Of a stretch of DNA of 64,000 nt, positions 1 through 64,000 are shown piece by piece. Numbering within the stretch: the stretch's first letter is position 1; the number at the start of each line of letters is the position of its first letter. The notes beneath the pieces were generated by a model. That model was not told where the DNA came from. It searched no databases and worked only from the letters and a program-made list of their open reading frames with translations. The position numbers and the translations under genes were made by a program. Origin of the DNA: Bacteroidia bacterium (GTDB taxonomy: Bacteria; Bacteroidota; Bacteroidia; Bacteroidales; Dysgonomonadaceae); assembly GCA_025999435.1 (NCBI GenBank), contig BNXH01000002.1, positions 1 to 64,000 on the forward strand, written 5' to 3'.

Positions 1-1
1 C

Positions 2-58
2 CAGATTGAACTCACGGGTGAGAGTGTGAGAAAAATGAAGGTAGGTAAAAACAAATAA
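2..58 (+). CDS. C-terminal tail of an IstB-like IS21 helper ATPase (partial)
   Basis: Only the last 18 codons are inside the window; the 5' part lies beyond position 1. The visible tail contains IELTGESVRK, which resembles the conserved C-terminal end of IstB, the AAA+ helper that directs IS21-family transposition. No catalytic motif is visible, so the call rests on the tail alone and on the terminal repeat-like sequence that follows it (72-126). It could also be an unrelated protein ending in a similar basic tail. Confidence 0.5.
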   Translation, partial: QIELTGESVRKMKVGKNK

Positions 59-587
59 ACTAAAATAGAAATGACCCCGTCGACCAGGATAATTTAGGGG
101 TAATCATAAAGTTTTTTCAGGGGTCAATTTAGATTTGGCACGAGGGGGCAACGCTCACTGGATTTTCCATACGGCTATATATAGCAAATTCTTTGATTCA
201 TTTCCATATAAACTTTTAATCGACTTGGTGTACTTTTGACTAAGGAATACAGTACAAGAATACATCTTTAAAATGATATGCTTTATTGTCAAAATATGAA
301 GGTTTTCGTATGTATTTGATATGTTTTTTCTGAAATATGGATTTTCTATGATTTGTGTGTTCCTCTATGCATCTACCGAATTCAATCCCCCTATTCAAGA
401 CACTTTGCTCCGCCCCCGTTATTTCTATAGACTACGTTGTATATATGATATATTTCTATCTAATGGTTATCTTCCTTTTTTTTTGTCAGGGAGAAGGTCG
501 CCCAGTGGTATATGAAAATGGAGAATAAATAGATAAGAATAGAGTCGAATGACTAAAATGTTACAGTAATGTTACAGTATCATAAAG
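59..587. other. IS21-like end sequence, then spacer without a gene
   Basis: Directly after the IstB tail, TGACCCC (72-78) is mirrored by AGGGGTCA (119-126), with a further AGGGGTAA-like copy near 97-103. Short repeated TGACCCC-type blocks are what one expects at an IS21-family terminus, so the element end probably falls between about 126 and 160. From about 160 to 587 the DNA is AT-rich. The only open stretch (321-515) has no recognisable protein features and I do not call it a gene. Confidence 0.4.
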
Positions 588-623
588 CAAAAACCGCCAT
601 AATCATTTGATTAATAGCGGTTT
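588..623 (-). terminator. Rho-independent terminator of the tRNA transcript
   Basis: AAACCGC (591-597) pairs with GCGGTTT (617-623) around an AT-rich loop. Read on the minus strand the stem is followed by a T-run, placing it 16 bp downstream of the tRNA-Leu 3' end. Confidence 0.7.
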
Positions 624-638
624 ATCTACTTAAAAAAG

Positions 639-722
639 TACTCGGAGCGGGACTTGAACCCGCACAACCGTTATGGTCACAAGATTTTAAGTCTTGCGTG
701 TCTACCATTCCACCATCCGAGC
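639..722 (-). tRNA. tRNA-Leu (anticodon TAA)
   Basis: On the minus strand the gene starts GCTCGGATGG and ends in TCCGAGT plus discriminator A. The anticodon arm is CAAGA-CTTAAAA-TCTTG, giving TAA. A long variable arm is present, as expected for a class II tRNA, and the T-arm GCGGG-TTCAAGT-CCCGC is intact. CCA is not encoded. It lies 8 bp downstream of tRNA-Gly, probably on the same transcript. Confidence 0.95.
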
Positions 723-730
723 AGCCTATG

Positions 731-803
<73 letters not shown>

Positions 804-861
804 ATTCTCTGCCAGAGAACCTATATTTGTCAGCACTATGACCATTCTCTTTTTGCGAGTG

Positions 862-892
862 CAAATGTAAAAAATGTTTTGCTTTCCACAAA
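862..892 (-). promoter_or_regulatory. Bacteroidota sigma-ABfr type promoter for the tRNA operon
   Basis: Read on the minus strand, TTTG (889-892) is followed after 19 bp by TACATTTG (862-869). This matches the -33 TTTG / -7 TAnnTTTG pattern. The -7 element is about 58 bp upstream of the tRNA-Gly 5' end. Confidence 0.7.
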
Positions 893-909
893 AGAATTTT
901 CGCTTAATT

Positions 910-1440
910 TCAATAATAAAATACTCTATATGCCGAGTTTCCTATGGAAGCGACGTAATACGTTTGCAGTTTTTCGGAAGAAACGCCTTCCATAACCTGC
1001 CCTGTTCCAAATATTATATCGTAAACAGATCCACATTTAGGACATTTGGCTGTACCGTCATTTGTAGGCACTACTCTGATACTTTCCAATCTTTCGTGAG
1101 GACAACATAGGTCAAAAGCCGCAAAGGGTGTTGGATTCAGGGTAGACCCCGTATTAATGATAAGTAATCCGGAATAACCAATATATTCGTTGCTTAAACG
1201 AGGTGCAATAAACGTTTGTACCCCCTTCACCCCTGCCAATTGTTTATCATACGCGTTCTTATCGGCAGCTTTTATATAGACACTCATACTGCCAATATTT
1301 GCCAAATTATGATCTACGAAACCTATATCAAACTTAAAATCTACAGGTTTTGCCGGAATTGTATACTTAGGCTCCTCCTTACCGCATGCCGAAAGAAGAA
1401 CGATTAACCCTGCTGCAAATATATATTTTATTGTTTTCAT
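910..1440 (-). CDS. Rieske-like [2Fe-2S] lipoprotein with an altered ligand set
   Basis: This 176-residue protein has a lipoprotein signal peptide: the hydrophobic segment ends in the lipobox LLSAC, with Cys19 lipidated, so it should sit in the envelope facing the periplasm. The C-terminal half has the two-box layout of a Rieske cluster domain: C113-P-H115 and, about 18 residues on, C133-P-K-C136-G-S. Canonical Rieske proteins have C-P-x-H in the second box; here the His position is Cys, giving a potential 3Cys-1His set. It lies 34 bp downstream of queG and just upstream of the tRNA genes on the same strand. The role is probably electron transfer; the partner is unknown. The lipoprotein call is firm, the cluster type is inference. 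Confidence 0.75.
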   Translation of the reverse strand: MKTIKYIFAAGLIVLLSACGKEEPKYTIPAKPVDFKFDIGFVDHNLANIGSMSVYIKAADKNAYDKQLAGVKGVQTFIAPRLSNEYIGYSGLLIINTGSTLNPTPFAAFDLCCPHERLESIRVVPTNDGTAKCPKCGSVYDIIFGTGQVMEGVSSEKLQTYYVASIGNSAYRVFYY

Positions 1441-1474
1441 CTTATTATTTAAAACGCCAATACCAGGCGAATTA

Positions 1475-2395
1475 TTATACTCTGTTTAATTTCAGAGCCT
1501 CCAGATTCCTCTTCAGTCCGGTATATTTAGCCCGTTTAACGGCCGAACCTTTAAATATCCGTTGATACTCTTCAACAGATAAATTATCGAGCTTATCGAA
1601 GGACAGATCCAGAAAGGCCTGCGAAGGGTTGAACTCTTCAGTCCTATGCGGCCGGGCATATTTATTCCACGGGCACACTTGCTGGCAAATATCGCATCCA
1701 TAAAATCTATTGCTAAGATTCGGCAGTACAGACTTATCTATATCACCCTTATTCTCTATCGTTTGATACGAAATACACTTGCTGGCATTGACCACTTTAG
1801 GACTTACGATGGCCTTAGTAGGGCATGCGTCGAGGCAGCGGGTACAGTTTCCACACGACAAATTCAGAGGTGTATCATATTCTAATGTCAAATCGATTAT
1901 CAATTCGCCCAAGAAAAAATAAGAACCCATCTTGGGTACAATCAATAATGAATTTTTCCCAATAAAGCCTAATCCCGCTTTCGCTGCCCAATAACGTTCC
2001 GGTACAGGGGCTGTGTCTACGAAACAACGTCCGTTTACAGTCGATTCAAAAGAACATATATAATCATATAATTTATTAAGCTTTTCTTTTACAACGTCGT
2101 GATAATCTTTCCCGTAAGCATAATATGCAAATTGCGGATGTTCTGCGGGTTGTTTTGTTTCGGGATAATAATTCAGCGCGACACAAACAACAGATCGGGC
2201 ATTCTCTACCAGCAATGCCGGATCAAGCCGTTTATCCTTGTTCCCCGCCATATAGTCCATATCGGCATGATACCCCGAAGCAATCCACTCGTTAAAGTGC
2301 TGCTGTTCCCCAACACTAACAGGTTCAGCCTTACAAATACCGCAAGCGTCAAAGCCAAGGCTGTATGCATATTCTTTTATTTGCCGTGATGTCAC
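1475..2395 (-). CDS. queG: Epoxyqueuosine reductase QueG
   Basis: QueG reduces epoxyqueuosine to queuosine in the wobble base of tRNA-Asp, -Asn, -His and -Tyr, using cobalamin and two [4Fe-4S] clusters in the cytoplasm. The 306-residue protein carries FVDTAPVPER with the conserved Asp near residue 127. Two ferredoxin-type clusters follow: C181-x2-C184-x2-C187-x3-CP (191) and C234-x2-C237-x3-CP (241), plus C207. The length is somewhat shorter than E. coli QueG, which has an additional C-terminal region. The start overlaps the stop of the upstream membrane-protein gene by 4 bp, implying translational coupling. Confidence 0.93.
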   Translation of the reverse strand: MTSRQIKEYAYSLGFDACGICKAEPVSVGEQQHFNEWIASGYHADMDYMAGNKDKRLDPALLVENARSVVCVALNYYPETKQPAEHPQFAYYAYGKDYHDVVKEKLNKLYDYICSFESTVNGRCFVDTAPVPERYWAAKAGLGFIGKNSLLIVPKMGSYFFLGELIIDLTLEYDTPLNLSCGNCTRCLDACPTKAIVSPKVVNASKCISYQTIENKGDIDKSVLPNLSNRFYGCDICQQVCPWNKYARPHRTEEFNPSQAFLDLSFDKLDNLSVEEYQRIFKGSAVKRAKYTGLKRNLEALKLNRV

Positions 2396-2979
2396 TTCTG
2401 ATATTTATCAACTCTTTTTACACCATACGAATCGAAAGCTACAGGATCTATGTATATTTCTTCCTTCGTATTCTTGTTACGGAAAATAACAAAATCGTGA
2501 TCTTTAAACCAGCCGTCTTTCGCTTCTTTTGTCTTATTGCTTCCAAACAGGTATAGCTTTCCCTTCTTCGGCTTAGCCTCCCATTCGCTATTCAGGTACA
2601 TCCGTGTCAGGTAATTGCCTATTGCCGCCGAAAAAGCCGCATAACCTTCATAATTGGCCAATCCTGCGACAAATGTCTTTTGAGGATCACTTTCAATTAC
2701 TCTCCCCGAAAAATCGAGAGCTTTAGCCGTCATCTCCTGAGAAAAATCAACGATCATATCTATATCGATCTTTTTGTCCAACTCTTCATCGTTAGGCAAA
2801 TTCTCATTGATATATTTTGCAAAAGCTTCATCCTTCACTTCATATGTTTTCCGTCCCCCTCCATCTTCATATTTGACAGCCATACGATATATATTTCCCT
2901 TCATTAAAAAAAGGAATCCCAGTACTATAAGAAGACTGGCTGCTATCCGTATAAACGTCGCTTTACTATTTTTCTTCAT
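2392..2979 (-). CDS. Single-pass membrane protein of unknown function
   Basis: The 195-residue product has a short basic N-terminus (KKNSK), one hydrophobic segment at about residues 10-28 and a mostly hydrophilic extracytoplasmic part. I recognise no family. It is the first gene of a probable minus-strand operon with queG (4-bp overlap) and the Rieske-like lipoprotein. Its ATG sits exactly at the edge of a 199-bp repeat (2978-3176) whose other copy lies at the same distance from another gene, so its promoter or 5' leader is probably supplied by that repeat. Confidence 0.7.
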   Translation of the reverse strand: MKKNSKATFIRIAASLLIVLGFLFLMKGNIYRMAVKYEDGGGRKTYEVKDEAFAKYINENLPNDEELDKKIDIDMIVDFSQEMTAKALDFSGRVIESDPQKTFVAGLANYEGYAAFSAAIGNYLTRMYLNSEWEAKPKKGKLYLFGSNKTKEAKDGWFKDHDFVIFRNKNTKEEIYIDPVAFDSYGVKRVDKYQK

Positions 2980-3176
2980 TAGAGTTTATATTTAATAAAA
3001 GATTATTCTATTTATTTACAGGTGTTTATACATAGTTGATTTTTTAACCACAGAGTCGCGCCGAGTTAAATATCACGGAGTTACACCGTGATACACCGTG
3101 AACCATAACTCCGCACGACTCTGTGGTTAATTTATTGTTTATGAAATCCATAAATCTTTATTCTATATAATATCTA
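2978..3176 (-). repeat. 199-bp complex palindromic repeat, copy 1
   Basis: This block is nearly identical, in inverted orientation, to 52706-52903: only a handful of substitutions and one 1-nt length difference over 199 nt. It contains nested palindromes: TTAACCACAGAG paired with CTCTGTGGTTAA and an inner CGGAGTTA/TAACTCCG type arm with two CACGGTG units. It ends at the start codon of the leftward gene at 2979, so that gene reads out of it. The spacer 2980-3894 otherwise contains only repeats and the prophage end. Confidence 0.9.
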
Positions 3177-3182
3177 GTCAAC

Positions 3183-3669
3183 AGTTATCAGCCAACAACT
3201 TGTACCTCGTATCTCGTCTACTCGTAATTTTTTAACTAAAATGTAACAAACCTCTACAGTTATTTTTTAGCCGTTAGCTGATAGCTTTTAGCCGTTAGCC
3301 CTTGCTCGCGCGGCTATCCTCTTTGTCATCCTGACCGCAGGGAAGGATCCCGATCCCCGAGAGACAGGAGATGCTTCCTGTCGTCAGCATGACAAACCCG
3401 ATAAAACATATACGACAATACATAATAATCTGTACTTATTTTAACTAAAAAGTAACAAACCTCTACTGTTATCAGTCAACAACTCGTACCTCGTATCTCG
3501 TCTACTCGTAATTTTTTTAACTAAAATGTAACAAAACTCTACAGTTATTTTTTAGCCGATAGCCGATAGCCCTTGCTCGCGCGGCTATCCTCTTTGTCAT
3601 CCTGACCGCAGGGAAGGATCCCGATCCCCGAGAGACAGGAGATGCTTCCTGTCGTCAGCATGACAAACC
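3183..3669. repeat. Tandem duplication carrying a REP-like GTCAT palindrome
   Basis: Two units of about 200 bp (3183-3398 and 3467-3669) share the order: CTCGTATCTCGTCTACTCG, TTTAACTAAAATGTAACAAA, an AGCCGATAGCC-type word, CTTGCTCGCGCGGCTATCC, then a palindrome opening CTTTGTCATCCTGACC and closing GTCAGCATGACAAA. The same palindrome half recurs at 50931. No coding potential is visible. Confidence 0.85.
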
Positions 3670-3810
3670 GGAATTTAACTAAAATGTAACAAACTCCACA
3701 CTTATTTTTTAGCTATTAAAAGGGGCAGTTCAAATAGTATAAATTATAAGAGAGACAGCCCAAACCCGTAAAACCTTTATCTATAAATGGATTGCACGAA
3801 ATTATAAATA

Positions 3811-3836
3811 ATTATTGAACAGAACAAATCGTACAA
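3811..3836 (+). repeat. Candidate left prophage end with transposase site
   Basis: ATTAT (3811-3815) could be the left target duplication. TG at 3816 would be the first prophage bases, and CAAATCGTACAA (3825-3836) is the inverse of a site at the right end. This is inferred from symmetry only. Confidence 0.5.
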
Positions 3837-3894
3837 CGGCTTTAAACTTGGTGGAGTTTACTTTAAACTTTCGACCTTTGTTTAATGCTGTTTT

Positions 3895-4161
3895 TTAATT
3901 ACCCTTTAAACTTGATTTAAAACTGTTTTCTTTCTTTGCAATGGCTTTAAATTGGATGCGGCGGACGTCGCCGGATGATTGGGTTTCGGTTTGAGCTATT
4001 ATAATGCGGCTGTCGACGTATGGGAACGCCGCGAGATCGTCTTTATCTAGTTTCGATTTGGAAACAGGAATGAGGCTTTTATTTGCCTCGTATAGTGCCG
4101 TGAGTGATGTATATGTAGCGATCTTTAACGGCTTTTGTTGAATAAAAACAAATACTTTCAT
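3895..4161 (-). CDS. Small hypothetical phage protein at the left end
   Basis: The 88-residue soluble protein starts MKVFVFIQQKPLKIATY and has a basic C-terminal tail (FKSSLKGN). No family is recognised. It is the outermost gene of the leftward operon that begins with the repressor, and lies 53 bp beyond the DUF4236-type gene. In Mu-like prophages this position usually holds genes expressed during lysogeny, so a cargo or exclusion role is possible but unproven. Confidence 0.55.
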   Translation of the reverse strand: MKVFVFIQQKPLKIATYTSLTALYEANKSLIPVSKSKLDKDDLAAFPYVDSRIIIAQTETQSSGDVRRIQFKAIAKKENSFKSSLKGN

Positions 4162-4214
4162 ATTCGCAAAATATTTTTATATTATGCAAATATAATATAT
4201 TATTTTATCAGAAA

Positions 4215-4454
4215 TCAGATTATCCACAACAAAAAAGAACCGACAATCAATATGACAAAATAGAGCATACAGCCACTATTTGACACTTTCTTTCTATGAT
4301 AAAAACCCCCTTTGTATATACTGCTATATACTCCTTTTTTACCTACATTTATTTTTGCACCTTTAGGCCCGACAGATATGCTTGGACCACTTTTACTAAT
4401 ATTCAAGTTTATTCCCGGTGCGATTTTAGTTCTTTTCCTATATGATAATCCCAT
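4215..4454 (-). CDS. DUF4236-type protein with C-terminal membrane anchor
   Basis: The 79-residue protein has the DUF4236 signature in its N-terminal half: RKRTKIAPGINLNISKSG followed by SISVGPKGAKINVGKKG, a glycine-spaced repeat common to many bacterial proteins of unknown function. Residues 62-79 form a hydrophobic segment (MLYFVILIVGSFLLWII), so it is probably anchored in the inner membrane. It lies 15 bp after the secreted-protein gene in the repressor operon. A membrane protein expressed in the lysogen suggests superinfection exclusion or envelope modification, but only as inference. Confidence 0.7.
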   Translation of the reverse strand: MGLSYRKRTKIAPGINLNISKSGPSISVGPKGAKINVGKKGVYSSIYKGGFYHRKKVSNSGCMLYFVILIVGSFLLWII

Positions 4455-4469
4455 AGCATTACTTTTTTT

Positions 4470-5012
4470 TTACATATGTGTTATTTCGATATATGCATTA
4501 TTTTTCGATACAATAAATAAACCTATTCTGTCAGGGGCTTGATAATTATATACCCATTCATTCGGCTTCAAGTCTTTTGTTTGTAATCTAGTACCCCAAT
4601 ATGAAATAAACAACTTTAATACAGCGTCAAAAGAGCCAGTTATCTTGACCTTATTAATAATAAATTCCCCTGAATCATCAGCCGGGTCACTCACAGAATA
4701 GTCTAGTTTTAATTGCAAAGGTTTCCCTTTACTAACTTTTTCAGAAACAATGCTTATAATGTGATCGTTATCATAATCTTGCGTCTTTTCAGTCATTCCC
4801 ATATATTCATCTAAGTAACCGATAAGGCTTTGATGGGAAGCGTTAAACCCTAAGTCTCCGCAAAATATTGTCAAATATTCATGATAAGCAATGTCTTTCG
4901 ACATCATTTTCATTTGAGAGCGCCTGTAATCACGTATATCAGAATCGTTTTCTTGTGAAAACACTGTTATAGACAATAAAATGAGGAAAATAAAGATTAA
5001 ATTTTTTTTCAT
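4470..5012 (-). CDS. Secreted hypothetical protein, lysogeny cargo
   Basis: The 180-residue product starts with a classical signal peptide (KKNLIFIFLILLSITVFSQ, cleavage probably before Gln-Glu). The mature part is mixed charge and ends in a region with WGTRLQTKDLKPNEWVYNY. I recognise no family. The start is 7 bp from the end of the preceding frameshifted gene, so it is part of the repressor transcript. A phage gene with a Bacteroidota export signal in the lysogeny operon is a good lysogenic-conversion candidate; codon and base use appears host-like. Confidence 0.65.
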   Translation of the reverse strand: MKKNLIFIFLILLSITVFSQENDSDIRDYRRSQMKMMSKDIAYHEYLTIFCGDLGFNASHQSLIGYLDEYMGMTEKTQDYDNDHIISIVSEKVSKGKPLQLKLDYSVSDPADDSGEFIINKVKITGSFDAVLKLFISYWGTRLQTKDLKPNEWVYNYQAPDRIGLFIVSKNNAYIEITHM

Positions 5013-5018
5013 AATAGA

Positions 5019-5278
5019 TTAGTAACGTCTAATTAAACCAATTACAAGCCCCATACCGTATATTTCATCTTTAGGTATATGGAAATCTTTATATAATTCG
5101 CCGTTTTCAGACCTGCATAGAATAGTATCTTTAGCGTCATATATTCGCTTTATAACAATGCCCTGAACTGATCTTCGGCAACCTGCAATACAGGTATATT
5201 TTCTATATTTTGGGCACTAGATACGGACTTAGATACGGACTTAGGTACGGATTTTTCTTTAGTTGTTGACTTTTCCAT
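5019..5278 (-). pseudogene. Small repressor-operon gene interrupted by a frameshift
   Basis: ATG at 5278 opens a 42-codon frame (MEKSTTKEKSVPKSVSKSVS and on) that stops near 5150. The -1 frame is open across the same region and continues with GIVIKRIYDAKD and SENGELYKDFHIPKDEIYG to a stop at 5019-5021, 7 bp before the next start. Together they would make a protein of about 86 residues. The second frame has no good start codon of its own. Either the gene is broken by a 1-nt indel near 5160, or it is expressed by recoding; I see no canonical slippery heptamer in the right phase. Confidence 0.55.
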
Positions 5279-5297
5279 TGTTTGTATGTTAAGATAT

Positions 5298-6068
5298 TTA
5301 CAATTTGCTGATTTTACTACTGTGATTGCGCTCTATTTTGCCTAATACAAGGTAAAGATGCAATATTTCGTCGATAGGGACTTCAAAGGGTTCATGAATC
5401 AATTGACCTCTGAAGGGGCCGTCATCCCACTTCTCCATATTGGTAGAACAGGCTATCCAGCATGTTTTATCCTCAATATTTTGCTTCAACCTCTTTATTA
5501 CGCGATATTCAGAGGTCTCCACAACGTAGTCATTACCAGGTATTATCAGACGCTTATTATTCACTTCCTTGATAGCGATCAGGGAACCGGCCCGGTAGTC
5601 GGGGAACATGCTGTCGCCATGCACGGCCATGACCGCCGTAGCGTCCTGGAAGAAGTCGCCGGCGTCGACCAGCTCAACCGGATATATATCGTTATTCATA
5701 TCTGCTACAACCTGTGTGCCCGCCTGTACGATGGCATCGAAGAACGGTATTAATTTACGTTCAGGTAGAACAGTTTCCTCGACAACTTTGTTTTCGGGTT
5801 CGGATATTATATCCGAACCCGAATTATCTATATCATATTCTTTTACTTCCGGCTTTTTCTCTGATCTTAGCATCTCACCTTGACCCGTTAAGAGCCAATT
5901 CTTGTCAATTTGTTCACATTTTGAAAACAACAAATCATAATCTATTGAATTTCTTTTATACCAATTAGATAAAGTTGATTTGCTTATGCCAAGAAAATCA
6001 GCTAGTTCTTTATCGGATGCTAAATAATTAGATTGCTTAACTCTATTGAGAATCAATTCTTTATTCAT
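5298..6068 (-). CDS. Phage repressor (HTH plus S24/LexA-like peptidase)
   Basis: Master lysogeny repressor of 256 residues. Residues 1-62 form a CI-type helix-turn-helix (DKELADFLGISKSTLSNWYK). Residues 107-256 form an S24 autoprotease/dimerisation domain with nucleophile Ser153 in GDSM and the general base Lys192 in YRVIKRL. A116-G117 in IVQAGTQ is the likely self-cleavage site, so it should be inducible through RecA. I chose ATG at 6066-6068; a longer frame would begin with TTG ten codons earlier. The upstream region has two 17-bp operator-like repeats, and a third lies inside this gene. It heads a leftward operon of small cargo genes. Confidence 0.9.
   Translation of the reverse strand: MNKELILNRVKQSNYLASDKELADFLGISKSTLSNWYKRNSIDYDLLFSKCEQIDKNWLLTGQGEMLRSEKKPEVKEYDIDNSGSDIISEPENKVVEETVLPERKLIPFFDAIVQAGTQVVADMNNDIYPVELVDAGDFFQDATAVMAVHGDSMFPDYRAGSLIAIKEVNNKRLIIPGNDYVVETSEYRVIKRLKQNIEDKTCWIACSTNMEKWDDGPFRGQLIHEPFEVPIDEILHLYLVLGKIERNHSSKISKL
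5912..5928 (-). promoter_or_regulatory. Intragenic repressor-operator copy
   Basis: GTTCACATTTTGAAAAC within the repressor gene is the exact reverse complement of GTTTTCAAAATGTGAAC in the divergent control region (6112-6128). A perfect 17-bp match at about 190 bp is unlikely by chance and suggests a third repressor site usable for looping or autoregulation. Confidence 0.55.
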
Positions 6069-6072
6069 AAAA

Positions 6073-6136
6073 GTTTTAGATATGTGAACTTTTAACAATT
6101 AAAAGTATATAGTTTTCAAAATGTGAACTATATTTG
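6073..6136. promoter_or_regulatory. Divergent early control region: two operators and early promoter
   Basis: GTTTTAGATATGTGAAC (6073-6089) and GTTTTCAAAATGTGAAC (6112-6128) are 17-bp direct repeats, 14 of 17 identical, with partial dyad symmetry (GTT..CA....TG..AAC in the second copy). TATATTTG (6129-6136), a match to the Bacteroidota -7 element, abuts the second repeat and would drive the rightward early genes. Repressor binding there would block early transcription. The leftward promoter was not resolved. Confidence 0.65.
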
Positions 6137-6166
6137 TACCAATATAAATACAAAGATATTAAAATT

Positions 6167-6376
6167 ATGGAATTGACAAATCTTTTGAAATTCAAACAAC
6201 ACGGTGATGCGGTGCGTATTGCGTCGATCGTAAACAAAAAAAGGTGCGAGCGTGGAGAAAAGGCATATTCTGCCGAAGCCATACGCAAAATGCTGAACGG
6301 TACACGCACGATGAATGTAGAAGTAGCTGAAATAGCTGAACGTTACTACGAGGCGCAAAGCGCAATTATGAACTGA
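6167..6376 (+). CDS. Early phage regulator (Ner/Cro-like position)
   Basis: The 69-residue basic protein has a helical region (YSAEAIRKMLNGTRTMN) that reads like the recognition part of an HTH, similar to small phage anti-repressors. ATG at 6167 was chosen because the upstream in-frame TTG lies in the promoter's -7 box. It is the first gene of the rightward early operon, directly opposite the repressor, which is where Mu carries ner. The likely function is shutting down repressor and early promoters; the family assignment is by position and HTH resemblance only. Confidence 0.65.
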   Translation: MELTNLLKFKQHGDAVRIASIVNKKRCERGEKAYSAEAIRKMLNGTRTMNVEVAEIAERYYEAQSAIMN

Positions 6377-6407
6377 AACTATTGTTTAACCAATCAACCA
6401 ACCAATT

Positions 6408-6806
6408 ATGAGGACAACAACAACAACAATCTGGCGCACAAAAGAAATCAATATCCTGCGCAAACATTACCCGGACATGGGTATACTGACAGCGAAGCTG
6501 AATAAATCAGCCTATAAGATCAACAAGAAAGCCGGAGAACTGGGACTGATGACAGTGAACAGTAAACAGTCAGCAGTGAACAGTAAACGGGCGTACACTA
6601 AACATCAAACCATACGCTGCAAGCTCTATGAACCGAAGCACAGGCCTATAGCGGAAATAGAAGCCGAAATAGCACGGGTAGAGGATGAGATAAGCAAAGG
6701 GATAGATATCGGGCCTGCATGGAACAACGCAATACAGCAATATAACGCATTGTGCACAGAATACGACCGGGCATTGGGTAAAACGGGACGAAAAACAGTT
6801 GAATGA
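6408..6806 (+). CDS. Early phage protein with SANT/Myb-like N-terminus
   Basis: The 132-residue protein begins with IWRTKEINILRKHYPDMG, a Trp-containing helix pattern like SANT/Myb-type or HTH DNA-binding modules in Bacteroidota phages. The C-terminal half (AEIEAEIARVEDEI) is likely helical. Between them, residues about 49-62 (TVNSKQSAVNSKRAYT) are encoded by a direct repeat of CAGTGAACAGTAAAC type, the same word family found in spacers elsewhere, apparently inserted in frame. It overlaps the next ORF by ATGA. Function unknown, probably DNA binding. Confidence 0.6.
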   Translation: MRTTTTTIWRTKEINILRKHYPDMGILTAKLNKSAYKINKKAGELGLMTVNSKQSAVNSKRAYTKHQTIRCKLYEPKHRPIAEIEAEIARVEDEISKGIDIGPAWNNAIQQYNALCTEYDRALGKTGRKTVE

Positions 6807-6976
6807 TGAAAGCAAATGAACTTGTCAAAGGGAAGCAATACCGCTATACTGCCGGATGCGATCCGGTTGTAGTGACTTACCTGTACGAAACTTTTAACGG
6901 ATACATGTTCGAGGCTAACGGAGTGAAGAATCCGCTAAACATAATGACAGTAAAACTTTATATCGAAGAATTATGA
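6803..6976 (+). CDS. 57-residue early phage protein, paralogue of the 7516 gene
   Basis: Starts with ATGATG overlapping the previous stop (ATGA) and ends overlapping the next start (ATGA), a tightly coupled arrangement that supports translation. The product contains LVKGKQYRYTAG near its start, matching the LKEGQYYYYNGD layout of the protein at 7516-7692, so the two look like diverged paralogues of a small SH3-like or beta-rich fold. No function is known. Confidence 0.6.
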   Translation: MMKANELVKGKQYRYTAGCDPVVVTYLYETFNGYMFEANGVKNPLNIMTVKLYIEEL

Positions 6977-7191
6977 GAGCTAAACTAATCATTGCCGGCT
7001 GGCTGCTATCTCTGTTCCTGATGGCAACGAATAATATAGTATTGGGTGTGGTGGCGTTGGGTATATTTGGGTGTATGTCGTACCTGATGAACCGGTTCCG
7101 GCGGGAAGTGGCCCGTGAGGTTATCCGGATGGAACGACGGGTAATGTGTGCTGCATACCGGCTCAACAAATTATTGAATAAATATATATAA
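6973..7191 (+). CDS. Small membrane protein, early operon
   Basis: The 72-residue protein has two closely spaced hydrophobic segments (about residues 4-18 and 21-38, LIIAGWLLSLFLMA and IVLGVVALGIFG) and a basic amphipathic C-terminal tail rich in Arg (FRREVAREVIRMERR). It overlaps the previous gene by 4 bp. Small early membrane proteins in phages can affect superinfection or host takeover, but nothing here identifies a function. Confidence 0.6.
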   Translation: MRAKLIIAGWLLSLFLMATNNIVLGVVALGIFGCMSYLMNRFRREVAREVIRMERRVMCAAYRLNKLLNKYI

Positions 7192-7196
7192 AAAAA

Positions 7197-7262
7197 CCAG
7201 CCATTAGCTGTCAGCCGATAGCCGTTAGCGGCTAAAAGCTATCAGCCAATGGCTAAAAGGCT
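7197..7262. repeat. TTAGC-type word repeat reaching into a gene start
   Basis: The spacer consists of variants of AGCCATTAGCTGTCAGCC, AGCCGATAGCCGTTAGC and GCTAAAAGCTATCAGCC. It includes the ATGGCTAAAAGGCTAAAA that encodes the first residues of the next gene. The same words occur at 3270-3300, 3552-3571 and 37489-37518 in flanking host DNA. Confidence 0.75.
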
Positions 7263-7509
7263 AAAACAAATGAGCTATAACGAAAAGCGATTTCTACTAC
7301 CGAAAAGCCCTAACAGTATGGCATGCTACCATGCCAAGATAGACGCTGACGGCAAGATGAAGCTGACCATACACGACTGTAACGGCTCGATCAGGTTGCA
7401 TAACGACCTGAATACACCGGAAGGAGTACGGGAAGCCATCGACAAGCTGGCAGCACTGGAAACCGGTATACATCAATTACGCAGGCATATTATTGATAAC
7501 TATAAATAG
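7249..7509 (+). CDS. Hypothetical early phage protein
   Basis: The 86-residue protein contains MACYHAKIDADGKMKLTIHDC and GVREAIDKLAALETGIHQL, suggesting a short beta part followed by an amphipathic helix. The first seven codons (MAKRLKQ) come from a word repeat, so the original start may be the Met at codon 8 (MSYNEKRF, 7270). It is followed after 6 bp by the 7516 gene. No family recognised. Confidence 0.55.
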   Translation: MAKRLKQMSYNEKRFLLPKSPNSMACYHAKIDADGKMKLTIHDCNGSIRLHNDLNTPEGVREAIDKLAALETGIHQLRRHIIDNYK

Positions 7510-7515
7510 GTGATC

Positions 7516-7692
7516 ATGGAAGCAAAGAATTTAAAAGAAGGGCAATATTATTACTACAACGGTGACAGCGGGCTGGTAAAGGTAAGGTACAACGGACACA
7601 CAAAGGAGGGTTACAGCTTCACCGAAAAAGGCAGGAAAGGAACTACCGCATGCCTGACAGCCAAAGAAGTAAACGCGTTAATAGAATCCTAA
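7516..7692 (+). CDS. 58-residue early phage protein
   Basis: ATG at 7516 is preferred over an in-frame GTG at 7510. The product has LKEGQYYYYNGDSGLVKV and GYSFTEKGRKGTTACLT, a compact beta-rich pattern shared with the 57-residue protein at 6803. Its stop codon lies inside the 5' arm of a tRNA-like hairpin element. It is the last small gene before the transposase; function unknown. Confidence 0.6.
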   Translation: MEAKNLKEGQYYYYNGDSGLVKVRYNGHTKEGYSFTEKGRKGTTACLTAKEVNALIES

Positions 7693-7727
7693 ACGGTTCG
7701 CGGCCGGGTTCGATTCCCGGCATAGGA
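7687..7727 (+). ncRNA. Minimal tRNA-like element 1 (acceptor plus T-arm)
   Basis: TCCTA (7687-7691) pairs with TAGGA (7723-7727), enclosing a perfect T-arm, CCGGG-TTCGATT-CCCGG (7704-7720), with the T-loop/B-box signature GGTTCGATTCC. There is no D-arm or anticodon arm. It overlaps the preceding stop codon and lies 19 bp before the transposase start. A second element with the same plan precedes the GemA-like gene. A role as a tRNA remnant, processing signal or mimic is inference. Confidence 0.45.
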
Positions 7728-7746
7728 ACAAAAGCAAAAACAGTAT

Positions 7747-9789
7747 ATGCCGATAATTCATAATAATATACTTTGCGTAACAGTAGACGAACTAACAGAT
7801 TGTGATGTTAGTAAACGTACTGTTATAGATGGTCTGCTTTCCCAGCGTAAGGGTTTAGTTTATTGCTGGGAACATCATAAAGAGGGTCGCAAGGTGTATA
7901 TACATTATGAGACATTAAAAGATAATTACAAACTTCTTATAAAAACTGTCCTTTGTGGAGGTGTTGATCCGGAATTGTGGCTACAAAATAAAGAGGCTGA
8001 AAAACTACAACGGAATTTAGAGCGGGTTTGCTCGAACCTTAATAATATGGTGGAAGTGAGCCCCGAGGAGATAAATACTTTGGTTAGGAGTGGATTGTTC
8101 AGCCCGCAAGATGTGCAACGTATAGCACGGGCGGCGGGCTGGTTGCGACTGTGGCGCAAGATGACGGTAAAAACCGCCCGCAGCTATGGTTTTACGGCGG
8201 TGACAGAATTACAGGCAGAAGTGTTTAAACGCTGTTTAAATGAACAAACGGCGGGCTTTGTGAAGTTCCCGAAAGCGATAAATAACGAGCGGGTACTTGA
8301 CCGCAAGGCACGGGAATATGTGCGACAAGATCTTGATTGCCTGATTGCCGGCTATTTCGGTAATGCGAACCGCGAAAAGATAGACACAACGGTTCATGCC
8401 CTATTGATGGACTTCGCGGGCAATCCTGTGAAATGGTCTTTCGAAGACATCGGCTTGTATTATAATACAACGGCGCGGGAAAAGGGCTTGCCACTTATGA
8501 CCGTATCGGCCATTAAACAACACCTGAACAAACCGAAACATAAACGGGTGTGGATGGCGGCACGTCACGGCAAGCAAGCAACCGATATATTGCAACTGCC
8601 ACAGATAGAACGTGCTCCTGTGAGCCGTCCCGACGCCTTGTGGTCGCTCGATGGCACTACGATGCAGTTGTATTACAGGGATGCGAACGGTAAGATCAAA
8701 TCAGACTTGTATGTGTATTTCGTCGCCGATGTATACAGTTCGGCGATCATCGGTTACTCGGTGGCATTTTCGGAAAGTACGGGCATGGTTGCCGAAGCCC
8801 TGAAAATGGCTGTCGATAAATACGGATACAAGCCTTATCAGCTACAATATGACAACGGGGCGGCGAATGTGAGCCAAGCCATACAGGGCATAATGACAAA
8901 TATGAGCCGCGTACATTTCCCATGTACACCATATCACGGGAACTCGAAATATATAGAAACATATATCGGGCATTTTCAACAGCGTGTTTTACGGGCTTAT
9001 GAAGAATTTAAGGGCGGGAATATAACAACCCGTTCGCTGAACTCGAAAGCAAATCCCGAATTGCTCGCCCGCCTGAAAAAAGAAGACAGGTTCAAAACCG
9101 AGAGCGAGATAATCGCCCTGTTTGACGAGGCGGTCAATAAATGGAACTCGCGGGGCGAAAAACGCAACAGTTACGGCGAGTGGGTCGGTGAAGAGAAGAT
9201 CGCCCGCTATATGCACGAACACGCCGACCGTCAGAGACTTAATTATTTTGAGAAAATAAGCCTGTTTATGGGTGAACTGAAACAGCCATACCAATATAAA
9301 CAACAGGGCATTACCATAACGCTAGGCGGTGAGAAACGTAAATATATAGTTCCCGATATGGACGGGGTCGCCGATTTTGAGTTTAACCGTTTACATCACA
9401 AAAAATATTTTAATGTGCGCATCAATCCACTGAGCCCCGATTTTATCACCTTATATCAGGACAACAAATTTGTAGCGACGGCGCATGTTAAAGAGAAATA
9501 CTCGGCTTGCGTGGCTGATATGAAAGAGCGGGGCGACGGCGCTAAAATTGTACGCTTCCGGCAAAAGGCGGAAGAGTACGGCTACGAATATTGTATCAAA
9601 GAAATGGAACGCCAGCGCGAAATCCTGTTTAAACAGGATTTAAAAGCTACGGGAACGGACGGCTTCGGGTGGTACGATACGCCGAAAGCCATTTACAACG
9701 ATACACAAAACACAATCGAAGATATACGCAATGGTATGAGCGAAACAACGGAAGTAGATGCCCGCCTTGCGGCTTTGCTGAATATGTGA
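7747..9789 (+). CDS. MuA-type DDE transposase
   Basis: Catalyses strand cleavage and transfer for prophage integration and replicative transposition. The 680-residue protein has an N-terminal DNA-binding region and a retroviral-integrase-type core: D302 in SLDGT, D369 in QYDNGAAN and E404 in KYIETYIGHFQ, giving DD35E spacing. The C-terminal part (QPYQYKQQGITI onward) resembles the Mu transposase beta-barrel region that follows the core, and the extreme C-terminus would contact MuB. All catalytic residues are present, so it is probably active. It would bind the end sites near 3825 and 37443-37474. MuB follows after 56 bp. Confidence 0.95.
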   Translation: MPIIHNNILCVTVDELTDCDVSKRTVIDGLLSQRKGLVYCWEHHKEGRKVYIHYETLKDNYKLLIKTVLCGGVDPELWLQNKEAEKLQRNLERVCSNLNNMVEVSPEEINTLVRSGLFSPQDVQRIARAAGWLRLWRKMTVKTARSYGFTAVTELQAEVFKRCLNEQTAGFVKFPKAINNERVLDRKAREYVRQDLDCLIAGYFGNANREKIDTTVHALLMDFAGNPVKWSFEDIGLYYNTTAREKGLPLMTVSAIKQHLNKPKHKRVWMAARHGKQATDILQLPQIERAPVSRPDALWSLDGTTMQLYYRDANGKIKSDLYVYFVADVYSSAIIGYSVAFSESTGMVAEALKMAVDKYGYKPYQLQYDNGAANVSQAIQGIMTNMSRVHFPCTPYHGNSKYIETYIGHFQQRVLRAYEEFKGGNITTRSLNSKANPELLARLKKEDRFKTESEIIALFDEAVNKWNSRGEKRNSYGEWVGEEKIARYMHEHADRQRLNYFEKISLFMGELKQPYQYKQQGITITLGGEKRKYIVPDMDGVADFEFNRLHHKKYFNVRINPLSPDFITLYQDNKFVATAHVKEKYSACVADMKERGDGAKIVRFRQKAEEYGYEYCIKEMERQREILFKQDLKATGTDGFGWYDTPKAIYNDTQNTIEDIRNGMSETTEVDARLAALLNM

Positions 9790-9845
9790 TCCCGAAGGGC
9801 AGTAGTAAGTAGACAGTAAAATTAACCCTTTAAAATACAATAAAA

Positions 9846-10802
9846 ATGGAAGTAACAACACAATTGAAAGAGAAAACAACCAATGTTTTGCTTTTGGATA
9901 TGAAAGCTCGAGGCTTTGAATCACAGGCGGCGTATTCAAAATATATCAGCCGTTTGCTTGATATTCCTTTTGATAAATCGGCTTTTTCCCAAATCAAGAA
10001 TCAAAAGAGATACAGTGTATTAAAAGACACAACATGGTTAATACTGGCTCAGTATTTTAATCTATTGAGTGAAACCAATTGGCAAGCCGCCCCGACACAT
10101 GCTTATGAAACGATGAATACTTACATGGATATGTGCCAACGTCACGGCATTTGGCGGACAGTGTGCGATCAAGCCAGCTTTGGCAAAACATTTTCAGCGA
10201 CCGACCGCGCAAACAGGAATAAAGAAAATGTATTTTATATCGATTGTTCGGAAAATTCAACAAAGCCAGAATTTATCAGGGCTTTAGCCTTACAATTCGG
10301 CATTGAACGCCGCAGTTCATACAATCAGATGTGGATAGATGCTACAAACGAACTGTTGTTGGTGAAAAATCCGCTTTTAATCCTCGACGAGTTCGGAGAT
10401 ACTTGCGACGGGCTTATAACCCTTATGAAATCGCTTTATAACAAAGCCGACAGAGGTACACATCGCTCACTCGGTGTATTGCATATAGGGGCTGATAATT
10501 TGCGCAAACGGATGGACGACGGGCGACGGTTGAAAAAACAAAGCTATGCGGAATATTTCAGCCGGACGGGAAGCGATTATATGACGCTGAACTACTTTAA
10601 TGAAAAACTAAGTATAAAAGAAAATGAGGAGCGGTTCAATAAAATGATTTTGACAGATATTGAAAAAATTGTCGATATGAATCTGCCTGAGAACCTTACT
10701 GATTATAGGGAAGAAATTATTAATAAAACATTCACGAAGCGGAATTTCAGGAATATTAGCGACAGTATAGCAATATTTAGTGAGTTAAGCACAGCAATAT
10801 AA
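9846..10802 (+). CDS. MuB-type target-capture AAA+ ATPase
   Basis: ATP-dependent DNA-binding protein that brings target DNA to the transposase and provides target immunity. The 318-residue chain has an N-terminal HTH-like region (about residues 20-75). A degenerate P-loop, D108-Q-A-S-F-G-K114-T115, and a Walker B NPLLILDEFGD near 172-183 follow, and a helical C-terminal domain ends the protein. Length agrees with Mu B (312). The position directly after the transposase is diagnostic. Confidence 0.92.
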   Translation: MEVTTQLKEKTTNVLLLDMKARGFESQAAYSKYISRLLDIPFDKSAFSQIKNQKRYSVLKDTTWLILAQYFNLLSETNWQAAPTHAYETMNTYMDMCQRHGIWRTVCDQASFGKTFSATDRANRNKENVFYIDCSENSTKPEFIRALALQFGIERRSSYNQMWIDATNELLLVKNPLLILDEFGDTCDGLITLMKSLYNKADRGTHRSLGVLHIGADNLRKRMDDGRRLKKQSYAEYFSRTGSDYMTLNYFNEKLSIKENEERFNKMILTDIEKIVDMNLPENLTDYREEIINKTFTKRNFRNISDSIAIFSELSTAI

Positions 10803-10825
10803 ACCATTTAAACAGTATTTAAACA

Positions 10826-11023
10826 ATGAAAAAGAAGTTAGAATCAGTAGAAATCGAAGGTGTTGCAATGAAATGTGAACACACCTTTTATCCGGAAGCA
10901 GATTTAGTCGCTTTTGGAAATTATCTTCTTTCGGAAGAGAGAGCCAAAACGATAGAATCGGAAGAAAACAAAAACAAAGTACATGATTGCGACCTTCGCA
11001 ATTGGGAAGAACACAACAACTAA
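10826..11023 (+). CDS. Small acidic early phage protein
   Basis: The 65-residue protein starts MKKKLESVEIEGVAMKCEH and ends in a charged tail (NWEEHNN). No family is recognised. It sits between MuB and the GemA-like gene and is preceded by ATTTAAACAGTATTTAAAC, a leader motif also seen before other phage genes. Downstream is a strong GC hairpin (11039-11058) and the second tRNA-like element. Confidence 0.5.
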   Translation: MKKKLESVEIEGVAMKCEHTFYPEADLVAFGNYLLSEERAKTIESEENKNKVHDCDLRNWEEHNN

Positions 11024-11038
11024 TCTTAAACGGTTTTC

Positions 11039-11100
11039 GGGGCGGTTGTTTCCGCCCCTTTCCTGATAGGCAAACATAGCGGTTCGAGTCCGTGACAGGA
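11039..11100 (+). ncRNA. GC hairpin plus minimal tRNA-like element 2
   Basis: GGGGCGG/CCGCCCC (11039-11058) forms a perfect 7-bp stem followed by TTT. Then TCCTG (11061-11065) pairs with CAGGA (11096-11100), enclosing a T-arm-like GCGG-TTCGAGT-CCGT. The leader TAAACGGTT and the trailing AGGA-x-CAAA are shared with element 1 at 7687. The first hairpin may be an attenuator; the tRNA-like part is unexplained. Confidence 0.4.
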
Positions 11101-11124
11101 TCAAAGATTTTAAACAATACGATT

Positions 11125-11583
11125 ATGAGTGATTTTGCAAAGTTTTACGTCCTCTTTAATAAAATACCTTACGCAGATAAGGAAGAGATTGTTTCGACGT
11201 ATAGCGGCGGCGAAACTACATCGTTGCGGGAATTTAAAAAGCGAAACCCTCGGGGCTTTAGCTGGATGCTTACCGATCTCGAAAATAAAGTCGGCACCTC
11301 TCCCCAACCCTCTCCAAAAGAGAGGGGGCAAGATGCTGACGCTGACAAAAAACGCAAATATCGCAGCCTGATACTGCGTGCAATGCAAGATCAGGGCGTG
11401 TCGGTTAAGGGGTGTGACTGGTCGGCTGTGAACGCCTTTGTTGAGAAGTTCGCCGGAAAAGGGAAGTCCTTGTCGAATATGAGCCTTGATGAACTAAAAA
11501 AATTCAGTCGTCAGGTACATAAGTTGCTCGACTACCACAATATGAAAAAAGAGGTTGCCTGTCGATCGGCAATAATGAATTAA
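11125..11583 (+). CDS. GemA-like regulator with an inserted palindromic repeat peptide
   Basis: The 152-residue protein (ATG at 11125; a GTG further upstream lies inside the tRNA-like element) has a C-terminal half, YRSLILRAMQDQGVS through DELKKFSRQVHKLL, that resembles the GemA family of Mu-like phages, which alters host gene expression and DNA supercoiling. The N-terminal half (MSDFAKFYVLFNKIPYAD) is not recognised. Between them TSPQPSPKERG is encoded by a CCCTCTCC/GGAGAGGG-type palindrome (11297-11328), a repeat known to invade coding and spacer DNA in several bacterial groups. The frame is preserved, so the protein is probably functional. Confidence 0.6.
   Translation: MSDFAKFYVLFNKIPYADKEEIVSTYSGGETTSLREFKKRNPRGFSWMLTDLENKVGTSPQPSPKERGQDADADKKRKYRSLILRAMQDQGVSVKGCDWSAVNAFVEKFAGKGKSLSNMSLDELKKFSRQVHKLLDYHNMKKEVACRSAIMN
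11297..11328. repeat. Palindromic repeat inserted within a gene
   Basis: CCTCTCCCCAACCCTCTCC is followed by AAAAG and AGAGGGGG, forming a hairpin CCCTCT/AGAGGG. In the GemA-like gene it encodes TSPQPSPKERG. The composition is quite unlike its coding surroundings. Confidence 0.75.
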
Positions 11584-11588
11584 GGTTT

Positions 11589-11852
11589 ATGGCTAAAGGT
11601 AAAGGATATAATAGATATAACCTATTGCAAAAGGTAAAGGATGTTTGCGATATATACCGTCAGCACGAAAAAAACGAAACATCGGACTATATATATCGCA
11701 ACTATATCTATCCGAAACACTTTATATCCCGATCAACATTTTATCGTTTTCTAGCGACGCCATATAAAAAAGAGATAGAAGAAATAGAAATACAAAGAGC
11801 CAAAAAAGAGGCTATAAAAAAGGCTCAAAAACGATTATTTGATGATGTGTAA
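11589..11852 (+). CDS. Small basic early phage protein
   Basis: The 87-residue, Lys- and Tyr-rich protein has a helix-loop-helix like stretch YPKHFISRSTFYRFLATPY that could be a DNA-binding HTH, followed by a charged helix (EEIEIQRAKKEAIKKAQKR). It begins 5 bp after the GemA-like gene. No family is recognised; a replication or transposition accessory role is a guess based on position. Confidence 0.55.
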   Translation: MAKGKGYNRYNLLQKVKDVCDIYRQHEKNETSDYIYRNYIYPKHFISRSTFYRFLATPYKKEIEEIEIQRAKKEAIKKAQKRLFDDV

Positions 11853-11869
11853 CTAAAAATAAATGAATT

Positions 11870-12514
11870 ATGATTGACATTAGCAATTTAACCCCCGATG
11901 AACGGGAAGCCCTGTTAAAGAATCTGACAGAGCAAAAGACAAAAGAAGAAAGCGAAAATAAAAAGGCTTACGAGGGATTGAGGGCTGATTTTATCGCCCG
12001 TGTGAAAACTAGGTTTAACGAGTATGTCGCCGCCGGCAAAGATTTTAAAAACTGGCTTCGTGAGGAATCGGAAGCATATTTCGATGTTTTGCGCGAGTAC
12101 GGGAAACTAAAGAGAGCCGAGCAACTCGGATTTATAGTTTCGGATGAAAATTTTAAAATGCAGGTGAAAGGCTCGAAAGTGAAAGGCTTTGACGAGCGGG
12201 CGGACATCGCCGAAAAACGCTTGGTTGAGTTCCTAAACGACTGGGTAAAGAATAGCGAAAAAGGGGCAAACGACCCGATGTATAAACTTGCTATGATGAT
12301 GATACGACGGAATGAGGCGGGTGATCTCGATTACAAGTCGATCTCAAACCTTTATGAATTGGACAGCGACTTTAATAACCCTGAATATAGCGACATTATG
12401 AGGCTCTTTAAAGAATCTAACACGGTCGAGGCTACGGCTATACATTTCTATTTTGAGACGAAAGATAAATATAATGTTTGGCGCAAAGTTGAGCCGAGTT
12501 TTAATCGGATGTAG
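11870..12514 (+). CDS. DUF3164-like Mu early protein
   Basis: The 214-residue protein is helical and charged. Its C-terminal region, NDPMYKLAMMMIRRNEAGDLDYKSISNLYEL through ETKDKYNVWRKVEPSFNRM, resembles the DUF3164 family that Mu-like phages encode in the early region between the transposition genes and the late activator. The N-terminal coiled-coil-prone part (REALLKNLTEQKTKEESENKK) is unassigned. Function in Mu is unknown. The match is from memory of the family layout, so alternatives remain. Confidence 0.55.
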   Translation: MIDISNLTPDEREALLKNLTEQKTKEESENKKAYEGLRADFIARVKTRFNEYVAAGKDFKNWLREESEAYFDVLREYGKLKRAEQLGFIVSDENFKMQVKGSKVKGFDERADIAEKRLVEFLNDWVKNSEKGANDPMYKLAMMMIRRNEAGDLDYKSISNLYELDSDFNNPEYSDIMRLFKESNTVEATAIHFYFETKDKYNVWRKVEPSFNRM

Positions 12515-12560
12515 GTAATTTGAAAATTTGAAAATAAGGTAATTTGAAAATTATTATGAG
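12515..12560. repeat. AATTTGAAAATTTGAAAAT word repeat
   Basis: The spacer is made of GTAATTTGAAAATTTGAAAA repeated with small variations. The same word occurs at 13401-13418, 37588-37607 and, reversed, 42128-42145. Confidence 0.6.
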
Positions 12561-12591
12561 TAAAAAGAACAGAATTGTTAAAAGATAGCTT

Positions 12592-12978
12592 ATGACAAAT
12601 GAAGATTGGCAAAAATTAAAAGATTGGTGGGGTACGTCTATGTATGACAGTTTCCACTTGCAATGTGATGAATATGAAATCACATTACATAATTGGATAT
12701 CCAAAATGAGAATAGCTGTCATGCTTTATGTTGATGGCTGGCAAAAAGTCGAATGGTTTACCAAAGGGCATCCGATCGGTGCAAAGTTTTTTCAATTAAA
12801 GAAAAAAGGGATATATAGTGCTAAAGAGTTGAAAGAGAAACAAAAATTATTTGGAAAAAAGTCCAGGCATTCCCAGCAACGATATTATGAATATTTAAAC
12901 CCTAGCTGGACAAGCTTCGCAGCATTCAAAAAGCAATTGTTGGCTACCTGTAAGGAAATAAAAATCATAGAAGAATGA
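12592..12978 (+). CDS. Hypothetical phage protein
   Basis: The 128-residue protein is Trp- and Lys-rich (WQKLKDWWGTSMYDSF, LNPSWTSFAAFKKQLLATCKE). No family is recognised. It ends in ATGA overlapping the DnaA-domain mini-gene, which supports it being translated as part of an operon. Confidence 0.5.
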   Translation: MTNEDWQKLKDWWGTSMYDSFHLQCDEYEITLHNWISKMRIAVMLYVDGWQKVEWFTKGHPIGAKFFQLKKKGIYSAKELKEKQKLFGKKSRHSQQRYYEYLNPSWTSFAAFKKQLLATCKEIKIIEE

Positions 12979-13124
12979 TAGCCGAATTTTCAAAAATAAC
13001 AGGTGTTTCCGCCGATGCGATCTTAGGGCGAAGCCGCAAGAAAAAGATCGCGATACATCGGGATAGTGGAAATAAAAGAGATAGTGGAAAAGACAAAACG
13101 TTTAAAAACAGAATATATGTTTGA
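12975..13124 (+). CDS. Mini-protein with DnaA domain IV-like motif
   Basis: A 49-residue frame that starts in the ATGA overlap with the preceding gene. Residues 5-28, FSKITGVSADAILGRSRKKK, match the start of the DnaA C-terminal DNA-binding domain (HTH with the basic SRKKxI loop). The second half expected after this, with the DHSTV signature, is missing: the frame continues as low-complexity HRDSGNKRDSGKDKT and stops. It may be a truncated DnaA-binding-site reader or a remnant. The next gene starts inside it in another frame. Confidence 0.5.
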   Translation: MIAEFSKITGVSADAILGRSRKKKIAIHRDSGNKRDSGKDKTFKNRIYV

Positions 13125-13398
13125 CCTGAAACAAATAATCGAAATAAACCCGCCGGAAGTGGTCGGCGAACAAACACAAAGAAAGGAAGTTTTCTTTTCC
13201 CGCTGTGGGTACTGTAAGGGAAAAGGCTGGTTTTATAATGGCGGGTACTCCCAGAAGTTTAAGAAAAACCTTAGCAATCCGAATTATGAGGCTTGCCCGT
13301 ATTGTAAAGCGACAGGAAAAGTTAAGGCGGTTGTTTCCGTCGAATGGTTGCCGCATGGCGAGGTTATAGAGGTTGAAGAAGATAATGAATTAATATGA
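13066..13398 (+). CDS. DnaJ-like zinc-finger phage protein
   Basis: The 110-residue protein has two CxxCxGxG-type motifs, CGYCKGKGWFYNGG (about residue 47) and CPYCKATGKVKA (about residue 77), as in the DnaJ zinc-binding region, but no J domain. The best start is GTG at 13066, inside the preceding frame; another possible start is the Met at codon 18 (MFDLKQII). The acidic C-terminus ends EVIEVEEDNELI. It probably binds one zinc ion and acts as a small adaptor; the target is unknown. Confidence 0.6.
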   Translation: MEIKEIVEKTKRLKTEYMFDLKQIIEINPPEVVGEQTQRKEVFFSRCGYCKGKGWFYNGGYSQKFKKNLSNPNYEACPYCKATGKVKAVVSVEWLPHGEVIEVEEDNELI

Positions 13399-13426
13399 AA
13401 ATGTGCCAATTTGAAAATACAAAAAT

Positions 13427-13633
13427 ATGAGAGCAATAATATGTGATAAGTGCGGCGTAATGTGGAAAAATGAAATTCCTGTTGATAATAAGATTAACAT
13501 TAGAACTATTATTATAGGGTATGAAAATGACGAATATCGTTATGATGTAGATAAAATATCCTATGATTTATGCGAAAAATGTAGAAATGATTTATTTAAC
13601 TTTTTAAACAATAATGAGAAAGAATGTATATAG
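13427..13633 (+). CDS. Small zinc-ribbon phage protein
   Basis: The 68-residue protein starts MRAIICDKCGVMWKNE and has a second pair CEKCRNDL near its C-terminus, a CxxC...CxxC zinc ribbon. Mu's Com, an RNA-binding activator of mom translation, is also a small zinc protein, but the sequence is not close enough to claim homology. It overlaps the next gene by 20 bp. Confidence 0.55.
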   Translation: MRAIICDKCGVMWKNEIPVDNKINIRTIIIGYENDEYRYDVDKISYDLCEKCRNDLFNFLNNNEKECI

Positions 13634-13799
13634 CATTATTTATCGCCTCAGGAAATCGGGGGGGATAAAAATAGACACTCGTCAGCGTACAATATACTAC
13701 GAGTACGATAATGCCGACAGTGAGGCTCAAATGAGGCGACAGGCTACGCAACGATTATGCAATGAGTTCGGGTTCGTCAGGCAGGCGGAGATAGTTTAA
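13614..13799 (+). CDS. Small basic phage protein, end of early operon
   Basis: The 61-residue protein (MRKNVYSIIYRLRKSGG and QATQRLCNEFGFVRQAEIV) is basic and has no recognised family. It overlaps the zinc-ribbon gene by 20 bp. It is the last rightward gene before the palindromic terminator at 13840. Confidence 0.5.
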   Translation: MRKNVYSIIYRLRKSGGIKIDTRQRTIYYEYDNADSEAQMRRQATQRLCNEFGFVRQAEIV

Positions 13800-13800
13800 T

Positions 13801-13833
13801 GTGCTAATTAGTAAATATGCCAATGTGCCAATG
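13801..13833. repeat. GCTAATTAG/GCCAATGTGCC word repeat
   Basis: GTGCTAATTAGTAAATATGCC and CAATGTGCCAATGGCG match words at 23403-23436 and 42069-42096. It fills the gap before the bidirectional terminator. Confidence 0.55.
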
Positions 13834-13839
13834 GCGGAT

Positions 13840-13871
13840 AAAAAAGGTGAGCAGATCTGCTCACCTTTTTT
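13840..13871. terminator. Perfect palindromic bidirectional terminator
   Basis: AAAAAAGGTGAGCAGA and its exact reverse complement TCTGCTCACCTTTTTT meet without a loop, giving a 32-bp perfect palindrome with a T-run on either strand. It separates the rightward early operon from the leftward head operon; the stop of the leftward gene lies in its right arm. Confidence 0.9.
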
Positions 13872-14424
13872 ATGGTATGTCGAACGTAAGGCGTTCTTTG
13901 ATGTTTCCCGTGATCGGAATGTCTTCTATTGTGCCGTCGACATAGCGCCGCGTGCCTGTGATCTTCCGGCTGATGGTACACTCGAATGTAAGTATATGGT
14001 AATTGAAATAGTCGGTCGATTGTGGGCGCTCATGCCTCAGGATCAGTTGCGAGGTTTCTTCCGTGGCGATACCTTCCAGTACATTGACACAAGTCTCGTA
14101 ATAGTTGATCTTTTTGCAATCGTCCGGAAGCCCGGATATGTTCGTTGTGTTCTCCATCGCGTCGGTAACGACATGCGCCTCCAGAGTAAGCGTACCTATC
14201 CTTAACGAGCCGTTGCGCTCCCAGGCTATGGAATAATCGATAAACAGCGCCGGGCATTTAAACCCCTCGAACAGGTCAGGCATTTCGGGTTGGCTGTCGA
14301 ACAGGTCGATCAGTACCGGCGGCTCGGCATCGATCTGCCGGAACAGGGATTTGTCCGGGTTATTGTCGTACAGGTTATTCTCTTTTTCAAAGGCCGAGAG
14401 TATGGCCCTGTATAAAATTTTCAT
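13870..14424 (-). CDS. Probable neck/tail-terminator protein
   Basis: The 184-residue protein is the last gene of the leftward packaging/head block. It has an alpha/beta layout with FKCPALFIDYSIAWERNG, a strand pattern RIGTLTLEAHVVTD and a C-terminal LTFECTISRKITG, which resembles tail-terminator or neck proteins of contractile phages. It is separated from the MuF gene by a 133-bp spacer with hairpins, so it may be expressed somewhat independently. Its stop codon is part of the terminator palindrome. The function is inferred from position and general pattern. Confidence 0.5.
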   Translation of the reverse strand: MKILYRAILSAFEKENNLYDNNPDKSLFRQIDAEPPVLIDLFDSQPEMPDLFEGFKCPALFIDYSIAWERNGSLRIGTLTLEAHVVTDAMENTTNISGLPDDCKKINYYETCVNVLEGIATEETSQLILRHERPQSTDYFNYHILTFECTISRKITGTRRYVDGTIEDIPITGNIKERLTFDIP

Positions 14425-14477
14425 AATTTTTTTAAATTTAAAGATTCAATTATTCATTGCTAATTAAAAAATATTCT

Positions 14478-14560
14478 TACCTTTGTCGTGTCGGGGATGC
14501 GTCCCGGGCAAATCCCAAAGCGAGATAATAACTCCGGTTGTTGTTTCGCTTTGGCTTTTA
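14478..14560 (+). ncRNA. Candidate small RNA antisense to the head operon
   Basis: On the plus strand TTG (14457-14459) and TACCTTTG (14478-14485) form a promoter match with 18-bp spacing. The following 70 nt contain CGGGGA-TGC-GTCCCG and a stem CCAAAGCGA (14515-14523) with TCGCTTTGG (14546-14554) followed by CTTTTA. The arrangement fits a short transcript opposite to the leftward operon, in a spacer that otherwise has no gene. The minus-strand reading of the same hairpin could equally be an intercistronic processing stem. Confidence 0.3.
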
Positions 14561-15820
14561 TGGCCTGTTATATTTATATGTCTTGTCATTATTGATAATG
14601 ATAATTCGCTTTACATTCAATCTGTCGTCCATCCCCCATTGACCCTTTACAAAACGGCCTATATATTCATCGGTCAACGGTTCTTTCATTTTCACGATTA
14701 TAACATCCGCTTGCCCGGCAGCTTCGAGGATACGTTTAGACATATTCTTTTTATTTGTTTCTTTAAACTCGGCCGGCTCGCCACCTATAAAGCTATCCGG
14801 GCATTTTGTCGGATGGTTCTCGGTATACTCCTCGCCGTAATATTTCCGCCGGAGCTCCGGCTCCTTCTCGTGCAGGCGTGGCAATAACTTAATGTCTTTT
14901 TCGCCGCTTCCGGCCAGTATCTCCGCGATGGTACGGTTTTCTTCTGTTTCCGGCTCATGTTGCAGCATCGCGTGTTCTTCGTACCCGTCGCGCGTCCTGT
15001 ATGCGTAATCTTCCGGCAGATATTGCATCGCCCGCCTTAATACATCTTTCGGCACACCCTCATAATACGGGTGATCTTTTGGGAATAGCAAGCCCGATTC
15101 GGCTAGATTTGTTTTGAACATGGGCGGCACTTGCGGCAAATATACGGGTGTGTCGCTTTCCTGAGCATCGCTTTCGGGTTCTTGCTCAACATCGCATCGG
15201 CAATTAAAGCCGTTTGGCGGATAGTATGTTTTCCAGAAGTCGTCATTAATATGTTTGACAACCCCGTCAAGCAAACGGTGTTCAGCCCGCACACGGTTGT
15301 CGCCGACGGTGACATAGCGCAACATCGGGAATAAGTCAGCCTCTTTTTTGTATTCGACCCAGCGAGCCGCCATTGTTGCCGAACCGACCGCCGTGTTATA
15401 TTCCGTCTCTAACCAATCATGGTTAAACTTATATCCGATCGCCTCGACCGCTTCTTTAAATTCGTTGAACTCCCTTAGTTTCCCATCGTCGCCGATCATG
15501 GCGTTTGTGATGTCCTGTAATTGCTGGTAGTTTTTTGCGGCTGAAAATTGGAATACATTTTCGACTAACTTTTCTAACATCAGGTGATCGGGTGTGTCCC
15601 AATCGACGGATAAATCACCGTAACCCTCGCTTATGGCGTCGATCAGTTCGCCGGCGGTTTCTTTCACCAAGTCAGGCGAATAGTAATCGTCATTCTTTGA
15701 CTTATAAATATCGTCTGCCAATTGACGGATAAGGTCGTCGAAGTCACCGCCCGAAGCTCTGAGTTTCGCGACCGGCTTATAGCCGCCGCAACATGCACAA
15801 GGCTCGTATAGTGTCCGCAC
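14558..15820 (-). CDS. MuF head morphogenesis protein fused to a PD-ExK toxin-like nuclease
   Basis: Minor head protein of 420 residues. The MuF core is clear: residues 169-190 (YVTVGDNRVRAEHRLLDGVV) and 203-212 with NCRC. The N-terminus carries CACC. After a linker, residues about 305-420 look like the CdiA C-terminal nuclease family: P341-D342 then E351-F-K353 (a PD-x8-ExK active site) and the helix EAAGQADVIIVKM. MuF proteins with toxin domains are known; the domain could be ejected with DNA or attack competitors. The frame stays open upstream of the GTG used here, into the portal gene, so the true start may be further upstream. Confidence 0.8.
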   Translation of the reverse strand: MRTLYEPCACCGGYKPVAKLRASGGDFDDLIRQLADDIYKSKNDDYYSPDLVKETAGELIDAISEGYGDLSVDWDTPDHLMLEKLVENVFQFSAAKNYQQLQDITNAMIGDDGKLREFNEFKEAVEAIGYKFNHDWLETEYNTAVGSATMAARWVEYKKEADLFPMLRYVTVGDNRVRAEHRLLDGVVKHINDDFWKTYYPPNGFNCRCDVEQEPESDAQESDTPVYLPQVPPMFKTNLAESGLLFPKDHPYYEGVPKDVLRRAMQYLPEDYAYRTRDGYEEHAMLQHEPETEENRTIAEILAGSGEKDIKLLPRLHEKEPELRRKYYGEEYTENHPTKCPDSFIGGEPAEFKETNKKNMSKRILEAAGQADVIIVKMKEPLTDEYIGRFVKGQWGMDDRLNVKRIIIINNDKTYKYNRP

Positions 15821-15870
15821 CTGATTGTTTATCGTTGGGGGGGCAAACGTGGCGGGTTTATCGTCTGCCC

Positions 15871-17160
15871 CTACTTGAAATTTGAAGTAAAACCGACCGC
15901 TTTCGATTTATCTTTCTTTTCTTCGGCTGGCGTCGGCGTCGGGCTAGTTAAACGCTGTTTCACCGCATCAAGGGGAACATTAAACGTTTTACTTATCCAT
16001 GTTATAGGAATATCATAATATTGGTTCAGTTCCCGTACCACTTCCCAAAATTCTTTTAATGTAAGTTCAAACGAAGCGTCATATCTGAATTTATGTATTT
16101 GGGGGTCGATAGGGTATCCCCAAGCTTGGAGCATCGGTATAAGTTGACCGTTGGTTATAAACTCGACAATCAGCTTGTCACGGGCGGCGATCTTTTCGTC
16201 CAAGTTTCGTTCGTGTACTTCCGACTGGCTACGGCTCGACCCGTCGTCGGTTAACATTGTTCCGCCGACTAAAGGCTTTGAAATTTCAGAGTTTATGCGA
16301 TCTATCTGTTTATCGTACACTTGATAAGAATCAGCCCCCGAAAAGGGTTTTATATCTATTGTCGTACCCTCGGGCATCACAGCCCGCGCCGCTTCGCCGA
16401 GCGTGTCCAACATCGCTTCTATTTTATCGAGGTCTTGTTTCGCCGTTTTGTTTGTTATGGCTGTAATGAGCGGTTGCCCGTACCTTTCCGAAAATTCCGC
16501 CCATGATTGCTGGGCGTTACGCTTCCAGATAAGTTGCCCGCACATATCGGCAAGCAAGCCCAGATCGTCGTCTTTACCTACTTTTATAATTGAATATTTA
16601 AAAGCAGGGTTTGAATAGTCTATATACCGGTCGTCCCCGACTTTCAGATAAACCCGTTTTAGCATCGGCGAAACATTCCGTCGTGGTATCACTTTAAATT
16701 CAAGTGTCACGGGATCGGTAAGTTCCAGTAAGGTGCAACCCCTTGTTATATGTTCCAGCGCATCGCTCCGAAAATTAAAAAACCATTCTCCCCTGAAAAA
16801 TTCCGTCAATTCGCCCTCAATGTCGCCCGATTGCCTGTTTATGACAGAGAAGTCGGCGCATAACGTTGCATCTTTGCGTAAATTCTTTTCAGAAATATAG
16901 TGTAAATCTGATTGCAGGTTATCGAATAAGTCCTGCAAAACATACAACCGTGGGTTCTCGGGGTGGGTCGCCATGGCCAACGCCCGTCGCCATTCGTCGA
17001 TATCAGCCCTGTTACGGTTTTTAAACTCCTTGATTATTTGAATTACTATTGTATTTTTGTCGGCTTGTTTCCGTGTGATTTGCAAGGCGTTTTCTCCTTT
17101 ATTGAATATCTGCCCCCGCTTTGCCCTGAAAAGACTATTTAAACTAATCTTAAACGCCAT
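15871..17160 (-). CDS. Portal protein, DUF935 (Mu gp29) family
   Basis: Forms the dodecameric DNA channel at the head vertex. The 429-residue protein shows DUF935 hallmarks: SWAEFSERYGQPLI, a helix with EAMLDTLGEAARAVMPEGTTI and ISKPLVGGTMLTDDGSSRSQSEVH near the C-terminal third. Length is shorter than Mu gp29 (512), mainly at the ends. It lies 4 bp after the DUF1320 gene and just ahead of MuF, in the usual portal-MuF order. Confidence 0.92.
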   Translation of the reverse strand: MAFKISLNSLFRAKRGQIFNKGENALQITRKQADKNTIVIQIIKEFKNRNRADIDEWRRALAMATHPENPRLYVLQDLFDNLQSDLHYISEKNLRKDATLCADFSVINRQSGDIEGELTEFFRGEWFFNFRSDALEHITRGCTLLELTDPVTLEFKVIPRRNVSPMLKRVYLKVGDDRYIDYSNPAFKYSIIKVGKDDDLGLLADMCGQLIWKRNAQQSWAEFSERYGQPLITAITNKTAKQDLDKIEAMLDTLGEAARAVMPEGTTIDIKPFSGADSYQVYDKQIDRINSEISKPLVGGTMLTDDGSSRSQSEVHERNLDEKIAARDKLIVEFITNGQLIPMLQAWGYPIDPQIHKFRYDASFELTLKEFWEVVRELNQYYDIPITWISKTFNVPLDAVKQRLTSPTPTPAEEKKDKSKAVGFTSNFK

Positions 17161-17164
17161 ATAT

Positions 17165-17584
17165 TTAATATTTATGATTGTTTGGTTTATATAATGATTT
17201 TATCCTGACCTCGCCCGTATAATCTTCGGGCGGGATAGGCGGTAAGTCGGTCGGGTTGCTTCCTGTTCCGGCATCCCTGAGAAATTCCAAAGCAGTATCG
17301 TAACGTATTTGCCTGTATTCAGGTATTTGGCGGGGCGCTTTCTGTGAATAAAGATGATATATTGCAATATCAATCGTTATCATCACGATGTAAGCGTCCC
17401 GATCGTCGCCCGTCTTGTTTAATACATTTGCCATATCGTAACGCCCTGCAAGGCGTTTGTTTATCTCGCCTATCGCGTATTTTTCGGCTTGTCTTAAGCG
17501 GTGTTTGTTGTCCGACCCGTCCAGTAGTTTAAGTACATCGGATTGTGCTTGTACGTCGTAATCTTCATCAGTTATAAATGCCAT
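17165..17584 (-). CDS. DUF1320 (Mu gp36) head-tail joining protein
   Basis: The 139-residue protein has the family pattern: ITDEDYDVQ at the start, a central AEKYAIGEINKRLAGRYD helix and DRDAYIVMITIDIAIYHLY with a loop ending LEFLRDAGTG. DUF1320 proteins are connector or head-completion proteins in Mu-like phages. In Mu this gene follows the capsid gene; here it lies between large terminase and portal. Spacing to the terminase gene is 2 bp. Confidence 0.85.
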   Translation of the reverse strand: MAFITDEDYDVQAQSDVLKLLDGSDNKHRLRQAEKYAIGEINKRLAGRYDMANVLNKTGDDRDAYIVMITIDIAIYHLYSQKAPRQIPEYRQIRYDTALEFLRDAGTGSNPTDLPPIPPEDYTGEVRIKSLYKPNNHKY

Positions 17585-17586
17585 AA

Positions 17587-19164
17587 TTAAAAACGGTTTT
17601 TTGATTTTGATTGAATTTCTTTTCTTGTTTTTACGCGGACGTTTTCGTTTCCTTTGTCTATCTTGACCGCCCTGTTTACTTCCGATAGTGCCCCCTCGGC
17701 GGCATCCAACCCGTCGAGGGGAATTTTAGCCCCTATTTCAAAAGCCAACATTGTATCGACAAATAAAATCTGGTCGGAATTGTTTTTTTCATCCTCATTC
17801 AGGTAGCAATTGCGCCTTTCCCAAAATCCCGCCGATGCTTCAATACGACCTTCTTTCTCACCCTTTGGGCGTGTATTGGGGACTATGGGGATATAATATC
17901 CCCGAATGTCACCCTCTTCGTCGAAGTCATTAGTAAACATCGACATTGCAAAAAGCCCCTCAAACATATACCGTATATTTTTGCCTGCTAGTTTGCGGTC
18001 TTCGTATGTATCGTACAGCCACTTTGCTACAGCAGGGCGCGTGGTTTGCCTAAAAAAAACATGTAAGAAATGAAATTGCCGCCCGATTTTGCCTATAAAA
18101 ACAATAGACTTCAAACAGGCATTATCTTTGAACGAAAGGTCGCCATACGCCACAATACTATCGTATTTGTGATATGGCAGAATTTTTGTGTATTGTACCC
18201 ATTCCGCTTTAAATACCTTGCCCTCAGCTATGTGAGTATTCATGTACTCGCGCATAAAAGATCGGTAAGGCATTGAATTATATTTCTTTCGCCAATATGC
18301 CGCCGACGTTTTGGCTTCCCATGATGGCTTAAATGTGTTTAAATCCTTGACAGCGTTAACCGTACTGATAAAGAATATATTTTCGTAGCCCTCGTCTTTG
18401 GCTTTTTGCCTGGCTTGCAGGAAATAGTTTTTAAGGCGGTTTGTGAGGCTGTTTTTATGGAAATTGTTATTTGCATAGACAAAGCGTTCCCGCCCGCCCT
18501 CGGCGGCATCAAAGCAACCCCAAACGTCCTCAGTGATAAAGTCGAGATATTCACCCATAAGGCGATCGTTATTTACATGCCGTTTACTGTCGGCATCGTC
18601 AACGGTAATATAATCGGGGCGTTCCGCTTCTTCCCTTGCCCCTCGGGGGTCTTGCCCGAACCCCAAAGCCATAAACCGCACCCCGTCAACTGTCGAAAAA
18701 TCACCATCCGCCCAATCGCCATATTTAAACTTCTCGCCGTAATCCTGTATCAGGCGTTTATTGTACATCAATTGCGCCTGTATGCCGGATAACAGTTTTT
18801 TAGCTTTCGGTTCGGTTTGTCCTATCAGCAACATAAATTTTAATTCTCCTAATTCCAAATAAAGGAAAAGCGGGATTCCCATGTTAATATGAACCGATTT
18901 AGCCGCCGACCTGTACCATTCGGCAAGCAAACGGATAATTCGATATTTTACAATCAGGTTGGCAAGTGTTAAATGAAACGGGGCGCACTTTACTTTTGCA
19001 TAATTCGGGAAATAGTATTCGAACCAATCGCCGTAATTTTTGCGGAGGCGTGCTTTGCGCTTTTCCCGTTCCTGTGGCGTCTCATTTATGCGAATAGTCG
19101 TTGCCTGAGCAATGCGGCGACAATGCTTATCATATTCTAATAATATTTTGTCGTACTTTCCCAT
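17587..19164 (-). CDS. Terminase large subunit (Mu gp28-like)
   Basis: DNA packaging motor of 525 residues. The ATPase half has an RSAAKS P-loop-like Walker A (EWYRSAAKSVHINM) and Walker B PDYITVDDADSK. The nuclease half starts at IVAYGDLSFKDN, where the Asp is the first metal ligand of the RNase H-like fold, and continues with ILFVDTMLAFE. Mu-like headful packaging uses such a subunit with the small terminase encoded just upstream. The gene is 3 bp from the small subunit gene. Confidence 0.92.
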   Translation of the reverse strand: MGKYDKILLEYDKHCRRIAQATTIRINETPQEREKRKARLRKNYGDWFEYYFPNYAKVKCAPFHLTLANLIVKYRIIRLLAEWYRSAAKSVHINMGIPLFLYLELGELKFMLLIGQTEPKAKKLLSGIQAQLMYNKRLIQDYGEKFKYGDWADGDFSTVDGVRFMALGFGQDPRGAREEAERPDYITVDDADSKRHVNNDRLMGEYLDFITEDVWGCFDAAEGGRERFVYANNNFHKNSLTNRLKNYFLQARQKAKDEGYENIFFISTVNAVKDLNTFKPSWEAKTSAAYWRKKYNSMPYRSFMREYMNTHIAEGKVFKAEWVQYTKILPYHKYDSIVAYGDLSFKDNACLKSIVFIGKIGRQFHFLHVFFRQTTRPAVAKWLYDTYEDRKLAGKNIRYMFEGLFAMSMFTNDFDEEGDIRGYYIPIVPNTRPKGEKEGRIEASAGFWERRNCYLNEDEKNNSDQILFVDTMLAFEIGAKIPLDGLDAAEGALSEVNRAVKIDKGNENVRVKTRKEIQSKSKNRF

Positions 19165-19167
19165 AAA

Positions 19168-19608
19168 TCAAGATTCTAAAGCAATTAGATGTTGTAAAAA
19201 CATTTTGTGATACTCAGTAAACTCGACAGCTTTAGCGGGGTTGGTGTCCGCCATGAAGTTGTCGAACATCTGAAAAACAGACATAACGGTGCGGGGGTTA
19301 ACCGATTTTTCCAAAGCTGTTATCGCCGCCATTATTTTAGAAAGTGAATCCGCTTTTATTTTCGGCTCGTTGCCCTCGGCTATATTGTTAGCTTCCCGCA
19401 TCAAGGTTTCTTTTAATTTGACGGGGGTTAACTGCATATCCCGTTTTCTGTCGTCCCAATTACCCGCCTTACGCCAATTAGAAACCGTTTGCTCTGATAT
19501 GTCGTGCAATTCGGCTATTTCCCGCCCCGTTTTTCCAAGAATTATAAAACTCTCTTCGGCTATTTCCCTCAGGCGGTCGAGTTCCGATTTTGTTCTTTTT
19601 TTCTGCAT
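19168..19608 (-). CDS. Terminase small subunit (HTH, Mu gp27-like)
   Basis: The protein of 146 residues (ATG 19606-19608; earlier in-frame ATGs at 19620 and 19650 would place a 9-bp inverted repeat inside the gene) has an N-terminal HTH, TGREIAELHDISEQTVSNWRKAGNW, typical of small terminases that recognise phage DNA. A helical oligomerisation region follows (KADSLSKIMAAITALEKS). It is the first gene of the leftward packaging block, adjacent to the large subunit. Confidence 0.82.
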   Translation of the reverse strand: MQKKRTKSELDRLREIAEESFIILGKTGREIAELHDISEQTVSNWRKAGNWDDRKRDMQLTPVKLKETLMREANNIAEGNEPKIKADSLSKIMAAITALEKSVNPRTVMSVFQMFDNFMADTNPAKAVEFTEYHKMFLQHLIALES

Positions 19609-19616
19609 ACAGTATT

Positions 19617-19717
19617 GCATTTTTGATACAAAAATGCTAATACATACCATAATTTAATAATAAGTGTCTTACTGTTATACACTTATTTTTTACTGTATAT
19701 GTACGGATTTATTTTTG
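19617..19717. promoter_or_regulatory. Divergent late control region
   Basis: GCATTTTTG-ATA-CAAAAATGC (19617-19637) is a perfect 9-bp inverted repeat just upstream of the leftward small-terminase gene, a plausible activator or operator site. TATTTTTG (19710-19717), a TAnnTTTG match, lies 19 bp before the rightward protease start. The two late operons therefore start back to back within about 130 bp. No separate late activator gene was recognised. Confidence 0.5.
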
Positions 19718-19736
19718 CAGAAAAACAATAAAAAAA

Positions 19737-20819
19737 ATGCAAAAAGGCACGCTAAAATTATATGGTGAAATTTGGTCTTGGGGCGATAACTCGGCTCAAT
19801 CATTTATAGCCCGTTTGAATGACCTCGACAACCAAGGGCTTGACGTTATTAATTTACACATCCATTGTTTGGGCGGCGAGGTTCTTGAAGGTATCGCAAT
19901 CTATAACGCTATAAAAGCCTGTAAGACGCCTGTTGATGCATATATCGACGGGGTGGCGGCTTCTATGGCTACTATTGTGATGCTTGCTTGCCGTAAAATA
20001 TATATGGCGGACAATGCCTTTCTGATGATTCATGCACCGTCGGGTTACGCATTTGGCACGAGTAAAGACCTCATAAAGACCGCAAAAGTTTTAAAGGCTA
20101 TGGAAGTGAACTTCCGTGCGGCTTATGTAGCGAAAACAGGCAAAACCGATGCGGAGGTTTCCGTTTGGCTCGACGGTGATAATTGGTTTTCGGCGAAAGA
20201 GGCATTAAATGAAAAACTGATCGACGGTATTGTCGGGGCTGTAGATGCGCAAGCCTCTGTCAAAAAAGAAGAAATCAAAAACAGTACTACAACGATGTTG
20301 TACCAGCGTTATGCGGCGTTGTCTACAACTAAAAATAATAAATCGCAAAATTCTAAATCAATTATGGACAAAGAAAAAATCATTAAACAATTCGGGCTTA
20401 CGTCTGTAACGGTAGAAAGTTCCGAAGAGGCTATCTATGCAGCGATAGAGGTAAAGATGAAAGAAAAAGACAATGCCCTGAATGCTGAGAAAACAAAACA
20501 GATCACGGCGCTTGTCGATAGCGCTTTGGCGGCTCACAAAATTACAACCGCCCAAAAAGACGATTTTGTCACGATCGGGCAGACAGCCGGAATCGAAGCA
20601 TTGCAAACAGCCTTAGATGCGATCAAGCCTGTCCTGAAAATTACAGACTTGATCAAGGACAACGACAACAACGACGGGAAAACAGACCGCTCAAACTGGA
20701 CTTGGGACGATTATCAGTCAAAAGACCCTCATGCACTGGAAGCCTTGGAAAAATCGGACAATGCGGAAGAAAAAAAGGTATTTCAAGCTTTATACGACGC
20801 AAAATACAAAAAGAAATAA
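19737..20819 (+). CDS. Head maturation ClpP-like protease with C-terminal scaffold
   Basis: The 360-residue protein combines a ClpP-type protease (residues 1-165) with a scaffolding tail. Ser in GVAASMATIV, His in FLMIHAPSG and an Asp further on make the triad. A Q/S/N-rich linker (STTKNNKSQNSKSI) precedes Met210, ATG 20364, which starts a 151-residue helical scaffold segment (KEKIIKQFGLTSV to KYKKK). Mu makes protease I and scaffold Z from one gene by internal initiation, and the same is likely here. The capsid gene follows. Confidence 0.9.
   Translation: MQKGTLKLYGEIWSWGDNSAQSFIARLNDLDNQGLDVINLHIHCLGGEVLEGIAIYNAIKACKTPVDAYIDGVAASMATIVMLACRKIYMADNAFLMIHAPSGYAFGTSKDLIKTAKVLKAMEVNFRAAYVAKTGKTDAEVSVWLDGDNWFSAKEALNEKLIDGIVGAVDAQASVKKEEIKNSTTTMLYQRYAALSTTKNNKSQNSKSIMDKEKIIKQFGLTSVTVESSEEAIYAAIEVKMKEKDNALNAEKTKQITALVDSALAAHKITTAQKDDFVTIGQTAGIEALQTALDAIKPVLKITDLIKDNDNNDGKTDRSNWTWDDYQSKDPHALEALEKSDNAEEKKVFQALYDAKYKKK
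20364..20819 (+). CDS. Possible separately translated scaffold protein (internal start)
   Basis: In-frame ATG at 20364 inside the protease gene begins exactly after the flexible linker and would give a 151-residue helical scaffold, as Z relates to I in Mu. Translation from this start is inferred from family precedent; the ribosome-binding region is AT-rich (CTAAATCAATT), as is normal in Bacteroidota. Confidence 0.4.
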   Translation: MDKEKIIKQFGLTSVTVESSEEAIYAAIEVKMKEKDNALNAEKTKQITALVDSALAAHKITTAQKDDFVTIGQTAGIEALQTALDAIKPVLKITDLIKDNDNNDGKTDRSNWTWDDYQSKDPHALEALEKSDNAEEKKVFQALYDAKYKKK

Positions 20820-20850
20820 CGATTTATTCATCATAAAATTATTTGAACAA

Positions 20851-21897
20851 ATGAGAACTAAAATTTTTGCAATTATTCTCGCCGTATTGTTTAATACGGT
20901 TTTCGGCGGCGCGATAGCCTTTGCCGCCGATATTCCCTCCACTGTCGGCATTTTAGGAATGAACATTATAGGCTTGGGGCTTTCTTTCGCCCCTATGCCG
21001 TCGGGCGTCCGTGCGGGCATATATGTCGAAGTATGGACGGGGCAAATTGTCGAACGCTTCACGCATGCGCATAACGGCACATTCCTGGACGGCGTCCCCG
21101 ACTTTAGCCAATATGTAAATAATAGCGTGATTCATTTAGTCGAGGCGGGTTTATCCCCTACGGTATTGATTGACAACACTACTTACCCGTTATCGATTGA
21201 GAATTTACCGGACGGCGATGTAGCCATTACTTTACATAAATTCGAAACTTTGCCGACCCGTGTGACAGATGATGAACTTTACGCGATCAGTTACGACAAA
21301 ATAGGGTTGAAGAAAGACCAGCACGGCGATGCGTTAGCCGAATCGCATTTAGACAAAGCGATTCATGCATTCGCGCCCGTTAGCAACACAGCCAAAACGC
21401 CCGTACTTTACACGACAGGGACGGCTGTCGATGGACGTAAAACCCTGTTGAGAGGCGATGTTGTTCGGCTTAAACGCTTGCTTGACAAACTGAAAATCCC
21501 TAAAAAGGGTCGCCGGCTTGTCCTGTGTTCCGATCATATCAACGACTTACTCGATCAAGATCAAAAATTCAAAGATCAGTACCACAATTACGAAACGGGC
21601 GTCATTACCAAAATGTACGGCTTTGAAATCTACGAAGCTACAAATTGCCCTCTTTTCGACCAGTCCGGCAATAAACTTTCTTTCGGGGCGGTTGCTACGA
21701 CAGGACAATTCGAGGCATCTGTATTCTTCTATGTTTCCCGAATGTTCAAAGCGAAAGGAGACACTACTATGTATTACAGCGAGGCAAAAACCGATCCTGT
21801 AAACAAGCAGAATCTTATATCATTTACGAACCGATTTGTCGCATTGCCTCAGGTGCGCGACGCTTCTTGTGGCGCAATCGCATCGAAAGCCGCATAA
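20851..21897 (+). CDS. Major capsid protein
   Basis: Builds the icosahedral head. I start at ATG 20851 (348 residues); an upstream frame overlaps the protease gene in another phase and is not supported. The position after protease/scaffold and the C-terminal part, TTMYYSEAKTDPVNKQNLISFTNRFVALP, resemble Mu-like capsid proteins that end in a strand-rich P-domain. Unusually, the first 25 residues (RTKIFAIILAVLFNTVFGGA) look like a signal peptide and a second hydrophobic stretch follows to about residue 52; this may be a prodomain removed by the protease. Confidence 0.8.
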   Translation: MRTKIFAIILAVLFNTVFGGAIAFAADIPSTVGILGMNIIGLGLSFAPMPSGVRAGIYVEVWTGQIVERFTHAHNGTFLDGVPDFSQYVNNSVIHLVEAGLSPTVLIDNTTYPLSIENLPDGDVAITLHKFETLPTRVTDDELYAISYDKIGLKKDQHGDALAESHLDKAIHAFAPVSNTAKTPVLYTTGTAVDGRKTLLRGDVVRLKRLLDKLKIPKKGRRLVLCSDHINDLLDQDQKFKDQYHNYETGVITKMYGFEIYEATNCPLFDQSGNKLSFGAVATTGQFEASVFFYVSRMFKAKGDTTMYYSEAKTDPVNKQNLISFTNRFVALPQVRDASCGAIASKAA

Positions 21898-21935
21898 TTT
21901 TTTGATTTACTAACCATTTAAACATAGTTTAAAAT

Positions 21936-22163
21936 ATGGCAAAAAAAGACACAACCGCTAAAACTATGGCGGTAAAAGCGAAAGAGATTGCAGAAGCTAA
22001 CGGCGTATCTGTCGTTTATGCAAATTCAAAAGGGGAATTTTTTACAGTTAAGAATTACGCCCTTAACTCTGAAAAGGACAAAAAGAATGTGCAAACATTC
22101 GACTTCGGCAATGCTGTCGAAGATGTAGAAGAAATCGACAAAATAGAAGCTGGCGATGAGTAA
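21936..22163 (+). CDS. Small phage structural or assembly protein
   Basis: The 75-residue protein has an N-terminal basic helix (KTMAVKAKEIAEANG), a central VYANSKGEFFTVKNYALNS and an acidic tail. It lies between capsid and sheath and overlaps the sheath start by 8 bp. Similar small proteins in this position are seen in Bacteroidota Mu-like phages, but I cannot name a function. It is preceded by CATTTAAACATAGTTTAAAA, a leader motif repeated in this phage. Confidence 0.55.
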   Translation: MAKKDTTAKTMAVKAKEIAEANGVSVVYANSKGEFFTVKNYALNSEKDKKNVQTFDFGNAVEDVEEIDKIEAGDE

Positions 22164-23406
22164 TCGGGTTAATCTGAAAAAAGGCAAGGTCGGGGCTTCG
22201 ATTTTGGGCGGGTACGAAAAGACGTCCGCCCTCGTCGGGGTTTTCGGTACGATCGAAGGAACTGCGGGAGAGCTGGAAACGGGCAAACCCGTTCAGTTCT
22301 TTAATTCGGTTGAAGCCGAGGGTTACGGCGTTGCATCCAACAAGCTTTTACAGCACCATATCTCGGAATATTTCCGTATGGCGGCTGTCAATGGCGGAAC
22401 TGGCGCAACCTTGTACGTGCTGAATCTTGACGACCAAGATTCATTCGCCGACCTGATAAATGATGAAGCGGTTAAGCAAATGGTTGCGGACGCCGACGGG
22501 CAAATATTCAACATCGGATTTGACTTTATCCCGAAATCAACAACCTATGTCGACGGGCTGAACGAAGAAACGTTGCCAGCGATGAAAGCGGCGCAAGCCT
22601 TTGCCGACTGGTGTTTAGAAACAAAACGCCCGTTGCATTGCGTTGTTTCGGGGGCTGCTTATAAAGGGGCGGCGGCTTCGGCTCTCAATCTTCGAGCAAT
22701 CACGCAAAGCGCCGCATCAGTCGAATTGCCGCAAGTATCGCTTGTAATAGGACAGGATTATGATTTTGCCGAAACGCTCACAGGATCGGCGCAAAAGTAT
22801 GCTGCGGTCGGTACATTACTCGGTTGTTTTGCGGCTCAGCCCGTAAGTTATAATATCGGCGAGGTTGAAACAATGTCGCTCACCAGCCCGGCGCGTTCCC
22901 TATGGCTCAATGCCGGCTTATCTTCTCATGTGAGGGTTAAAGAGGTTGAAGCGGAATTGGACAGCCTGAATACTAAAGGTTACATCTTTGGCGAATATTA
23001 CAGCGGACAGGTTGTATTCAACGACGATCATGTGTGTACGCCCGTGATAGTTGACGCCGAGGGCAATATGAACGAACATACTGCGGCGTTGTCACGCACA
23101 AATGCGAAGGTATTTCGGGAAATATACAAGGCTTATCTTCCGAAGATTAAATCGACTGTCCCTGTGGATGCTAGAACGGGTTTGCTCGGCGTGGGTATGC
23201 TAAAATATTTTGAGGGCATCGGAAACGATATATTCGGGCTGATGCAAAATAACAGCGAGATATCCGGCGGCGAAACAGAGGTCGATCCTGAAAGCAATTT
23301 ACTTTTTGGCGACAAGGCGTTGAATGTTTTTTACAATTGGGTTCCAATGGGTAGCATCGGGCAGATAAACGGCACTGTAAATATCAAAAGGCAATTGACT
23401 AATTAG
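22156..23406 (+). CDS. Contractile tail sheath protein (DUF2586-like)
   Basis: Sheath of 416 residues that contracts to drive the tube through the envelope. Typical features: an N-terminal GASILGGYEKTSALVGVFG, an alpha/beta middle with ALNLRAITQSAASVELPQVSLVIGQD, and the C-terminal KYFEGIGNDIFGLMQNN followed by WVPMGSIGQINGTVNIKRQL, where the last strand exchanges with neighbouring subunits. It precedes the tube gene, as in Mu (L then M). Confidence 0.85.
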   Translation: MSNRVNLKKGKVGASILGGYEKTSALVGVFGTIEGTAGELETGKPVQFFNSVEAEGYGVASNKLLQHHISEYFRMAAVNGGTGATLYVLNLDDQDSFADLINDEAVKQMVADADGQIFNIGFDFIPKSTTYVDGLNEETLPAMKAAQAFADWCLETKRPLHCVVSGAAYKGAAASALNLRAITQSAASVELPQVSLVIGQDYDFAETLTGSAQKYAAVGTLLGCFAAQPVSYNIGEVETMSLTSPARSLWLNAGLSSHVRVKEVEAELDSLNTKGYIFGEYYSGQVVFNDDHVCTPVIVDAEGNMNEHTAALSRTNAKVFREIYKAYLPKIKSTVPVDARTGLLGVGMLKYFEGIGNDIFGLMQNNSEISGGETEVDPESNLLFGDKALNVFYNWVPMGSIGQINGTVNIKRQLTN

Positions 23407-23460
23407 TTAATATGCCGATGTGCCAATTAGCAAATGAAATATTTAAATATTAAATTTTTA
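23403..23460. repeat. GCCAATTAGCAAAT word repeat between sheath and tube genes
   Basis: TTAGTTAATATGCCGATGTG and CCAATTAGCAAATGAAATAT, then runs of AAATATTTAAATT. It shares words with 13801-13832 and 42069-42096. Confidence 0.5.
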
Positions 23461-23470
23461 AATTAAAAAG

Positions 23471-23893
23471 ATGAGAGTACTAAAGAATGGTAAAGCCTAT
23501 GACGGGGCGGATGCTATATGTACCGCCCTCGGGCAAATTTGGGACGAGGTTGTCGAGGTCGATTACAGCTTCGAACGCGAACACCAGCATAACCACACAA
23601 TAGGTTCTCACAAACCCACATCGTGGAGCATGGGAAAAGAAACGCCAAACGGCACGCTTACGGTTATGATGAATCAGATAGTCGCGCTCGAGCAAGCCGC
23701 GCCCAATGGTAATATAATAGATATTAAGCCTTTCGACTTCAATGTGACTTTTACCGACGATTACAATCAGATTGTAAATGATACAGTTGTTTGGAAGTTT
23801 GCCTCATGGGGACGTAAGGTTAATACAGAAATGGGATTGGCCCAGCAGTTCAATATGTTCGTGCTGGATGTTAAGCCCAATAATGTGAAGTAA
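23471..23893 (+). CDS. Tail tube protein
   Basis: The 140-residue protein immediately downstream of the sheath gene has the beta-rich pattern of a tube protein: KAYDGADAICTALGQIWDEV, IGSHKPTSWSMGKETPNGTL and VWKFASWGRKVNTEMGLAQQ. The size agrees with Mu M (118) and related tubes. It stacks as hexameric rings inside the sheath. Confidence 0.75.
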   Translation: MRVLKNGKAYDGADAICTALGQIWDEVVEVDYSFEREHQHNHTIGSHKPTSWSMGKETPNGTLTVMMNQIVALEQAAPNGNIIDIKPFDFNVTFTDDYNQIVNDTVVWKFASWGRKVNTEMGLAQQFNMFVLDVKPNNVK

Positions 23894-23917
23894 CAAACAA
23901 TAAATCAAACAAAAAAT

Positions 23918-24256
23918 ATGAAAAAAGAAACAAAATTACCTGAGGGCGTAACACCGGAAATGGTCGGTAAATGGAAAGAAGAGTACGGCGCGAATAATGT
24001 AAAGTTGGCGCATCTGGTCGACGGGGACGGAAACCCGCGCAAAACGATTGTTGTACGTGTCCCCGATAGGGTAACGCTCGGAGAACAAGAGAAATACAGT
24101 TATACAGCCCCGCAACGCGCCCGCGAAATATTGGTTAAGGGTTGTGTTTTGTCGCATAAAGACGAAGTACTCGCCGACAATCAGTTGTACTACTCAGCTT
24201 ATGCCGCTTTGATCGAATTAAGCCCTTTAGCCAAAGCTACTGTCGAAGACTTGTAA
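23918..24256 (+). CDS. Tail assembly chaperone, short form
   Basis: The 112-residue protein coats the tape measure during tail assembly. It has an N-terminal basic helix (LPEGVTPEMVGKWKEEYG), VRVPDRVTLGEQEKYS and a helical C-terminus (YSAYAALIELSPLAKATVEDL). The size and position after the tube gene are those of chaperone G-type proteins. Near its end lies C-CCT-TTA at 24223-24229, in the phase needed for -1 frameshifting, and a longer overlapping frame follows. Confidence 0.8.
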   Translation: MKKETKLPEGVTPEMVGKWKEEYGANNVKLAHLVDGDGNPRKTIVVRVPDRVTLGEQEKYSYTAPQRAREILVKGCVLSHKDEVLADNQLYYSAYAALIELSPLAKATVEDL

Positions 24257-24450
24257 CAGATTATCCGCCCATACTCGACAGTAGCGACAGGGATTATATA
24301 CGCAAGTGGAACGCTCTAATTTCTTACTTTTTCCACATATCGAATCCGGAAGAGCTAACGGATGAGCAATGGGCGGATAAAATTAAACAATTGGAGTGGC
24401 TTTCCGGCCGGGGAATTTTAGGAAAAGAATTTAAAGAAGGATTAATATGA
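23918..24450 (+). CDS. Tail assembly chaperone, -1 frameshift product
   Basis: Predicted as join 23918-24229 and 24229-24450, 177 residues. Slippage on CCCTTTA (codons CCT TTA moving to CCC TTT) enters the -1 frame, which is open for 73 further codons: CRRLVTDYPPILDSSDRDYI, NALISYFFHISNPEELTDEQ, QLEWLSGRGILGKEF. It stops at 24448-24450, overlapping the next ATG. The extension has no start of its own and is clearly coding. Such frameshifts in tail chaperones are a conserved feature of long-tailed phages. Confidence 0.8.
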
Positions 24451-25109
24451 GATATGTTTTCGATATTTTTCAACGCTTTCAAAGTATTTACGGCTTTGTC
24501 GGGGCCAATGCTCAAGGGCTCGCCAATCGGGGCCTTTTTTCCGCCGCGATAGCCTATAACGACGCAAAGTATAACGGCGCAAATAATGGCAAGGAATTTA
24601 ATAATATTCCTGTTTATACAGTCGCCGAGTACAATTTTGCAGACATGGAGCTAAAGGGCGTTGACAGTAAAGGAAACAAACAGATTTTGAAATTTAGCTT
24701 CGATTCCATTTTGCACGACACGCCCGACATTCTCGCCCCGCCGCCGATGGTACGCTTTCGGCGGGGTAAAAACATAGGCGAAACAACGATAGATAACGGT
24801 GACGATGAATCAGAGATCGTCGAGTTTTTTAGCCTCAAAAGTTGGGAGATAGACTTTAACGGTTTGCTTATCGACATGGCGGAGCATCAATACCCGCAAT
24901 CGAAAGTGAAAGAATTTTGCCGATTTTTTGAAATAAACGACGTGTTAGAAATCGTTTCGCCTCTCTTTCAGGATATGGGTATAAATTCTATCTACCTGAA
25001 AGAGATGCCCAACTTTGAACCTGTCGCGGGCTTCCCCGACACTATTAAGTTTTCGCTGACGGCCAAGAGCATCAAACCCGCCGAATTTTCAATTTTAAAC
25101 GGTCAATAG
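24447..25109 (+). CDS. Phage tail/baseplate protein (DUF6046-like)
   Basis: The 220-residue protein starts in the ATGA overlap with the chaperone extension. It contains LHDTPDILAPPPMVRFRRGK and LKSWEIDFNGLLIDMAEHQYP, a pattern I associate with DUF6046, found in Bacteroidota phage tails between chaperone and baseplate hub. The C-terminal GFPDTIKFSLTAKSIKPAEF is beta-rich. It probably replaces the gpN/DNA-circulation protein of Mu at this position; the role is inferred. Confidence 0.6.
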   Translation: MRYVFDIFQRFQSIYGFVGANAQGLANRGLFSAAIAYNDAKYNGANNGKEFNNIPVYTVAEYNFADMELKGVDSKGNKQILKFSFDSILHDTPDILAPPPMVRFRRGKNIGETTIDNGDDESEIVEFFSLKSWEIDFNGLLIDMAEHQYPQSKVKEFCRFFEINDVLEIVSPLFQDMGINSIYLKEMPNFEPVAGFPDTIKFSLTAKSIKPAEFSILNGQ

Positions 25110-25173
25110 TTTTTTCTACTACTGACTACTTGCTACTGACTACTAACTACTAACTACTAACTACTAAAAAAAA
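25110..25173. repeat. ACTACTAACTACT word repeat
   Basis: Nine or so units of CTACTGACTACT and TAACTACTAACTACT (25116-25166) fill the gap before the hub gene. The reverse form TAGTAGTTAGTAG recurs at 44578-44612 and 48308-48325 in host DNA, and GCAGTAGTAAGTAGACAGT at 9800 in the phage. Confidence 0.75.
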
Positions 25174-26151
25174 ATGGCTTTATATCTGAAATTAAACAGC
25201 AGACTGACAATTACCGATCCCGAAACAAAGCAAGGCGTTTTGTTCCAGCATATTTCGGAGGCTGAAATAAACCAATCTGTAAAAACGATCGGGGACACGG
25301 CAACGGTTATTATCCCCCGTAGGTATGGTTTGATCAGGGATAAAGAGATCCTGCAATATATCAAAACGGGTTACGCTGTATCGCTGGAACTCGGGTATAA
25401 TGGTGAGTACTTCGAAGAGTTTAACGGGTTTATACGCGAGATAGGAAGCGGATATCCGCTTAAACTGTACCTGGACGACGCCTTTTATAAATTACGGAAA
25501 AACAGTTTTAACAAGTCTTGGAAAAGCATCACATTAAAACAATTACTTACCGTAATAGCTGACGGGTACAAAATAGAGTGCCCCGACGTATCGTTGGGGG
25601 CTTTTCAGATCGACAATCAAAGTTCTTTTGTCGTTCTGCAAAGGTTAAGAGAAGACCCTTATGGTTTTTATTCCTTTCTAAAAGACAACACACTCTATTG
25701 TCAATTTGCGTATGACGTGCGGGGTATTGGTGAGATATACACATATAATTTCACCAAGAATGTCAAAAAATCAGACCTGAAATTCAAACGTAAGGAGGAT
25801 TTTAAAATTCGTATCAGGGCAATATCTAATTTATCGAACGGTAAAAAAATAAAATTAGAGGTCGGCAATATGGAAAAGGAAGCCAGCATCCGCACATTTA
25901 ACACTCGGGATAAAACCGAAAAGGAATTACGGGAATTGGCATTAAAAAGGCTTGATGGTCTTGTTTTCAATGGCTTTGAAGGCACGGTAACGGGCTTTGG
26001 TTATCCCCGTGTTACGGCGGGCGACACGTTGCGGCTGGTATCACCCAAAGAGCCGGAACAAAACGGCGACTATCTTACGGAAACGGTTACTATCCGTTAT
26101 GGGAATGCTTATTATGAACGCCGTTGCGGCATCAGCTATAAAATAAAATGA
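25174..26151 (+). CDS. Baseplate hub protein (Mu gpP/P2 gpD-like)
   Basis: The 325-residue protein has the layout of contractile hub subunits: an N-terminal beta domain (SRLTITDPETKQGVLFQHIS), the central LKQLLTVIADGYKIECPDV with a helix-strand repeat, and a C-terminal barrel with FEGTVTGFGYPRVTAGDTLRL. It forms the trimeric platform below the tube to which the spike attaches. The end overlaps the spike gene by 4 bp. Confidence 0.75.
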   Translation: MALYLKLNSRLTITDPETKQGVLFQHISEAEINQSVKTIGDTATVIIPRRYGLIRDKEILQYIKTGYAVSLELGYNGEYFEEFNGFIREIGSGYPLKLYLDDAFYKLRKNSFNKSWKSITLKQLLTVIADGYKIECPDVSLGAFQIDNQSSFVVLQRLREDPYGFYSFLKDNTLYCQFAYDVRGIGEIYTYNFTKNVKKSDLKFKRKEDFKIRIRAISNLSNGKKIKLEVGNMEKEASIRTFNTRDKTEKELRELALKRLDGLVFNGFEGTVTGFGYPRVTAGDTLRLVSPKEPEQNGDYLTETVTIRYGNAYYERRCGISYKIK

Positions 26152-26663
26152 GACCCGAAGACGCTTTTTTGTTGCTATTTCAAAAGTTTATGCCAAAAGC
26201 GGCGACGATCACCATCGGCACAGTCGAGAGCGTCGATAAAGAGAAACATACTTGCGATGTGCTTAGGGACGGACAACCGACACTATTTAATTGCCGTTTA
26301 AATGCCGTAATCGACACGCTCGATAGTCACGTTACTTGTTTCCCCGCGCGCGGTTCTTATGTCCTCTGTATAACGTTGGACGAGCCGACAAGTTGTTTTG
26401 TTTTCGCCTATTCGCAACTTGACGAGGCGCAAATAAAGGTCGGTAAATCTTCGGCGGTTATTACTAAAGATGATATTCTTTTCAATGGCGGGACACTTGG
26501 CGGGCTTATGAAGATCAGCGAATTTACAGACCGATTAAATGAATTTGTGACAACATATAACGGGCATGTTCACCCTGAGACGGGAAGTACCACTTCGCCA
26601 ACGACCAGTCAGGCGGCTACATTCATCCGGGACGATTACGAGAATTTAAAAATAAAGCAATGA
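26148..26663 (+). CDS. Baseplate spike/assembly protein V-like
   Basis: The 171-residue protein carries an OB-fold-like first half (TITIGTVESVDKEKHTCDV, ITLDEPTSCFVFAYSQLDEA) and a C-terminal YNGHVHPETGSTTSPTTSQ, like Mu gp45-type spikes, where such a His-rich tip can bind iron. The spike punctures the outer membrane. It overlaps both neighbours by 4 bp, typical of translationally coupled baseplate genes. Confidence 0.75.
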   Translation: MRPEDAFLLLFQKFMPKAATITIGTVESVDKEKHTCDVLRDGQPTLFNCRLNAVIDTLDSHVTCFPARGSYVLCITLDEPTSCFVFAYSQLDEAQIKVGKSSAVITKDDILFNGGTLGGLMKISEFTDRLNEFVTTYNGHVHPETGSTTSPTTSQAATFIRDDYENLKIKQ

Positions 26664-26971
26664 CAGGAATTTTATTAAATGAAGAAACGGGCGATCTCGC
26701 TATAAATATTATCAGGGACGCAAACGGCAAGATTGTTTCGGGGCTTACCGTCGGAGATGCCGACTACCAAAATATACGATTGCTTTTATTGTCAAACAAA
26801 GGTGATTTTAAAGAACATCCTATTTTGGGCGTAGGGGTCGAACGGTACTTAAAAAGCGTCGGACGCGAACATGATTTGCGACGCGAAATAGCGGTGCAAC
26901 TCGACGCTGTCGGCTATGGAAAGGCTGACGTAACGGTTACTAAGGACGGAATAGTAGATATAAATGTATAA
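26660..26971 (+). CDS. Baseplate wedge protein, gpW/gp25 family
   Basis: The 103-residue protein matches the gp25-like/lysozyme-fold wedge family that links hub and wedges and initiates sheath assembly: ILLNEETGDLAINIIRDANG, LLLLSNKGDFKEHPILGVG, and RREIAVQLDAVGYGKADVTV. The conserved hydrophobic and Glu/Asp pattern and the position before baseplate J-type proteins are as expected. Confidence 0.85.
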   Translation: MTGILLNEETGDLAINIIRDANGKIVSGLTVGDADYQNIRLLLLSNKGDFKEHPILGVGVERYLKSVGREHDLRREIAVQLDAVGYGKADVTVTKDGIVDINV

Positions 26972-27263
26972 AAGGATGAAAGATAAATTAAAATTTCAAC
27001 TCATAACTTCTGCCGTGCTGGTGATCGTAGGCTGTGGGTTACTGATATTCGGTATAAGTGTTCCGCCTGTCGGTGTTATAGACGGTTCGGTACTGATTGC
27101 CTTTGGTGAAATACTAACTTTTGTCGGGGCAATCTTCGGTATAGATTACAAGTATAAATTAGAAAGAAGTAAACAGGAAATCGGTAACGGGTTGCCTGAC
27201 TTCAAATATACGCCAAAACCACCAACTAAAAACGAAGAAGAAAATGAAAACAGTAATTCTTGA
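26964..27263 (+). CDS. Holin-like membrane protein
   Basis: The 99-residue protein has two hydrophobic segments, about residues 13-32 (ITSAVLVIVGCGLLIFGISV) and 39-59 (DGSVLIAFGEILTFVGAIFG), and a charged C-terminal tail rich in Glu and Asn. Two transmembrane helices directly before an endolysin is the usual holin arrangement. The gene overlaps both neighbours. Holin function is inferred from topology and position. Confidence 0.65.
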   Translation: MYKRMKDKLKFQLITSAVLVIVGCGLLIFGISVPPVGVIDGSVLIAFGEILTFVGAIFGIDYKYKLERSKQEIGNGLPDFKYTPKPPTKNEEENENSNS

Positions 27264-27819
27264 TAACGGACATGGTATTTATACGGCGGGCAAACGCTCG
27301 CCTGTGTGGGCTGATGGTTCACAACTGTTTGAATATGAATTTAACAGGGATGTTGTAAAACGTATAGCCAGGTATCTGGAAAATGAGAATATACCTTATA
27401 GTATCCTTGTGCCTGAGTTAGATGACATATCACTTTCCGAACGTGTCCGGCGGGCTAATGAGATATATAAATATTCAGGGAATAACGCTTATTTAATCAG
27501 TATTCATGCTAATGCGGGCGGCGGCACGGGATGGGAGTGTTTTACAAGTGTCGGGCAAACAAAAGCCGATCCTATCGCTACAATATTATGCGAAGAGGCG
27601 CAAAAGGAATTTCCAGATTTGCGGATTCGGTTTGATTATTCAGACGGCGACCCTGATAAGGAAAGCCAGTTCTATATTCTGAAAAATACTCATTGTCCCG
27701 CCGTCCTGACTGAGAATTTCTTCATGGACACCGAAAAGGATTGCCGCTTCATCATGAGCGAAGAGGGGCGTCAGCGTGTGGCAAGAATGCATGTTAAAGC
27801 AATTAAACGAATCGCATAA
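27244..27819 (+). CDS. Endolysin: N-acetylmuramoyl-L-alanine amidase (Amidase_3)
   Basis: Zinc amidase that cuts the peptidoglycan stem peptide at host lysis. The 191-residue single-domain protein has the Amidase_3 ligands: His in ILDNGHG, Glu in LFEYEFNRD, His in ISIHANAGGG, and the catalytic Glu in VLTENFFMD. No signal peptide is present, so export depends on the holin. Start overlaps the holin-like gene by 20 bp. Confidence 0.92.
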   Translation: MKTVILDNGHGIYTAGKRSPVWADGSQLFEYEFNRDVVKRIARYLENENIPYSILVPELDDISLSERVRRANEIYKYSGNNAYLISIHANAGGGTGWECFTSVGQTKADPIATILCEEAQKEFPDLRIRFDYSDGDPDKESQFYILKNTHCPAVLTENFFMDTEKDCRFIMSEEGRQRVARMHVKAIKRIA

Positions 27820-27831
27820 AATATATAGATT

Positions 27832-28380
27832 ATGAAACATGATGATACAAAGCCGACAACGATAATAATTATTGTTTTATCTATTTTGCTATTGTTGGTT
27901 CTCTTATACGGCTGTAAAACAACACAGCAAAAAACGGAACATACCACAACCGCCAAAATAGAAACATTCGATAGTATAAGCCGGATAGAAAGGGAAAACG
28001 CCCGCTTGCTGGTAGTTCCCCGCTCGTCGGCGTCGCTCGATCTTAATTTCAAAAACCTGAATGATCTGCCAATCGGGGCGGAATATACCGACAAACAGGG
28101 ACTGGCGACTATATCGGTAAAAAAGACGGACGAGAATGATTATAAAATAACGGCTACATGTGACAGCCTCGCACAATTGGTTGTCGATAAAGAAACTGAG
28201 ATATTCCATTTAAACAGCAAGGTTCGGGAACTCGAAGATGTTACAAACGAAGAGCGGGTAGAGATAATAAACGAAACAACACCCATCCGTTGGTTTTGGA
28301 TATATAGCGGGCGTTTGTTTTGGTCGCTGGTGGGTATAGGGATAATTTATTGGATATGGAAAAAGAAACTACCATTTTAA
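27832..28380 (+). CDS. Probable unimolecular spanin
   Basis: The 182-residue protein begins with a hydrophobic export segment (IIIIVLSILLLLVLLYGC) ending in a lipobox-like LYGC with Cys28. A soluble linker of about 120 residues includes a coiled-coil-prone part (KETEIFHLNSKVRELEDVTN), and a C-terminal transmembrane helix ends the protein (FWSLVGIGIIYWIWKKK). An outer-membrane lipid anchor joined to an inner-membrane helix in one chain is the definition of a u-spanin, which fuses the membranes in the last lysis step. It follows the endolysin. If Cys28 is not lipidated it would instead be a bitopic protein of unknown role. Confidence 0.65.
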   Translation: MKHDDTKPTTIIIIVLSILLLLVLLYGCKTTQQKTEHTTTAKIETFDSISRIERENARLLVVPRSSASLDLNFKNLNDLPIGAEYTDKQGLATISVKKTDENDYKITATCDSLAQLVVDKETEIFHLNSKVRELEDVTNEERVEIINETTPIRWFWIYSGRLFWSLVGIGIIYWIWKKKLPF

Positions 28381-28649
28381 CAGAACAAAGCTGGCTTGAT
28401 ATAGCTATCCAAACAAGCGGCTCGCTCGAAGAGGTGTTTTCTTTAGCTGTGGAAAATAATGCAAGTGTAATCGGTGAGCCCGAGGTCGGTTTAAAAATAG
28501 CATCCCCCGAAGTTGCAAATAGCCAAGTGAAAAAATATTACGATCAGAAACATATAATTCCGACTACGGGGGTAAGCAGCACAAGCGAGAATGTAAAACG
28601 GGGTATAGGTAATATGACTGTTGGTGTTGATTTTATTGTAACAACGTAA
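28356..28649 (+). CDS. LysM-like tail protein (gpX position)
   Basis: The 97-residue protein (ATG at 28356, overlapping the end of the spanin gene by 25 bp) has QSWLDIAIQTSGSLEEVFSL and AVENNASVIGEPEVGLKIASP, the pattern of a LysM-like module as in tail protein X of contractile phages. The C-terminal half (GIGNMTVGVDFIVTT) is unassigned. It would sit at the hub near the tape measure. An upstream in-frame GTG gives a longer but less plausible form. Confidence 0.55.
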   Translation: MEKETTILTEQSWLDIAIQTSGSLEEVFSLAVENNASVIGEPEVGLKIASPEVANSQVKKYYDQKHIIPTTGVSSTSENVKRGIGNMTVGVDFIVTT

Positions 28650-28656
28650 ATATATT

Positions 28657-29517
28657 ATGACGATAAGCGAAGTAAAAAAACAAATAACCGATGTTTTCAT
28701 TTCAAATGAAACCGTTAAAAATTTATATGGGCTTGAAGAGGGCAAAACCTTTGAAGAGCAATTCTTGCCCCTATCGTTAGAGAGTATCTTTTCTTATACC
28801 GTCGCGTCTGCTATCTGGCTTATTTATGCTGTTATTGAGCAATTCAAAACCGACATACAGGCATTGTTACGAAACGAAAAAGCACATACAGCCAATTGGT
28901 ACGCTACTCGTGCAAAAGATTTTCAATTCGGATGCGATCTTACCGTTGATACCGATAGTTATGATAATTCAGCCTTGACCGACGAACAAATAGAGGCGGC
29001 TAAAATAATAAAATTTGCTGCCGCTACGGAAACAGAAGATCAAAGTATATTATTCTTAAAAATAGCCAATGAGAACGGCGGTAATAAACAGCCTGTAACC
29101 GATGTGCAATTAATTGCTTTTAAAGCATACCTCGGCAGAATAAAAGACGCTGGCGTGAGGATATCGGTTATTAATGCCCAACCAGACGATTTGCGGCTCG
29201 AACTGGATATTTATTACAACCCTCTCATTCTTGGCAGTGACGGGTCGCGCCTTGATGGAGCTGATGAAACGCCAGTGCAAAATATGATACGGGATTATGT
29301 CAGCAATCTTTCATTTAACGGGCTATATGTCAATCAGTCGCTTGTTGACAGGTTGCAAACAGTCGAGGGGATCGAGATCGCCGAATTAAAGGGGGCATCG
29401 TCCCGATACGGCGATCAGGTAAATTTTACGGTTATCAATGCAAGAAGCCGACCTTATGCCGGATATTATAAGATAACAGACGATAACTTGATTTTGAATT
29501 TCATAGCCAATGAATAA
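28657..29517 (+). CDS. Baseplate wedge J-like protein (Mu gp47)
   Basis: The 286-residue protein has a helical start and central DVQLIAFKAYLGRIKDAGVR, then a C-terminal beta domain: DDLRLELDIYYNPLILGSDG and NMIRDYVSNLSFNGLYVNQSL with LVDRLQTVEGIEIAELKGAS. This matches the baseplate_J layout of wedge proteins that form the iris around the hub. It overlaps the next gene by 8 bp. Confidence 0.7.
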   Translation: MTISEVKKQITDVFISNETVKNLYGLEEGKTFEEQFLPLSLESIFSYTVASAIWLIYAVIEQFKTDIQALLRNEKAHTANWYATRAKDFQFGCDLTVDTDSYDNSALTDEQIEAAKIIKFAAATETEDQSILFLKIANENGGNKQPVTDVQLIAFKAYLGRIKDAGVRISVINAQPDDLRLELDIYYNPLILGSDGSRLDGADETPVQNMIRDYVSNLSFNGLYVNQSLVDRLQTVEGIEIAELKGASSRYGDQVNFTVINARSRPYAGYYKITDDNLILNFIANE

Positions 29518-29995
29518 GAGTTATTTCAATATAGGTTTTTCCCACTGGGTGTTGCTCGCTCTTCCCGAGGCTTTAAGATATCCGGTAATATTGATTTTTG
29601 TGCGTTCGCTCGTATATCCTTTGTCGGTTATTCATCGTTCTGTTACCAATTATGTAAACCAACTCAATACGTCTGTCAATTCGCAAGTGTGCTACATGGA
29701 AAAAATACTAAACGATGCTTACGATTATTACGAACGCCGTATTGTTATAAGGGATGCCCCTATTAGCTATAATGATTTTTTTCTGTTTGACGAATTAAGC
29801 GACATGGCGGTTTTAGTTTCCGACACGGAGGCGGTATTGTGGGTTGATGATGATAAATTAGGCTCGACAGTTCCCGATTTTGAAGTCGTTTTCCCTTCCG
29901 GCTACGCTTTTACCGAAAACGAAGAACGAGCGATAAGAAAAATGATTAATGACAATAAGTTAGCATCAAAAAAATACAAAATAGTGTATGGATAA
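29510..29995 (+). CDS. Hypothetical baseplate-region protein (gpI/gp48 position)
   Basis: The 161-residue protein has a helical N-terminal half (SHWVLLALPEALRYPVILIF, RSVTNYVNQLNTSVNSQVCY) and the repeated EKILNDAYDYYERRIVIRDA. It takes the place of tail protein I between the J-like wedge and the fibre genes, but I cannot recognise the family. It overlaps both neighbours by 8 bp. It is likely structural. Confidence 0.5.
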   Translation: MNKSYFNIGFSHWVLLALPEALRYPVILIFVRSLVYPLSVIHRSVTNYVNQLNTSVNSQVCYMEKILNDAYDYYERRIVIRDAPISYNDFFLFDELSDMAVLVSDTEAVLWVDDDKLGSTVPDFEVVFPSGYAFTENEERAIRKMINDNKLASKKYKIVYG

Positions 29996-30866
29996 GATAA
30001 ATTTCTTTAGTGGTGATAAATTCCCGCAGTACCGACAAGCTTTAGCCAAGATGCAGGAAATGACGAACCTTGTTGCGGCTTTGGCTGGTATGGGGGGCAA
30101 AAATTTTATTTTGTCAGGCTGTGAAGATATAGCCGACGGTAAGGTGAGTGACGGGCTGATCGTTATCAATGGCGAATTAATGCCTTTTAAAGGCTCAACC
30201 CCAAAAGACAGGATAACGATTATAGAAACCCGGGAAGATGTAACGGCTTTCGGCGTGAATTATCCTGAAACTTATATAATTCGGGTCGCTGCATTTTCGG
30301 ATACAGGTGAATATTTATGGGAAAATATTGAGCGGATAAAAACAAATATTGAATTGTATAAACTTATTCGAGATATAACGGGCGATCCTGCCGGGGTTGT
30401 GAAAAGTTATGCGGGGTTTGTTTCCAAAATTCCGGCTGATTATCTGCTTTGTGACGGGCGTTATTTAGCCCCGTCCGATTATCCCGAATTATTCGAAGCA
30501 ATCGGGACTATCTGGGGCGGCGATGGCGTGTCTACTTTCCGTTTACCACCCGCTGGAGGACGAGTTATTGCCGGATTCTCGGGAAATGAGGCTTATACTC
30601 AGGGTAATTTATTTGGATCTGATACTATTACATTGAATGAAAGTCAATTGCCGCCACATAAGCATATAATACCTTGGGGTGAAAATCCGACAACGGCTTG
30701 GAGTCCACCTTGGGGCTATGCCAGTGGATATGAAGAAAACCAACGGGGAAGTAATCAAAACGACAGCGACAACGCATGGGCGTATTCGTCACCTGTCGGA
30801 CAAAATACACCTATTGACATCCGGCAATCGGCGATTGTATTTGTTCAAATTATAAAAGTCCGTTAA
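29988..30866 (+). CDS. Tail collar-domain protein
   Basis: The 292-residue protein ends in a phage tail-collar (microcystin-dependent-like) domain: PADYLLCDGRYLAPSDYPEL, FEAIGTIWGGDGVSTFRLPP, and ESQLPPHKHIIPWG near residues 220-235, with the final RQSAIVFVQIIKVR strand. The N-terminal half would attach to the baseplate or fibre. Collar domains trimerise at the tips or joints of fibres. The next gene encodes a fibre. Confidence 0.85.
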   Translation: MDKINFFSGDKFPQYRQALAKMQEMTNLVAALAGMGGKNFILSGCEDIADGKVSDGLIVINGELMPFKGSTPKDRITIIETREDVTAFGVNYPETYIIRVAAFSDTGEYLWENIERIKTNIELYKLIRDITGDPAGVVKSYAGFVSKIPADYLLCDGRYLAPSDYPELFEAIGTIWGGDGVSTFRLPPAGGRVIAGFSGNEAYTQGNLFGSDTITLNESQLPPHKHIIPWGENPTTAWSPPWGYASGYEENQRGSNQNDSDNAWAYSSPVGQNTPIDIRQSAIVFVQIIKVR

Positions 30867-30889
30867 GCACTATTTAAACAGTTATTAAA

Positions 30890-32611
30890 ATGGCACAGAA
30901 AACAATAAACGAATTAAAGGCTGCTTTTGCGGACAATAAAGAGCCTAACGGTGAAGATTTTGGAAATATCTTTGATTCATACCGACATAAGAGTACAAAA
31001 ATAGAGCAATCGCAGATTTTGGGCTTAAACGCTAAGTTCACCGAAATTGACAATACCAAGGCCACCAAAGAAGAATTAGCCAATGCAACAATCAACGACA
31101 AAGGTATATTTACAACCGTCGAAGCCCTGAACGTAGCCTATCCTGCCGCGTCGAATAAAAAGGGCTTTTACGCTTTTGTTGGAACGGCTAACCCATTCCG
31201 CAAGTGGGAAGTGGAAGCCGACGGTGGGCAATGGATAGACACGGGGCAAGACATCAATATCGCAGATATTGACCTTGCTGAATATGCCAAAAGTGGCGGA
31301 TCTGATAAATCAGTACAACAATTAGATGATGCCACCAAAGCCGCCCAGGATAGTATCGTCGAGGCCATCAATAACGGCATCTATCCGCTTATTCAAAATC
31401 CCGATAAGAAATTAGCCTTCGGCTGGGATGTCATTAATAATATTCCTGTAATTCCTAATATCTTGAAATCTATCCTCAATTCTATAGGAATAGACCAATT
31501 AAACAGCAAGGTTGCTAGCATGTTGACTAAGGCTGACCTATTTGCCTACTCGGATGAAGAATGGATATTTGCCGTAAAGAGCGCTGACGGCCGTATAATA
31601 CTCGGTCGCCGATACGACGGCATATTTGTTCCGCAAGATTCGCGTATAGCAGGGCTACAAAATCGCGTTCGAGAATTGGAAGAAAAGACGAATGAAATAT
31701 CTGTTGTCACCGATAGCCGGCAACAGATATTAATTCAGGACAAGGCTTGGGAGGCTGCTTCAATCGGATTTTACAAGGTGCTCAAGATTTCAGATAATTT
31801 ATGGTACATGTGGTACCAAGCTTGGGCCAATTTCGATTACGGCGATTACGGTTGCAAGACTTGCTTCGCTTGGTCCGAAGACGGAGAAAATTGGCTAAAA
31901 GAAATCCCTGATGGCACATCTAGAGCTGATAATATTATTAACGGAAGAGACAGCTCGTTACGCGAAGGATGGGTAGAGCTAGATGTATTTGCTGATCAAA
32001 ATGATAGCGAATACCCTTATCGTATTATATACAATAAAATGCAGGGTGCCACTCAGAAGGGTTATATGGCTAAGTCTGCCAACGGATGGGACTGGACAGA
32101 TCATCAATTAGTATTCGATAGCTATCACGACACGCAATATTCGGCATTCGTGCAGGCTGACGGCAATTATATGATACTTCTTCGCAGACGTGACAATGCC
32201 CTGCGTACAGTCGGCTATGCTATATTGAGTCCTGCAGGTGAATTGCTGACTTATCCTGCTACGTTATTGATCAGCAATTGGACAGGCTATCTGAACTTAT
32301 ACACAACAGCTGCAACACGGCTGGCATCCGATAAATATATATTATTCCCGACTATGTTCAACAATGATACAACCCCTGTTAAGATAGCAGTAGCTTATGT
32401 TGAGAATATGCGTGGAAAAATGACCTTCCAGGATATTACAGGCTACTTGATGCAAGGCGACACGATGGGATTTGCCACTGTATGCCCATCGATGACCCCA
32501 ACCAATATACCTAATGAGTACTGGCTATACTACAACAGACGTATAGGTAATCATTCCGGCACTACAGATATGACCACAATATACTACAGAATTAAAATCA
32601 GAATAAAATAA
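30890..32611 (+). CDS. Tail fibre with C-terminal beta-propeller (GH43/GH32-like)
   Basis: The 573-residue protein has an N-terminal attachment part (KTINELKAAFADNKEPNGED) and a helical shaft ending in a short coiled coil (IAGLQNRVRELEEKTNEI). The C-terminal domain of about 300 residues reads like a five-bladed propeller: YKVLKISDNLWYMWYQAWAN, TCFAWSEDGENWLKEIPDGT, YMAKSANGWDWTDHQLVFD. The motifs are those of GH43/GH32-type glycosidases, so the fibre may cut or bind capsular glycans. Catalytic acids were not assigned. Confidence 0.75.
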   Translation: MAQKTINELKAAFADNKEPNGEDFGNIFDSYRHKSTKIEQSQILGLNAKFTEIDNTKATKEELANATINDKGIFTTVEALNVAYPAASNKKGFYAFVGTANPFRKWEVEADGGQWIDTGQDINIADIDLAEYAKSGGSDKSVQQLDDATKAAQDSIVEAINNGIYPLIQNPDKKLAFGWDVINNIPVIPNILKSILNSIGIDQLNSKVASMLTKADLFAYSDEEWIFAVKSADGRIILGRRYDGIFVPQDSRIAGLQNRVRELEEKTNEISVVTDSRQQILIQDKAWEAASIGFYKVLKISDNLWYMWYQAWANFDYGDYGCKTCFAWSEDGENWLKEIPDGTSRADNIINGRDSSLREGWVELDVFADQNDSEYPYRIIYNKMQGATQKGYMAKSANGWDWTDHQLVFDSYHDTQYSAFVQADGNYMILLRRRDNALRTVGYAILSPAGELLTYPATLLISNWTGYLNLYTTAATRLASDKYILFPTMFNNDTTPVKIAVAYVENMRGKMTFQDITGYLMQGDTMGFATVCPSMTPTNIPNEYWLYYNRRIGNHSGTTDMTTIYYRIKIRIK

Positions 32612-32626
32612 TAAAATAATAAAATC

Positions 32627-33763
32627 ATGAGTGATAAGACATTAACAGTACAGTTACCCTTCATCATCAATCCTGATGAGTTTATTGAGCGGGCAGGCGG
32701 GTGGCATTGCCAAGTGATGCAGGGCACTAATGCTAACGCAGTAACAGCCGTTAAGATCGGCATATTCGCGGGCAAATCCACAACAGTAAGCCTTTGGGGC
32801 GGTTACTTTACCGATGCTGCCGGAAGCGGAACGGATGCAACCAAAACACTTACGGCCGGAGCGAATACGCTATACATTAAGATGTACGAGAAGGCCGGCT
32901 ATATGGAGGTAGCCGATTCGGAAGTTATAAGTGCATTGGGAGGCGGTTTCGGCGATTATTTCTTTAACCAAGGCGCATCCGCCGAAAGCCCTTATCATAT
33001 AATCGATATAGGAAGATTACCTTACAGCAACGCTCTTCAGAAGACTATCGCCATCGGCGGTAATAATGTAGTTAATGGCAATATTAATTACCTTCCTCCT
33101 CGTAGCCGCTATGGACAAATTTACATAAACATCTCTAACACCTATTCGAGAGTTAATGAATGTGACATTTATGGAGATATGACTAGCACTGTACTACCCG
33201 GATTGGCATCAGGGGCGCAATTTTATTTTCGTTGCAATACGCAGAGTTGGAGAGGGGCAAGCATTGATACCGCCTCGTTGACGCCTATGGCTACAAGTTC
33301 TCAATTATTGCTATATAGCGATAATATTCAGCTAAAGGGAAATATAGCCGATCTTAAATCCAGGCTATTGAACGCCACGTTGCCCTGTCTTGGTTTTGCA
33401 GGAACTTTTGCAGATATACCTTCATCGATGACGTCATTTACTGTCGGGAGTGCTGCCAATAGTTTTGAAGGCGATTTTGGAGATATTACAGCACCGCTGA
33501 CTACATTCTCTATCGTGGCTAATCCTGCAAAGTCGATCACATATTCTACATCCAGGGCATGGGCAGCCAATATGGTGCAAGTGTATGTTAATTCTTTTGT
33601 TCTGTCTGACGCTGACGCTGAACGCCTGTTAACCGATCTGAATAATACGACATGGGCATCCGGGTCGAGTATATATATTAAGTGTAACCTCACGTCATCT
33701 ATACAGGCATTAATTACCTCTCTTCAAGGCAAGGGAGTGGCGGTAAGCAGAACGGCGCTGTAA
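32627..33763 (+). CDS. Putative receptor-binding/distal tail protein
   Basis: The 378-residue protein starts with LTVQLPFIINPDEFIERAGG and an Ig-like stretch, then a Gly/Ser/Thr-rich body with repeated units such as TSFTVGSAANSFEGDFGDI and TTFSIVANPAKSITYS, somewhat like leucine-rich-repeat-like BspA surface folds. It follows the fibre gene, so an adhesin or fibre-tip role is likely. After its stop codon the frame stays open for another 52 codons. Family not identified. Confidence 0.55.
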   Translation: MSDKTLTVQLPFIINPDEFIERAGGWHCQVMQGTNANAVTAVKIGIFAGKSTTVSLWGGYFTDAAGSGTDATKTLTAGANTLYIKMYEKAGYMEVADSEVISALGGGFGDYFFNQGASAESPYHIIDIGRLPYSNALQKTIAIGGNNVVNGNINYLPPRSRYGQIYINISNTYSRVNECDIYGDMTSTVLPGLASGAQFYFRCNTQSWRGASIDTASLTPMATSSQLLLYSDNIQLKGNIADLKSRLLNATLPCLGFAGTFADIPSSMTSFTVGSAANSFEGDFGDITAPLTTFSIVANPAKSITYSTSRAWAANMVQVYVNSFVLSDADAERLLTDLNNTTWASGSSIYIKCNLTSSIQALITSLQGKGVAVSRTAL

Positions 33764-33922
33764 TCTTACTGTAGTAATGCGGATAAAGAAATAATAGTCA
33801 AACTTACCGATAACAAAGAAACATTTTTGGGCAAAGGCTCATTCGGGGAAGAGTTTGACACAGAGGATGAACTGAATCAATTTATTGAAAATAACGTTCT
33901 AAAGGAAGTCGATCTAAATTAA
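33764..33922 (+). other. In-frame open extension after the TAA of the preceding gene
   Basis: Directly after TAA at 33761-33763 the same frame continues for 52 codons with protein-like acidic sequence (NADKEIIVKLTDNKETFLGK, DTEDELNQFIENNVLKEVDL) and stops at 33920-33922, just before the tape measure gene. It has no ATG or GTG start. It could be a separate small gene that lost its start, a former C-terminus cut by a stop mutation, or a readthrough product. Confidence 0.4.
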
Positions 33923-33942
33923 AAAAAACATAAAAATTTGAA

Positions 33943-35775
33943 ATGGCAGGACAAACGCGACTCGAATTAATTTTAGACTTAAATAACCGTATAGGGACAG
34001 GGCTTGCTCAGGCACGCACACAAATACGGTCTGAGGTAGGCGGAATGCAAGCCCGCCTCGGTGAATTTGCCGCCAATACGAAAAAGAATTTGGCTTCTAT
34101 TGGCGACGGGTTCACCCCTATTAAAAGCGGTTTGGCTTCCATTATAAACCCTACTACACTTGTCGTCGCGGGTATCGGGTTAATAGGCAAAGGGCTGATG
34201 CACGCGACCGACCGGGCAGCAGAATTTAACCACGAGTTCCGCGACTTGGCTAACCTGAACCTCGATAAGTCGCAGGCGGAACTTAACGATTTAAACAAGA
34301 TGGTACTCAATTCAGCGTGGCGCAAGGGTTTTAATGCGGAAAAGACGGCCAACGCCTACAACGAGCTGCAATCTACCGCCGGGATATACGGGGCGGAAGC
34401 ACGTCCGATAGTGGAAAAGCAGGGCGAATTTGCCGCGTTGATGAAAACGAGCATGGACGATTACGTAGCGGGTACGGCCAAAGCGATGGCAAACTGGCGC
34501 TTCGGCGTCGATAAGCTGGACGAGTTCAACAAATCGAACTACGCGGCTATGCAGGTCGGGGTGGTATCGTTCGAGGAACTGGCGAAGGTGCAATCGACGT
34601 TCGCGGGTTCTGCGGCGTCTATCAATCAGACGTTCGACACGGCGAATAAGTTGTTTTCCTTGTTCACCGTCAAGACGAAATCGGTAGACGAGGCGGCCAC
34701 GCTGACAAAATCGCTTTTTAATGACCTCACCAAAGCAACGACGGTCAAGGCCTTCAAAAAAATAGGTATCGACATTTTCGACAGCAATAAGCAACTGAAG
34801 CAGGCCGACACGATCATGCTGGAGTTGAACGACAAGTTCAATAAGATGAATAACGATAAAGCGATCGTGAATTTAAAAAATCAATTTAAAGGCTCGGAAG
34901 GCCTTATAGCCATGATACAGGCCGCGACCGACAAATCGGGCGAACTGCGTAAGATGCTCGACGAGTTCAAGGACTCGAAGTTCAATACCGATGCGGCAAT
35001 GCAGCAAGAGCAAAATGACATTGTCGCCAGGCAGGAGAGACTCGCCAACAGAATCGATTACCTCGTTATACGAATGGGGCAGATCATGTTGCCAGTTAAA
35101 GAATGGGTTGTCGGCATGGGAGAACGGGCTGTAGGTAATATCTCCCAGTTAATGAAATCTCATAATGAAAATGCCAACGATACGTATAATAGTTACACAG
35201 CCTCAGTTAATGATCAGTTTGGACATCTTAAAAACGTTGAAGGTAAGACGGAGAGTGAATATAAGGCTTCTTTAAAATTCCTGCAAGAACGTTCGGATTA
35301 TTACTATAAGGATTACGAGCAAAAAACGCAGGCATATAGGAATGTTGGCTTTTGGAACACGCCTTTTTTGTCTCATTTCCTCGACGACAAGATGAATCGC
35401 CTCGACGATCGGGCGGGTTACGAACGGCAAGCCTCTTTAGCCAGCTCTCGAGCTTTCAAAAAACTAGCAAATGATGTGCAGGACGCTTGGGATAATAAAG
35501 GTAAAACAACCGGCGCAACCAACCCGCCGCCGACAGGTTCGGGAACTGGCAACGGTAGCGGCGATCTTTCCGGTGTATCCGATTCATTAAACCGTGTTGT
35601 CGGCTCAGCATCAGCCCCTCGCAATATTACTATCAATATAGATGCGTTCAACAAAGGTGGTATCAATACGCAAAATACCTCTCTGCAAAATATGGACGCC
35701 AAACAGATCGAAGATTGGTTCACCGACATGCTGATGCGTGTTGTCAATAACGCCGAGTTGTCATACAATAATTAA
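33943..35775 (+). CDS. Tail tape measure protein
   Basis: The 610-residue protein sets tail length. It has an N-terminal helical region with IGDGFTPIKSGLASIINPTT and a hydrophobic IGLIGKGLMHATDRAAEF, then the TP901-type core: NLNLDKSQAELNDLNKMVL, ELQSTAGIYGAEARPIVEK, YAAMQVGVVSFEELAKVQ, FKKIGIDIFDSNKQLKQADT, KGSEGLIAMIQAATDKSG. A Gly/Pro-rich linker precedes the C-terminal end. Its position downstream of the fibres, about 9.7 kb from the chaperone, is unusual: it normally follows the chaperone. The gene itself looks intact. Confidence 0.85.
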   Translation: MAGQTRLELILDLNNRIGTGLAQARTQIRSEVGGMQARLGEFAANTKKNLASIGDGFTPIKSGLASIINPTTLVVAGIGLIGKGLMHATDRAAEFNHEFRDLANLNLDKSQAELNDLNKMVLNSAWRKGFNAEKTANAYNELQSTAGIYGAEARPIVEKQGEFAALMKTSMDDYVAGTAKAMANWRFGVDKLDEFNKSNYAAMQVGVVSFEELAKVQSTFAGSAASINQTFDTANKLFSLFTVKTKSVDEAATLTKSLFNDLTKATTVKAFKKIGIDIFDSNKQLKQADTIMLELNDKFNKMNNDKAIVNLKNQFKGSEGLIAMIQAATDKSGELRKMLDEFKDSKFNTDAAMQQEQNDIVARQERLANRIDYLVIRMGQIMLPVKEWVVGMGERAVGNISQLMKSHNENANDTYNSYTASVNDQFGHLKNVEGKTESEYKASLKFLQERSDYYYKDYEQKTQAYRNVGFWNTPFLSHFLDDKMNRLDDRAGYERQASLASSRAFKKLANDVQDAWDNKGKTTGATNPPPTGSGTGNGSGDLSGVSDSLNRVVGSASAPRNITINIDAFNKGGINTQNTSLQNMDAKQIEDWFTDMLMRVVNNAELSYNN

Positions 35776-35788
35776 ATAGCGTTAAAAT

Positions 35789-36337
35789 ATGCCAAACAAT
35801 CACAGGAATACGGCTGAATATACGCGAATTTTCGATAATATAAACAAGGTGGTCGCCGCTTTGCCCGCCCGTATTGCTGTCGTGGCTGTCAATTTTTCAA
35901 AGGAACGCTTCGTGAAAAAAAATTGGGTGGATGTTACCTCTGAACGATGGAAAGCCTCCCGAAAGAAGAAAAGCTCTACGCTGGTAGCATCAGGGCGGCT
36001 CAGACGCTCGATTCGTAAAGTAAGCGTTACCCCCTCGCGAATTATTATCGGTACTGATGTACCATACGCCCGTATACATAACGAGGGCGGTAAAATTTCG
36101 GGAACCGAAACTGTGCGTTCCCACACACGGCGGCAGCATCGGCGCAAAGGATATACCCGCAAAGGCAAACGGGTAAAGGCTACAACCGTAAAATCATATC
36201 GTGTTAAGTCATTTTCCCGCAAGTATAATCGAAAATTTGCCAAGCGACAATTTATAGGGCAATCTCAGGAACTTAACAGGCGGATTGACCGACTGATTAA
36301 AAGCGAATTGGATAAGGCAATACAGGGCTTAAGATAA
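35789..36337 (+). CDS. Virion morphogenesis protein (Mu gpG-like)
   Basis: The 182-residue protein is very basic (pI clearly high) with the family signature: FVKKNWVDVTSERWKASRKK, STLVASGRLRRSIRKVSVT, and IIIGTDVPYARIHNEGGKIS. This is the phage virion morphogenesis (gpG/tail completion) family, which in Mu lies next to gpF in the head module. Here it is at the far end of the tail block. A Lys/Arg-rich insertion (HTRRQHRRKGYTRKGKR) is larger than usual. The gene follows the tape measure by 14 bp. Confidence 0.85.
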   Translation: MPNNHRNTAEYTRIFDNINKVVAALPARIAVVAVNFSKERFVKKNWVDVTSERWKASRKKKSSTLVASGRLRRSIRKVSVTPSRIIIGTDVPYARIHNEGGKISGTETVRSHTRRQHRRKGYTRKGKRVKATTVKSYRVKSFSRKYNRKFAKRQFIGQSQELNRRIDRLIKSELDKAIQGLR

Positions 36338-36382
36338 AGCCTCCGTCTTATTAGAGCGGCTCTCACCCCGCTAAAATATAAA

Positions 36383-36448
36383 GATGCGTACACATCACGA
36401 CAGAGGCTTAATGCCTTTGTGTTTGATGTGTACGCATCATTTTTTTTG
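36383..36448 (+). terminator. Long hairpin with T-run between virion genes and mom
   Basis: GATGCGTACACATCA (36383-36397) pairs perfectly with TGATGTGTACGCATC (36424-36438); the loop holds an inner stem CAGAGGC-TTAAT-GCCTTTG, and ATTTTTTTT follows. It would terminate the late operon and may also gate transcription into the mom gene 50 bp further on. Being a 15-bp perfect arm it could be a protein-binding site as well. Confidence 0.75.
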
Positions 36449-36497
36449 TGAGAGATTACAAAAATACAAATTATTTAAACATTAAGGTAAAATTGTT

Positions 36498-37229
36498 ATG
36501 GTTATCAGAAAAGAAACAAAAAATCTCGGCAATGTGCTTATTAAAGCCGTAGATAAGGCTTTAGCAAAAGAACTCATCGTCGCGCATCACTATTCGCATA
36601 AGTGGAACGATGGCGGATTCGGAAAGTATAATTATGGTATATTCAAAGAAGAGCAACCCGACAACTGCTTGGGCGTGGCGGTGTACGGGCACATGAAAAA
36701 CCCGAAAGCCCGCATTTTTACGCATCCAAACCCCAAAGCTTGGATGTGCGAATTAAACCGTATGTGGATAGATGATAGCCTCGGGTATAACGCCGAAACT
36801 CTATTAATAGCCGCATCGTTGAAACTATTGAGGCGTGATGACCCGACAATAGTAGCCGTGCAATCATTTGCCGACGGGCGTTTAGGTTGTGGAACTATAT
36901 ATAAAGCCGCAAACTTTAAATATTACGGCTACCATTATACAAAGTTCCTCGAAAACACACGCACGGGTGAGTTCGTACACGAGCAAATATTTACTAACTC
37001 GACGTCACCGTCGGGCTATTTGCGGGCTAATATCTGCTATTTAATAGGCGATTTCAAGGGTTATCAGGTAAAGACATACCGATACATATATTCGCTATGC
37101 AAGCATTTTAAATTCAATGCACCTGAAAAGCCATATCCCGAATACGAAAAGGGCTTAAACCCCTACGAATGGAAGCGGGACACAACTGCCATAAAAAGCA
37201 AAATAATTTACCTACTTACAAAAGTGTAA
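36498..37229 (+). CDS. Mom-like DNA adenine modification enzyme
   Basis: Phage Mu Mom converts adenine in phage DNA to a carbamoylmethyl-type derivative that blocks restriction enzymes. This 243-residue homologue has the GNAT-like family pattern: IVAHHYSHKW, NCLGVAVYGHMK, WMCELNRMWIDDSLGYNAET, LLRRDDPTIVAVQSFADGR and CGTIYKAANFKYYGYHYTKF. It is the rightmost gene, the same place as mom in Mu. In Mu its expression is restrained by methylation and by the Com protein; no com-like gene is adjacent here, instead a long hairpin lies upstream. Confidence 0.88.
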   Translation: MVIRKETKNLGNVLIKAVDKALAKELIVAHHYSHKWNDGGFGKYNYGIFKEEQPDNCLGVAVYGHMKNPKARIFTHPNPKAWMCELNRMWIDDSLGYNAETLLIAASLKLLRRDDPTIVAVQSFADGRLGCGTIYKAANFKYYGYHYTKFLENTRTGEFVHEQIFTNSTSPSGYLRANICYLIGDFKGYQVKTYRYIYSLCKHFKFNAPEKPYPEYEKGLNPYEWKRDTTAIKSKIIYLLTKV

Positions 37230-37482
37230 GCCTGTAAACCAAATACTAAGGGGCTGACTAAAAACAATCTCACCGCCAACCCCTGAGCACCCTTTAAAAT
37301 CCAATAGATAACACAAACAATCTAACCTATAAACCTAATAATTTAACTAGTGATTAAACCATATTTAAAAACCATGAGCAACAAAGGTTATAAATAAAGA
37401 CGAAACCCCCAAAAGTGAGATTTCGCCCGAAAATCAGAATTTATACGATTTGTTTTTTATTTTTGTACGATTTGAAACGCCG
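37230..37482. other. Right-end spacer of the prophage
   Basis: No gene of reasonable length is present. AAGGGGCTGAC and ACCCCT form a weak hairpin near 37250-37285, and CGAAACCCCC with GAGATTTCG form another near 37402-37427. The terminal 45 bp contain two transposase-site-like motifs. The 7-codon frame at 37374 is not convincing. Confidence 0.5.
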
Positions 37483-37487
37483 ATTAT
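37443..37487 (-). repeat. Candidate right prophage end with two transposase sites
   Basis: ATACGATTTGTT (37443-37454) and TTGTACGATTTG (37463-37474) are direct repeats about 20 bp apart, and the second is the exact inverse of CAAATCGTACAA at the left end. ATTAT (37483-37487) repeats the left flank. Mu also has several MuA sites per end. Confidence 0.5.
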
Positions 37488-37488
37488 A

Positions 37489-37733
37489 CTGTTAGCTGTT
37501 AGCCATTAGCTTATAGCCTTTGTCGCTTCGCGCCATTGTTAACTGTTGACTGTTGACTGTTACTGTCGCTTCGCGCCATTTGCTCATTTTCAAATTTTCA
37601 AATTATCACTATATCTATAGATAAAACGAACGCCGGACAATGTTTCACTCTTCGTTCTTCACTTTTCATCGCTTCGCGCCATTCTTCATTTTTCACTTTT
37701 TTTTGGTTGCCTTGATTTTCTTTAAGTATTCTG
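37489..37733. repeat. Mosaic of word repeats next to the prophage
   Basis: Contains GTTAGCTGTTAGCC, CTTATAGCC, three copies of CGCTTCGCGCCATT (37523, 37567 and 37671 regions), GTTAACTGTTGACTGTTGAC and TTTTCAAATTTTCAAATT. The same words are scattered at 42050-42150, 44580-44670 and inside the phage. No gene is seen. Confidence 0.75.
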
Positions 37734-37772
37734 CCAAATATACAACAATGTTTTTGAACTTTAATAAAAAAT

Positions 37773-37800
37773 AGAAGCAGGTAAATATCTACCTGCTTCT
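37773..37800 (-). terminator. Terminator of tpl
   Basis: AGAAGCAGGTA (37773-37783) pairs with TACCTGCTTCT (37790-37800). On the minus strand the stem is followed by ATTTTTTATT. It lies about 34 bp downstream of the tpl stop. Confidence 0.85.
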
Positions 37801-37833
37801 CGCTAATTGGTCATCATTGTTTATTCAAATACA

Positions 37834-39273
<1,440 letters not shown>

Positions 39274-39307
39274 TTATCCATTTGATAAGATATTACATCG
39301 CTCTTTA

Positions 39308-39338
39308 CAAATATAGTGAGTTTTACTGAAAAAACAAA
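39308..39338 (-). promoter_or_regulatory. Promoter of tpl
   Basis: On the minus strand TTTG (39335-39338), 19-bp spacer, TATATTTG (39308-39315): a perfect Bacteroidota-type promoter about 92 bp upstream of the chosen start codon. Confidence 0.75.
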
Positions 39339-39462
39339 TATTAAAAAACAATATTTCACTTACGTTTTATCATTTTCTTAAGACATAGCTGTAGACTTTA
39401 ACTTAGCGATAGACATATAGTTAAAAGTATCCTTAAGGATCAAGTTTATCGGGATAGGGATA

Positions 39463-39491
39463 TTGTTTCCTACTCTTTTTTTATATATTTG
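39463..39491 (+). promoter_or_regulatory. Promoter of the SPOR lipoprotein operon
   Basis: TTG (39463-39465), 18-bp spacer, TATATTTG (39484-39491), about 40 bp upstream of the start at 39531. The stretch 39217-39462 holds only the divergent tpl promoter and leader. Confidence 0.65.
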
Positions 39492-39530
39492 CAAGTAATT
39501 CTTTACAAACAACTAACATCTGTCAGACAT

Positions 39531-40388
39531 ATGAAACTATTTTTCTACACAACTTTACTGCTTGCTATTTCCTTTTTTACTTTTTCATGTAAAGCAAAAC
39601 AAGACCAAGTGATGAAAAAGCATTATGGTACCGTAAATAAGTACTCTGCTTTAGAATATCAATTATTGAGAGACAATAATTCCCTCTTACTAGGTAACTC
39701 TACCTCTAAAAACAATAATCAAGGCTATAATAATTCCGTTAGTCTACAGCCACATCAAGATCAGGTAAATTCCAGCGAGTTTAAAGTTTTATATGATGAT
39801 TCGGAAATTGTAAATGGAGACGTTTACCGAGAGGCAGCAGCTCGCAGGCAGCAGCTAATAAACGACTGCAACTGTGGTGAGACAAAGACTAGTGTAGCTA
39901 ATACTGCTACCATCCCTTCGGCGCCCGCAATTGCTGCAACAACCAATACTACGGCATCCGGCAATGTTGCGCCGGCAACCTTGCCTTCTGCACCGCAAGC
40001 GCCGGCAGTAGAAGTAAACCAGACTCCGGCTATCTTTGCTCATTTGCTTGATGCAGAAAAGAAACCGATACGCCGCGTAAAAGTGAGATTTATAAATGAG
40101 GATGATCGAGACCGGCTAAAACATTACAGCGTAATTATTGCAGCCCTGTCTAAACCGGCAAGTGTCGAGCGCCTGAAAAAAGCCTTTGCTACATCCAGTG
40201 ACCAGATTTTCTTTGTACAGAATGAATTAGGTATACACTATGCTATTATAGGCAGCTATGATACAGAACATGAAGCCAGTGATAAAATAAGAAGAGTATA
40301 TATGGAGTATACCAATCCTTATACGACAGAACAGCTATTTAATAAATATGGTATTAAATTTACCGATTTGTGGATTCTGAAAAAATAA
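39531..40388 (+). CDS. SPOR-domain lipoprotein
   Basis: The 285-residue protein starts with a lipoprotein signal (FFYTTLLLAISFFTFSC, Cys17). The middle is Ala/Pro/Thr/Ser-rich, probably a flexible periplasmic linker. The C-terminal part, KHYSVIIAALSKPASVERLK, FFVQNELGIHYAIIGSYDTE and ASDKIRRVYMEY, is a SPOR domain, which binds denuded peptidoglycan at division sites. ATG 39531 is preferred over an upstream frame start because it begins the signal peptide. The PhnP-like gene follows within 6 bp. Confidence 0.8.
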   Translation: MKLFFYTTLLLAISFFTFSCKAKQDQVMKKHYGTVNKYSALEYQLLRDNNSLLLGNSTSKNNNQGYNNSVSLQPHQDQVNSSEFKVLYDDSEIVNGDVYREAAARRQQLINDCNCGETKTSVANTATIPSAPAIAATTNTTASGNVAPATLPSAPQAPAVEVNQTPAIFAHLLDAEKKPIRRVKVRFINEDDRDRLKHYSVIIAALSKPASVERLKKAFATSSDQIFFVQNELGIHYAIIGSYDTEHEASDKIRRVYMEYTNPYTTEQLFNKYGIKFTDLWILKK

Positions 40389-40394
40389 GTGAGA

Positions 40395-41153
40395 ATGAAA
40401 ATTAAATTCTTGGGCACTGGAACATCTACAGGAGTCCCGGAAATAGGTTGTAAATGTGAGGTATGTATCTCAGACAACATAAAAGACAGGCGCTTGAGGG
40501 CGTCTGTTTTGATACATATTGAAAAAAAGAAAATATTGATCGATTGCGGTCCCGACTTCAGGCAGCAAGTGATAAACGAAGAGTTTACCCCGATAGACGG
40601 AGTTTTGTTAACCCATGAACATTATGACCATGTAGGAGGATTAGACGATTTACGGCCATTCTGTAAATTCGACGATGTAGACATCTATTCGGAAAGCACC
40701 ACTCTGAATGCTTTAAAGCTTATGATACCCTATTCTTTTGGTGAACGCAAATATCCCGGAGTACCGGTTTTCCGTTTGCATGAAGTAAACCCTGATGAGA
40801 TTTTTTCTATTCATGGAGTTGATATACAACCAATAAAAATATTGCATTACAAATTACCTATATTAGGTTATCGCATTGGCAATTTTGCCTATCTTACCGA
40901 TGTAAAATCTATTCCCGAAGAAGAATATTCCAAACTTAACGGGCTGGATGTTCTTGTCATAAACGCCCTGCGAATAGAAGAACATATGTCACATCTAAAT
41001 TTGAGACAAGCTTTGGCCGAAGTGGAAAAAATCAGGCCCGGAAAAGCTTATTTCATTCATATGTCGCATCATATAGGGTTACACGAAAAAGTGCAAAGAC
41101 TATTGCCCGAAAATATCTATCTGTCGTATGACGGGTTGGAAATAGAGATATAA
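40395..41153 (+). CDS. Metallo-beta-lactamase-fold hydrolase, PhnP-like
   Basis: The 252-residue protein starts MKIKFLGTGTSTGVPEIGC (ATG preferred to the GTG two codons earlier). It has the metal motif LLTHEHYDHVGGLDDLRP, further ligands in AYLTDVKSIP and YFIHMSHHIG, and an early CxC pair, C26-x-C-x2-C, like PhnP phosphodiesterases that act on cyclic ribose phosphates. In Bacteroidota such enzymes are probably general cyclic phosphodiesterases. It is in an operon with the SPOR lipoprotein. Confidence 0.85.
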   Translation: MKIKFLGTGTSTGVPEIGCKCEVCISDNIKDRRLRASVLIHIEKKKILIDCGPDFRQQVINEEFTPIDGVLLTHEHYDHVGGLDDLRPFCKFDDVDIYSESTTLNALKLMIPYSFGERKYPGVPVFRLHEVNPDEIFSIHGVDIQPIKILHYKLPILGYRIGNFAYLTDVKSIPEEEYSKLNGLDVLVINALRIEEHMSHLNLRQALAEVEKIRPGKAYFIHMSHHIGLHEKVQRLLPENIYLSYDGLEIEI

Positions 41154-41198
41154 AAGTAGTTATGTATTATAACTTCATCGAGGCAAATTATTGTAAAT

Positions 41199-41930
41199 TT
41201 ATTTCTTCTTAGACTTCTTCGGAGGAGTTTTCTTTTCAGTTTTTTCTTTGTCAAAATCCACCGGGTTGACCTTATTCATCAGATCGAGAATCTTTTTTTG
41301 CCGCATTTGAATATAACGCGATGGTTTCGCCGAATTAAACCGGATAGGATTCGGTAATGTCGCTGCAATCAAAGCAGATTCTCCGGCAGTAAGCCTTTTT
41401 GCCGGTTTATTGAAATGAGCCTGTGCCACAGCCTCAGCTCCATAAATATTTTGTCCCATTTCGATGGAGTTGAGGTAGACTTCCATTATCCTTTCTTTAC
41501 CCCATATCAACTCTATCAGGAATGTGTAATAGACTTCCAGCCCTTTGCGGATGTAGGAACGCCCCGACCACAAGAAGACATTTTTGGCTGTCTGTTGGCT
41601 TATGGTACTCGCGCCACGCTGGCGTTTACCCTTTTCGGCTTCATTCATCGCTTTTTCTATCTGGTCGAAATCGAAGCCCGAATGATCGAGAAATAAATTG
41701 TCCTCAGAAGCAACTACGGCCAATGGTAGCGATTTGGAGATTTCGCCAAGGGGAACCCATCGATGTTTACAAACAACCTTCTCGCCGGAGAAAAGTTGTG
41801 AGGCATTGTTCCATACCATCAATGGGGTATAATAAACAGGGACGAATTTGAGTAAAACGACTTGAAAAATGCTGAATAAGAACAGCGAAACAACGATACG
41901 TACAGTCCATCTGAATATTTTCTTTCTCAT
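41199..41930 (-). CDS. mtgA: Monofunctional biosynthetic peptidoglycan transglycosylase
   Basis: Polymerises lipid II glycan strands at the outer face of the inner membrane. The 243-residue protein has one N-terminal membrane helix (about 8-30) and a GT51 domain: [20 protein letters not shown] with the catalytic Glu, [17 protein letters not shown], and [20 protein letters not shown] with the second Glu. The Lys-rich C-terminal tail is common in Bacteroidota. It is convergent with the PhnP-like gene. Confidence 0.93.
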
Positions 41931-42009
41931 CCTTTTTTGTTCTCTTTAAAGTACGAAGTTAATAACAATTAAGAGAATTTAATGTTAGCCGGATGAAAAA
42001 ATATGACGA

Positions 42010-42046
42010 CAAAAAAGCCTTCCGGATTTTGTTTGTCCGAAAGGCT
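42010..42046 (-). terminator. Terminator of gdhA
   Basis: AGCCTTCCGGA (42016-42026) pairs with TCCGAAAGGCT (42036-42046), allowing one bulge. On the minus strand TTTTTTG follows. It is about 110 bp downstream of gdhA, with word repeats between. Confidence 0.75.
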
Positions 42047-42155
42047 ATCTATCAGTGAACAGTGAAGAATTAGCTAATTAGCAGATTAGCAAATATGCCA
42101 ATGACGCGAAGCGACAAAAACATCTCCGAATCTCCGAATTTTCAAATTGGCTAAT
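42047..42155. repeat. Word-repeat mosaic downstream of gdhA
   Basis: Contains CAGTGAACAGTGAAG, TTAGCTAATTAGCAGATTAGC, AAATATGCCAATGACGCG, GCGAAGCGACAAAA and ATTTTCAAATTGGCTAATTT. All of these belong to word families also present in the prophage spacers. Confidence 0.7.
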
Positions 42156-42158
42156 TTA

Positions 42159-43496
42159 CTATACAACTCCTTGCGCGATCATTGCACGTGCTACTTTCAT
42201 AAAGCCGGCAACATTTGCACCTTTCACATAGTTGATATACCCGCTGGCTTCTTTGCCATATTTCAGGCTTTGACCATGTATATTTTTCATTATTTGATGA
42301 AGTTTCTGATCCACTTCTTCTTCTGTCCACTGTATGTGCATCGCATTTTGGCTCATTTCCAAACCTGATGTGGCTACACCTCCCGCATTGACAGCCTTGC
42401 CCGGAGCAAACAATGTTTTCTTTTCGATGAACAGATCCACAGCCTCGGCAGTACAACCCATATTCGAAACTTCAGCTACACAAGTTACACCACTAGCAAT
42501 AAGAGCAGCTGCATCTTTGTCGTTCAATTCGTTTTGTATAGCGCATGGCAAAGCAATATCCACTTTTTGTTCCCAAGGTTTTCTGCCCGGATAGAATGTA
42601 GAGTTAGGGTATTTTTCCGCATATGGAGCTACAACATCGTTGCCCGAATCACGAAGTTCGAGCATATATTCGATTTTCTCTCCGCTAACGCCATCCGGAT
42701 CGTATATATATCCGTCAGGACCTGATATGGTAACTACTTTTGCTCCTAGTTCGGTCGCTTTCAGGGCTGCACCCCAAGCTACGTTGCCGAAGCCTGAAAT
42801 AGAGACCGTTTTACCTTTAATGTCTATATTTTTAGCTTTCAACATCTCATTCACGAAATACAAAGCTCCAAACCCTGTCGCTTCGGGACGAATAAGCGAG
42901 CCGCCGTAATCGAGCCCTTTTCCCGTAAATGTACCCGTATTTTCCCTTGCCAGTTTTTTATACATGCCATACAAGTAGCCGATTTCGCGAGTACCTACGC
43001 CTATGTCGCCGGCAGGAACGTCTGTGTCGGGACCGATATTGCGCCATAGTTCAAGTATGAATGCCTGACAAAAACGCATGATTTCGGCATTCGATTTGCC
43101 TTTCGGGCTAAAATCGGAACCACCTTTACCACCTCCCATCGGAAGTGTAGTCAGCGCATTTTTGAAAGTCTGTTCAAATCCTAAAAACTTAAGAGTTGAA
43201 AGGTTTACAGATGCATGGAATCTTAGGCCTCCTTTGTACGGGCCGATGGCGTTGTTGAACTGCACGCGATAACCAATATTTACCTGGATATCGCCTTTGT
43301 CGTCTACCCACGCAACGCGGAATGTAAATATCCTGTCGGGTTCAACGAGACGTTCTATGATACGGTTTTTTTCAAATTCGGGGTGCTGATTGTATACATC
43401 TTCAATGGATACAAGTACCTCTTTAACAGCTTGTAAAAATTCAGGCTCACCTGGGTGTTTTGCCTCTAGTGTTGATAAAATGCTATCTATTCTCAT
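42159..43496 (-). CDS. gdhA: NADP-type glutamate dehydrogenase
   Basis: Interconverts 2-oxoglutarate plus ammonia and glutamate. The 445-residue length and the sequence TLPMGGGKGGSDFSPKGKSN, with the catalytic Lys, plus NIGPDTDVPAGDIGVGTREI are those of hexameric class I GDH. The nucleotide-binding region reads VSISGFGNVAWGAALKATEL. Bacteroidales GDH of this class is mostly NADP-linked, though dual use occurs. It has its own terminator and a TACATTTG -7 element about 35 bp upstream of the start (43530-43537, minus strand). Confidence 0.94.
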   Translation of the reverse strand: MRIDSILSTLEAKHPGEPEFLQAVKEVLVSIEDVYNQHPEFEKNRIIERLVEPDRIFTFRVAWVDDKGDIQVNIGYRVQFNNAIGPYKGGLRFHASVNLSTLKFLGFEQTFKNALTTLPMGGGKGGSDFSPKGKSNAEIMRFCQAFILELWRNIGPDTDVPAGDIGVGTREIGYLYGMYKKLARENTGTFTGKGLDYGGSLIRPEATGFGALYFVNEMLKAKNIDIKGKTVSISGFGNVAWGAALKATELGAKVVTISGPDGYIYDPDGVSGEKIEYMLELRDSGNDVVAPYAEKYPNSTFYPGRKPWEQKVDIALPCAIQNELNDKDAAALIASGVTCVAEVSNMGCTAEAVDLFIEKKTLFAPGKAVNAGGVATSGLEMSQNAMHIQWTEEEVDQKLHQIMKNIHGQSLKYGKEASGYINYVKGANVAGFMKVARAMIAQGVV

Positions 43497-43750
43497 GATT
43501 TAAAAGGTTGAGTCAGTTAAATAACTATACAAATGTATAAATAAAGAAGCATTTAAAATCATTTTATTATTGTTTTTTTTATGATTTAAAACATAGAATA
43601 GCCTGATCATAACGTAATGGATCTGAATGAAATGATAGATTTTTTTTTATTTTTGATTAAAATGACAAGGTGTAACAAAGCATGAAATTAAAATGTTATA
43701 ATTCCCAAAGAAAGGTGTTATATTTGTCTCTCTGAAAAAAAGAAGAGGTT
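43497..43750. promoter_or_regulatory. Divergent gdhA/cysE promoter region
   Basis: Minus-strand TACATTTG (43530-43537) faces gdhA. Plus-strand TATATTTG (43719-43726) lies 25 bp before cysE. Neither has a strong TTG at the ideal distance. The rest is AT-rich DNA without a gene. Confidence 0.5.
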
Positions 43751-44569
43751 ATGATAAATATTTATAAAATAGCCAGCAAATTGAGAGCCGAATCAAAACA
43801 TTTGCCTATAAACAGGATAGAGCTTGAAGATGCCCTGAATACACTTATCCACAGGGTGCTTTTTCCTATATGTGACCAGGAAAAATCGCGGGAAAAAAAA
43901 CTTTATTATTTTTATTCGGTTCTTGTCGAGAATATTACTGCTTTGCTGGATCGTAAACAAGCCGAGGAAATTGTTGACAAGTTTATCGCAAAATTGCCTG
44001 AATTGCAGGATCAATTATATGAAGAAGCTGAGGTGTACTCACTGAATGACCCTGCTGCCAAATCGGTAGAAGAGGTGATATTGACGTATCCGGGTTTCTT
44101 TGCCCAAGTGGTTTACCGGATATCCCATGAGTTTTATAAAATGAATACTCCAATCATTCCACGCTTGTTTTCGGAATACGCCCACTCTAAGGTTGGTATA
44201 GATATAAATCCGGGTGCAGAGATCGGCAGGGCGTTTTATATCGATCATGGTACAGGTATTGTAATTGGTGAGACTACTATAATAGGTGACAATGTGAAGA
44301 TATATCAGGGTGTGACTTTAGGCGCTTTATTTGTAACCAAGGGCCAAAGCAATAGAAAGAGGCATCCGACCATTGAAGATAATGTGGTGATTTATGCCGG
44401 AGCCACGATTCTTGGGGGAACGACCGTAGTGGGGCACGATTCGGTGATAGGAGGAAACGCCTGGCTGACAAAAAGCGTAGTCCCTTACTCTCTGGTACAG
44501 CAAAATGCAGAAATCAGAATACATAATACTCTTAGCCCAAAAGGTGATATTCTCGATTTTAATATATAA
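43751..44569 (+). CDS. cysE: Serine O-acetyltransferase
   Basis: Makes O-acetylserine from serine and acetyl-CoA, first step of cysteine synthesis. The 272-residue protein has a helical N-terminal domain longer than in E. coli CysE, then the left-handed beta-helix with hexapeptide repeats: INPGAEIGRAFYIDHGTGIV, GDNVKIYQGVTLGAL, IEDNVVIYAGATILGGTTVV. The active-site His-Gly pair is in YIDHGTG. The C-terminus ends ILDFNI, where Ile is typical for interaction with cysteine synthase. Confidence 0.92.
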   Translation: MINIYKIASKLRAESKHLPINRIELEDALNTLIHRVLFPICDQEKSREKKLYYFYSVLVENITALLDRKQAEEIVDKFIAKLPELQDQLYEEAEVYSLNDPAAKSVEEVILTYPGFFAQVVYRISHEFYKMNTPIIPRLFSEYAHSKVGIDINPGAEIGRAFYIDHGTGIVIGETTIIGDNVKIYQGVTLGALFVTKGQSNRKRHPTIEDNVVIYAGATILGGTTVVGHDSVIGGNAWLTKSVVPYSLVQQNAEIRIHNTLSPKGDILDFNI

Positions 44570-44575
44570 TGTCAA

Positions 44576-44670
44576 TCAGTAGTTAGTAGTAAGTAGTTAG
44601 TAATAAGTAGTAAGTTCCGAGTTTTTGTCGCTTCGCGCCGTTGTTTACGGCTCACTGTTTACTGTTTATT
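44576..44670. repeat. Word-repeat mosaic downstream of cysE
   Basis: CAGTAGTTAGTAGTAAGTAG, TTAGTAATAAGTAGTAAG, TGTCGCTTCGCGCCG, then GGCTCACTGTTTACTGTTTA. Same families as at 25116, 37520 and 37540. Confidence 0.7.
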
Positions 44671-44714
44671 AAATAATTCTTTGTACTTTCGTAGCAACTA
44701 ATCAATAGAATGTG

Positions 44715-45167
44715 ATGGAAGAAGTACGTAAAAATCCTGCCTCTCTTATAAAAGCCACTTTCCAACAGGCGATAGCTACTTTAGCTACTGATTATAATGG
44801 AAGTTCGCTGACGGACATTTTTATAGTAGTAGATAAGGAAAGCGGAGAGGTCGCATTTTATGATGATGAAGAAAACAAAGTCGGTGAGATTGTCGTATTC
44901 GATTGGGTAAATAAAGTGGATGAACTGGAAGATGAAACCATTATATCGGTGCTCAGAGAAGTGACAACACAACTGGATGATGAGGATATGTTTTCTTCCC
45001 TCGATTTATTTAAGCCTTTCTCTGTGAATTATTCCGACGATAGCTTTTCCGTTATAGAAGAACTTCTGCTGATCAATGAGGATTCAATTGTGAAGATAGA
45101 CAATGATCTGATGGAAAAATTCGATCGCGAATTCGACGAATTTCTGGATAAACTGCTGAAAGAATAG
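44715..45167 (+). CDS. Acidic hypothetical protein
   Basis: The 150-residue protein (ATG preferred to GTG one codon earlier) is strongly acidic, with TFQQAIATLATDYNGSSLTD, SGEVAFYDDEENKVGEIVVF and a C-terminal EKFDREFDEFLDKLLKE. I recognise no named domain; similar short acidic proteins occur in Bacteroidales. It is convergent with the flavin reductase gene and ends exactly next to it. Confidence 0.6.
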   Translation: MEEVRKNPASLIKATFQQAIATLATDYNGSSLTDIFIVVDKESGEVAFYDDEENKVGEIVVFDWVNKVDELEDETIISVLREVTTQLDDEDMFSSLDLFKPFSVNYSDDSFSVIEELLLINEDSIVKIDNDLMEKFDREFDEFLDKLLKE

Positions 45168-45737
45168 TCAACTCTTCTTTTTCTTTACAGACCAGCCAAA
45201 GCCTCCGATCTTATTTCCAAGTTCGTAGTATTGTCCGTGTGAGTATGCGATAGGATTGGCGTCTTCGAGACTGAACTTGCCGGTTTCGGCATTAATATAT
45301 TTTTCATCCGCTTTTACATTCACCACGTCGGCGATAAACATGTCGTGCGACCCTAAACTGAGTATTTCTCTTACCCTGCATTCTATATTCAACGGCGATT
45401 CTTCAATGACGGGAGCCTGTACGATGGAGGCTTTTCCGGCAGTCAATCCCATATCCGCGAACTTATTGAAGTCTTTACCTGACTTTACACCGCACCAGTC
45501 GGTAGCATAAGCCAGCTCCTGTGTCGTAATATTGATCACAAACTCCATATTCCTTTTGATGATTTCGTACGAATACCTTTCGGGGCGGACAGAAATATAA
45601 CACATGGGCGGATTCGTACAGATGGTTCCCAACCAGCTAAGTGTTATTATATTGTATTCTTCCGCGGTGCAGCCACAACTAATCATCGCGGCGGGCAGCG
45701 GGTATATCAATGTTCCGGGTTTCCAGTCTTGTTTCAT
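45168..45737 (-). CDS. Flavin reductase-like FMN-binding protein
   Basis: The 189-residue protein (ATG 45735-45737, overlapping the pyrI stop in ATGA) has the flavin-reductase-like split-barrel pattern: GTLIYPLPAAMISCGCTAEE, LSWLGTICTNPPMCYISVRP, YEIIKRNMEFVINITTQ and NIECRVREILSLGSHDMFIA. Such proteins bind FMN and often accept NADPH. The gene sits last in a probable pyrB-pyrI operon; a link to pyrimidine synthesis is not evident. Confidence 0.88.
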   Translation of the reverse strand: MKQDWKPGTLIYPLPAAMISCGCTAEEYNIITLSWLGTICTNPPMCYISVRPERYSYEIIKRNMEFVINITTQELAYATDWCGVKSGKDFNKFADMGLTAGKASIVQAPVIEESPLNIECRVREILSLGSHDMFIADVVNVKADEKYINAETGKFSLEDANPIAYSHGQYYELGNKIGGFGWSVKKKKS

Positions 45738-46195
45738 TTCAGGATGACCTCGTCTTTCTTTATTTTGAGGTCGCAATAATGGCAGCGTAATTCTATGTTC
45801 TTGCAATCGATGACATTGAAGCGTGTTAGCATCGGTTCGTTGTTCGTTATGCATTTCGGATTGTTGCACTTTACGATACCCTTTATGACCTGAGGCAGTT
45901 CTACCCGTTTCTTCTCCACCACCCTGTAATCTTTGATAATATTCAGGACTACATTCGGCGCTATCAGGGCTATTTTGTTTATTTCATCCTCTTCGAAAAA
46001 CTTGTCGGCAATCTTTATAATACCCTTCGAATCCATTTTTTTGCTTTCAAGGTTGTTTCCGATTGTAATAGGATTGTCCAGTTTTTCCAATCCCAACAGA
46101 GATACGACCTTAAAGACGACATTGGTTGGTATATGATCTATTGCTGTGCCGTCGCACAAAGCGGCTACTTGCAGTTCTTTTCTTTGTTCTTTCAT
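45734..46195 (-). CDS. pyrI: Aspartate carbamoyltransferase regulatory chain
   Basis: Binds CTP or ATP and transmits allosteric control to PyrB. The 153-residue protein has the nucleotide-binding N-terminal part ([20 protein letters not shown]) and a zinc domain with [12 protein letters not shown] and [10 protein letters not shown], four Cys ligands. It overlaps pyrB by 4 bp and the flavin reductase gene by 4 bp. Confidence 0.95.
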
Positions 46196-47127
46196 GTTGT
46201 TGTCGTGTTAGAATCTACTTTTATATTCAACGAGTCGCAAATAACGGCCTGTCTTGTGAAAACACCATTCTTAGCCTGTTCGAAGTAGTAAGCTTTCGGG
46301 CTATCGTCCACGTCCTGTTGTATCTCGTTTACCCGTGGCAGCGGGTGCAATATTCTCAAATTATCTTTAGTATCTTCCAGCATGTCTTTCCTGAGAATGT
46401 ATACGTTCTTCACTTTCTCGTATTCCATCAGGTCTGTGAAACGCTCACGTTGCACCCGCGTCATATATAAAATGTCGGCATGATTGATTACCTCGGGCGA
46501 AAAATCAATATCCTCATCGTATTTTATCCCTCGTTTGTCGCAGAAGTTCTTGTAAGTATCCGGTAATCTCAGTTCTTCCGGCGCTACAAAGTGGAATGTA
46601 GGGTTAAAGTGTGACATGCCTATTATCAGTGAGTGTACCGTGCGTCCGTACTTGAGGTCGCCAACAATGGTGATAGTCAGGTTTTCCAGCGTGCCCTGCG
46701 TTTTATATATCGAATAAATATCCAACATGGTTTGTGTAGGGTGCTGGTTGGCTCCGTCTCCGGCATTGATAACCGGCACAGACGATACTTCCGAGGCATA
46801 GCGCGCGGCGCCTTCCAGGTGATGACGCATAATGATGATGTCAGAATAGTTGTTTACCATCAATATTGTATCTTTCAAGGTTTCGCCTTTGGAAGAACTG
46901 GTTGTGGCTGCATCGGAGAATCCTATGATCCGCCCTCCAAGCCTGTTTACGGCAGTTTCGAAACTCAGGCGTGTACGGGTTGAAGGTTCGAAAAAGAGAG
47001 TGGCGCAGACTTTACCCTCCAGTAATTTTCTGTTGGGCTGTTCATCGAACTGTTTTGCCAGATTCAGTATTCGCAGAATGTCCTCTTTCGAATAATCTGT
47101 AATTGAAACCAGACTTTTGTTACTCAT
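46192..47127 (-). CDS. pyrB: Aspartate carbamoyltransferase catalytic chain
   Basis: Condenses aspartate and carbamoyl phosphate in de novo pyrimidine synthesis. The 311-residue protein has the carbamoyl-phosphate loop [20 protein letters not shown], the [10 protein letters not shown] 80s loop, [20 protein letters not shown] and [11 protein letters not shown]. With PyrI downstream it should form the E. coli-type dodecamer. Its start overlaps a 54-codon leader frame that also covers a terminator-like hairpin. Confidence 0.96.
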
Positions 47128-47288
47128 ACGGTTATTATATTTTGAAAAGATGATTTTAGATCAAAAAAAATCCCCGAAAAAGAAAACTTCTTCGAGGGCA
47201 AAATATCTGATTGTCGCAATAAATCGTGAATAATAAACAGATCGTCGTAAGGCATATGGCTCATATTATGTAAGGATGCTCTTTTCAT
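47124..47288 (-). CDS. pyrBI leader peptide
   Basis: ATG 47286-47288 opens 54 codons ([18 protein letters not shown] at the start, [13 protein letters not shown] over the hairpin and U-tract) and stops in ATGA overlapping the pyrB start. This is the design of the E. coli pyrBI leader (44 codons), in which coupling of translation to UTP-limited transcription disrupts the attenuator. Homology of the peptide is not implied. Confidence 0.6.
47163..47198 (-). terminator. pyrBI attenuator hairpin
   Basis: Minus strand: CCCTCGAAGAAG (47187-47198), loop TTTT, CTTTTTCGGGG (47172-47182), then ATTTTTTTT. The stem lies inside the leader frame, about 45 bp before the pyrB start. Run of U residues just after the stem would respond to UTP. 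Confidence 0.75.
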
Positions 47289-47398
47289 AAAATTACGATC
47301 TTATTTCTTACAAAGATAAAAACTTTTTTCGAGATAGTTTGTATTATTTTTTTAGTAATTAGGGTAAATGCACGAAATAAATTTGGGTTTGCCCTACC

Positions 47399-48304
47399 CT
47401 ATTTCCCCAGCAATCCCCGTGTTACATTCCATCTGAACTGCAACAACTTCCAACCTTTCGACGGGGTTAACCTGATTGTATAAATAAGGAACAGGACAAT
47501 AGAGCCCAGCCATTTTTTACATTCCGACAGCATCCGGCCGCGATATGCTTTGGGCGAAACAGCTTTTGTTCGTATCCGTTCACTCTTTCCTATCGAGTAC
47601 GTCAGTTCCCTGAAGTGAGATTCCGATAATTTCTTTTCAGGGATATAGTGGTGAATACCCATTTGCGGAAGATAGTAAAAAACTTCATTTCCCCGGGTCA
47701 GCCTGTCGTACAGATCTTTCTCCTCAGCCCCGATAAGCCCTGTCCCTTTTCTTCCCAGCTCTACATTGAAAAGTCCGTATTTGTCAAACACTTCTTTCCT
47801 GAACGCGGAGTTTCCTCCTCCGGGATATTTGCCATTGCGGAACGGCTTCTCCTTATCCCCTTCGTACAATGCTCCCCCCAGAAGCTGCTCGGTATAGTGG
47901 GACAGCCATTGGGGCTTTTCTACCTCATAGACGGGAATAATAGGCCCTCCGCAAGCGCTGACATCAGGGTACGATTCAAAAAAACAGGATATACAGGAAA
48001 GGTAATGGTCGAACACGGTAGCATCGTCATCTACAAAAACGAGTATGTCCCCCCTACTCTCCTTTACTCCTCTGTTGCGGGCATAGGATAGCCCCTGATT
48101 GGTTTCCAGAAAGTAGTGGAATTCGACTTGCGGATAATCTGCCTGAAATTGCCTGCAAATACTCTCCGTACTATCTGTACTATTGTTGTTCACCATGACT
48201 ATCTCATAGTCTTGGTACGGAAAATCCTGTTCTGCAACACTCTTCAAAGCGTTGTACAGGTATTTTTCCCTGTTATATGTACAGAATATGACGGATAGTT
48301 TCAT
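47399..48304 (-). CDS. Family 2 glycosyltransferase
   Basis: The 301-residue GT-A enzyme starts KLSVIFCTYNREKYLYNALK and has the nucleotide/metal motif LVFVDDDATVFDHYL (DDD in place of DxD), then CGGPIIPVYEVEKPQWL and GYL-type acceptor helix with GLIGAEEKDLYDRLTRG. It probably adds a sugar to a surface glycan or lipid. It is followed by a 48-bp gap to the YfhO-type gene and lies in an envelope-sugar cluster. Confidence 0.85.
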   Translation of the reverse strand: MKLSVIFCTYNREKYLYNALKSVAEQDFPYQDYEIVMVNNNSTDSTESICRQFQADYPQVEFHYFLETNQGLSYARNRGVKESRGDILVFVDDDATVFDHYLSCISCFFESYPDVSACGGPIIPVYEVEKPQWLSHYTEQLLGGALYEGDKEKPFRNGKYPGGGNSAFRKEVFDKYGLFNVELGRKGTGLIGAEEKDLYDRLTRGNEVFYYLPQMGIHHYIPEKKLSESHFRELTYSIGKSERIRTKAVSPKAYRGRMLSECKKWLGSIVLFLIYTIRLTPSKGWKLLQFRWNVTRGLLGK

Positions 48305-48372
48305 TTTTTTCAGTAGTTAGTAGCCAGTAGTCGGTAAACAATCTCTTCACTGTCTACAGCCTACTATCTACT
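48305..48372. repeat. TAGTAG/ACTATCTACT word repeat
   Basis: CAGTAGTTAGTAGCCAGTAG, TCGGTAAACAATCTCTTCAC and TCTACAGCCTACTATCTACT fill the spacer and overlap the end of the YfhO-like gene. Confidence 0.6.
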
Positions 48373-50887
48373 TAATTCTTTTAACATTCATCACAATAAT
48401 CCCTACCAGCAATAGTATCAATAGTGCCGAAGATGCTGTCGTCACAGTACGGCTGGTATGGTACCCTTTCGGCTCGAATCTGAAAATTATTTCATGTTCG
48501 CCTGCCGGTACACGCATCGCTCTCAATGTCCAGTCGGCACGGAAATGAGGGACTTCCTTGCCATCGATAGAAGCCTGCCACCCGTCAGAAAAATAAATCT
48601 CGGACAAAACAGCCAACTGCTCGCTTCCGGCTTTCGATTTATACGTCAATTTGTTTGGCTTATACCCTGTCAATGTAATGGTTGCCGTAGAATCGGCAAC
48701 TATATTCAAGCCTGATAATTCGCTTTCGAAACGTTTATCTACAACAGCGGTTCTTGCTGCGTCTAACGTATTCAGGGCAAGAATTTCTTCATCAGCATTG
48801 TTCACCAACTTGTATTCACCCACAAACCACGCGTTACCCATTGCATATGGGTTTACAAGAGGCGGCTGACTAGGATGGTAGATCACATATTTGGCATTCA
48901 GCATGTTCAGTGAAGGTGTACCGGCAAATGAAGCTGTAATAGTATCAATATTTTGTGACTGGAAAGAACCGATTATATGATTTACCTCATCACCTAAACG
49001 GTGTTCGATCAACTCCTGATAGCGTTTTAGCTTGGCGGCATGGTATCCTCCTACCGATTTATGATAATATGATGTACTTGTTTCTTCGAATGTATTGTTC
49101 AGGTTCAGCACCCTGTAAGAAGGATGTTGGTCTTGTAATATCGCTTTGTCGGCGACTGATTGAGGAAATGTCTGAGTTTTATAGGTAGACTTGTTAACAA
49201 AGTTCTTTTCACCTAAATATCGTTTATCTACATTCCACAAATCGGCCAGTATCAGAACTGTTATCCCTATAGATCCGTACAACACCAGTTTCCGCGCTTC
49301 CATTTTCGAACGAAGGGCAAAAAACATCACTCCTCCCGCAAGCAGGACAAACAGAAGCGATCTGAAAGCATCGGCTGTCAGTAAATCTTTACGGTCGGCA
49401 AGCAAAGCCTGGTAAAACCATTCAGGCACTTGATCTTTCCATCTGCCATCATTTTCTCCCGCAAAGTTGGTAAACATACCCGGAGCAATCCATGCGACTA
49501 AACAAATAACACCGATTGTACCCAATGATATGTAAAGAGCTTTTGTCAGTTTCTTTTTATCTATTTCGCCGGAGAAAAACTCTTTTACTCCCCATACAGC
49601 GACAATCACTACCGTTAAAGCCGGAATGACCAGAGCCGAAGACACAGCGCGGAATTTATTGTAAAGCGGGAAGTTATAAAAGAACCAGTCGTTGAACCAT
49701 TCCAGATTTTTACCCCACGAAAGAAGAATAAAAAATACTGTAGCGGCAAGTAATGCCCATTTCACATTGCTGCGAATAATTATCATCCCCAGAATAAACA
49801 AAAAACAAACGATGACACCGAAATAAACAGGACCTGACGTAAATGGCTGAGCGCCCCAATATTCGCGCATCACCTGCGCCACCTGATTGGCAAACTCGGC
49901 TGGTATTTCTCCCGATTGCACTTTTTGAGTCAATATCTTAACACTCTTCGAATCGTTATCATACGGTTTGGAGACGCCTCCATACAGATTTGGGATCATC
50001 AATGTAAAAGTCTCCGCTTTGCCGTAACTCCAGCCAAAGGCGTAATCTTTATCCAACCCTTCCGATTGTTGGGCAGTCTCCGGTTTATTCAGTGTCAGTT
50101 CCGATTTTCCGCGTGTACTTTCTCTTGCCATTTCCAGATTGCCATAAATATTGCCCGCATTACAGGCAAGAGCCAATACCAGAGCAATAGCCAGTACGCC
50201 CGACGCTTTCAGAAATGTTTTTACATCTTTTTTCGATAAAGTTTCTATGGCATATGCGATAAACAGAATAACACAAAGCAAACCCGTATAATAAGTCATT
50301 TGCAGGTGGTTACTCTTTATTTGGAATGCCAGTCCCAAAGCAAAAAGTATCCCGCCCAATAATATCTTTTTCCGGAACAATGCCATCAGGCCTGCTACGA
50401 TCAGTGGCATATAGGCCAATGTCCATGCTTTGGTAACATGCCCTGCATCGAGGATTATAATATTGTAAGACGATAACGAATAGGCAATCGCGCCTAATAC
50501 AGAAACCACCGGACCGAAACCCATCATACAAAACAGGATGTAGGCCATCAGCATGGCTGTAAATACAGCTCCGGCACTACTGCTTCCTAATGCTTTCAGC
50601 GGAGCTTCGAGTACGTCGAGAAAGTTGGGACTGCCGCCCCAAATACCGATCTGATAAGCCGGCATCCCCGAAAACATCGCTCCTGTCCATTCAGACGATT
50701 CGCCCTCGTTGTTATAGTAGTCACTCAACTCCTTAGATGCTCCCTGAAACTGGGTAACATCGTGTTGAGGAAGAACCTTTCCTTCGATCAGCGGACTGAA
50801 ATAAAACATCGTTATCGCCAAAAATGCAACGACTGCGATTACGTGCGGCAAAAGCGTTTTCAGTAGGGTTTGCTCTTTCTTTATCAT
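48368..50887 (-). CDS. YfhO-family multi-pass membrane protein
   Basis: The 839-residue protein has about a dozen hydrophobic segments in its first 560 residues and one at the C-terminus, with a soluble domain (about 590-800) between. The start ITMFYFSPLIEGKVLPQHDV, MFSGMPAYQIGIW and the soluble YFSDGWQASIDGKEVPHFRA fit the YfhO family, thought to transfer sugars from a lipid carrier to teichoic or other envelope polymers. It is upstream of the GT2 gene and in the same direction, consistent with glycan assembly. Substrate unknown. Confidence 0.88.
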   Translation of the reverse strand: MIKKEQTLLKTLLPHVIAVVAFLAITMFYFSPLIEGKVLPQHDVTQFQGASKELSDYYNNEGESSEWTGAMFSGMPAYQIGIWGGSPNFLDVLEAPLKALGSSSAGAVFTAMLMAYILFCMMGFGPVVSVLGAIAYSLSSYNIIILDAGHVTKAWTLAYMPLIVAGLMALFRKKILLGGILFALGLAFQIKSNHLQMTYYTGLLCVILFIAYAIETLSKKDVKTFLKASGVLAIALVLALACNAGNIYGNLEMARESTRGKSELTLNKPETAQQSEGLDKDYAFGWSYGKAETFTLMIPNLYGGVSKPYDNDSKSVKILTQKVQSGEIPAEFANQVAQVMREYWGAQPFTSGPVYFGVIVCFLFILGMIIIRSNVKWALLAATVFFILLSWGKNLEWFNDWFFYNFPLYNKFRAVSSALVIPALTVVIVAVWGVKEFFSGEIDKKKLTKALYISLGTIGVICLVAWIAPGMFTNFAGENDGRWKDQVPEWFYQALLADRKDLLTADAFRSLLFVLLAGGVMFFALRSKMEARKLVLYGSIGITVLILADLWNVDKRYLGEKNFVNKSTYKTQTFPQSVADKAILQDQHPSYRVLNLNNTFEETSTSYYHKSVGGYHAAKLKRYQELIEHRLGDEVNHIIGSFQSQNIDTITASFAGTPSLNMLNAKYVIYHPSQPPLVNPYAMGNAWFVGEYKLVNNADEEILALNTLDAARTAVVDKRFESELSGLNIVADSTATITLTGYKPNKLTYKSKAGSEQLAVLSEIYFSDGWQASIDGKEVPHFRADWTLRAMRVPAGEHEIIFRFEPKGYHTSRTVTTASSALLILLLVGIIVMNVKRIK

Positions 50888-50930
50888 CTTATTTCGTGTT
50901 TATTGTTATTTTTTCTTTATTTCTATACTC

Positions 50931-50998
50931 TTTTGTCATGCTGACGACAGGAAGCATCCTTATTTTCATGAGATTTTTCACTTCGTTCAAAATGACAC
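50931..50998. repeat. REP-like GTCAT palindrome
   Basis: TTTTGTCATGCTGACGACAGG then GAAGCATC is an inverted copy of the closing half of the 3183-3669 repeats; CAAAATGACA closes the element. It occupies the gap between the methyltransferase and YfhO-like genes. Confidence 0.7.
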
Positions 50999-51014
50999 AA
51001 GGGAGGATATTTCG

Positions 51015-51917
51015 TTATTTCTTCTTCAATATATAAATAAGCGAACTGCTTCGTCTTTTATTATTCAATGTACGCAGGAAAAACAGACCTCCTTTGACCA
51101 ATCCCACAAGACCGGCAAGGAATGTTCCTTTATTTTTCTCGCTGAGCATGGATATGTAGAATGCGTCGAAATACATCGGCTTGACGGCAACAATCTTGAA
51201 ATGATGCCTGTTTGCCAGATGCTCGAAATCGGAAGGTGAAAAATGCCACAGATGGCGAGGTACATCATACGCAGCCCAATATTCTTTATAATGTACCGCG
51301 TCGAATGATTCCTTGTTAGGCAAAGCGATAACGACAGTTCCGTCGTCTTTCAGCAATCCATGAAGACGATCCATAACACTGTTTAAACGCTCAAGATGCT
51401 CCAGTACATGCCACATCGTAACCACATCTTTCGCCTGGCAAGGAATATCGTACAGGTATCCGGAATCCTGACAGTTGATATCGAATTTTTGTTTAGTGTA
51501 CCTGCGGGCTTGTTCCGATTTTTCTATCCCCGTTACAATCCACTTCTTCGACTTCATTTTGTTCAAAAAATAACCTGTCCCTGAACCTATATCGAGCAGC
51601 ATTCCTGCTTTTTTAGGAGCATATTGTATTACGGTCTTGGCTTTCGACTTCAAAGCAATCTTCCGTACCAAATGATACAGGGTGTTAATTATACCCTTAT
51701 GTGTGTCGGAATGTGAAACATAGGCCGATGCTTCGTAATATTTTCCTATTTCATCTTCGGATGGGAAATCCTGCGTCAGGGCAAAACCACATTTGCTACA
51801 CCGGCAAATATCAAAAACTTCCTGAGTAGTAAGGTAATCCTTACACGACAGATAAGGTAGTAATTCGGAATTTCCACAAACAGGACATATATCGGTATGT
51901 ATCGCTTTCATTTTCAA
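51015..51917 (-). CDS. SAM-dependent methyltransferase with N-terminal zinc ribbon
   Basis: The 300-residue protein has CPVCGNSELLPYLSC and CRCSKCGFAL (about residues 12 and 39), a zinc ribbon typical of sugar-modifying or surface-glycan methyltransferases. A class I fold follows: MLLDIGSGTGYFLNKMKS (motif I), VVTMWHVLEHLERLNSV and a C-terminal FSPSDFEHLANRHHFKIVAV. The start overlaps the HAD gene by 4 bp. Confidence 0.88.
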   Translation of the reverse strand: MKMKAIHTDICPVCGNSELLPYLSCKDYLTTQEVFDICRCSKCGFALTQDFPSEDEIGKYYEASAYVSHSDTHKGIINTLYHLVRKIALKSKAKTVIQYAPKKAGMLLDIGSGTGYFLNKMKSKKWIVTGIEKSEQARRYTKQKFDINCQDSGYLYDIPCQAKDVVTMWHVLEHLERLNSVMDRLHGLLKDDGTVVIALPNKESFDAVHYKEYWAAYDVPRHLWHFSPSDFEHLANRHHFKIVAVKPMYFDAFYISMLSEKNKGTFLAGLVGLVKGGLFFLRTLNNKRRSSSLIYILKKK

Positions 51918-52573
51918 TATTTAAATTGAGTACGGTCTACTTCATCAAAACTCTTGATTATCTGGCAATCTTTCCAGTCACTATAATCATCGTCGTTACT
52001 ATTAACAGCTATAATTTTGCCCGTTTTGGCATTTTTCGCCGCCTGCAATCCGGCAATAGCATCTTCGAAAACAATTATCTCCTCCGGTTTTTTACCTATA
52101 ATTTCCATTGCCAATTCGTATATCTGCGGATCGGGTTTTCCCTTGATTTTCCCATTGTTGTAGACTACTTTGTCATACTCGAACCACTCTGTCAGAGGTA
52201 GGTGTTCGAAATAAAAATCCAAATTTTCTTTTCCCGACGCGGTTGCTATTGTAAAAGGAATATTGTTGCTTTTCAGGAAGTTCAGGAAGTCTGTCGCCCC
52301 GGGAGCCAATTGCATATCTGTTTCGAGGCATAGTTCCTGATAAAGACTTTTCTTTTCCATTATATAATCACTCACTTGCGTCTCGGTCAGAGTATTATGA
52401 AATAAAGATTGTAAAAGATCGCTGTTATTTTTTCCATGCATCCGGCGAAATTTGTCTTCATCTGAAAGAAATAAATCATAGCGTGTCAGGAATATATCCC
52501 ATGCCCGATTGTGCAAACCCGTGTCCCAAAACAATGTTCCGTTAAAATCAAAAACAACTCCTGAAAAATGCAT
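51914..52573 (-). CDS. HAD hydrolase, beta-phosphoglucomutase-like
   Basis: The 219-residue protein shows HAD motif I FDFNGTLFWD (first Asp nucleophile), a cap with helical DKFRRMHGKNNSDLLQSL, motif II TIATASGKENL, and motifs III/IV KGKPDPQIYELAME and IIVFEDAIAGLQAAKNA. In this subfamily DxD is replaced by DFN here: the position of the second Asp of motif I is Asn, as in some phosphatases, so mutase activity is doubtful. Probably a sugar phosphate phosphatase. Confidence 0.85.
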   Translation of the reverse strand: MHFSGVVFDFNGTLFWDTGLHNRAWDIFLTRYDLFLSDEDKFRRMHGKNNSDLLQSLFHNTLTETQVSDYIMEKKSLYQELCLETDMQLAPGATDFLNFLKSNNIPFTIATASGKENLDFYFEHLPLTEWFEYDKVVYNNGKIKGKPDPQIYELAMEIIGKKPEEIIVFEDAIAGLQAAKNAKTGKIIAVNSNDDDYSDWKDCQIIKSFDEVDRTQFKY

Positions 52574-52705
52574 TCTGTTTTATATTATTCCGGCACAAAT
52601 GTACGAAATACTTAGATATATAGATATTTGAAGAGGTAACTATTCATTTTTTTATATTTACGTTTGAAACTTTTCGTCTTCCTATTTTGTTTATTAGATA
52701 AAAAA

Positions 52706-52903
52706 TAGATATTATATAGAATAAAGATTTATGGATTTCATAAACAAACAATTAACCACAGAGTTTACGGAGTTATGGTTCACGGTGTATCACGGTGTAA
52801 CTCCGTGATATTTAACTCGGTGCAACTCTGTGGTTAAAAAATCAACTATGTATAAACACCTGTAAATAAATAGAATAATCTTTTATTAAATATAAACTCT
52901 AAT
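52706..52903 (+). repeat. 198-bp complex palindromic repeat, copy 2
   Basis: Inverted copy of 2978-3176. Read toward the downstream gene it ends ATAAACTCTAAT, identical to the end that abuts the gene at 2979. Here the nitroreductase starts 34 bp further on. It holds nested arms TTAACCACAGAG/CTCTGTGGTTAA and ACGGAGTTA/TAACTCCGT. The remaining spacer 52574-52705 has no gene. Confidence 0.9.
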
Positions 52904-52936
52904 AAACAATTACATTAACACTTGATTTTGGAAATT

Positions 52937-53536
52937 ATGAAAGAATTGAAGAAAGCGATCGAAAATCGTAGAACGTATTATAACATCAGCGACAAAAGCC
53001 CTATATCCGACGATCAGATAAAAGAAATTATAGACTTTGCCGTATTACATGTGCCATCTGCATTTAACTCCCAGTCAGCAAGAGTTGTCCTATTGTTAGG
53101 CGATCATCACAAAAAACTATGGAATATAGTTAAAGATGTATTGAAAAAACTTGTCCCTGCTGACAATTTCCCTGCCACCGAAGCTAAAATAGACGGCGCT
53201 TTTGCTGCGGGATATGGAACAGTTTTATTTTTTGAAGACCAAAACGTGGTAGAAGGTTTGCAAAATGCCTTTGCCGCATACAGCGAGAACTTTCCCGTTT
53301 GGTCGCAACACACTTCGGCCATGCATCAGTTTGCTATCTGGACAATGCTTGAGGAAGCCGGGCTAGGCGCTTCTCTTCAGCATTACAATCCGATAATAGA
53401 TGAAGCAGTTGCTAAGGAATGGAAAATAAGTCCCAAATGGAAACTAATTGCCCAAATGCCATTCGGAACTCCGGCTGGTGAACCCGGTTCTAAAGAATTT
53501 CAGCCGTTGGAAAGCAGAGTATCTGTTTTCAAATAA
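52937..53536 (+). CDS. Nitroreductase-family oxidoreductase
   Basis: The 199-residue FMN enzyme (ATG 52937; an upstream TTG is in frame but weaker) starts ELKKAIENRRTYYNISDKSP, with the Arg pair of nitroreductases, and has VLHVPSAFNSQSARVVLLLG, FAIWTMLEEAGLGASLQHYN and LIAQMPFGTPAGEPGSKEF. The short form without a long C-terminal extension resembles the Frm2/HBN1-type group. The gene reads out of repeat copy 2 and has a good terminator. Confidence 0.88.
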   Translation: MKELKKAIENRRTYYNISDKSPISDDQIKEIIDFAVLHVPSAFNSQSARVVLLLGDHHKKLWNIVKDVLKKLVPADNFPATEAKIDGAFAAGYGTVLFFEDQNVVEGLQNAFAAYSENFPVWSQHTSAMHQFAIWTMLEEAGLGASLQHYNPIIDEAVAKEWKISPKWKLIAQMPFGTPAGEPGSKEFQPLESRVSVFK

Positions 53537-53560
53537 ACACTTGTTATTTTAAAGATGGAG

Positions 53561-53584
53561 GCCTGGTCGGAAGATCAGGCTTTT
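53561..53584 (+). terminator. Terminator of the nitroreductase gene
   Basis: GCCTGGTC-GGAA-GATCAGGC (53561-53580), an 8-bp stem with one G-T pair, followed by TTTT. Confidence 0.85.
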
Positions 53585-53607
53585 CGTTTGTTATAGAGAT
53601 TTAGCCT

Positions 53608-54297
53608 TCAAAAGAAATAAGTAAAATTAAGCTTGCACGATCTATTGTATAATGGATATTCGTCTTTAACTACATTCACCAGACCATGCTGATAATTGAG
53701 GCTAATTTGTATATTCCGGTATTCGACACCGGCCAGTACAGAAGCACCAAAATCGAAAACCTTATAATCAGCCTCCTCGGCATCAAGAACTCCATCATCG
53801 GGAAGAGTGTGCGAATAATTGTCTACTCCGTAAAAATTACTTCGACTAGAGAACCATGTCGACATATCGAAACCAATATACGAACCTCCCCCCATAACAA
53901 ACCTGAAATTTTCATTAACGGGAATTTTTGTACCCAGATTTACAGACATATTATTGTAGAATATTCTTATCCTTTTCATTTCTTCCACTTTGTCTACATA
54001 TGCTCTATTAAGTTTTGTATTCAAATACGAAACGGTAAAATCACCCTGAATCATCAGTCTATCGCGCATATGCTGTACGACAACGCCTATATCCCATGCA
54101 GGAAACACTCCGGAGGTATAAGGAGATATGGTCGTAAAACTACTTCCCGGAATTATGCAAGCTTCTTCATATAGATCCATTCCGCTAAACTTGGAAAAAC
54201 CGAAAGAAACTTTCACTCCGAATGCAGTATAATTTTCCTGTGCGGACAGATGAAATGATAATAGTAAAAGAAATGAAATGATTAGAATATTTCTCAT
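53608..54297 (-). CDS. Porin-like outer-membrane beta-barrel protein
   Basis: The 229-residue protein has a signal peptide (IISFLLLLSFHLSAQ) and alternating hydrophobic strands: TAFGVKVSFGFSKFSGMDL, FPAWDIGVVVQHMRDRLMIQ, FRFVMGGGSYIGFDMSTWF, and the final SLNYQHGLVNVVKDEYP with C-terminal Phe (LNFTYFF), a barrel-insertion signal. It is probably an eight-to-ten-strand barrel of the outer membrane. Function unknown; convergent with the nitroreductase. Confidence 0.8.
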   Translation of the reverse strand: MRNILIISFLLLLSFHLSAQENYTAFGVKVSFGFSKFSGMDLYEEACIIPGSSFTTISPYTSGVFPAWDIGVVVQHMRDRLMIQGDFTVSYLNTKLNRAYVDKVEEMKRIRIFYNNMSVNLGTKIPVNENFRFVMGGGSYIGFDMSTWFSSRSNFYGVDNYSHTLPDDGVLDAEEADYKVFDFGASVLAGVEYRNIQISLNYQHGLVNVVKDEYPLYNRSCKLNFTYFF

Positions 54298-54329
54298 AGC
54301 ATGTTGTTTTGTTGTTTGACTCTTCGATA

Positions 54330-54479
54330 AGAAGTCGTCCAGACTTTTTACAAAATAAAGCTTTTATCCATTTTTATCCTCTTTGTCATGTTGAACGATA
54401 GTGATACATCTTCCGAAGGAGACCCTTCGTCCCTCAGGATGACAAAAAAGATGAGAAATAAAAAGTCTAGACGACTTCT
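54330..54479. repeat. MITE-like element with terminal inverted repeats
   Basis: AGAAGTCGTCCAGACTTTTT (54330-54349) and AAAAAGTCTAGACGACTTCT (54460-54479) are inverted copies with one mismatch. Inside lies a GTCATGTTGA/TCAGGATGAC REP-like palindrome (54384-54443). Total about 150 bp, no ORF. It lies between the porin-like gene and purL. Confidence 0.7.
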
Positions 54480-54535
54480 AAATTAAAAGCGCAAGATAAT
54501 AAAAAATAAAGAAATATTTGATTGATCATTTTTTA

Positions 54536-54566
54536 TTGTCGTATTCCTGCCTTTTCATTACCTTTG
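54536..54566 (+). promoter_or_regulatory. Promoter of purL
   Basis: TTG (54536-54538), 20-bp spacer, TACCTTTG (54559-54566), about 42 bp upstream of the purL start. Confidence 0.7.
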
Positions 54567-54608
54567 CATACAGGTTCACTTAGTAAAATATTAACTTGAA
54601 ATACAGAT

Positions 54609-57600
54609 ATGGTTTCTTTCTTTCAGACCCTTTCCAAAAGTATTATTGCTGTTCAAACAAACTCGACACTAAACAACGATTTCATCCGGCGCCTCACATG
54701 GGCTTTTAGTGGTGCAACTATGCTTGATTCTGATAAAGTTTCAGGCTTTTTTGTTGGTCCGCGCAGGGAAATGATCACTCCGTGGAGTACCAATGCCGTA
54801 GAAATAACCCAAAATATGGGAATCGAAGGCATTGCGCGTATCGAAGAGTTCTTTCCTGTAAATACCGGCGATGCTGAGCACGACCCTATGCTTCAACGTA
54901 TTTATGACGGACTGAATCAGGATGTGTTTACTATTAACCGTAAACCCGAACCGATCATCGAAATTGATAATATCGCGCTATATAACCAACAGGAAGGACT
55001 CGCGTTGAGCAGCGACGAGATCGAATATCTGGACAGTGTAAGCCAAAGATTGGGCAGAAAGCTGACCGACAGCGAAGTATTCGGCTTTTCGCAAGTGAAC
55101 TCTGAACACTGCCGCCACAAGATTTTCAACGGAACATTTATTATAGACGGAGAAGAAAAAGAAAGTTCTCTGTTCAAACTGATAAAGAAAACATCGCAAA
55201 CCAATCCGAATAAATTGGTTTCAGCATATAAAGATAATGTTGCTTTCAATAAAGGTCCCGAAATAGAGCAGTTTGCCCCAACCGATGGGGATAAACCAAG
55301 TTATTTCGAGGTGAAGTCGATCAAATCGGTTATCTCCCTGAAAGCTGAAACGCACAATTTCCCTACCACAGTAGAACCGTTCAATGGTGCTGCCACCGGT
55401 TCGGGAGGCGAAATACGTGACCGCTTAGGTGGAGGAAAAGCTTCCTTACCAATTGCCGGAACGGCCGTTTATATGACAGCTTATCCACGTACAAAAGCGG
55501 GTAAGCAATGGGAAGAAGCCGTACCGGAACGCCCTTGGTTATACCAGACACCGGAAGAAATTCTGATCAAAGCATCGAACGGAGCTTCCGATTTTGGCAA
55601 CAAATACGGGCAACCTCTTATCTGCGGATCGTTACTTACATTCGAACACGAAGAAAACCAAAAGAAATTTGCATACGACAAAGTAATCATGCTCGCCGGA
55701 GGTGTCGGTTACGCTAACAAGCGCGATGCCCTGAAAGGTGAACCTAAACCGGGCGAAAAAGTAGTTATTCTCGGAGGAGACAACTACCGTATCGGTATGG
55801 GTGGTGGCGCGGTATCGTCTGTGGATACAGGACAATTTTCGAGCGGTATAGAATTGAACGCCGTTCAGCGTGCCAATCCCGAAATGCAGAAACGTGCAGC
55901 GAATGTCATCCGCGCCCTGTCCGAATCGGATAACAACCCGATCGTATCTATCCACGACCACGGCGCAGGAGGGCATCTGAATTGCCTGTCTGAGTTAGTG
56001 GAAGCTACAGGTGGGAAAATAGATATATCGAAACTTCCCATAGGCGACCCAACCCTCTCGTCGAAAGAAATTGTAGGAAATGAAAGTCAGGAACGTATGG
56101 GCTTGCTCATTCCGGCCGACGCGGCAGAACGCATCAAGCGCATAGCAGACCGCGAACGCTCGCCGATGTATATAGTAGGCGAAACCACAGACGATATGAA
56201 GTTTGTATTCGAACAGGCTGACGGAAAACGCCCTATCGACCTGAAACTCGAAGATTTCTTCGGCAAAGCGCCAAAAACTATTATGCGTGATGAAACAATC
56301 GAAGAAATATATGCGAATCCCGAATATGAGATTTCCAAACTGGAAGATTATATAAAAAATGTGCTCCGGCTCGAAGCTGTGGCATGTAAAGATTGGCTGA
56401 CAAATAAGGTAGACCGTTCCGTAACGGGAAAAGTCGCCCGCCAGCAAACACAAGGAGAAATTCAGCTACCGCTGAGCGACCTTGGCGCTGTTGCTCTCGA
56501 CTACAAGGGAAGAACAGGTATCGCCACTTCGATAGGTCATGCGCCACAGGCAGCAATGGTAGATCCTGCGGCAGGATCGGTGCTGGCAATAGCCGAATCG
56601 TTGACAAATATAGTATTTGCACCGATAGAGGACGGCATAAAAGGAATATCATTAAGCGCCAACTGGATGTGGCCATGCAAAAATCCCGGCGAAGATGCAC
56701 GCTTATACAAAGCCGTGGAAGCCTGTTCCGATTTTGCCTGCGAACTGGGAATCAATATCCCGACAGGAAAAGATTCCTTGTCGATGACTCAGAAATATGG
56801 TGACGAAAAAGTTTATTCTCCGGGTACAGTGATTATTTCCGCCGCCAGCGAAGTGAAAAATATCCGCAAGATCGTATCGCCCGTATTGGCATACATCAAA
56901 GGAACATATTTATATTATATCGATTTCTCGTTCGATACTTTCAAACTGGGAGGCTCGGCCTTTGCCCAGACAATGAGCAAAGTAGGAGAAGAAGTTCCGA
57001 CAGTGAAAGATCCGGAATATTTCAGGAATGCCTTTAACGCTGTACAGGAACTGGTTGACAGGGGGCTTGTGCTTGCCGGTCACGATATATCGGCAGGTGG
57101 TCTGGTGACAGCCATGCTGGAAATGTGTTTTGCTAATCCGGACGGAGGTCTTGAAGCACGCTTAGACAAGTTACACCATGCAGACCTGATCAAAGTATTG
57201 TTCTCCGAAAATCCGGGTGTATTGCTTCAGATAAAACACAATCATCTGGTCGAAAAAATTCTTGACGACTACGGCATCGGTTTTGGCATTATAGCACGAC
57301 CGATAGAAGACCGCAAACTGGTTATTCAGAAAGATACTTTCGTACAGGAATTTAATATCGACGAACTGCGTGATGTATGGTTCGAACCGTCCTATCTGCT
57401 CGACAGGAAACAATCAGGTGAGAAACTTGCCAAAGAACGTTTCGAAAATTATAAGAATCAGCCATTACAATTCAACTTCAACCCGTCATTTACAGGCAGG
57501 TTTGTTCAATACGGAATTAATCCGAACAGAACGGCTCCTACCGGACTAAAGGCTGCCGTTATACGCGAGAAAGGTACGAATAGCGAACGTGAGATGGCTT

Positions 57601-58295
57601 ATGCCCTGTATCTTGCTGGATTCGATGTAAGAGATGTACATATGACCGACCTTGCGTCGGGCAGGGAAACACTGGAAGATATAAATCTGATCGTTTTCTG
57701 CGGCGGCTTCTCCAATTCGGATGTACTTGGTTCGGCGAAAGGCTGGGCAGGAAGCTTTATCTATAACGAAACAGCCAAAGAAACCCTCCGTAAATATTAC
57801 GGGCGCAAAGATACATTGAGCCTCGGAGTATGTAACGGTTGCCAACTGATGATGGAACTTGGCCTTATATATCCGGAACATGATGTGAAACCTAAGATGG
57901 AACACAACAATTCCCATAAATATGAATCAATCTATTTAACGGTAGAAATTCCTCAGAACAAATCGGTTATGTTCGGCTCATTGTCGGGCAGCAAGATAGG
58001 CATCTGGGTGTCGCACGGTGAAGGACGTTTCTCCATGCCGAAGGCCGAATCGGAATACAACGTTATCGCTAAATACATTTACAGCGGATATCCGGGTAAC
58101 CCGAACGGTTCCGATTATGATATAGCGGGGGTCGTTTCCAAAGACGGACGCCATCTGGCTATAATGCCGCATCCGGAACGGGCTCTGTTCCCCTGGCAGT
58201 GCGGACACCATCCTTTCGAACATCGTAAAGATGATTTTACTCCTTGGATGGAAGCATTCGTCAATGCAAGAGAATGGATCAGGAATGTGAAGTAA
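54609..58295 (+). CDS. purL: Phosphoribosylformylglycinamidine synthase (fused)
   Basis: Converts FGAR, glutamine and ATP to FGAM in purine synthesis. The 1228-residue single chain contains the synthetase halves (SEHCRHKIFNGTFIIDG, LKAETHNFPTTVEPFNGAAT, GIATSIGHAPQAAMVDPAAG, VLAGHDISAGGLVTAMLEMC) and a C-terminal class I glutaminase with GVCNGCQLMMELG carrying the Cys nucleophile and AIMPHPERALFPWQ with the catalytic His. This large form is shared by Proteobacteria and Bacteroidota. It has its own promoter and terminator. Confidence 0.97.
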   Translation: MVSFFQTLSKSIIAVQTNSTLNNDFIRRLTWAFSGATMLDSDKVSGFFVGPRREMITPWSTNAVEITQNMGIEGIARIEEFFPVNTGDAEHDPMLQRIYDGLNQDVFTINRKPEPIIEIDNIALYNQQEGLALSSDEIEYLDSVSQRLGRKLTDSEVFGFSQVNSEHCRHKIFNGTFIIDGEEKESSLFKLIKKTSQTNPNKLVSAYKDNVAFNKGPEIEQFAPTDGDKPSYFEVKSIKSVISLKAETHNFPTTVEPFNGAATGSGGEIRDRLGGGKASLPIAGTAVYMTAYPRTKAGKQWEEAVPERPWLYQTPEEILIKASNGASDFGNKYGQPLICGSLLTFEHEENQKKFAYDKVIMLAGGVGYANKRDALKGEPKPGEKVVILGGDNYRIGMGGGAVSSVDTGQFSSGIELNAVQRANPEMQKRAANVIRALSESDNNPIVSIHDHGAGGHLNCLSELVEATGGKIDISKLPIGDPTLSSKEIVGNESQERMGLLIPADAAERIKRIADRERSPMYIVGETTDDMKFVFEQADGKRPIDLKLEDFFGKAPKTIMRDETIEEIYANPEYEISKLEDYIKNVLRLEAVACKDWLTNKVDRSVTGKVARQQTQGEIQLPLSDLGAVALDYKGRTGIATSIGHAPQAAMVDPAAGSVLAIAESLTNIVFAPIEDGIKGISLSANWMWPCKNPGEDARLYKAVEACSDFACELGINIPTGKDSLSMTQKYGDEKVYSPGTVIISAASEVKNIRKIVSPVLAYIKGTYLYYIDFSFDTFKLGGSAFAQTMSKVGEEVPTVKDPEYFRNAFNAVQELVDRGLVLAGHDISAGGLVTAMLEMCFANPDGGLEARLDKLHHADLIKVLFSENPGVLLQIKHNHLVEKILDDYGIGFGIIARPIEDRKLVIQKDTFVQEFNIDELRDVWFEPSYLLDRKQSGEKLAKERFENYKNQPLQFNFNPSFTGRFVQYGINPNRTAPTGLKAAVIREKGTNSEREMAYALYLAGFDVRDVHMTDLASGRETLEDINLIVFCGGFSNSDVLGSAKGWAGSFIYNETAKETLRKYYGRKDTLSLGVCNGCQLMMELGLIYPEHDVKPKMEHNNSHKYESIYLTVEIPQNKSVMFGSLSGSKIGIWVSHGEGRFSMPKAESEYNVIAKYIYSGYPGNPNGSDYDIAGVVSKDGRHLAIMPHPERALFPWQCGHHPFEHRKDDFTPWMEAFVNAREWIRNVK

Positions 58296-58314
58296 AAAAA
58301 CAAAAATAATAAAG

Positions 58315-58350
58315 AGAGGCGCAGGAATTATCTTGTGCCTCTTTCGTTTT
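58315..58350 (+). terminator. Terminator of purL
   Basis: AGAGGCGCA (58315-58323) and TGTGCCTCT (58334-58342), followed by TTCGTTTTATTTT. Confidence 0.8.
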
Positions 58351-58435
58351 ATTTTAGTAATAGTCGTTCTCTCGTCATTGGTAGCCTAAAACCCTGCCGG
58401 CGCGGATATTTATCCATGCCAACGATAGTTTAGGA

Positions 58436-58996
58436 TTAGGATTTCTTATCTTTCAAACATTTACAATTAATAAATACCACATAGCCGATATATAGTCCCG
58501 ATATAATAATGATAAAGACCGATGTTATAACGGTGGTTGATTCTGATTCGTTACACAACATATATAATAATAGAGAACATACTCCCAAAAAAATGCTTAC
58601 TCCAAAGTAAATTATGTAAAAAGGTTTATGGTAATTTAACTTACAAGCATAGATGAGAAAACAAATTGAAGCAAATGCCACTCCTATTGTTGTAATAAAT
58701 AAGCATCTATCTGAGAATTTGAAAGCTATCCATAAAGATATTGAAACCAATAAATCGGGAATGTAATAATAACTCTTTTTTATTTCTCCAGGGTATTTCT
58801 CCTTGAGATTTTTATATAAATGACAATAGTCTGCAACATACATAGCGACAATAAAACATTGTATGAAAAACAACATATCAAACACAAAGCCTTTTCCCTT
58901 TGTTGGAAATAAATCATATATCATAGAACCTAAAATAGCAGGATAAATAAGTCCATAAATTAGGATTTCTTTTACGGATTTCTTTTCTGTGCACAT
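58436..58996 (-). CDS. Multi-pass membrane protein of unknown function
   Basis: The 186-residue protein has five or six hydrophobic segments (IYGLIYPAILGSMIYDLF, MLFFIQCFIVAMYVADY, LLVSISLWIAFKF, TTIGVAFASICFLIYAC, IYFGVSIFLGVCSLLLYML, FIIIISGLYIGYVVFI). I recognise no family. It stands alone between purL and the glycosidases on the minus strand. Confidence 0.65.
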   Translation of the reverse strand: MCTEKKSVKEILIYGLIYPAILGSMIYDLFPTKGKGFVFDMLFFIQCFIVAMYVADYCHLYKNLKEKYPGEIKKSYYYIPDLLVSISLWIAFKFSDRCLFITTIGVAFASICFLIYACKLNYHKPFYIIYFGVSIFLGVCSLLLYMLCNESESTTVITSVFIIIISGLYIGYVVFINCKCLKDKKS

Positions 58997-59098
58997 AATT
59001 TCAAATTTTAGAAGAATTTATAACATCTGAAATCTAGAATAAAATGAAAAAGCCATATTACAAAAAATTCTATTTCTCCGCGCCGGCAACGGGCTTCT

Positions 59099-59187
59099 CT
59101 CGTCATTGTGAGCCTGCAAGGTGAAGCAATCTAGTATATCGGATATAATAATATTCTGGATTGCTTCACTCCGTTCGCAATGACGAG
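59099..59187. repeat. REP-like palindrome, CGTCATTG type
   Basis: CTCGTCATTG (59099-59108) and CAATGACGAG (59178-59187) enclose GTGAAGCAATC and GATTGCTTCAC. This CGTCATTGCGA/GAAGCAATC layout is a widespread intergenic palindrome in bacteria. It lies directly after the GH97 gene. Confidence 0.85.
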
Positions 59188-59195
59188 ATACTCTC

Positions 59196-61193
59196 TCAGC
59201 GTTTTGTTATTTTCACAACATAACCTCCGCCCGGAGCCATCGAAATCGGCAGCTTCCTGTTTGCGGGTATATCGATTATTTCCTTCTTGTAGTCGCGTCC
59301 TACACGGCGGGCATTTACTCCATCCCTGAACACTTCGCCTTTAAAGTTTCCTTCACCCAAAAAAGATAAATCCAGTTCCATATCGCGGGCAGCCCAATTG
59401 GTAAGAGCGCCTACGTACCAATCTCCTCCTTTTTGGCGCGCAATTGCCACATACGCCCCTATTTTCCCATCCAGCGATATAGTATTATCCCATACGGTGG
59501 GAACAGAAGCAATAAACTCTGTACATTCCTTTTCCGCCATATAATTCGATGGGTTATCGCAAAGCATGTTAAGCGGCGATTCGAAAATTATATATTCCGC
59601 CAACTGACGGCAACGTGTACCTTGGCTCATAGCTTCCGAGCTTACCGGACGGAAATTTCCTTTGCCGGCATTACGCATAGCGCCCTGTGTGTAATCCATA
59701 GGCCCGGCTACCTGACGAATGAATGGAATTGTAACATCATACGTCACCTGATCTAATTCTTCGGTCGACCACTTCAATTGTTCCAGACCATTCACCCCTT
59801 CGAAGTTGATAACATTCGGATAAGTACGTTGTAGCCCTGTAGGCTTGTATGTGCCGTGAAAGTCAATCAGCATCTTATACTTAGCTCCTATTTCCGCTGC
59901 CCGGTGATGAAAGTCGACCATAAGCTGGTCATCCCTGTCCATGAAGTCTACTTTAAAACCTTTGATACCCATTTCGCTATAATGCTTGCAGATGCCTTCT
60001 ATATCCCTGTTGAACGCATAATAACCTGCCCAAAGAATAAGCCCTACATTTTTACTATTCGCGTAACTTACAAGTTCTTTCAAATTTATTTCGGGCACAA
60101 CCTGAAGCAAATCGGCCTTTTTGTTAACAGCCCAGCCCTCGTCAAGAATAACATATTCGATACCATATTCAGAAGCAAAATCGATATAATATTTATATGT
60201 TTCATTATTTACCCCCGAACGAAAATCGACATTATACAAATTCCACGCGTTCCACCAGTCCCACGCTACTTTTCCGGGTTTTACCCATGAGAAATCTCCC
60301 TGAGATGGAGTTGCCAGTTTATAAACCATATCGTTATCAGCCAATTGAGAGTCTTTCTCGGCAACAATCACAGCTCGCCAAGGGAAATTCGTTGCTCCGT
60401 CATATTTAGCGATATATGATTCACGCGATCTGATAAGTTCCTGCAACATATTATGTCCTCCTTGCTCAACATTTTCAGGATAAGGGGCAAATACACCTTT
60501 CAGACCATTCGCTGCGTCCGCAGGGTACAAGAACATGCCCGGATAATTCATCAGGTCGGCTTCTACGATACAAACTTTTTTTCCGTTCGCCCCCTCGACC
60601 ACAAGCGGAGAAATACCTAACCGTTTTTTATTCCAATCTGATAAAGCGATGTTATGATACGGTTGTTCGAAAGAATTCATGTATTGGCTTTCGAGTGCGC
60701 CTTCGGGCTTATTAGCATAAGCTACGAAGATCTTTTGACCGGCAGGAAAATTAAATTCAGCTTTTTCATTCTTCACAATGAACGGCTTCTTCGATGCCGA
60801 AACAAAACGGTAGGCTATACCATCGTTATATGCCCTGAAGATGATGTTATAATCTCCCTTAAATTTAAGGGTCAGCTCGTTGTAATTATCGGTAATCCGA
60901 CTCCGTTTGTAAATAGGCGAGCTGATAAATTGATTGACAGCCCTGGTTGACGATCCTGATAGTTTGGTATCGACACCATATGCCGTACCATCGTTCAACA
61001 GTAAAGCTATGGCTGATTTGTCGAGCATAATATCACCCTTGTGAGCGACAGTGTATTCTACCGTTTTTCCGACCGTAATGTTAGCCTCCAGTTTTCCATC
61101 AGGAGCCTTCAACGTAAATTGTTTCTGGGCGGATATTGCCAGCGAAAAGCAAAATAAAAAACTAATTAAAATTATCAAGTTGTGTTTTCTCAT
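59196..61193 (-). CDS. GH97 glycoside hydrolase (alpha-galactosidase/alpha-glucosidase)
   Basis: The 665-residue secreted enzyme has a signal peptide (LIILISFLFCFSLAISAQ), an N-terminal beta-super-sandwich, a TIM barrel and a C-terminal beta-domain. Barrel motifs: YVILDEGWAVNKKADLLQVV, VGLILWAGYYAFNRDIEGI, KGFKVDFMDRDDQLMVDF and VINFEGVNGLEQLKWS. An Asp in KVDFMDRDD at the nucleophile strand fits the retaining subgroup (alpha-galactosidase-like) rather than the SusB-type inverting group; that is inference. It follows the GH2 gene in the same direction. Confidence 0.9.
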   Translation of the reverse strand: MRKHNLIILISFLFCFSLAISAQKQFTLKAPDGKLEANITVGKTVEYTVAHKGDIMLDKSAIALLLNDGTAYGVDTKLSGSSTRAVNQFISSPIYKRSRITDNYNELTLKFKGDYNIIFRAYNDGIAYRFVSASKKPFIVKNEKAEFNFPAGQKIFVAYANKPEGALESQYMNSFEQPYHNIALSDWNKKRLGISPLVVEGANGKKVCIVEADLMNYPGMFLYPADAANGLKGVFAPYPENVEQGGHNMLQELIRSRESYIAKYDGATNFPWRAVIVAEKDSQLADNDMVYKLATPSQGDFSWVKPGKVAWDWWNAWNLYNVDFRSGVNNETYKYYIDFASEYGIEYVILDEGWAVNKKADLLQVVPEINLKELVSYANSKNVGLILWAGYYAFNRDIEGICKHYSEMGIKGFKVDFMDRDDQLMVDFHHRAAEIGAKYKMLIDFHGTYKPTGLQRTYPNVINFEGVNGLEQLKWSTEELDQVTYDVTIPFIRQVAGPMDYTQGAMRNAGKGNFRPVSSEAMSQGTRCRQLAEYIIFESPLNMLCDNPSNYMAEKECTEFIASVPTVWDNTISLDGKIGAYVAIARQKGGDWYVGALTNWAARDMELDLSFLGEGNFKGEVFRDGVNARRVGRDYKKEIIDIPANRKLPISMAPGGGYVVKITKR

Positions 61194-61238
61194 TATATGG
61201 TATTTTTAATTATACATTATTATACAGCAATAAAAACC

Positions 61239-61283
61239 GAATCTAAAAAAGACTTATGCTAAATTAAGCCTTTTTTTAGATTC
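61239..61283 (-). terminator. Terminator-like hairpin between GH2 and GH97 genes
   Basis: GAATCTAAAAAA (61239-61250) pairs with TTTTTTAGATTC (61272-61283) around a 21-nt loop. It follows the GH2 stop by about 75 bp and may end that transcript or only partly separate the two genes. The rest of 61194-61356 is AT-rich without a gene. Confidence 0.55.
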
Positions 61284-61356
61284 AATTCATACAGATTCGA
61301 ACATTTTTAAGCACTCAGTAAAAATTAATGACGCATTTAAGCATTTCAAATAGCCC

Positions 61357-64000
<2,644 letters not shown>

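Follow-up and report, generated by a model that had tools for sequence, protein, structure and literature searches.

The pyrBI operon of Escherichia coli offers the closest described parallel to the locus analysed here. It responds to UTP, and slippage at the start site, itself UTP-dependent, provides a second control. Attenuators that depend on PyrR are the usual means by which Bacillus and its kin control pyr genes. The pause sites and the transcription-translation coupling of E. coli pyrBI are treated in PMC4824070, of which we rely on the sections available to us. According to those sections, the efficiency of the E. coli terminator is lowered from about 90% to less than 10%, with more than 27 nt needed for the maximum, and repression of the terminator is lost when translation is uncoupled. 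The same sections hold that a ribosome is unlikely to catch up with the polymerase within the first 100 bp of a gene unless there are pause sites, as in pyrBI.

Attenuation has been proposed in the phylum Bacteroidota for other genes. The accessible portions of two papers suggest leader-peptide attenuation in Flavobacterium psychrophilum, before amino-acid operons (PMC9723704), and describe small ORFs in long 5' UTRs of Bacteroides thetaiotaomicron, including that of BT_4401, as reminiscent of attenuation (PMC7366714). These cases share the phylum of ours but not the gene, pyrB: the two papers deal with BT_4401 and with amino-acid operons. A search of the open-access literature, with subscription papers and supplements outside its range, found no description of pyrB or pyrBI attenuation in Bacteroidota. 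In the accessible part of a NusG review, pyrB appears in the reference list; in that of a survey of premature terminators (PMC2965389), the string 'Bacteroid' is absent from the main text.

Here we describe an element upstream of pyrBI that is likely to be a ribosome-mediated transcription attenuator working like that of E. coli pyrBI. It lies on the minus strand of a 64-kb stretch of DNA, the whole of which we call the window, in a Dysgonomonas genome (G000; 2.2-Mb assembly, 51% complete). Reading the element as a pyrBI-type leader and attenuator is well supported by its anatomy (Table 1). A sequence-only reading of the window had noticed a 54-codon frame that crosses a hairpin and eight U and ends in ATGA at pyrB, and the coordinates confirm it. 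That reading contained neither the promoter box nor the U-rich patch listed in the table.

Table 1. Features of the pyrBI leader region of the window and what each assignment is based on.
Feature	Coordinates	Strand	Basis
Candidate promoter box TATCTTTG (TAnnTTTG), Bacteroidota-type -7	47311..47318	-	Sequence
Leader ORF, 54 codons (ATG start at 47288, TGA stop; 54 aa), through the hairpin to ATGA at pyrB	47124..47288	-	ORF, homologues and frame selection
U-rich patch ATCTGTTTATTATTC, 31-45 nt ahead of the stem; possible site of a UTP-sensitive pause	47228..47242	-	T fraction and shuffle control
Terminator-like hairpin, 11 bp, loop of 4	47172..47197	-	Fold and conservation in relatives
U8 tract, one A between hairpin and tract	47163..47170	-	Sequence and relatives
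ATGA shared by the leader stop and the pyrB start	47124..47127	-	Sequence
pyrB, aspartate carbamoyltransferase catalytic chain	46192..47127	-	PF02729 and PF00185
pyrI, aspartate carbamoyltransferase regulatory chain	45734..46195	-	PF01948 and PF02748

In the window, 91 nt separate the leader start from the stem and 44 nt separate the hairpin from pyrB. The box stands 121 nt before the stem, and this distance ranges from 114 to 135 nt across 29 loci of the Dysgonomonas group. TAnnTTTG is the sigma-A consensus in a Bacteroidota member, as given in the part of PMC9723704 available to us. We infer a transcription start at about 47304-47306, roughly 20 nt before the leader ATG; on inspection of the sequence, no U run directly follows this inferred site. 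The start of pyrI overlaps the stop of pyrB, again as ATGA (46192-46195), so leader, pyrB and pyrI form a chain with two ATGA overlaps.

The stability of the leader is concentrated in the hairpin. Folded alone, the hairpin (46 nt) reaches -15.0 kcal/mol (z -3.4), and none of 200 shuffles was as stable. The whole 183-nt leader of the window is no more stable than its shuffles (z -0.61), and for the part 5' of the hairpin (z +0.61) no competing antiterminator fold is predicted. Hairpins followed by a T tail occur at 77 sites on the two strands of the window. Nine of the 77 have an ORF of at least 100 aa no more than 125 nt downstream, and among these nine the pyrB site alone combines a TAnnTTTG-type box with a leader ORF.

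Among the 33 distinct loci closest by pyrB (identity at least 81%, from pyrB searches), 31 retain hairpin and U tract. L054 (82% identity) and L056 (81%) lack the hairpin and are scored as misses. Across these 31 loci, each folded separately to assign its pairs, stem pair 3 is UG in 19, UA in 11 and CG in one; pair 5 is GC in 29 and AU in two; pair 8 is AU in 15, GU in 14, GC in one and unpaired in one; and pair 11 is GC in 18, AU in four and unpaired in nine. Variation in the stem is thus pair-keeping, as judged from these predicted folds. The loci are related and hence not independent, so such counts overstate the evidence. Allowing up to three mismatches, the hairpin pattern was found in 20 of 25 genomes of the genus, always at pyrB. 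Sister genome G020 carries T7 rather than T8 after the hairpin, together with one stem mismatch, and its leader frame is broken because the U tract is one T shorter.

A survey of the order extended the comparison to 160 distinct pyrB upstream regions, identical upstream sequences being merged. A hairpin was accepted if it spanned at most 40 nt, folded at -9 kcal/mol or lower, ended 4-125 nt before pyrB and was followed by at least five T in eight positions. The promoter box was sought at 90-140 nt, and an ATG was sought after a box at 100 nt or more. By manual decision we also kept L042 and seven loci of the Dysgonomonas group whose spacers are longer, and the criteria miss some long hairpins (L091, 42 nt; L148, 41 nt). 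The Dysgonomonas group itself, 31 loci, was chosen by eye, with L188 added, and takes in a few loci, such as L022 and L048, from sister genera in the same family. Eighty regions had no hairpin, 20 no box and two no ATG (L047, L138); 58 had all three. Symbiothrix/termite-gut type loci, L058-L065 among them, have no hairpin before pyrB by these criteria and may have lost it. Within Dysgonomonas, four loci (L041, L042, L019 and L046, the last from Dysgonomonas mossii) have spacers of 218-533 nt between hairpin and pyrB, against 44 nt in the window, and those of L046 and L019 carry repeated GTCACTTTT-like words.

What the survey finds conserved is anatomy. The frame opened by the first ATG comes within 21 nt of the stem, or passes it, in 54 of the 58 loci, where mononucleotide shuffles, which preserve single-base composition alone, lead one to expect 10.7. 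Outside the Dysgonomonas group, it does so in 28 of 29 loci (6.2 expected). Of the two alternative frames, one is open in 23 of these 58 loci and the other in 11. In three of the four failures (L022, L042, L053) another ATG fits, and in the fourth (L056) the hairpin is probably false; one success, L191, is weak, with an 11-codon frame that begins 44 nt before the stem. Start and stem lie 92 nt apart on average in the 54 fitting loci (sd 8.9), a distance partly limited by the search rule. Stems and leader peptides are mostly unrelated between families, which means that the anatomy is conserved more than the sequence. Comparison of leader and stem in other Bacteroidales, the check proposed in the sequence-only reading, thus found hairpin, position and frame conserved (31/33 for the closest loci, 54/58 for the surveyed loci with all three parts).

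The leader frame behaves like a coding sequence. For eight pairs of related leaders, the in-frame pN/pS is 0.43, versus 0.86 and 1.37 in the shifted frames; the pairs were picked by the analyst and span at most 27 codons, and a nine-pair version in which one pair is identical gives 0.42. Changes at codon positions 1, 2 and 3 number 38, 26 and 53 over the eight pairs, highest at the third. By these comparisons the frame is under purifying selection, as expected if it is translated and maintained.

Most leaders stop close to the stem. Under an automated first-ATG rule, 19 of the 29 Dysgonomonas-group leaders end 6-20 nt before it, 18 of them with 24-27 codons and one, L057, with 33 (25 from its second ATG). 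Three further leaders stop inside the hairpin, four beyond it and three early, the rule having picked an ATG in these last three that does not fit. Over all 58 leaders, 26 stop before the stem, 15 inside, 13 beyond and four early. Given the distances in the available sections of PMC4824070, stops 6-20 nt before the stem, inside it or beyond it would all be within reach of the ribosome.

The window's leader runs farther and meets pyrB. The earlier proposal that overlap couples the leader to pyrB translation holds in part: the ATGA is present in the window, but only five of 58 leaders share one with pyrB (L001, L029 and the mutually similar L082, L102 and L127). Since these five represent three lineages by eye, ATGA coupling, real in the window as far as its sequence goes, is an accessory trait overall. 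Four homologues match the whole 54-aa ORF at 70-91% identity (54, 53, 53 and 86 aa), and three of the four are one codon shorter, in frame. They may have kept the overlap too, to judge from protein sequence alone, because they end in V or A, which is compatible with GNA-TGA. On this evidence, neither run-through nor ATGA coupling is the rule; both are traits of the clade of the window species and of some other clades.

These findings bear on whether the hairpin is an ordinary terminator, one that serves the upstream gene or is constitutive and partial, beside which the leader ORF would be incidental. In the window a gene on the same strand (47399-48304) does end upstream, as one does in many relatives. 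There are also six Proteiniphilum-type loci (L074, L076, L079, L090, L177, L179) with no box before the hairpin, in which the upstream gene (with a ..LPWHELFDVDLEV-like end) stops 12-20 nt before the stem, as expected of a plain terminator. In the window, however, the box sits between the upstream gene and the hairpin, and the openness of the leader frame and the selection on it would have no place in such an account. The nearest upstream ORF of at least 80 aa varies by species, and of the 28 loci that have one, eight carry it on the opposite strand; a glycosyltransferase is found there in the window only (1 of 31 loci, from mechanically called ORFs), and we rejected its terminator as a candidate on that ground. 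Because the upstream ORF differs between species, the element belongs to pyrB and not to the upstream gene. We consider an ordinary terminator quite improbable.

A U-rich patch precedes the stem of the attenuator that we propose. The 29 leaders of the Dysgonomonas group average a T fraction of 0.54 at its position; for the first 300 nt of pyrB the value is 0.25. Twenty-four of these leaders have an 8-mer with at least six T at 12-50 nt ahead of the stem, where shuffles of the same leaders predict 10.0. An equally T-rich patch upstream of the promoter is present in six of 29 loci of the group and seven of 29 in other families. The signal before the stem is weaker in those other families (8 of 29; 2.1 expected). 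A pause hairpin, an accessory and not a defining part of the enteric design with which the element had been equated, is missing from the group: no leader structure fell below z -1.5 in any of 26 leaders (12 shuffles each). Outside the group, leader structure fell below the same value in six of 28 leaders, again with 12 shuffles each.

One other genus of Bacteroidales has a covarying hairpin of five pairs, GRCTC/GAGYC, before the terminator. It occurs in eight distinct sequences (L128, L206, L131, L207, L029, L208, L134, L209), with G-C replacing A-U in two and G-U in one, and a U run follows it in most. In four measured loci it ends 37-40 nt before the stem. From this comparison L210 was dropped, as it has no pyrB start; L208 is shortened by a wrong start and is otherwise like L096.

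A rival account is control by a PyrR-like protein or a riboswitch, in which the leader RNA and not the ribosome would decide the outcome. The prevalence of PyrR attenuators in Bacillus speaks for it. Against it, none of 61 genomes passes the curated cut-off of the PyrR model (NCBIfam NF003549), a count in which the window genome is only 51% complete; 40 genomes have weak matches, and six of 14 control genomes score above the same cut-off. The leader region of the window has no Rfam match at gathering scores, and upstream of the hairpin there is no stable fold. We rejected PyrR control on the first ground and a riboswitch or other Rfam family on the second. Either mechanism would also leave the open leader frame unexplained, and we regard both as highly improbable.

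Direct action of the ribosome, timed by the speed of the polymerase, is favoured because of the spacing, the U-rich patch, the lack of leader structure and the lack of a PyrR above the cut-off. Transcription would begin upstream of the leader ATG, and a ribosome would translate the leader behind RNA polymerase. When UTP is plentiful, the polymerase would pass the U-rich stretch fast and arrive at the hairpin and U tract ahead of the ribosome, so that the hairpin would fold and most transcripts would terminate. When UTP is scarce, the polymerase would pause in the U-rich stretch while the ribosome closes in. Having come to the leader's end, at or within the stem, the ribosome would mask the 5' arm, and the polymerase would continue into pyrBI. 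In the window species the leader runs to pyrB, so one ribosome might also re-initiate there. The model requires the candidate pause because the stem starts just 91 nt after the ATG, inside the limit given in the available part of PMC4824070. The attenuator is probably UTP-sensing, going by gene context, the U-rich patch and the E. coli-like spacing.

The same ribosome-mediated device could instead respond to another signal, be it an amino acid, the rate of translation or a ligand causing nascent-peptide arrest. Selection on the leader as protein-coding sequence would suit such a signal, and so would the modest U-rich patches outside the Dysgonomonas group. FIPEDNLFI-like residues, common to part of the genus and kept in several species, are what an arrest peptide might have, and a pure timing device would not need them. 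Between families, by contrast, the peptides differ almost wholly while the start-to-stem distance and the stop position are kept. Residues 2-30 show no dominant amino acid, the most frequent being Ile in the Dysgonomonas group (12.8%) and Arg elsewhere (10.2%). We rejected an amino-acid attenuator of the trp/his type, there being no codon run and, in the Dysgonomonas group, no alternative hairpins. The gene product, moreover, serves pyrimidine synthesis. A signal other than UTP is unlikely on this evidence, and a UTP-sensing attenuator is the reading we carry forward.

The element may reach well beyond this genus. Bacteroidota mostly lack classic Shine-Dalgarno sites. We see about even chances that a UTP-timed, ribosome-coupled attenuator, with some 90 nt from start to terminator, is widespread in Bacteroidales lineages without PyrR and is either ancient or repeatedly evolved. 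If that is true, it would come in three grades, with the leader stopping before the stem, stopping in it or reading through towards pyrB, and RNA polymerase and the leading ribosome would be tightly coupled in Bacteroidota. The element would then serve as a native reporter for transcription-translation coupling in the phylum and would also report how pyrimidine supply sets pyrBI without PyrR. Short ORFs before pyrB would deserve annotation as leader peptides.

Measured against known systems, the element is a probable attenuator of an established type, which the searchable papers do not describe from this phylum, and the common form in the genus has a shorter leader. Equating it with the enteric attenuator, as the sequence-only reading did, comes close for the window: E. 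coli pyrBI (PyrL; NC_000913.3, L195) is the same operon, with a leader that likewise runs through the hairpin and a U8 tract to pyrB. Its start-to-stem distance is 88 nt (91 nt in the window) and its stem ends 30 nt before pyrB (44 nt in the window); its leader ends 3 nt before the pyrB start, where the window has the ATGA overlap. The equation does not extend to the common Dysgonomonas form, in which most leaders stop before the stem, there is no pause hairpin and the promoter is of the Bacteroidota type. The upstream hairpin of the E. coli leader, which we take to be its pause hairpin, ends 38 nt before the stem and is followed by a U-rich run, a position matched at 37-40 nt in the other Bacteroidales genus. 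PyrR-dependent attenuators also attenuate pyr genes but need PyrR. The 19 of 29 Dysgonomonas-group leaders that stop before the stem resemble E. coli rph-pyrE, where translation ends shortly before an intrinsic terminator, and the six Proteiniphilum-type loci resemble it in having an upstream gene that ends just before the hairpin. The element differs from rph-pyrE in the gene that it precedes, and in the window its frame crosses the hairpin, as in E. coli pyrBI.
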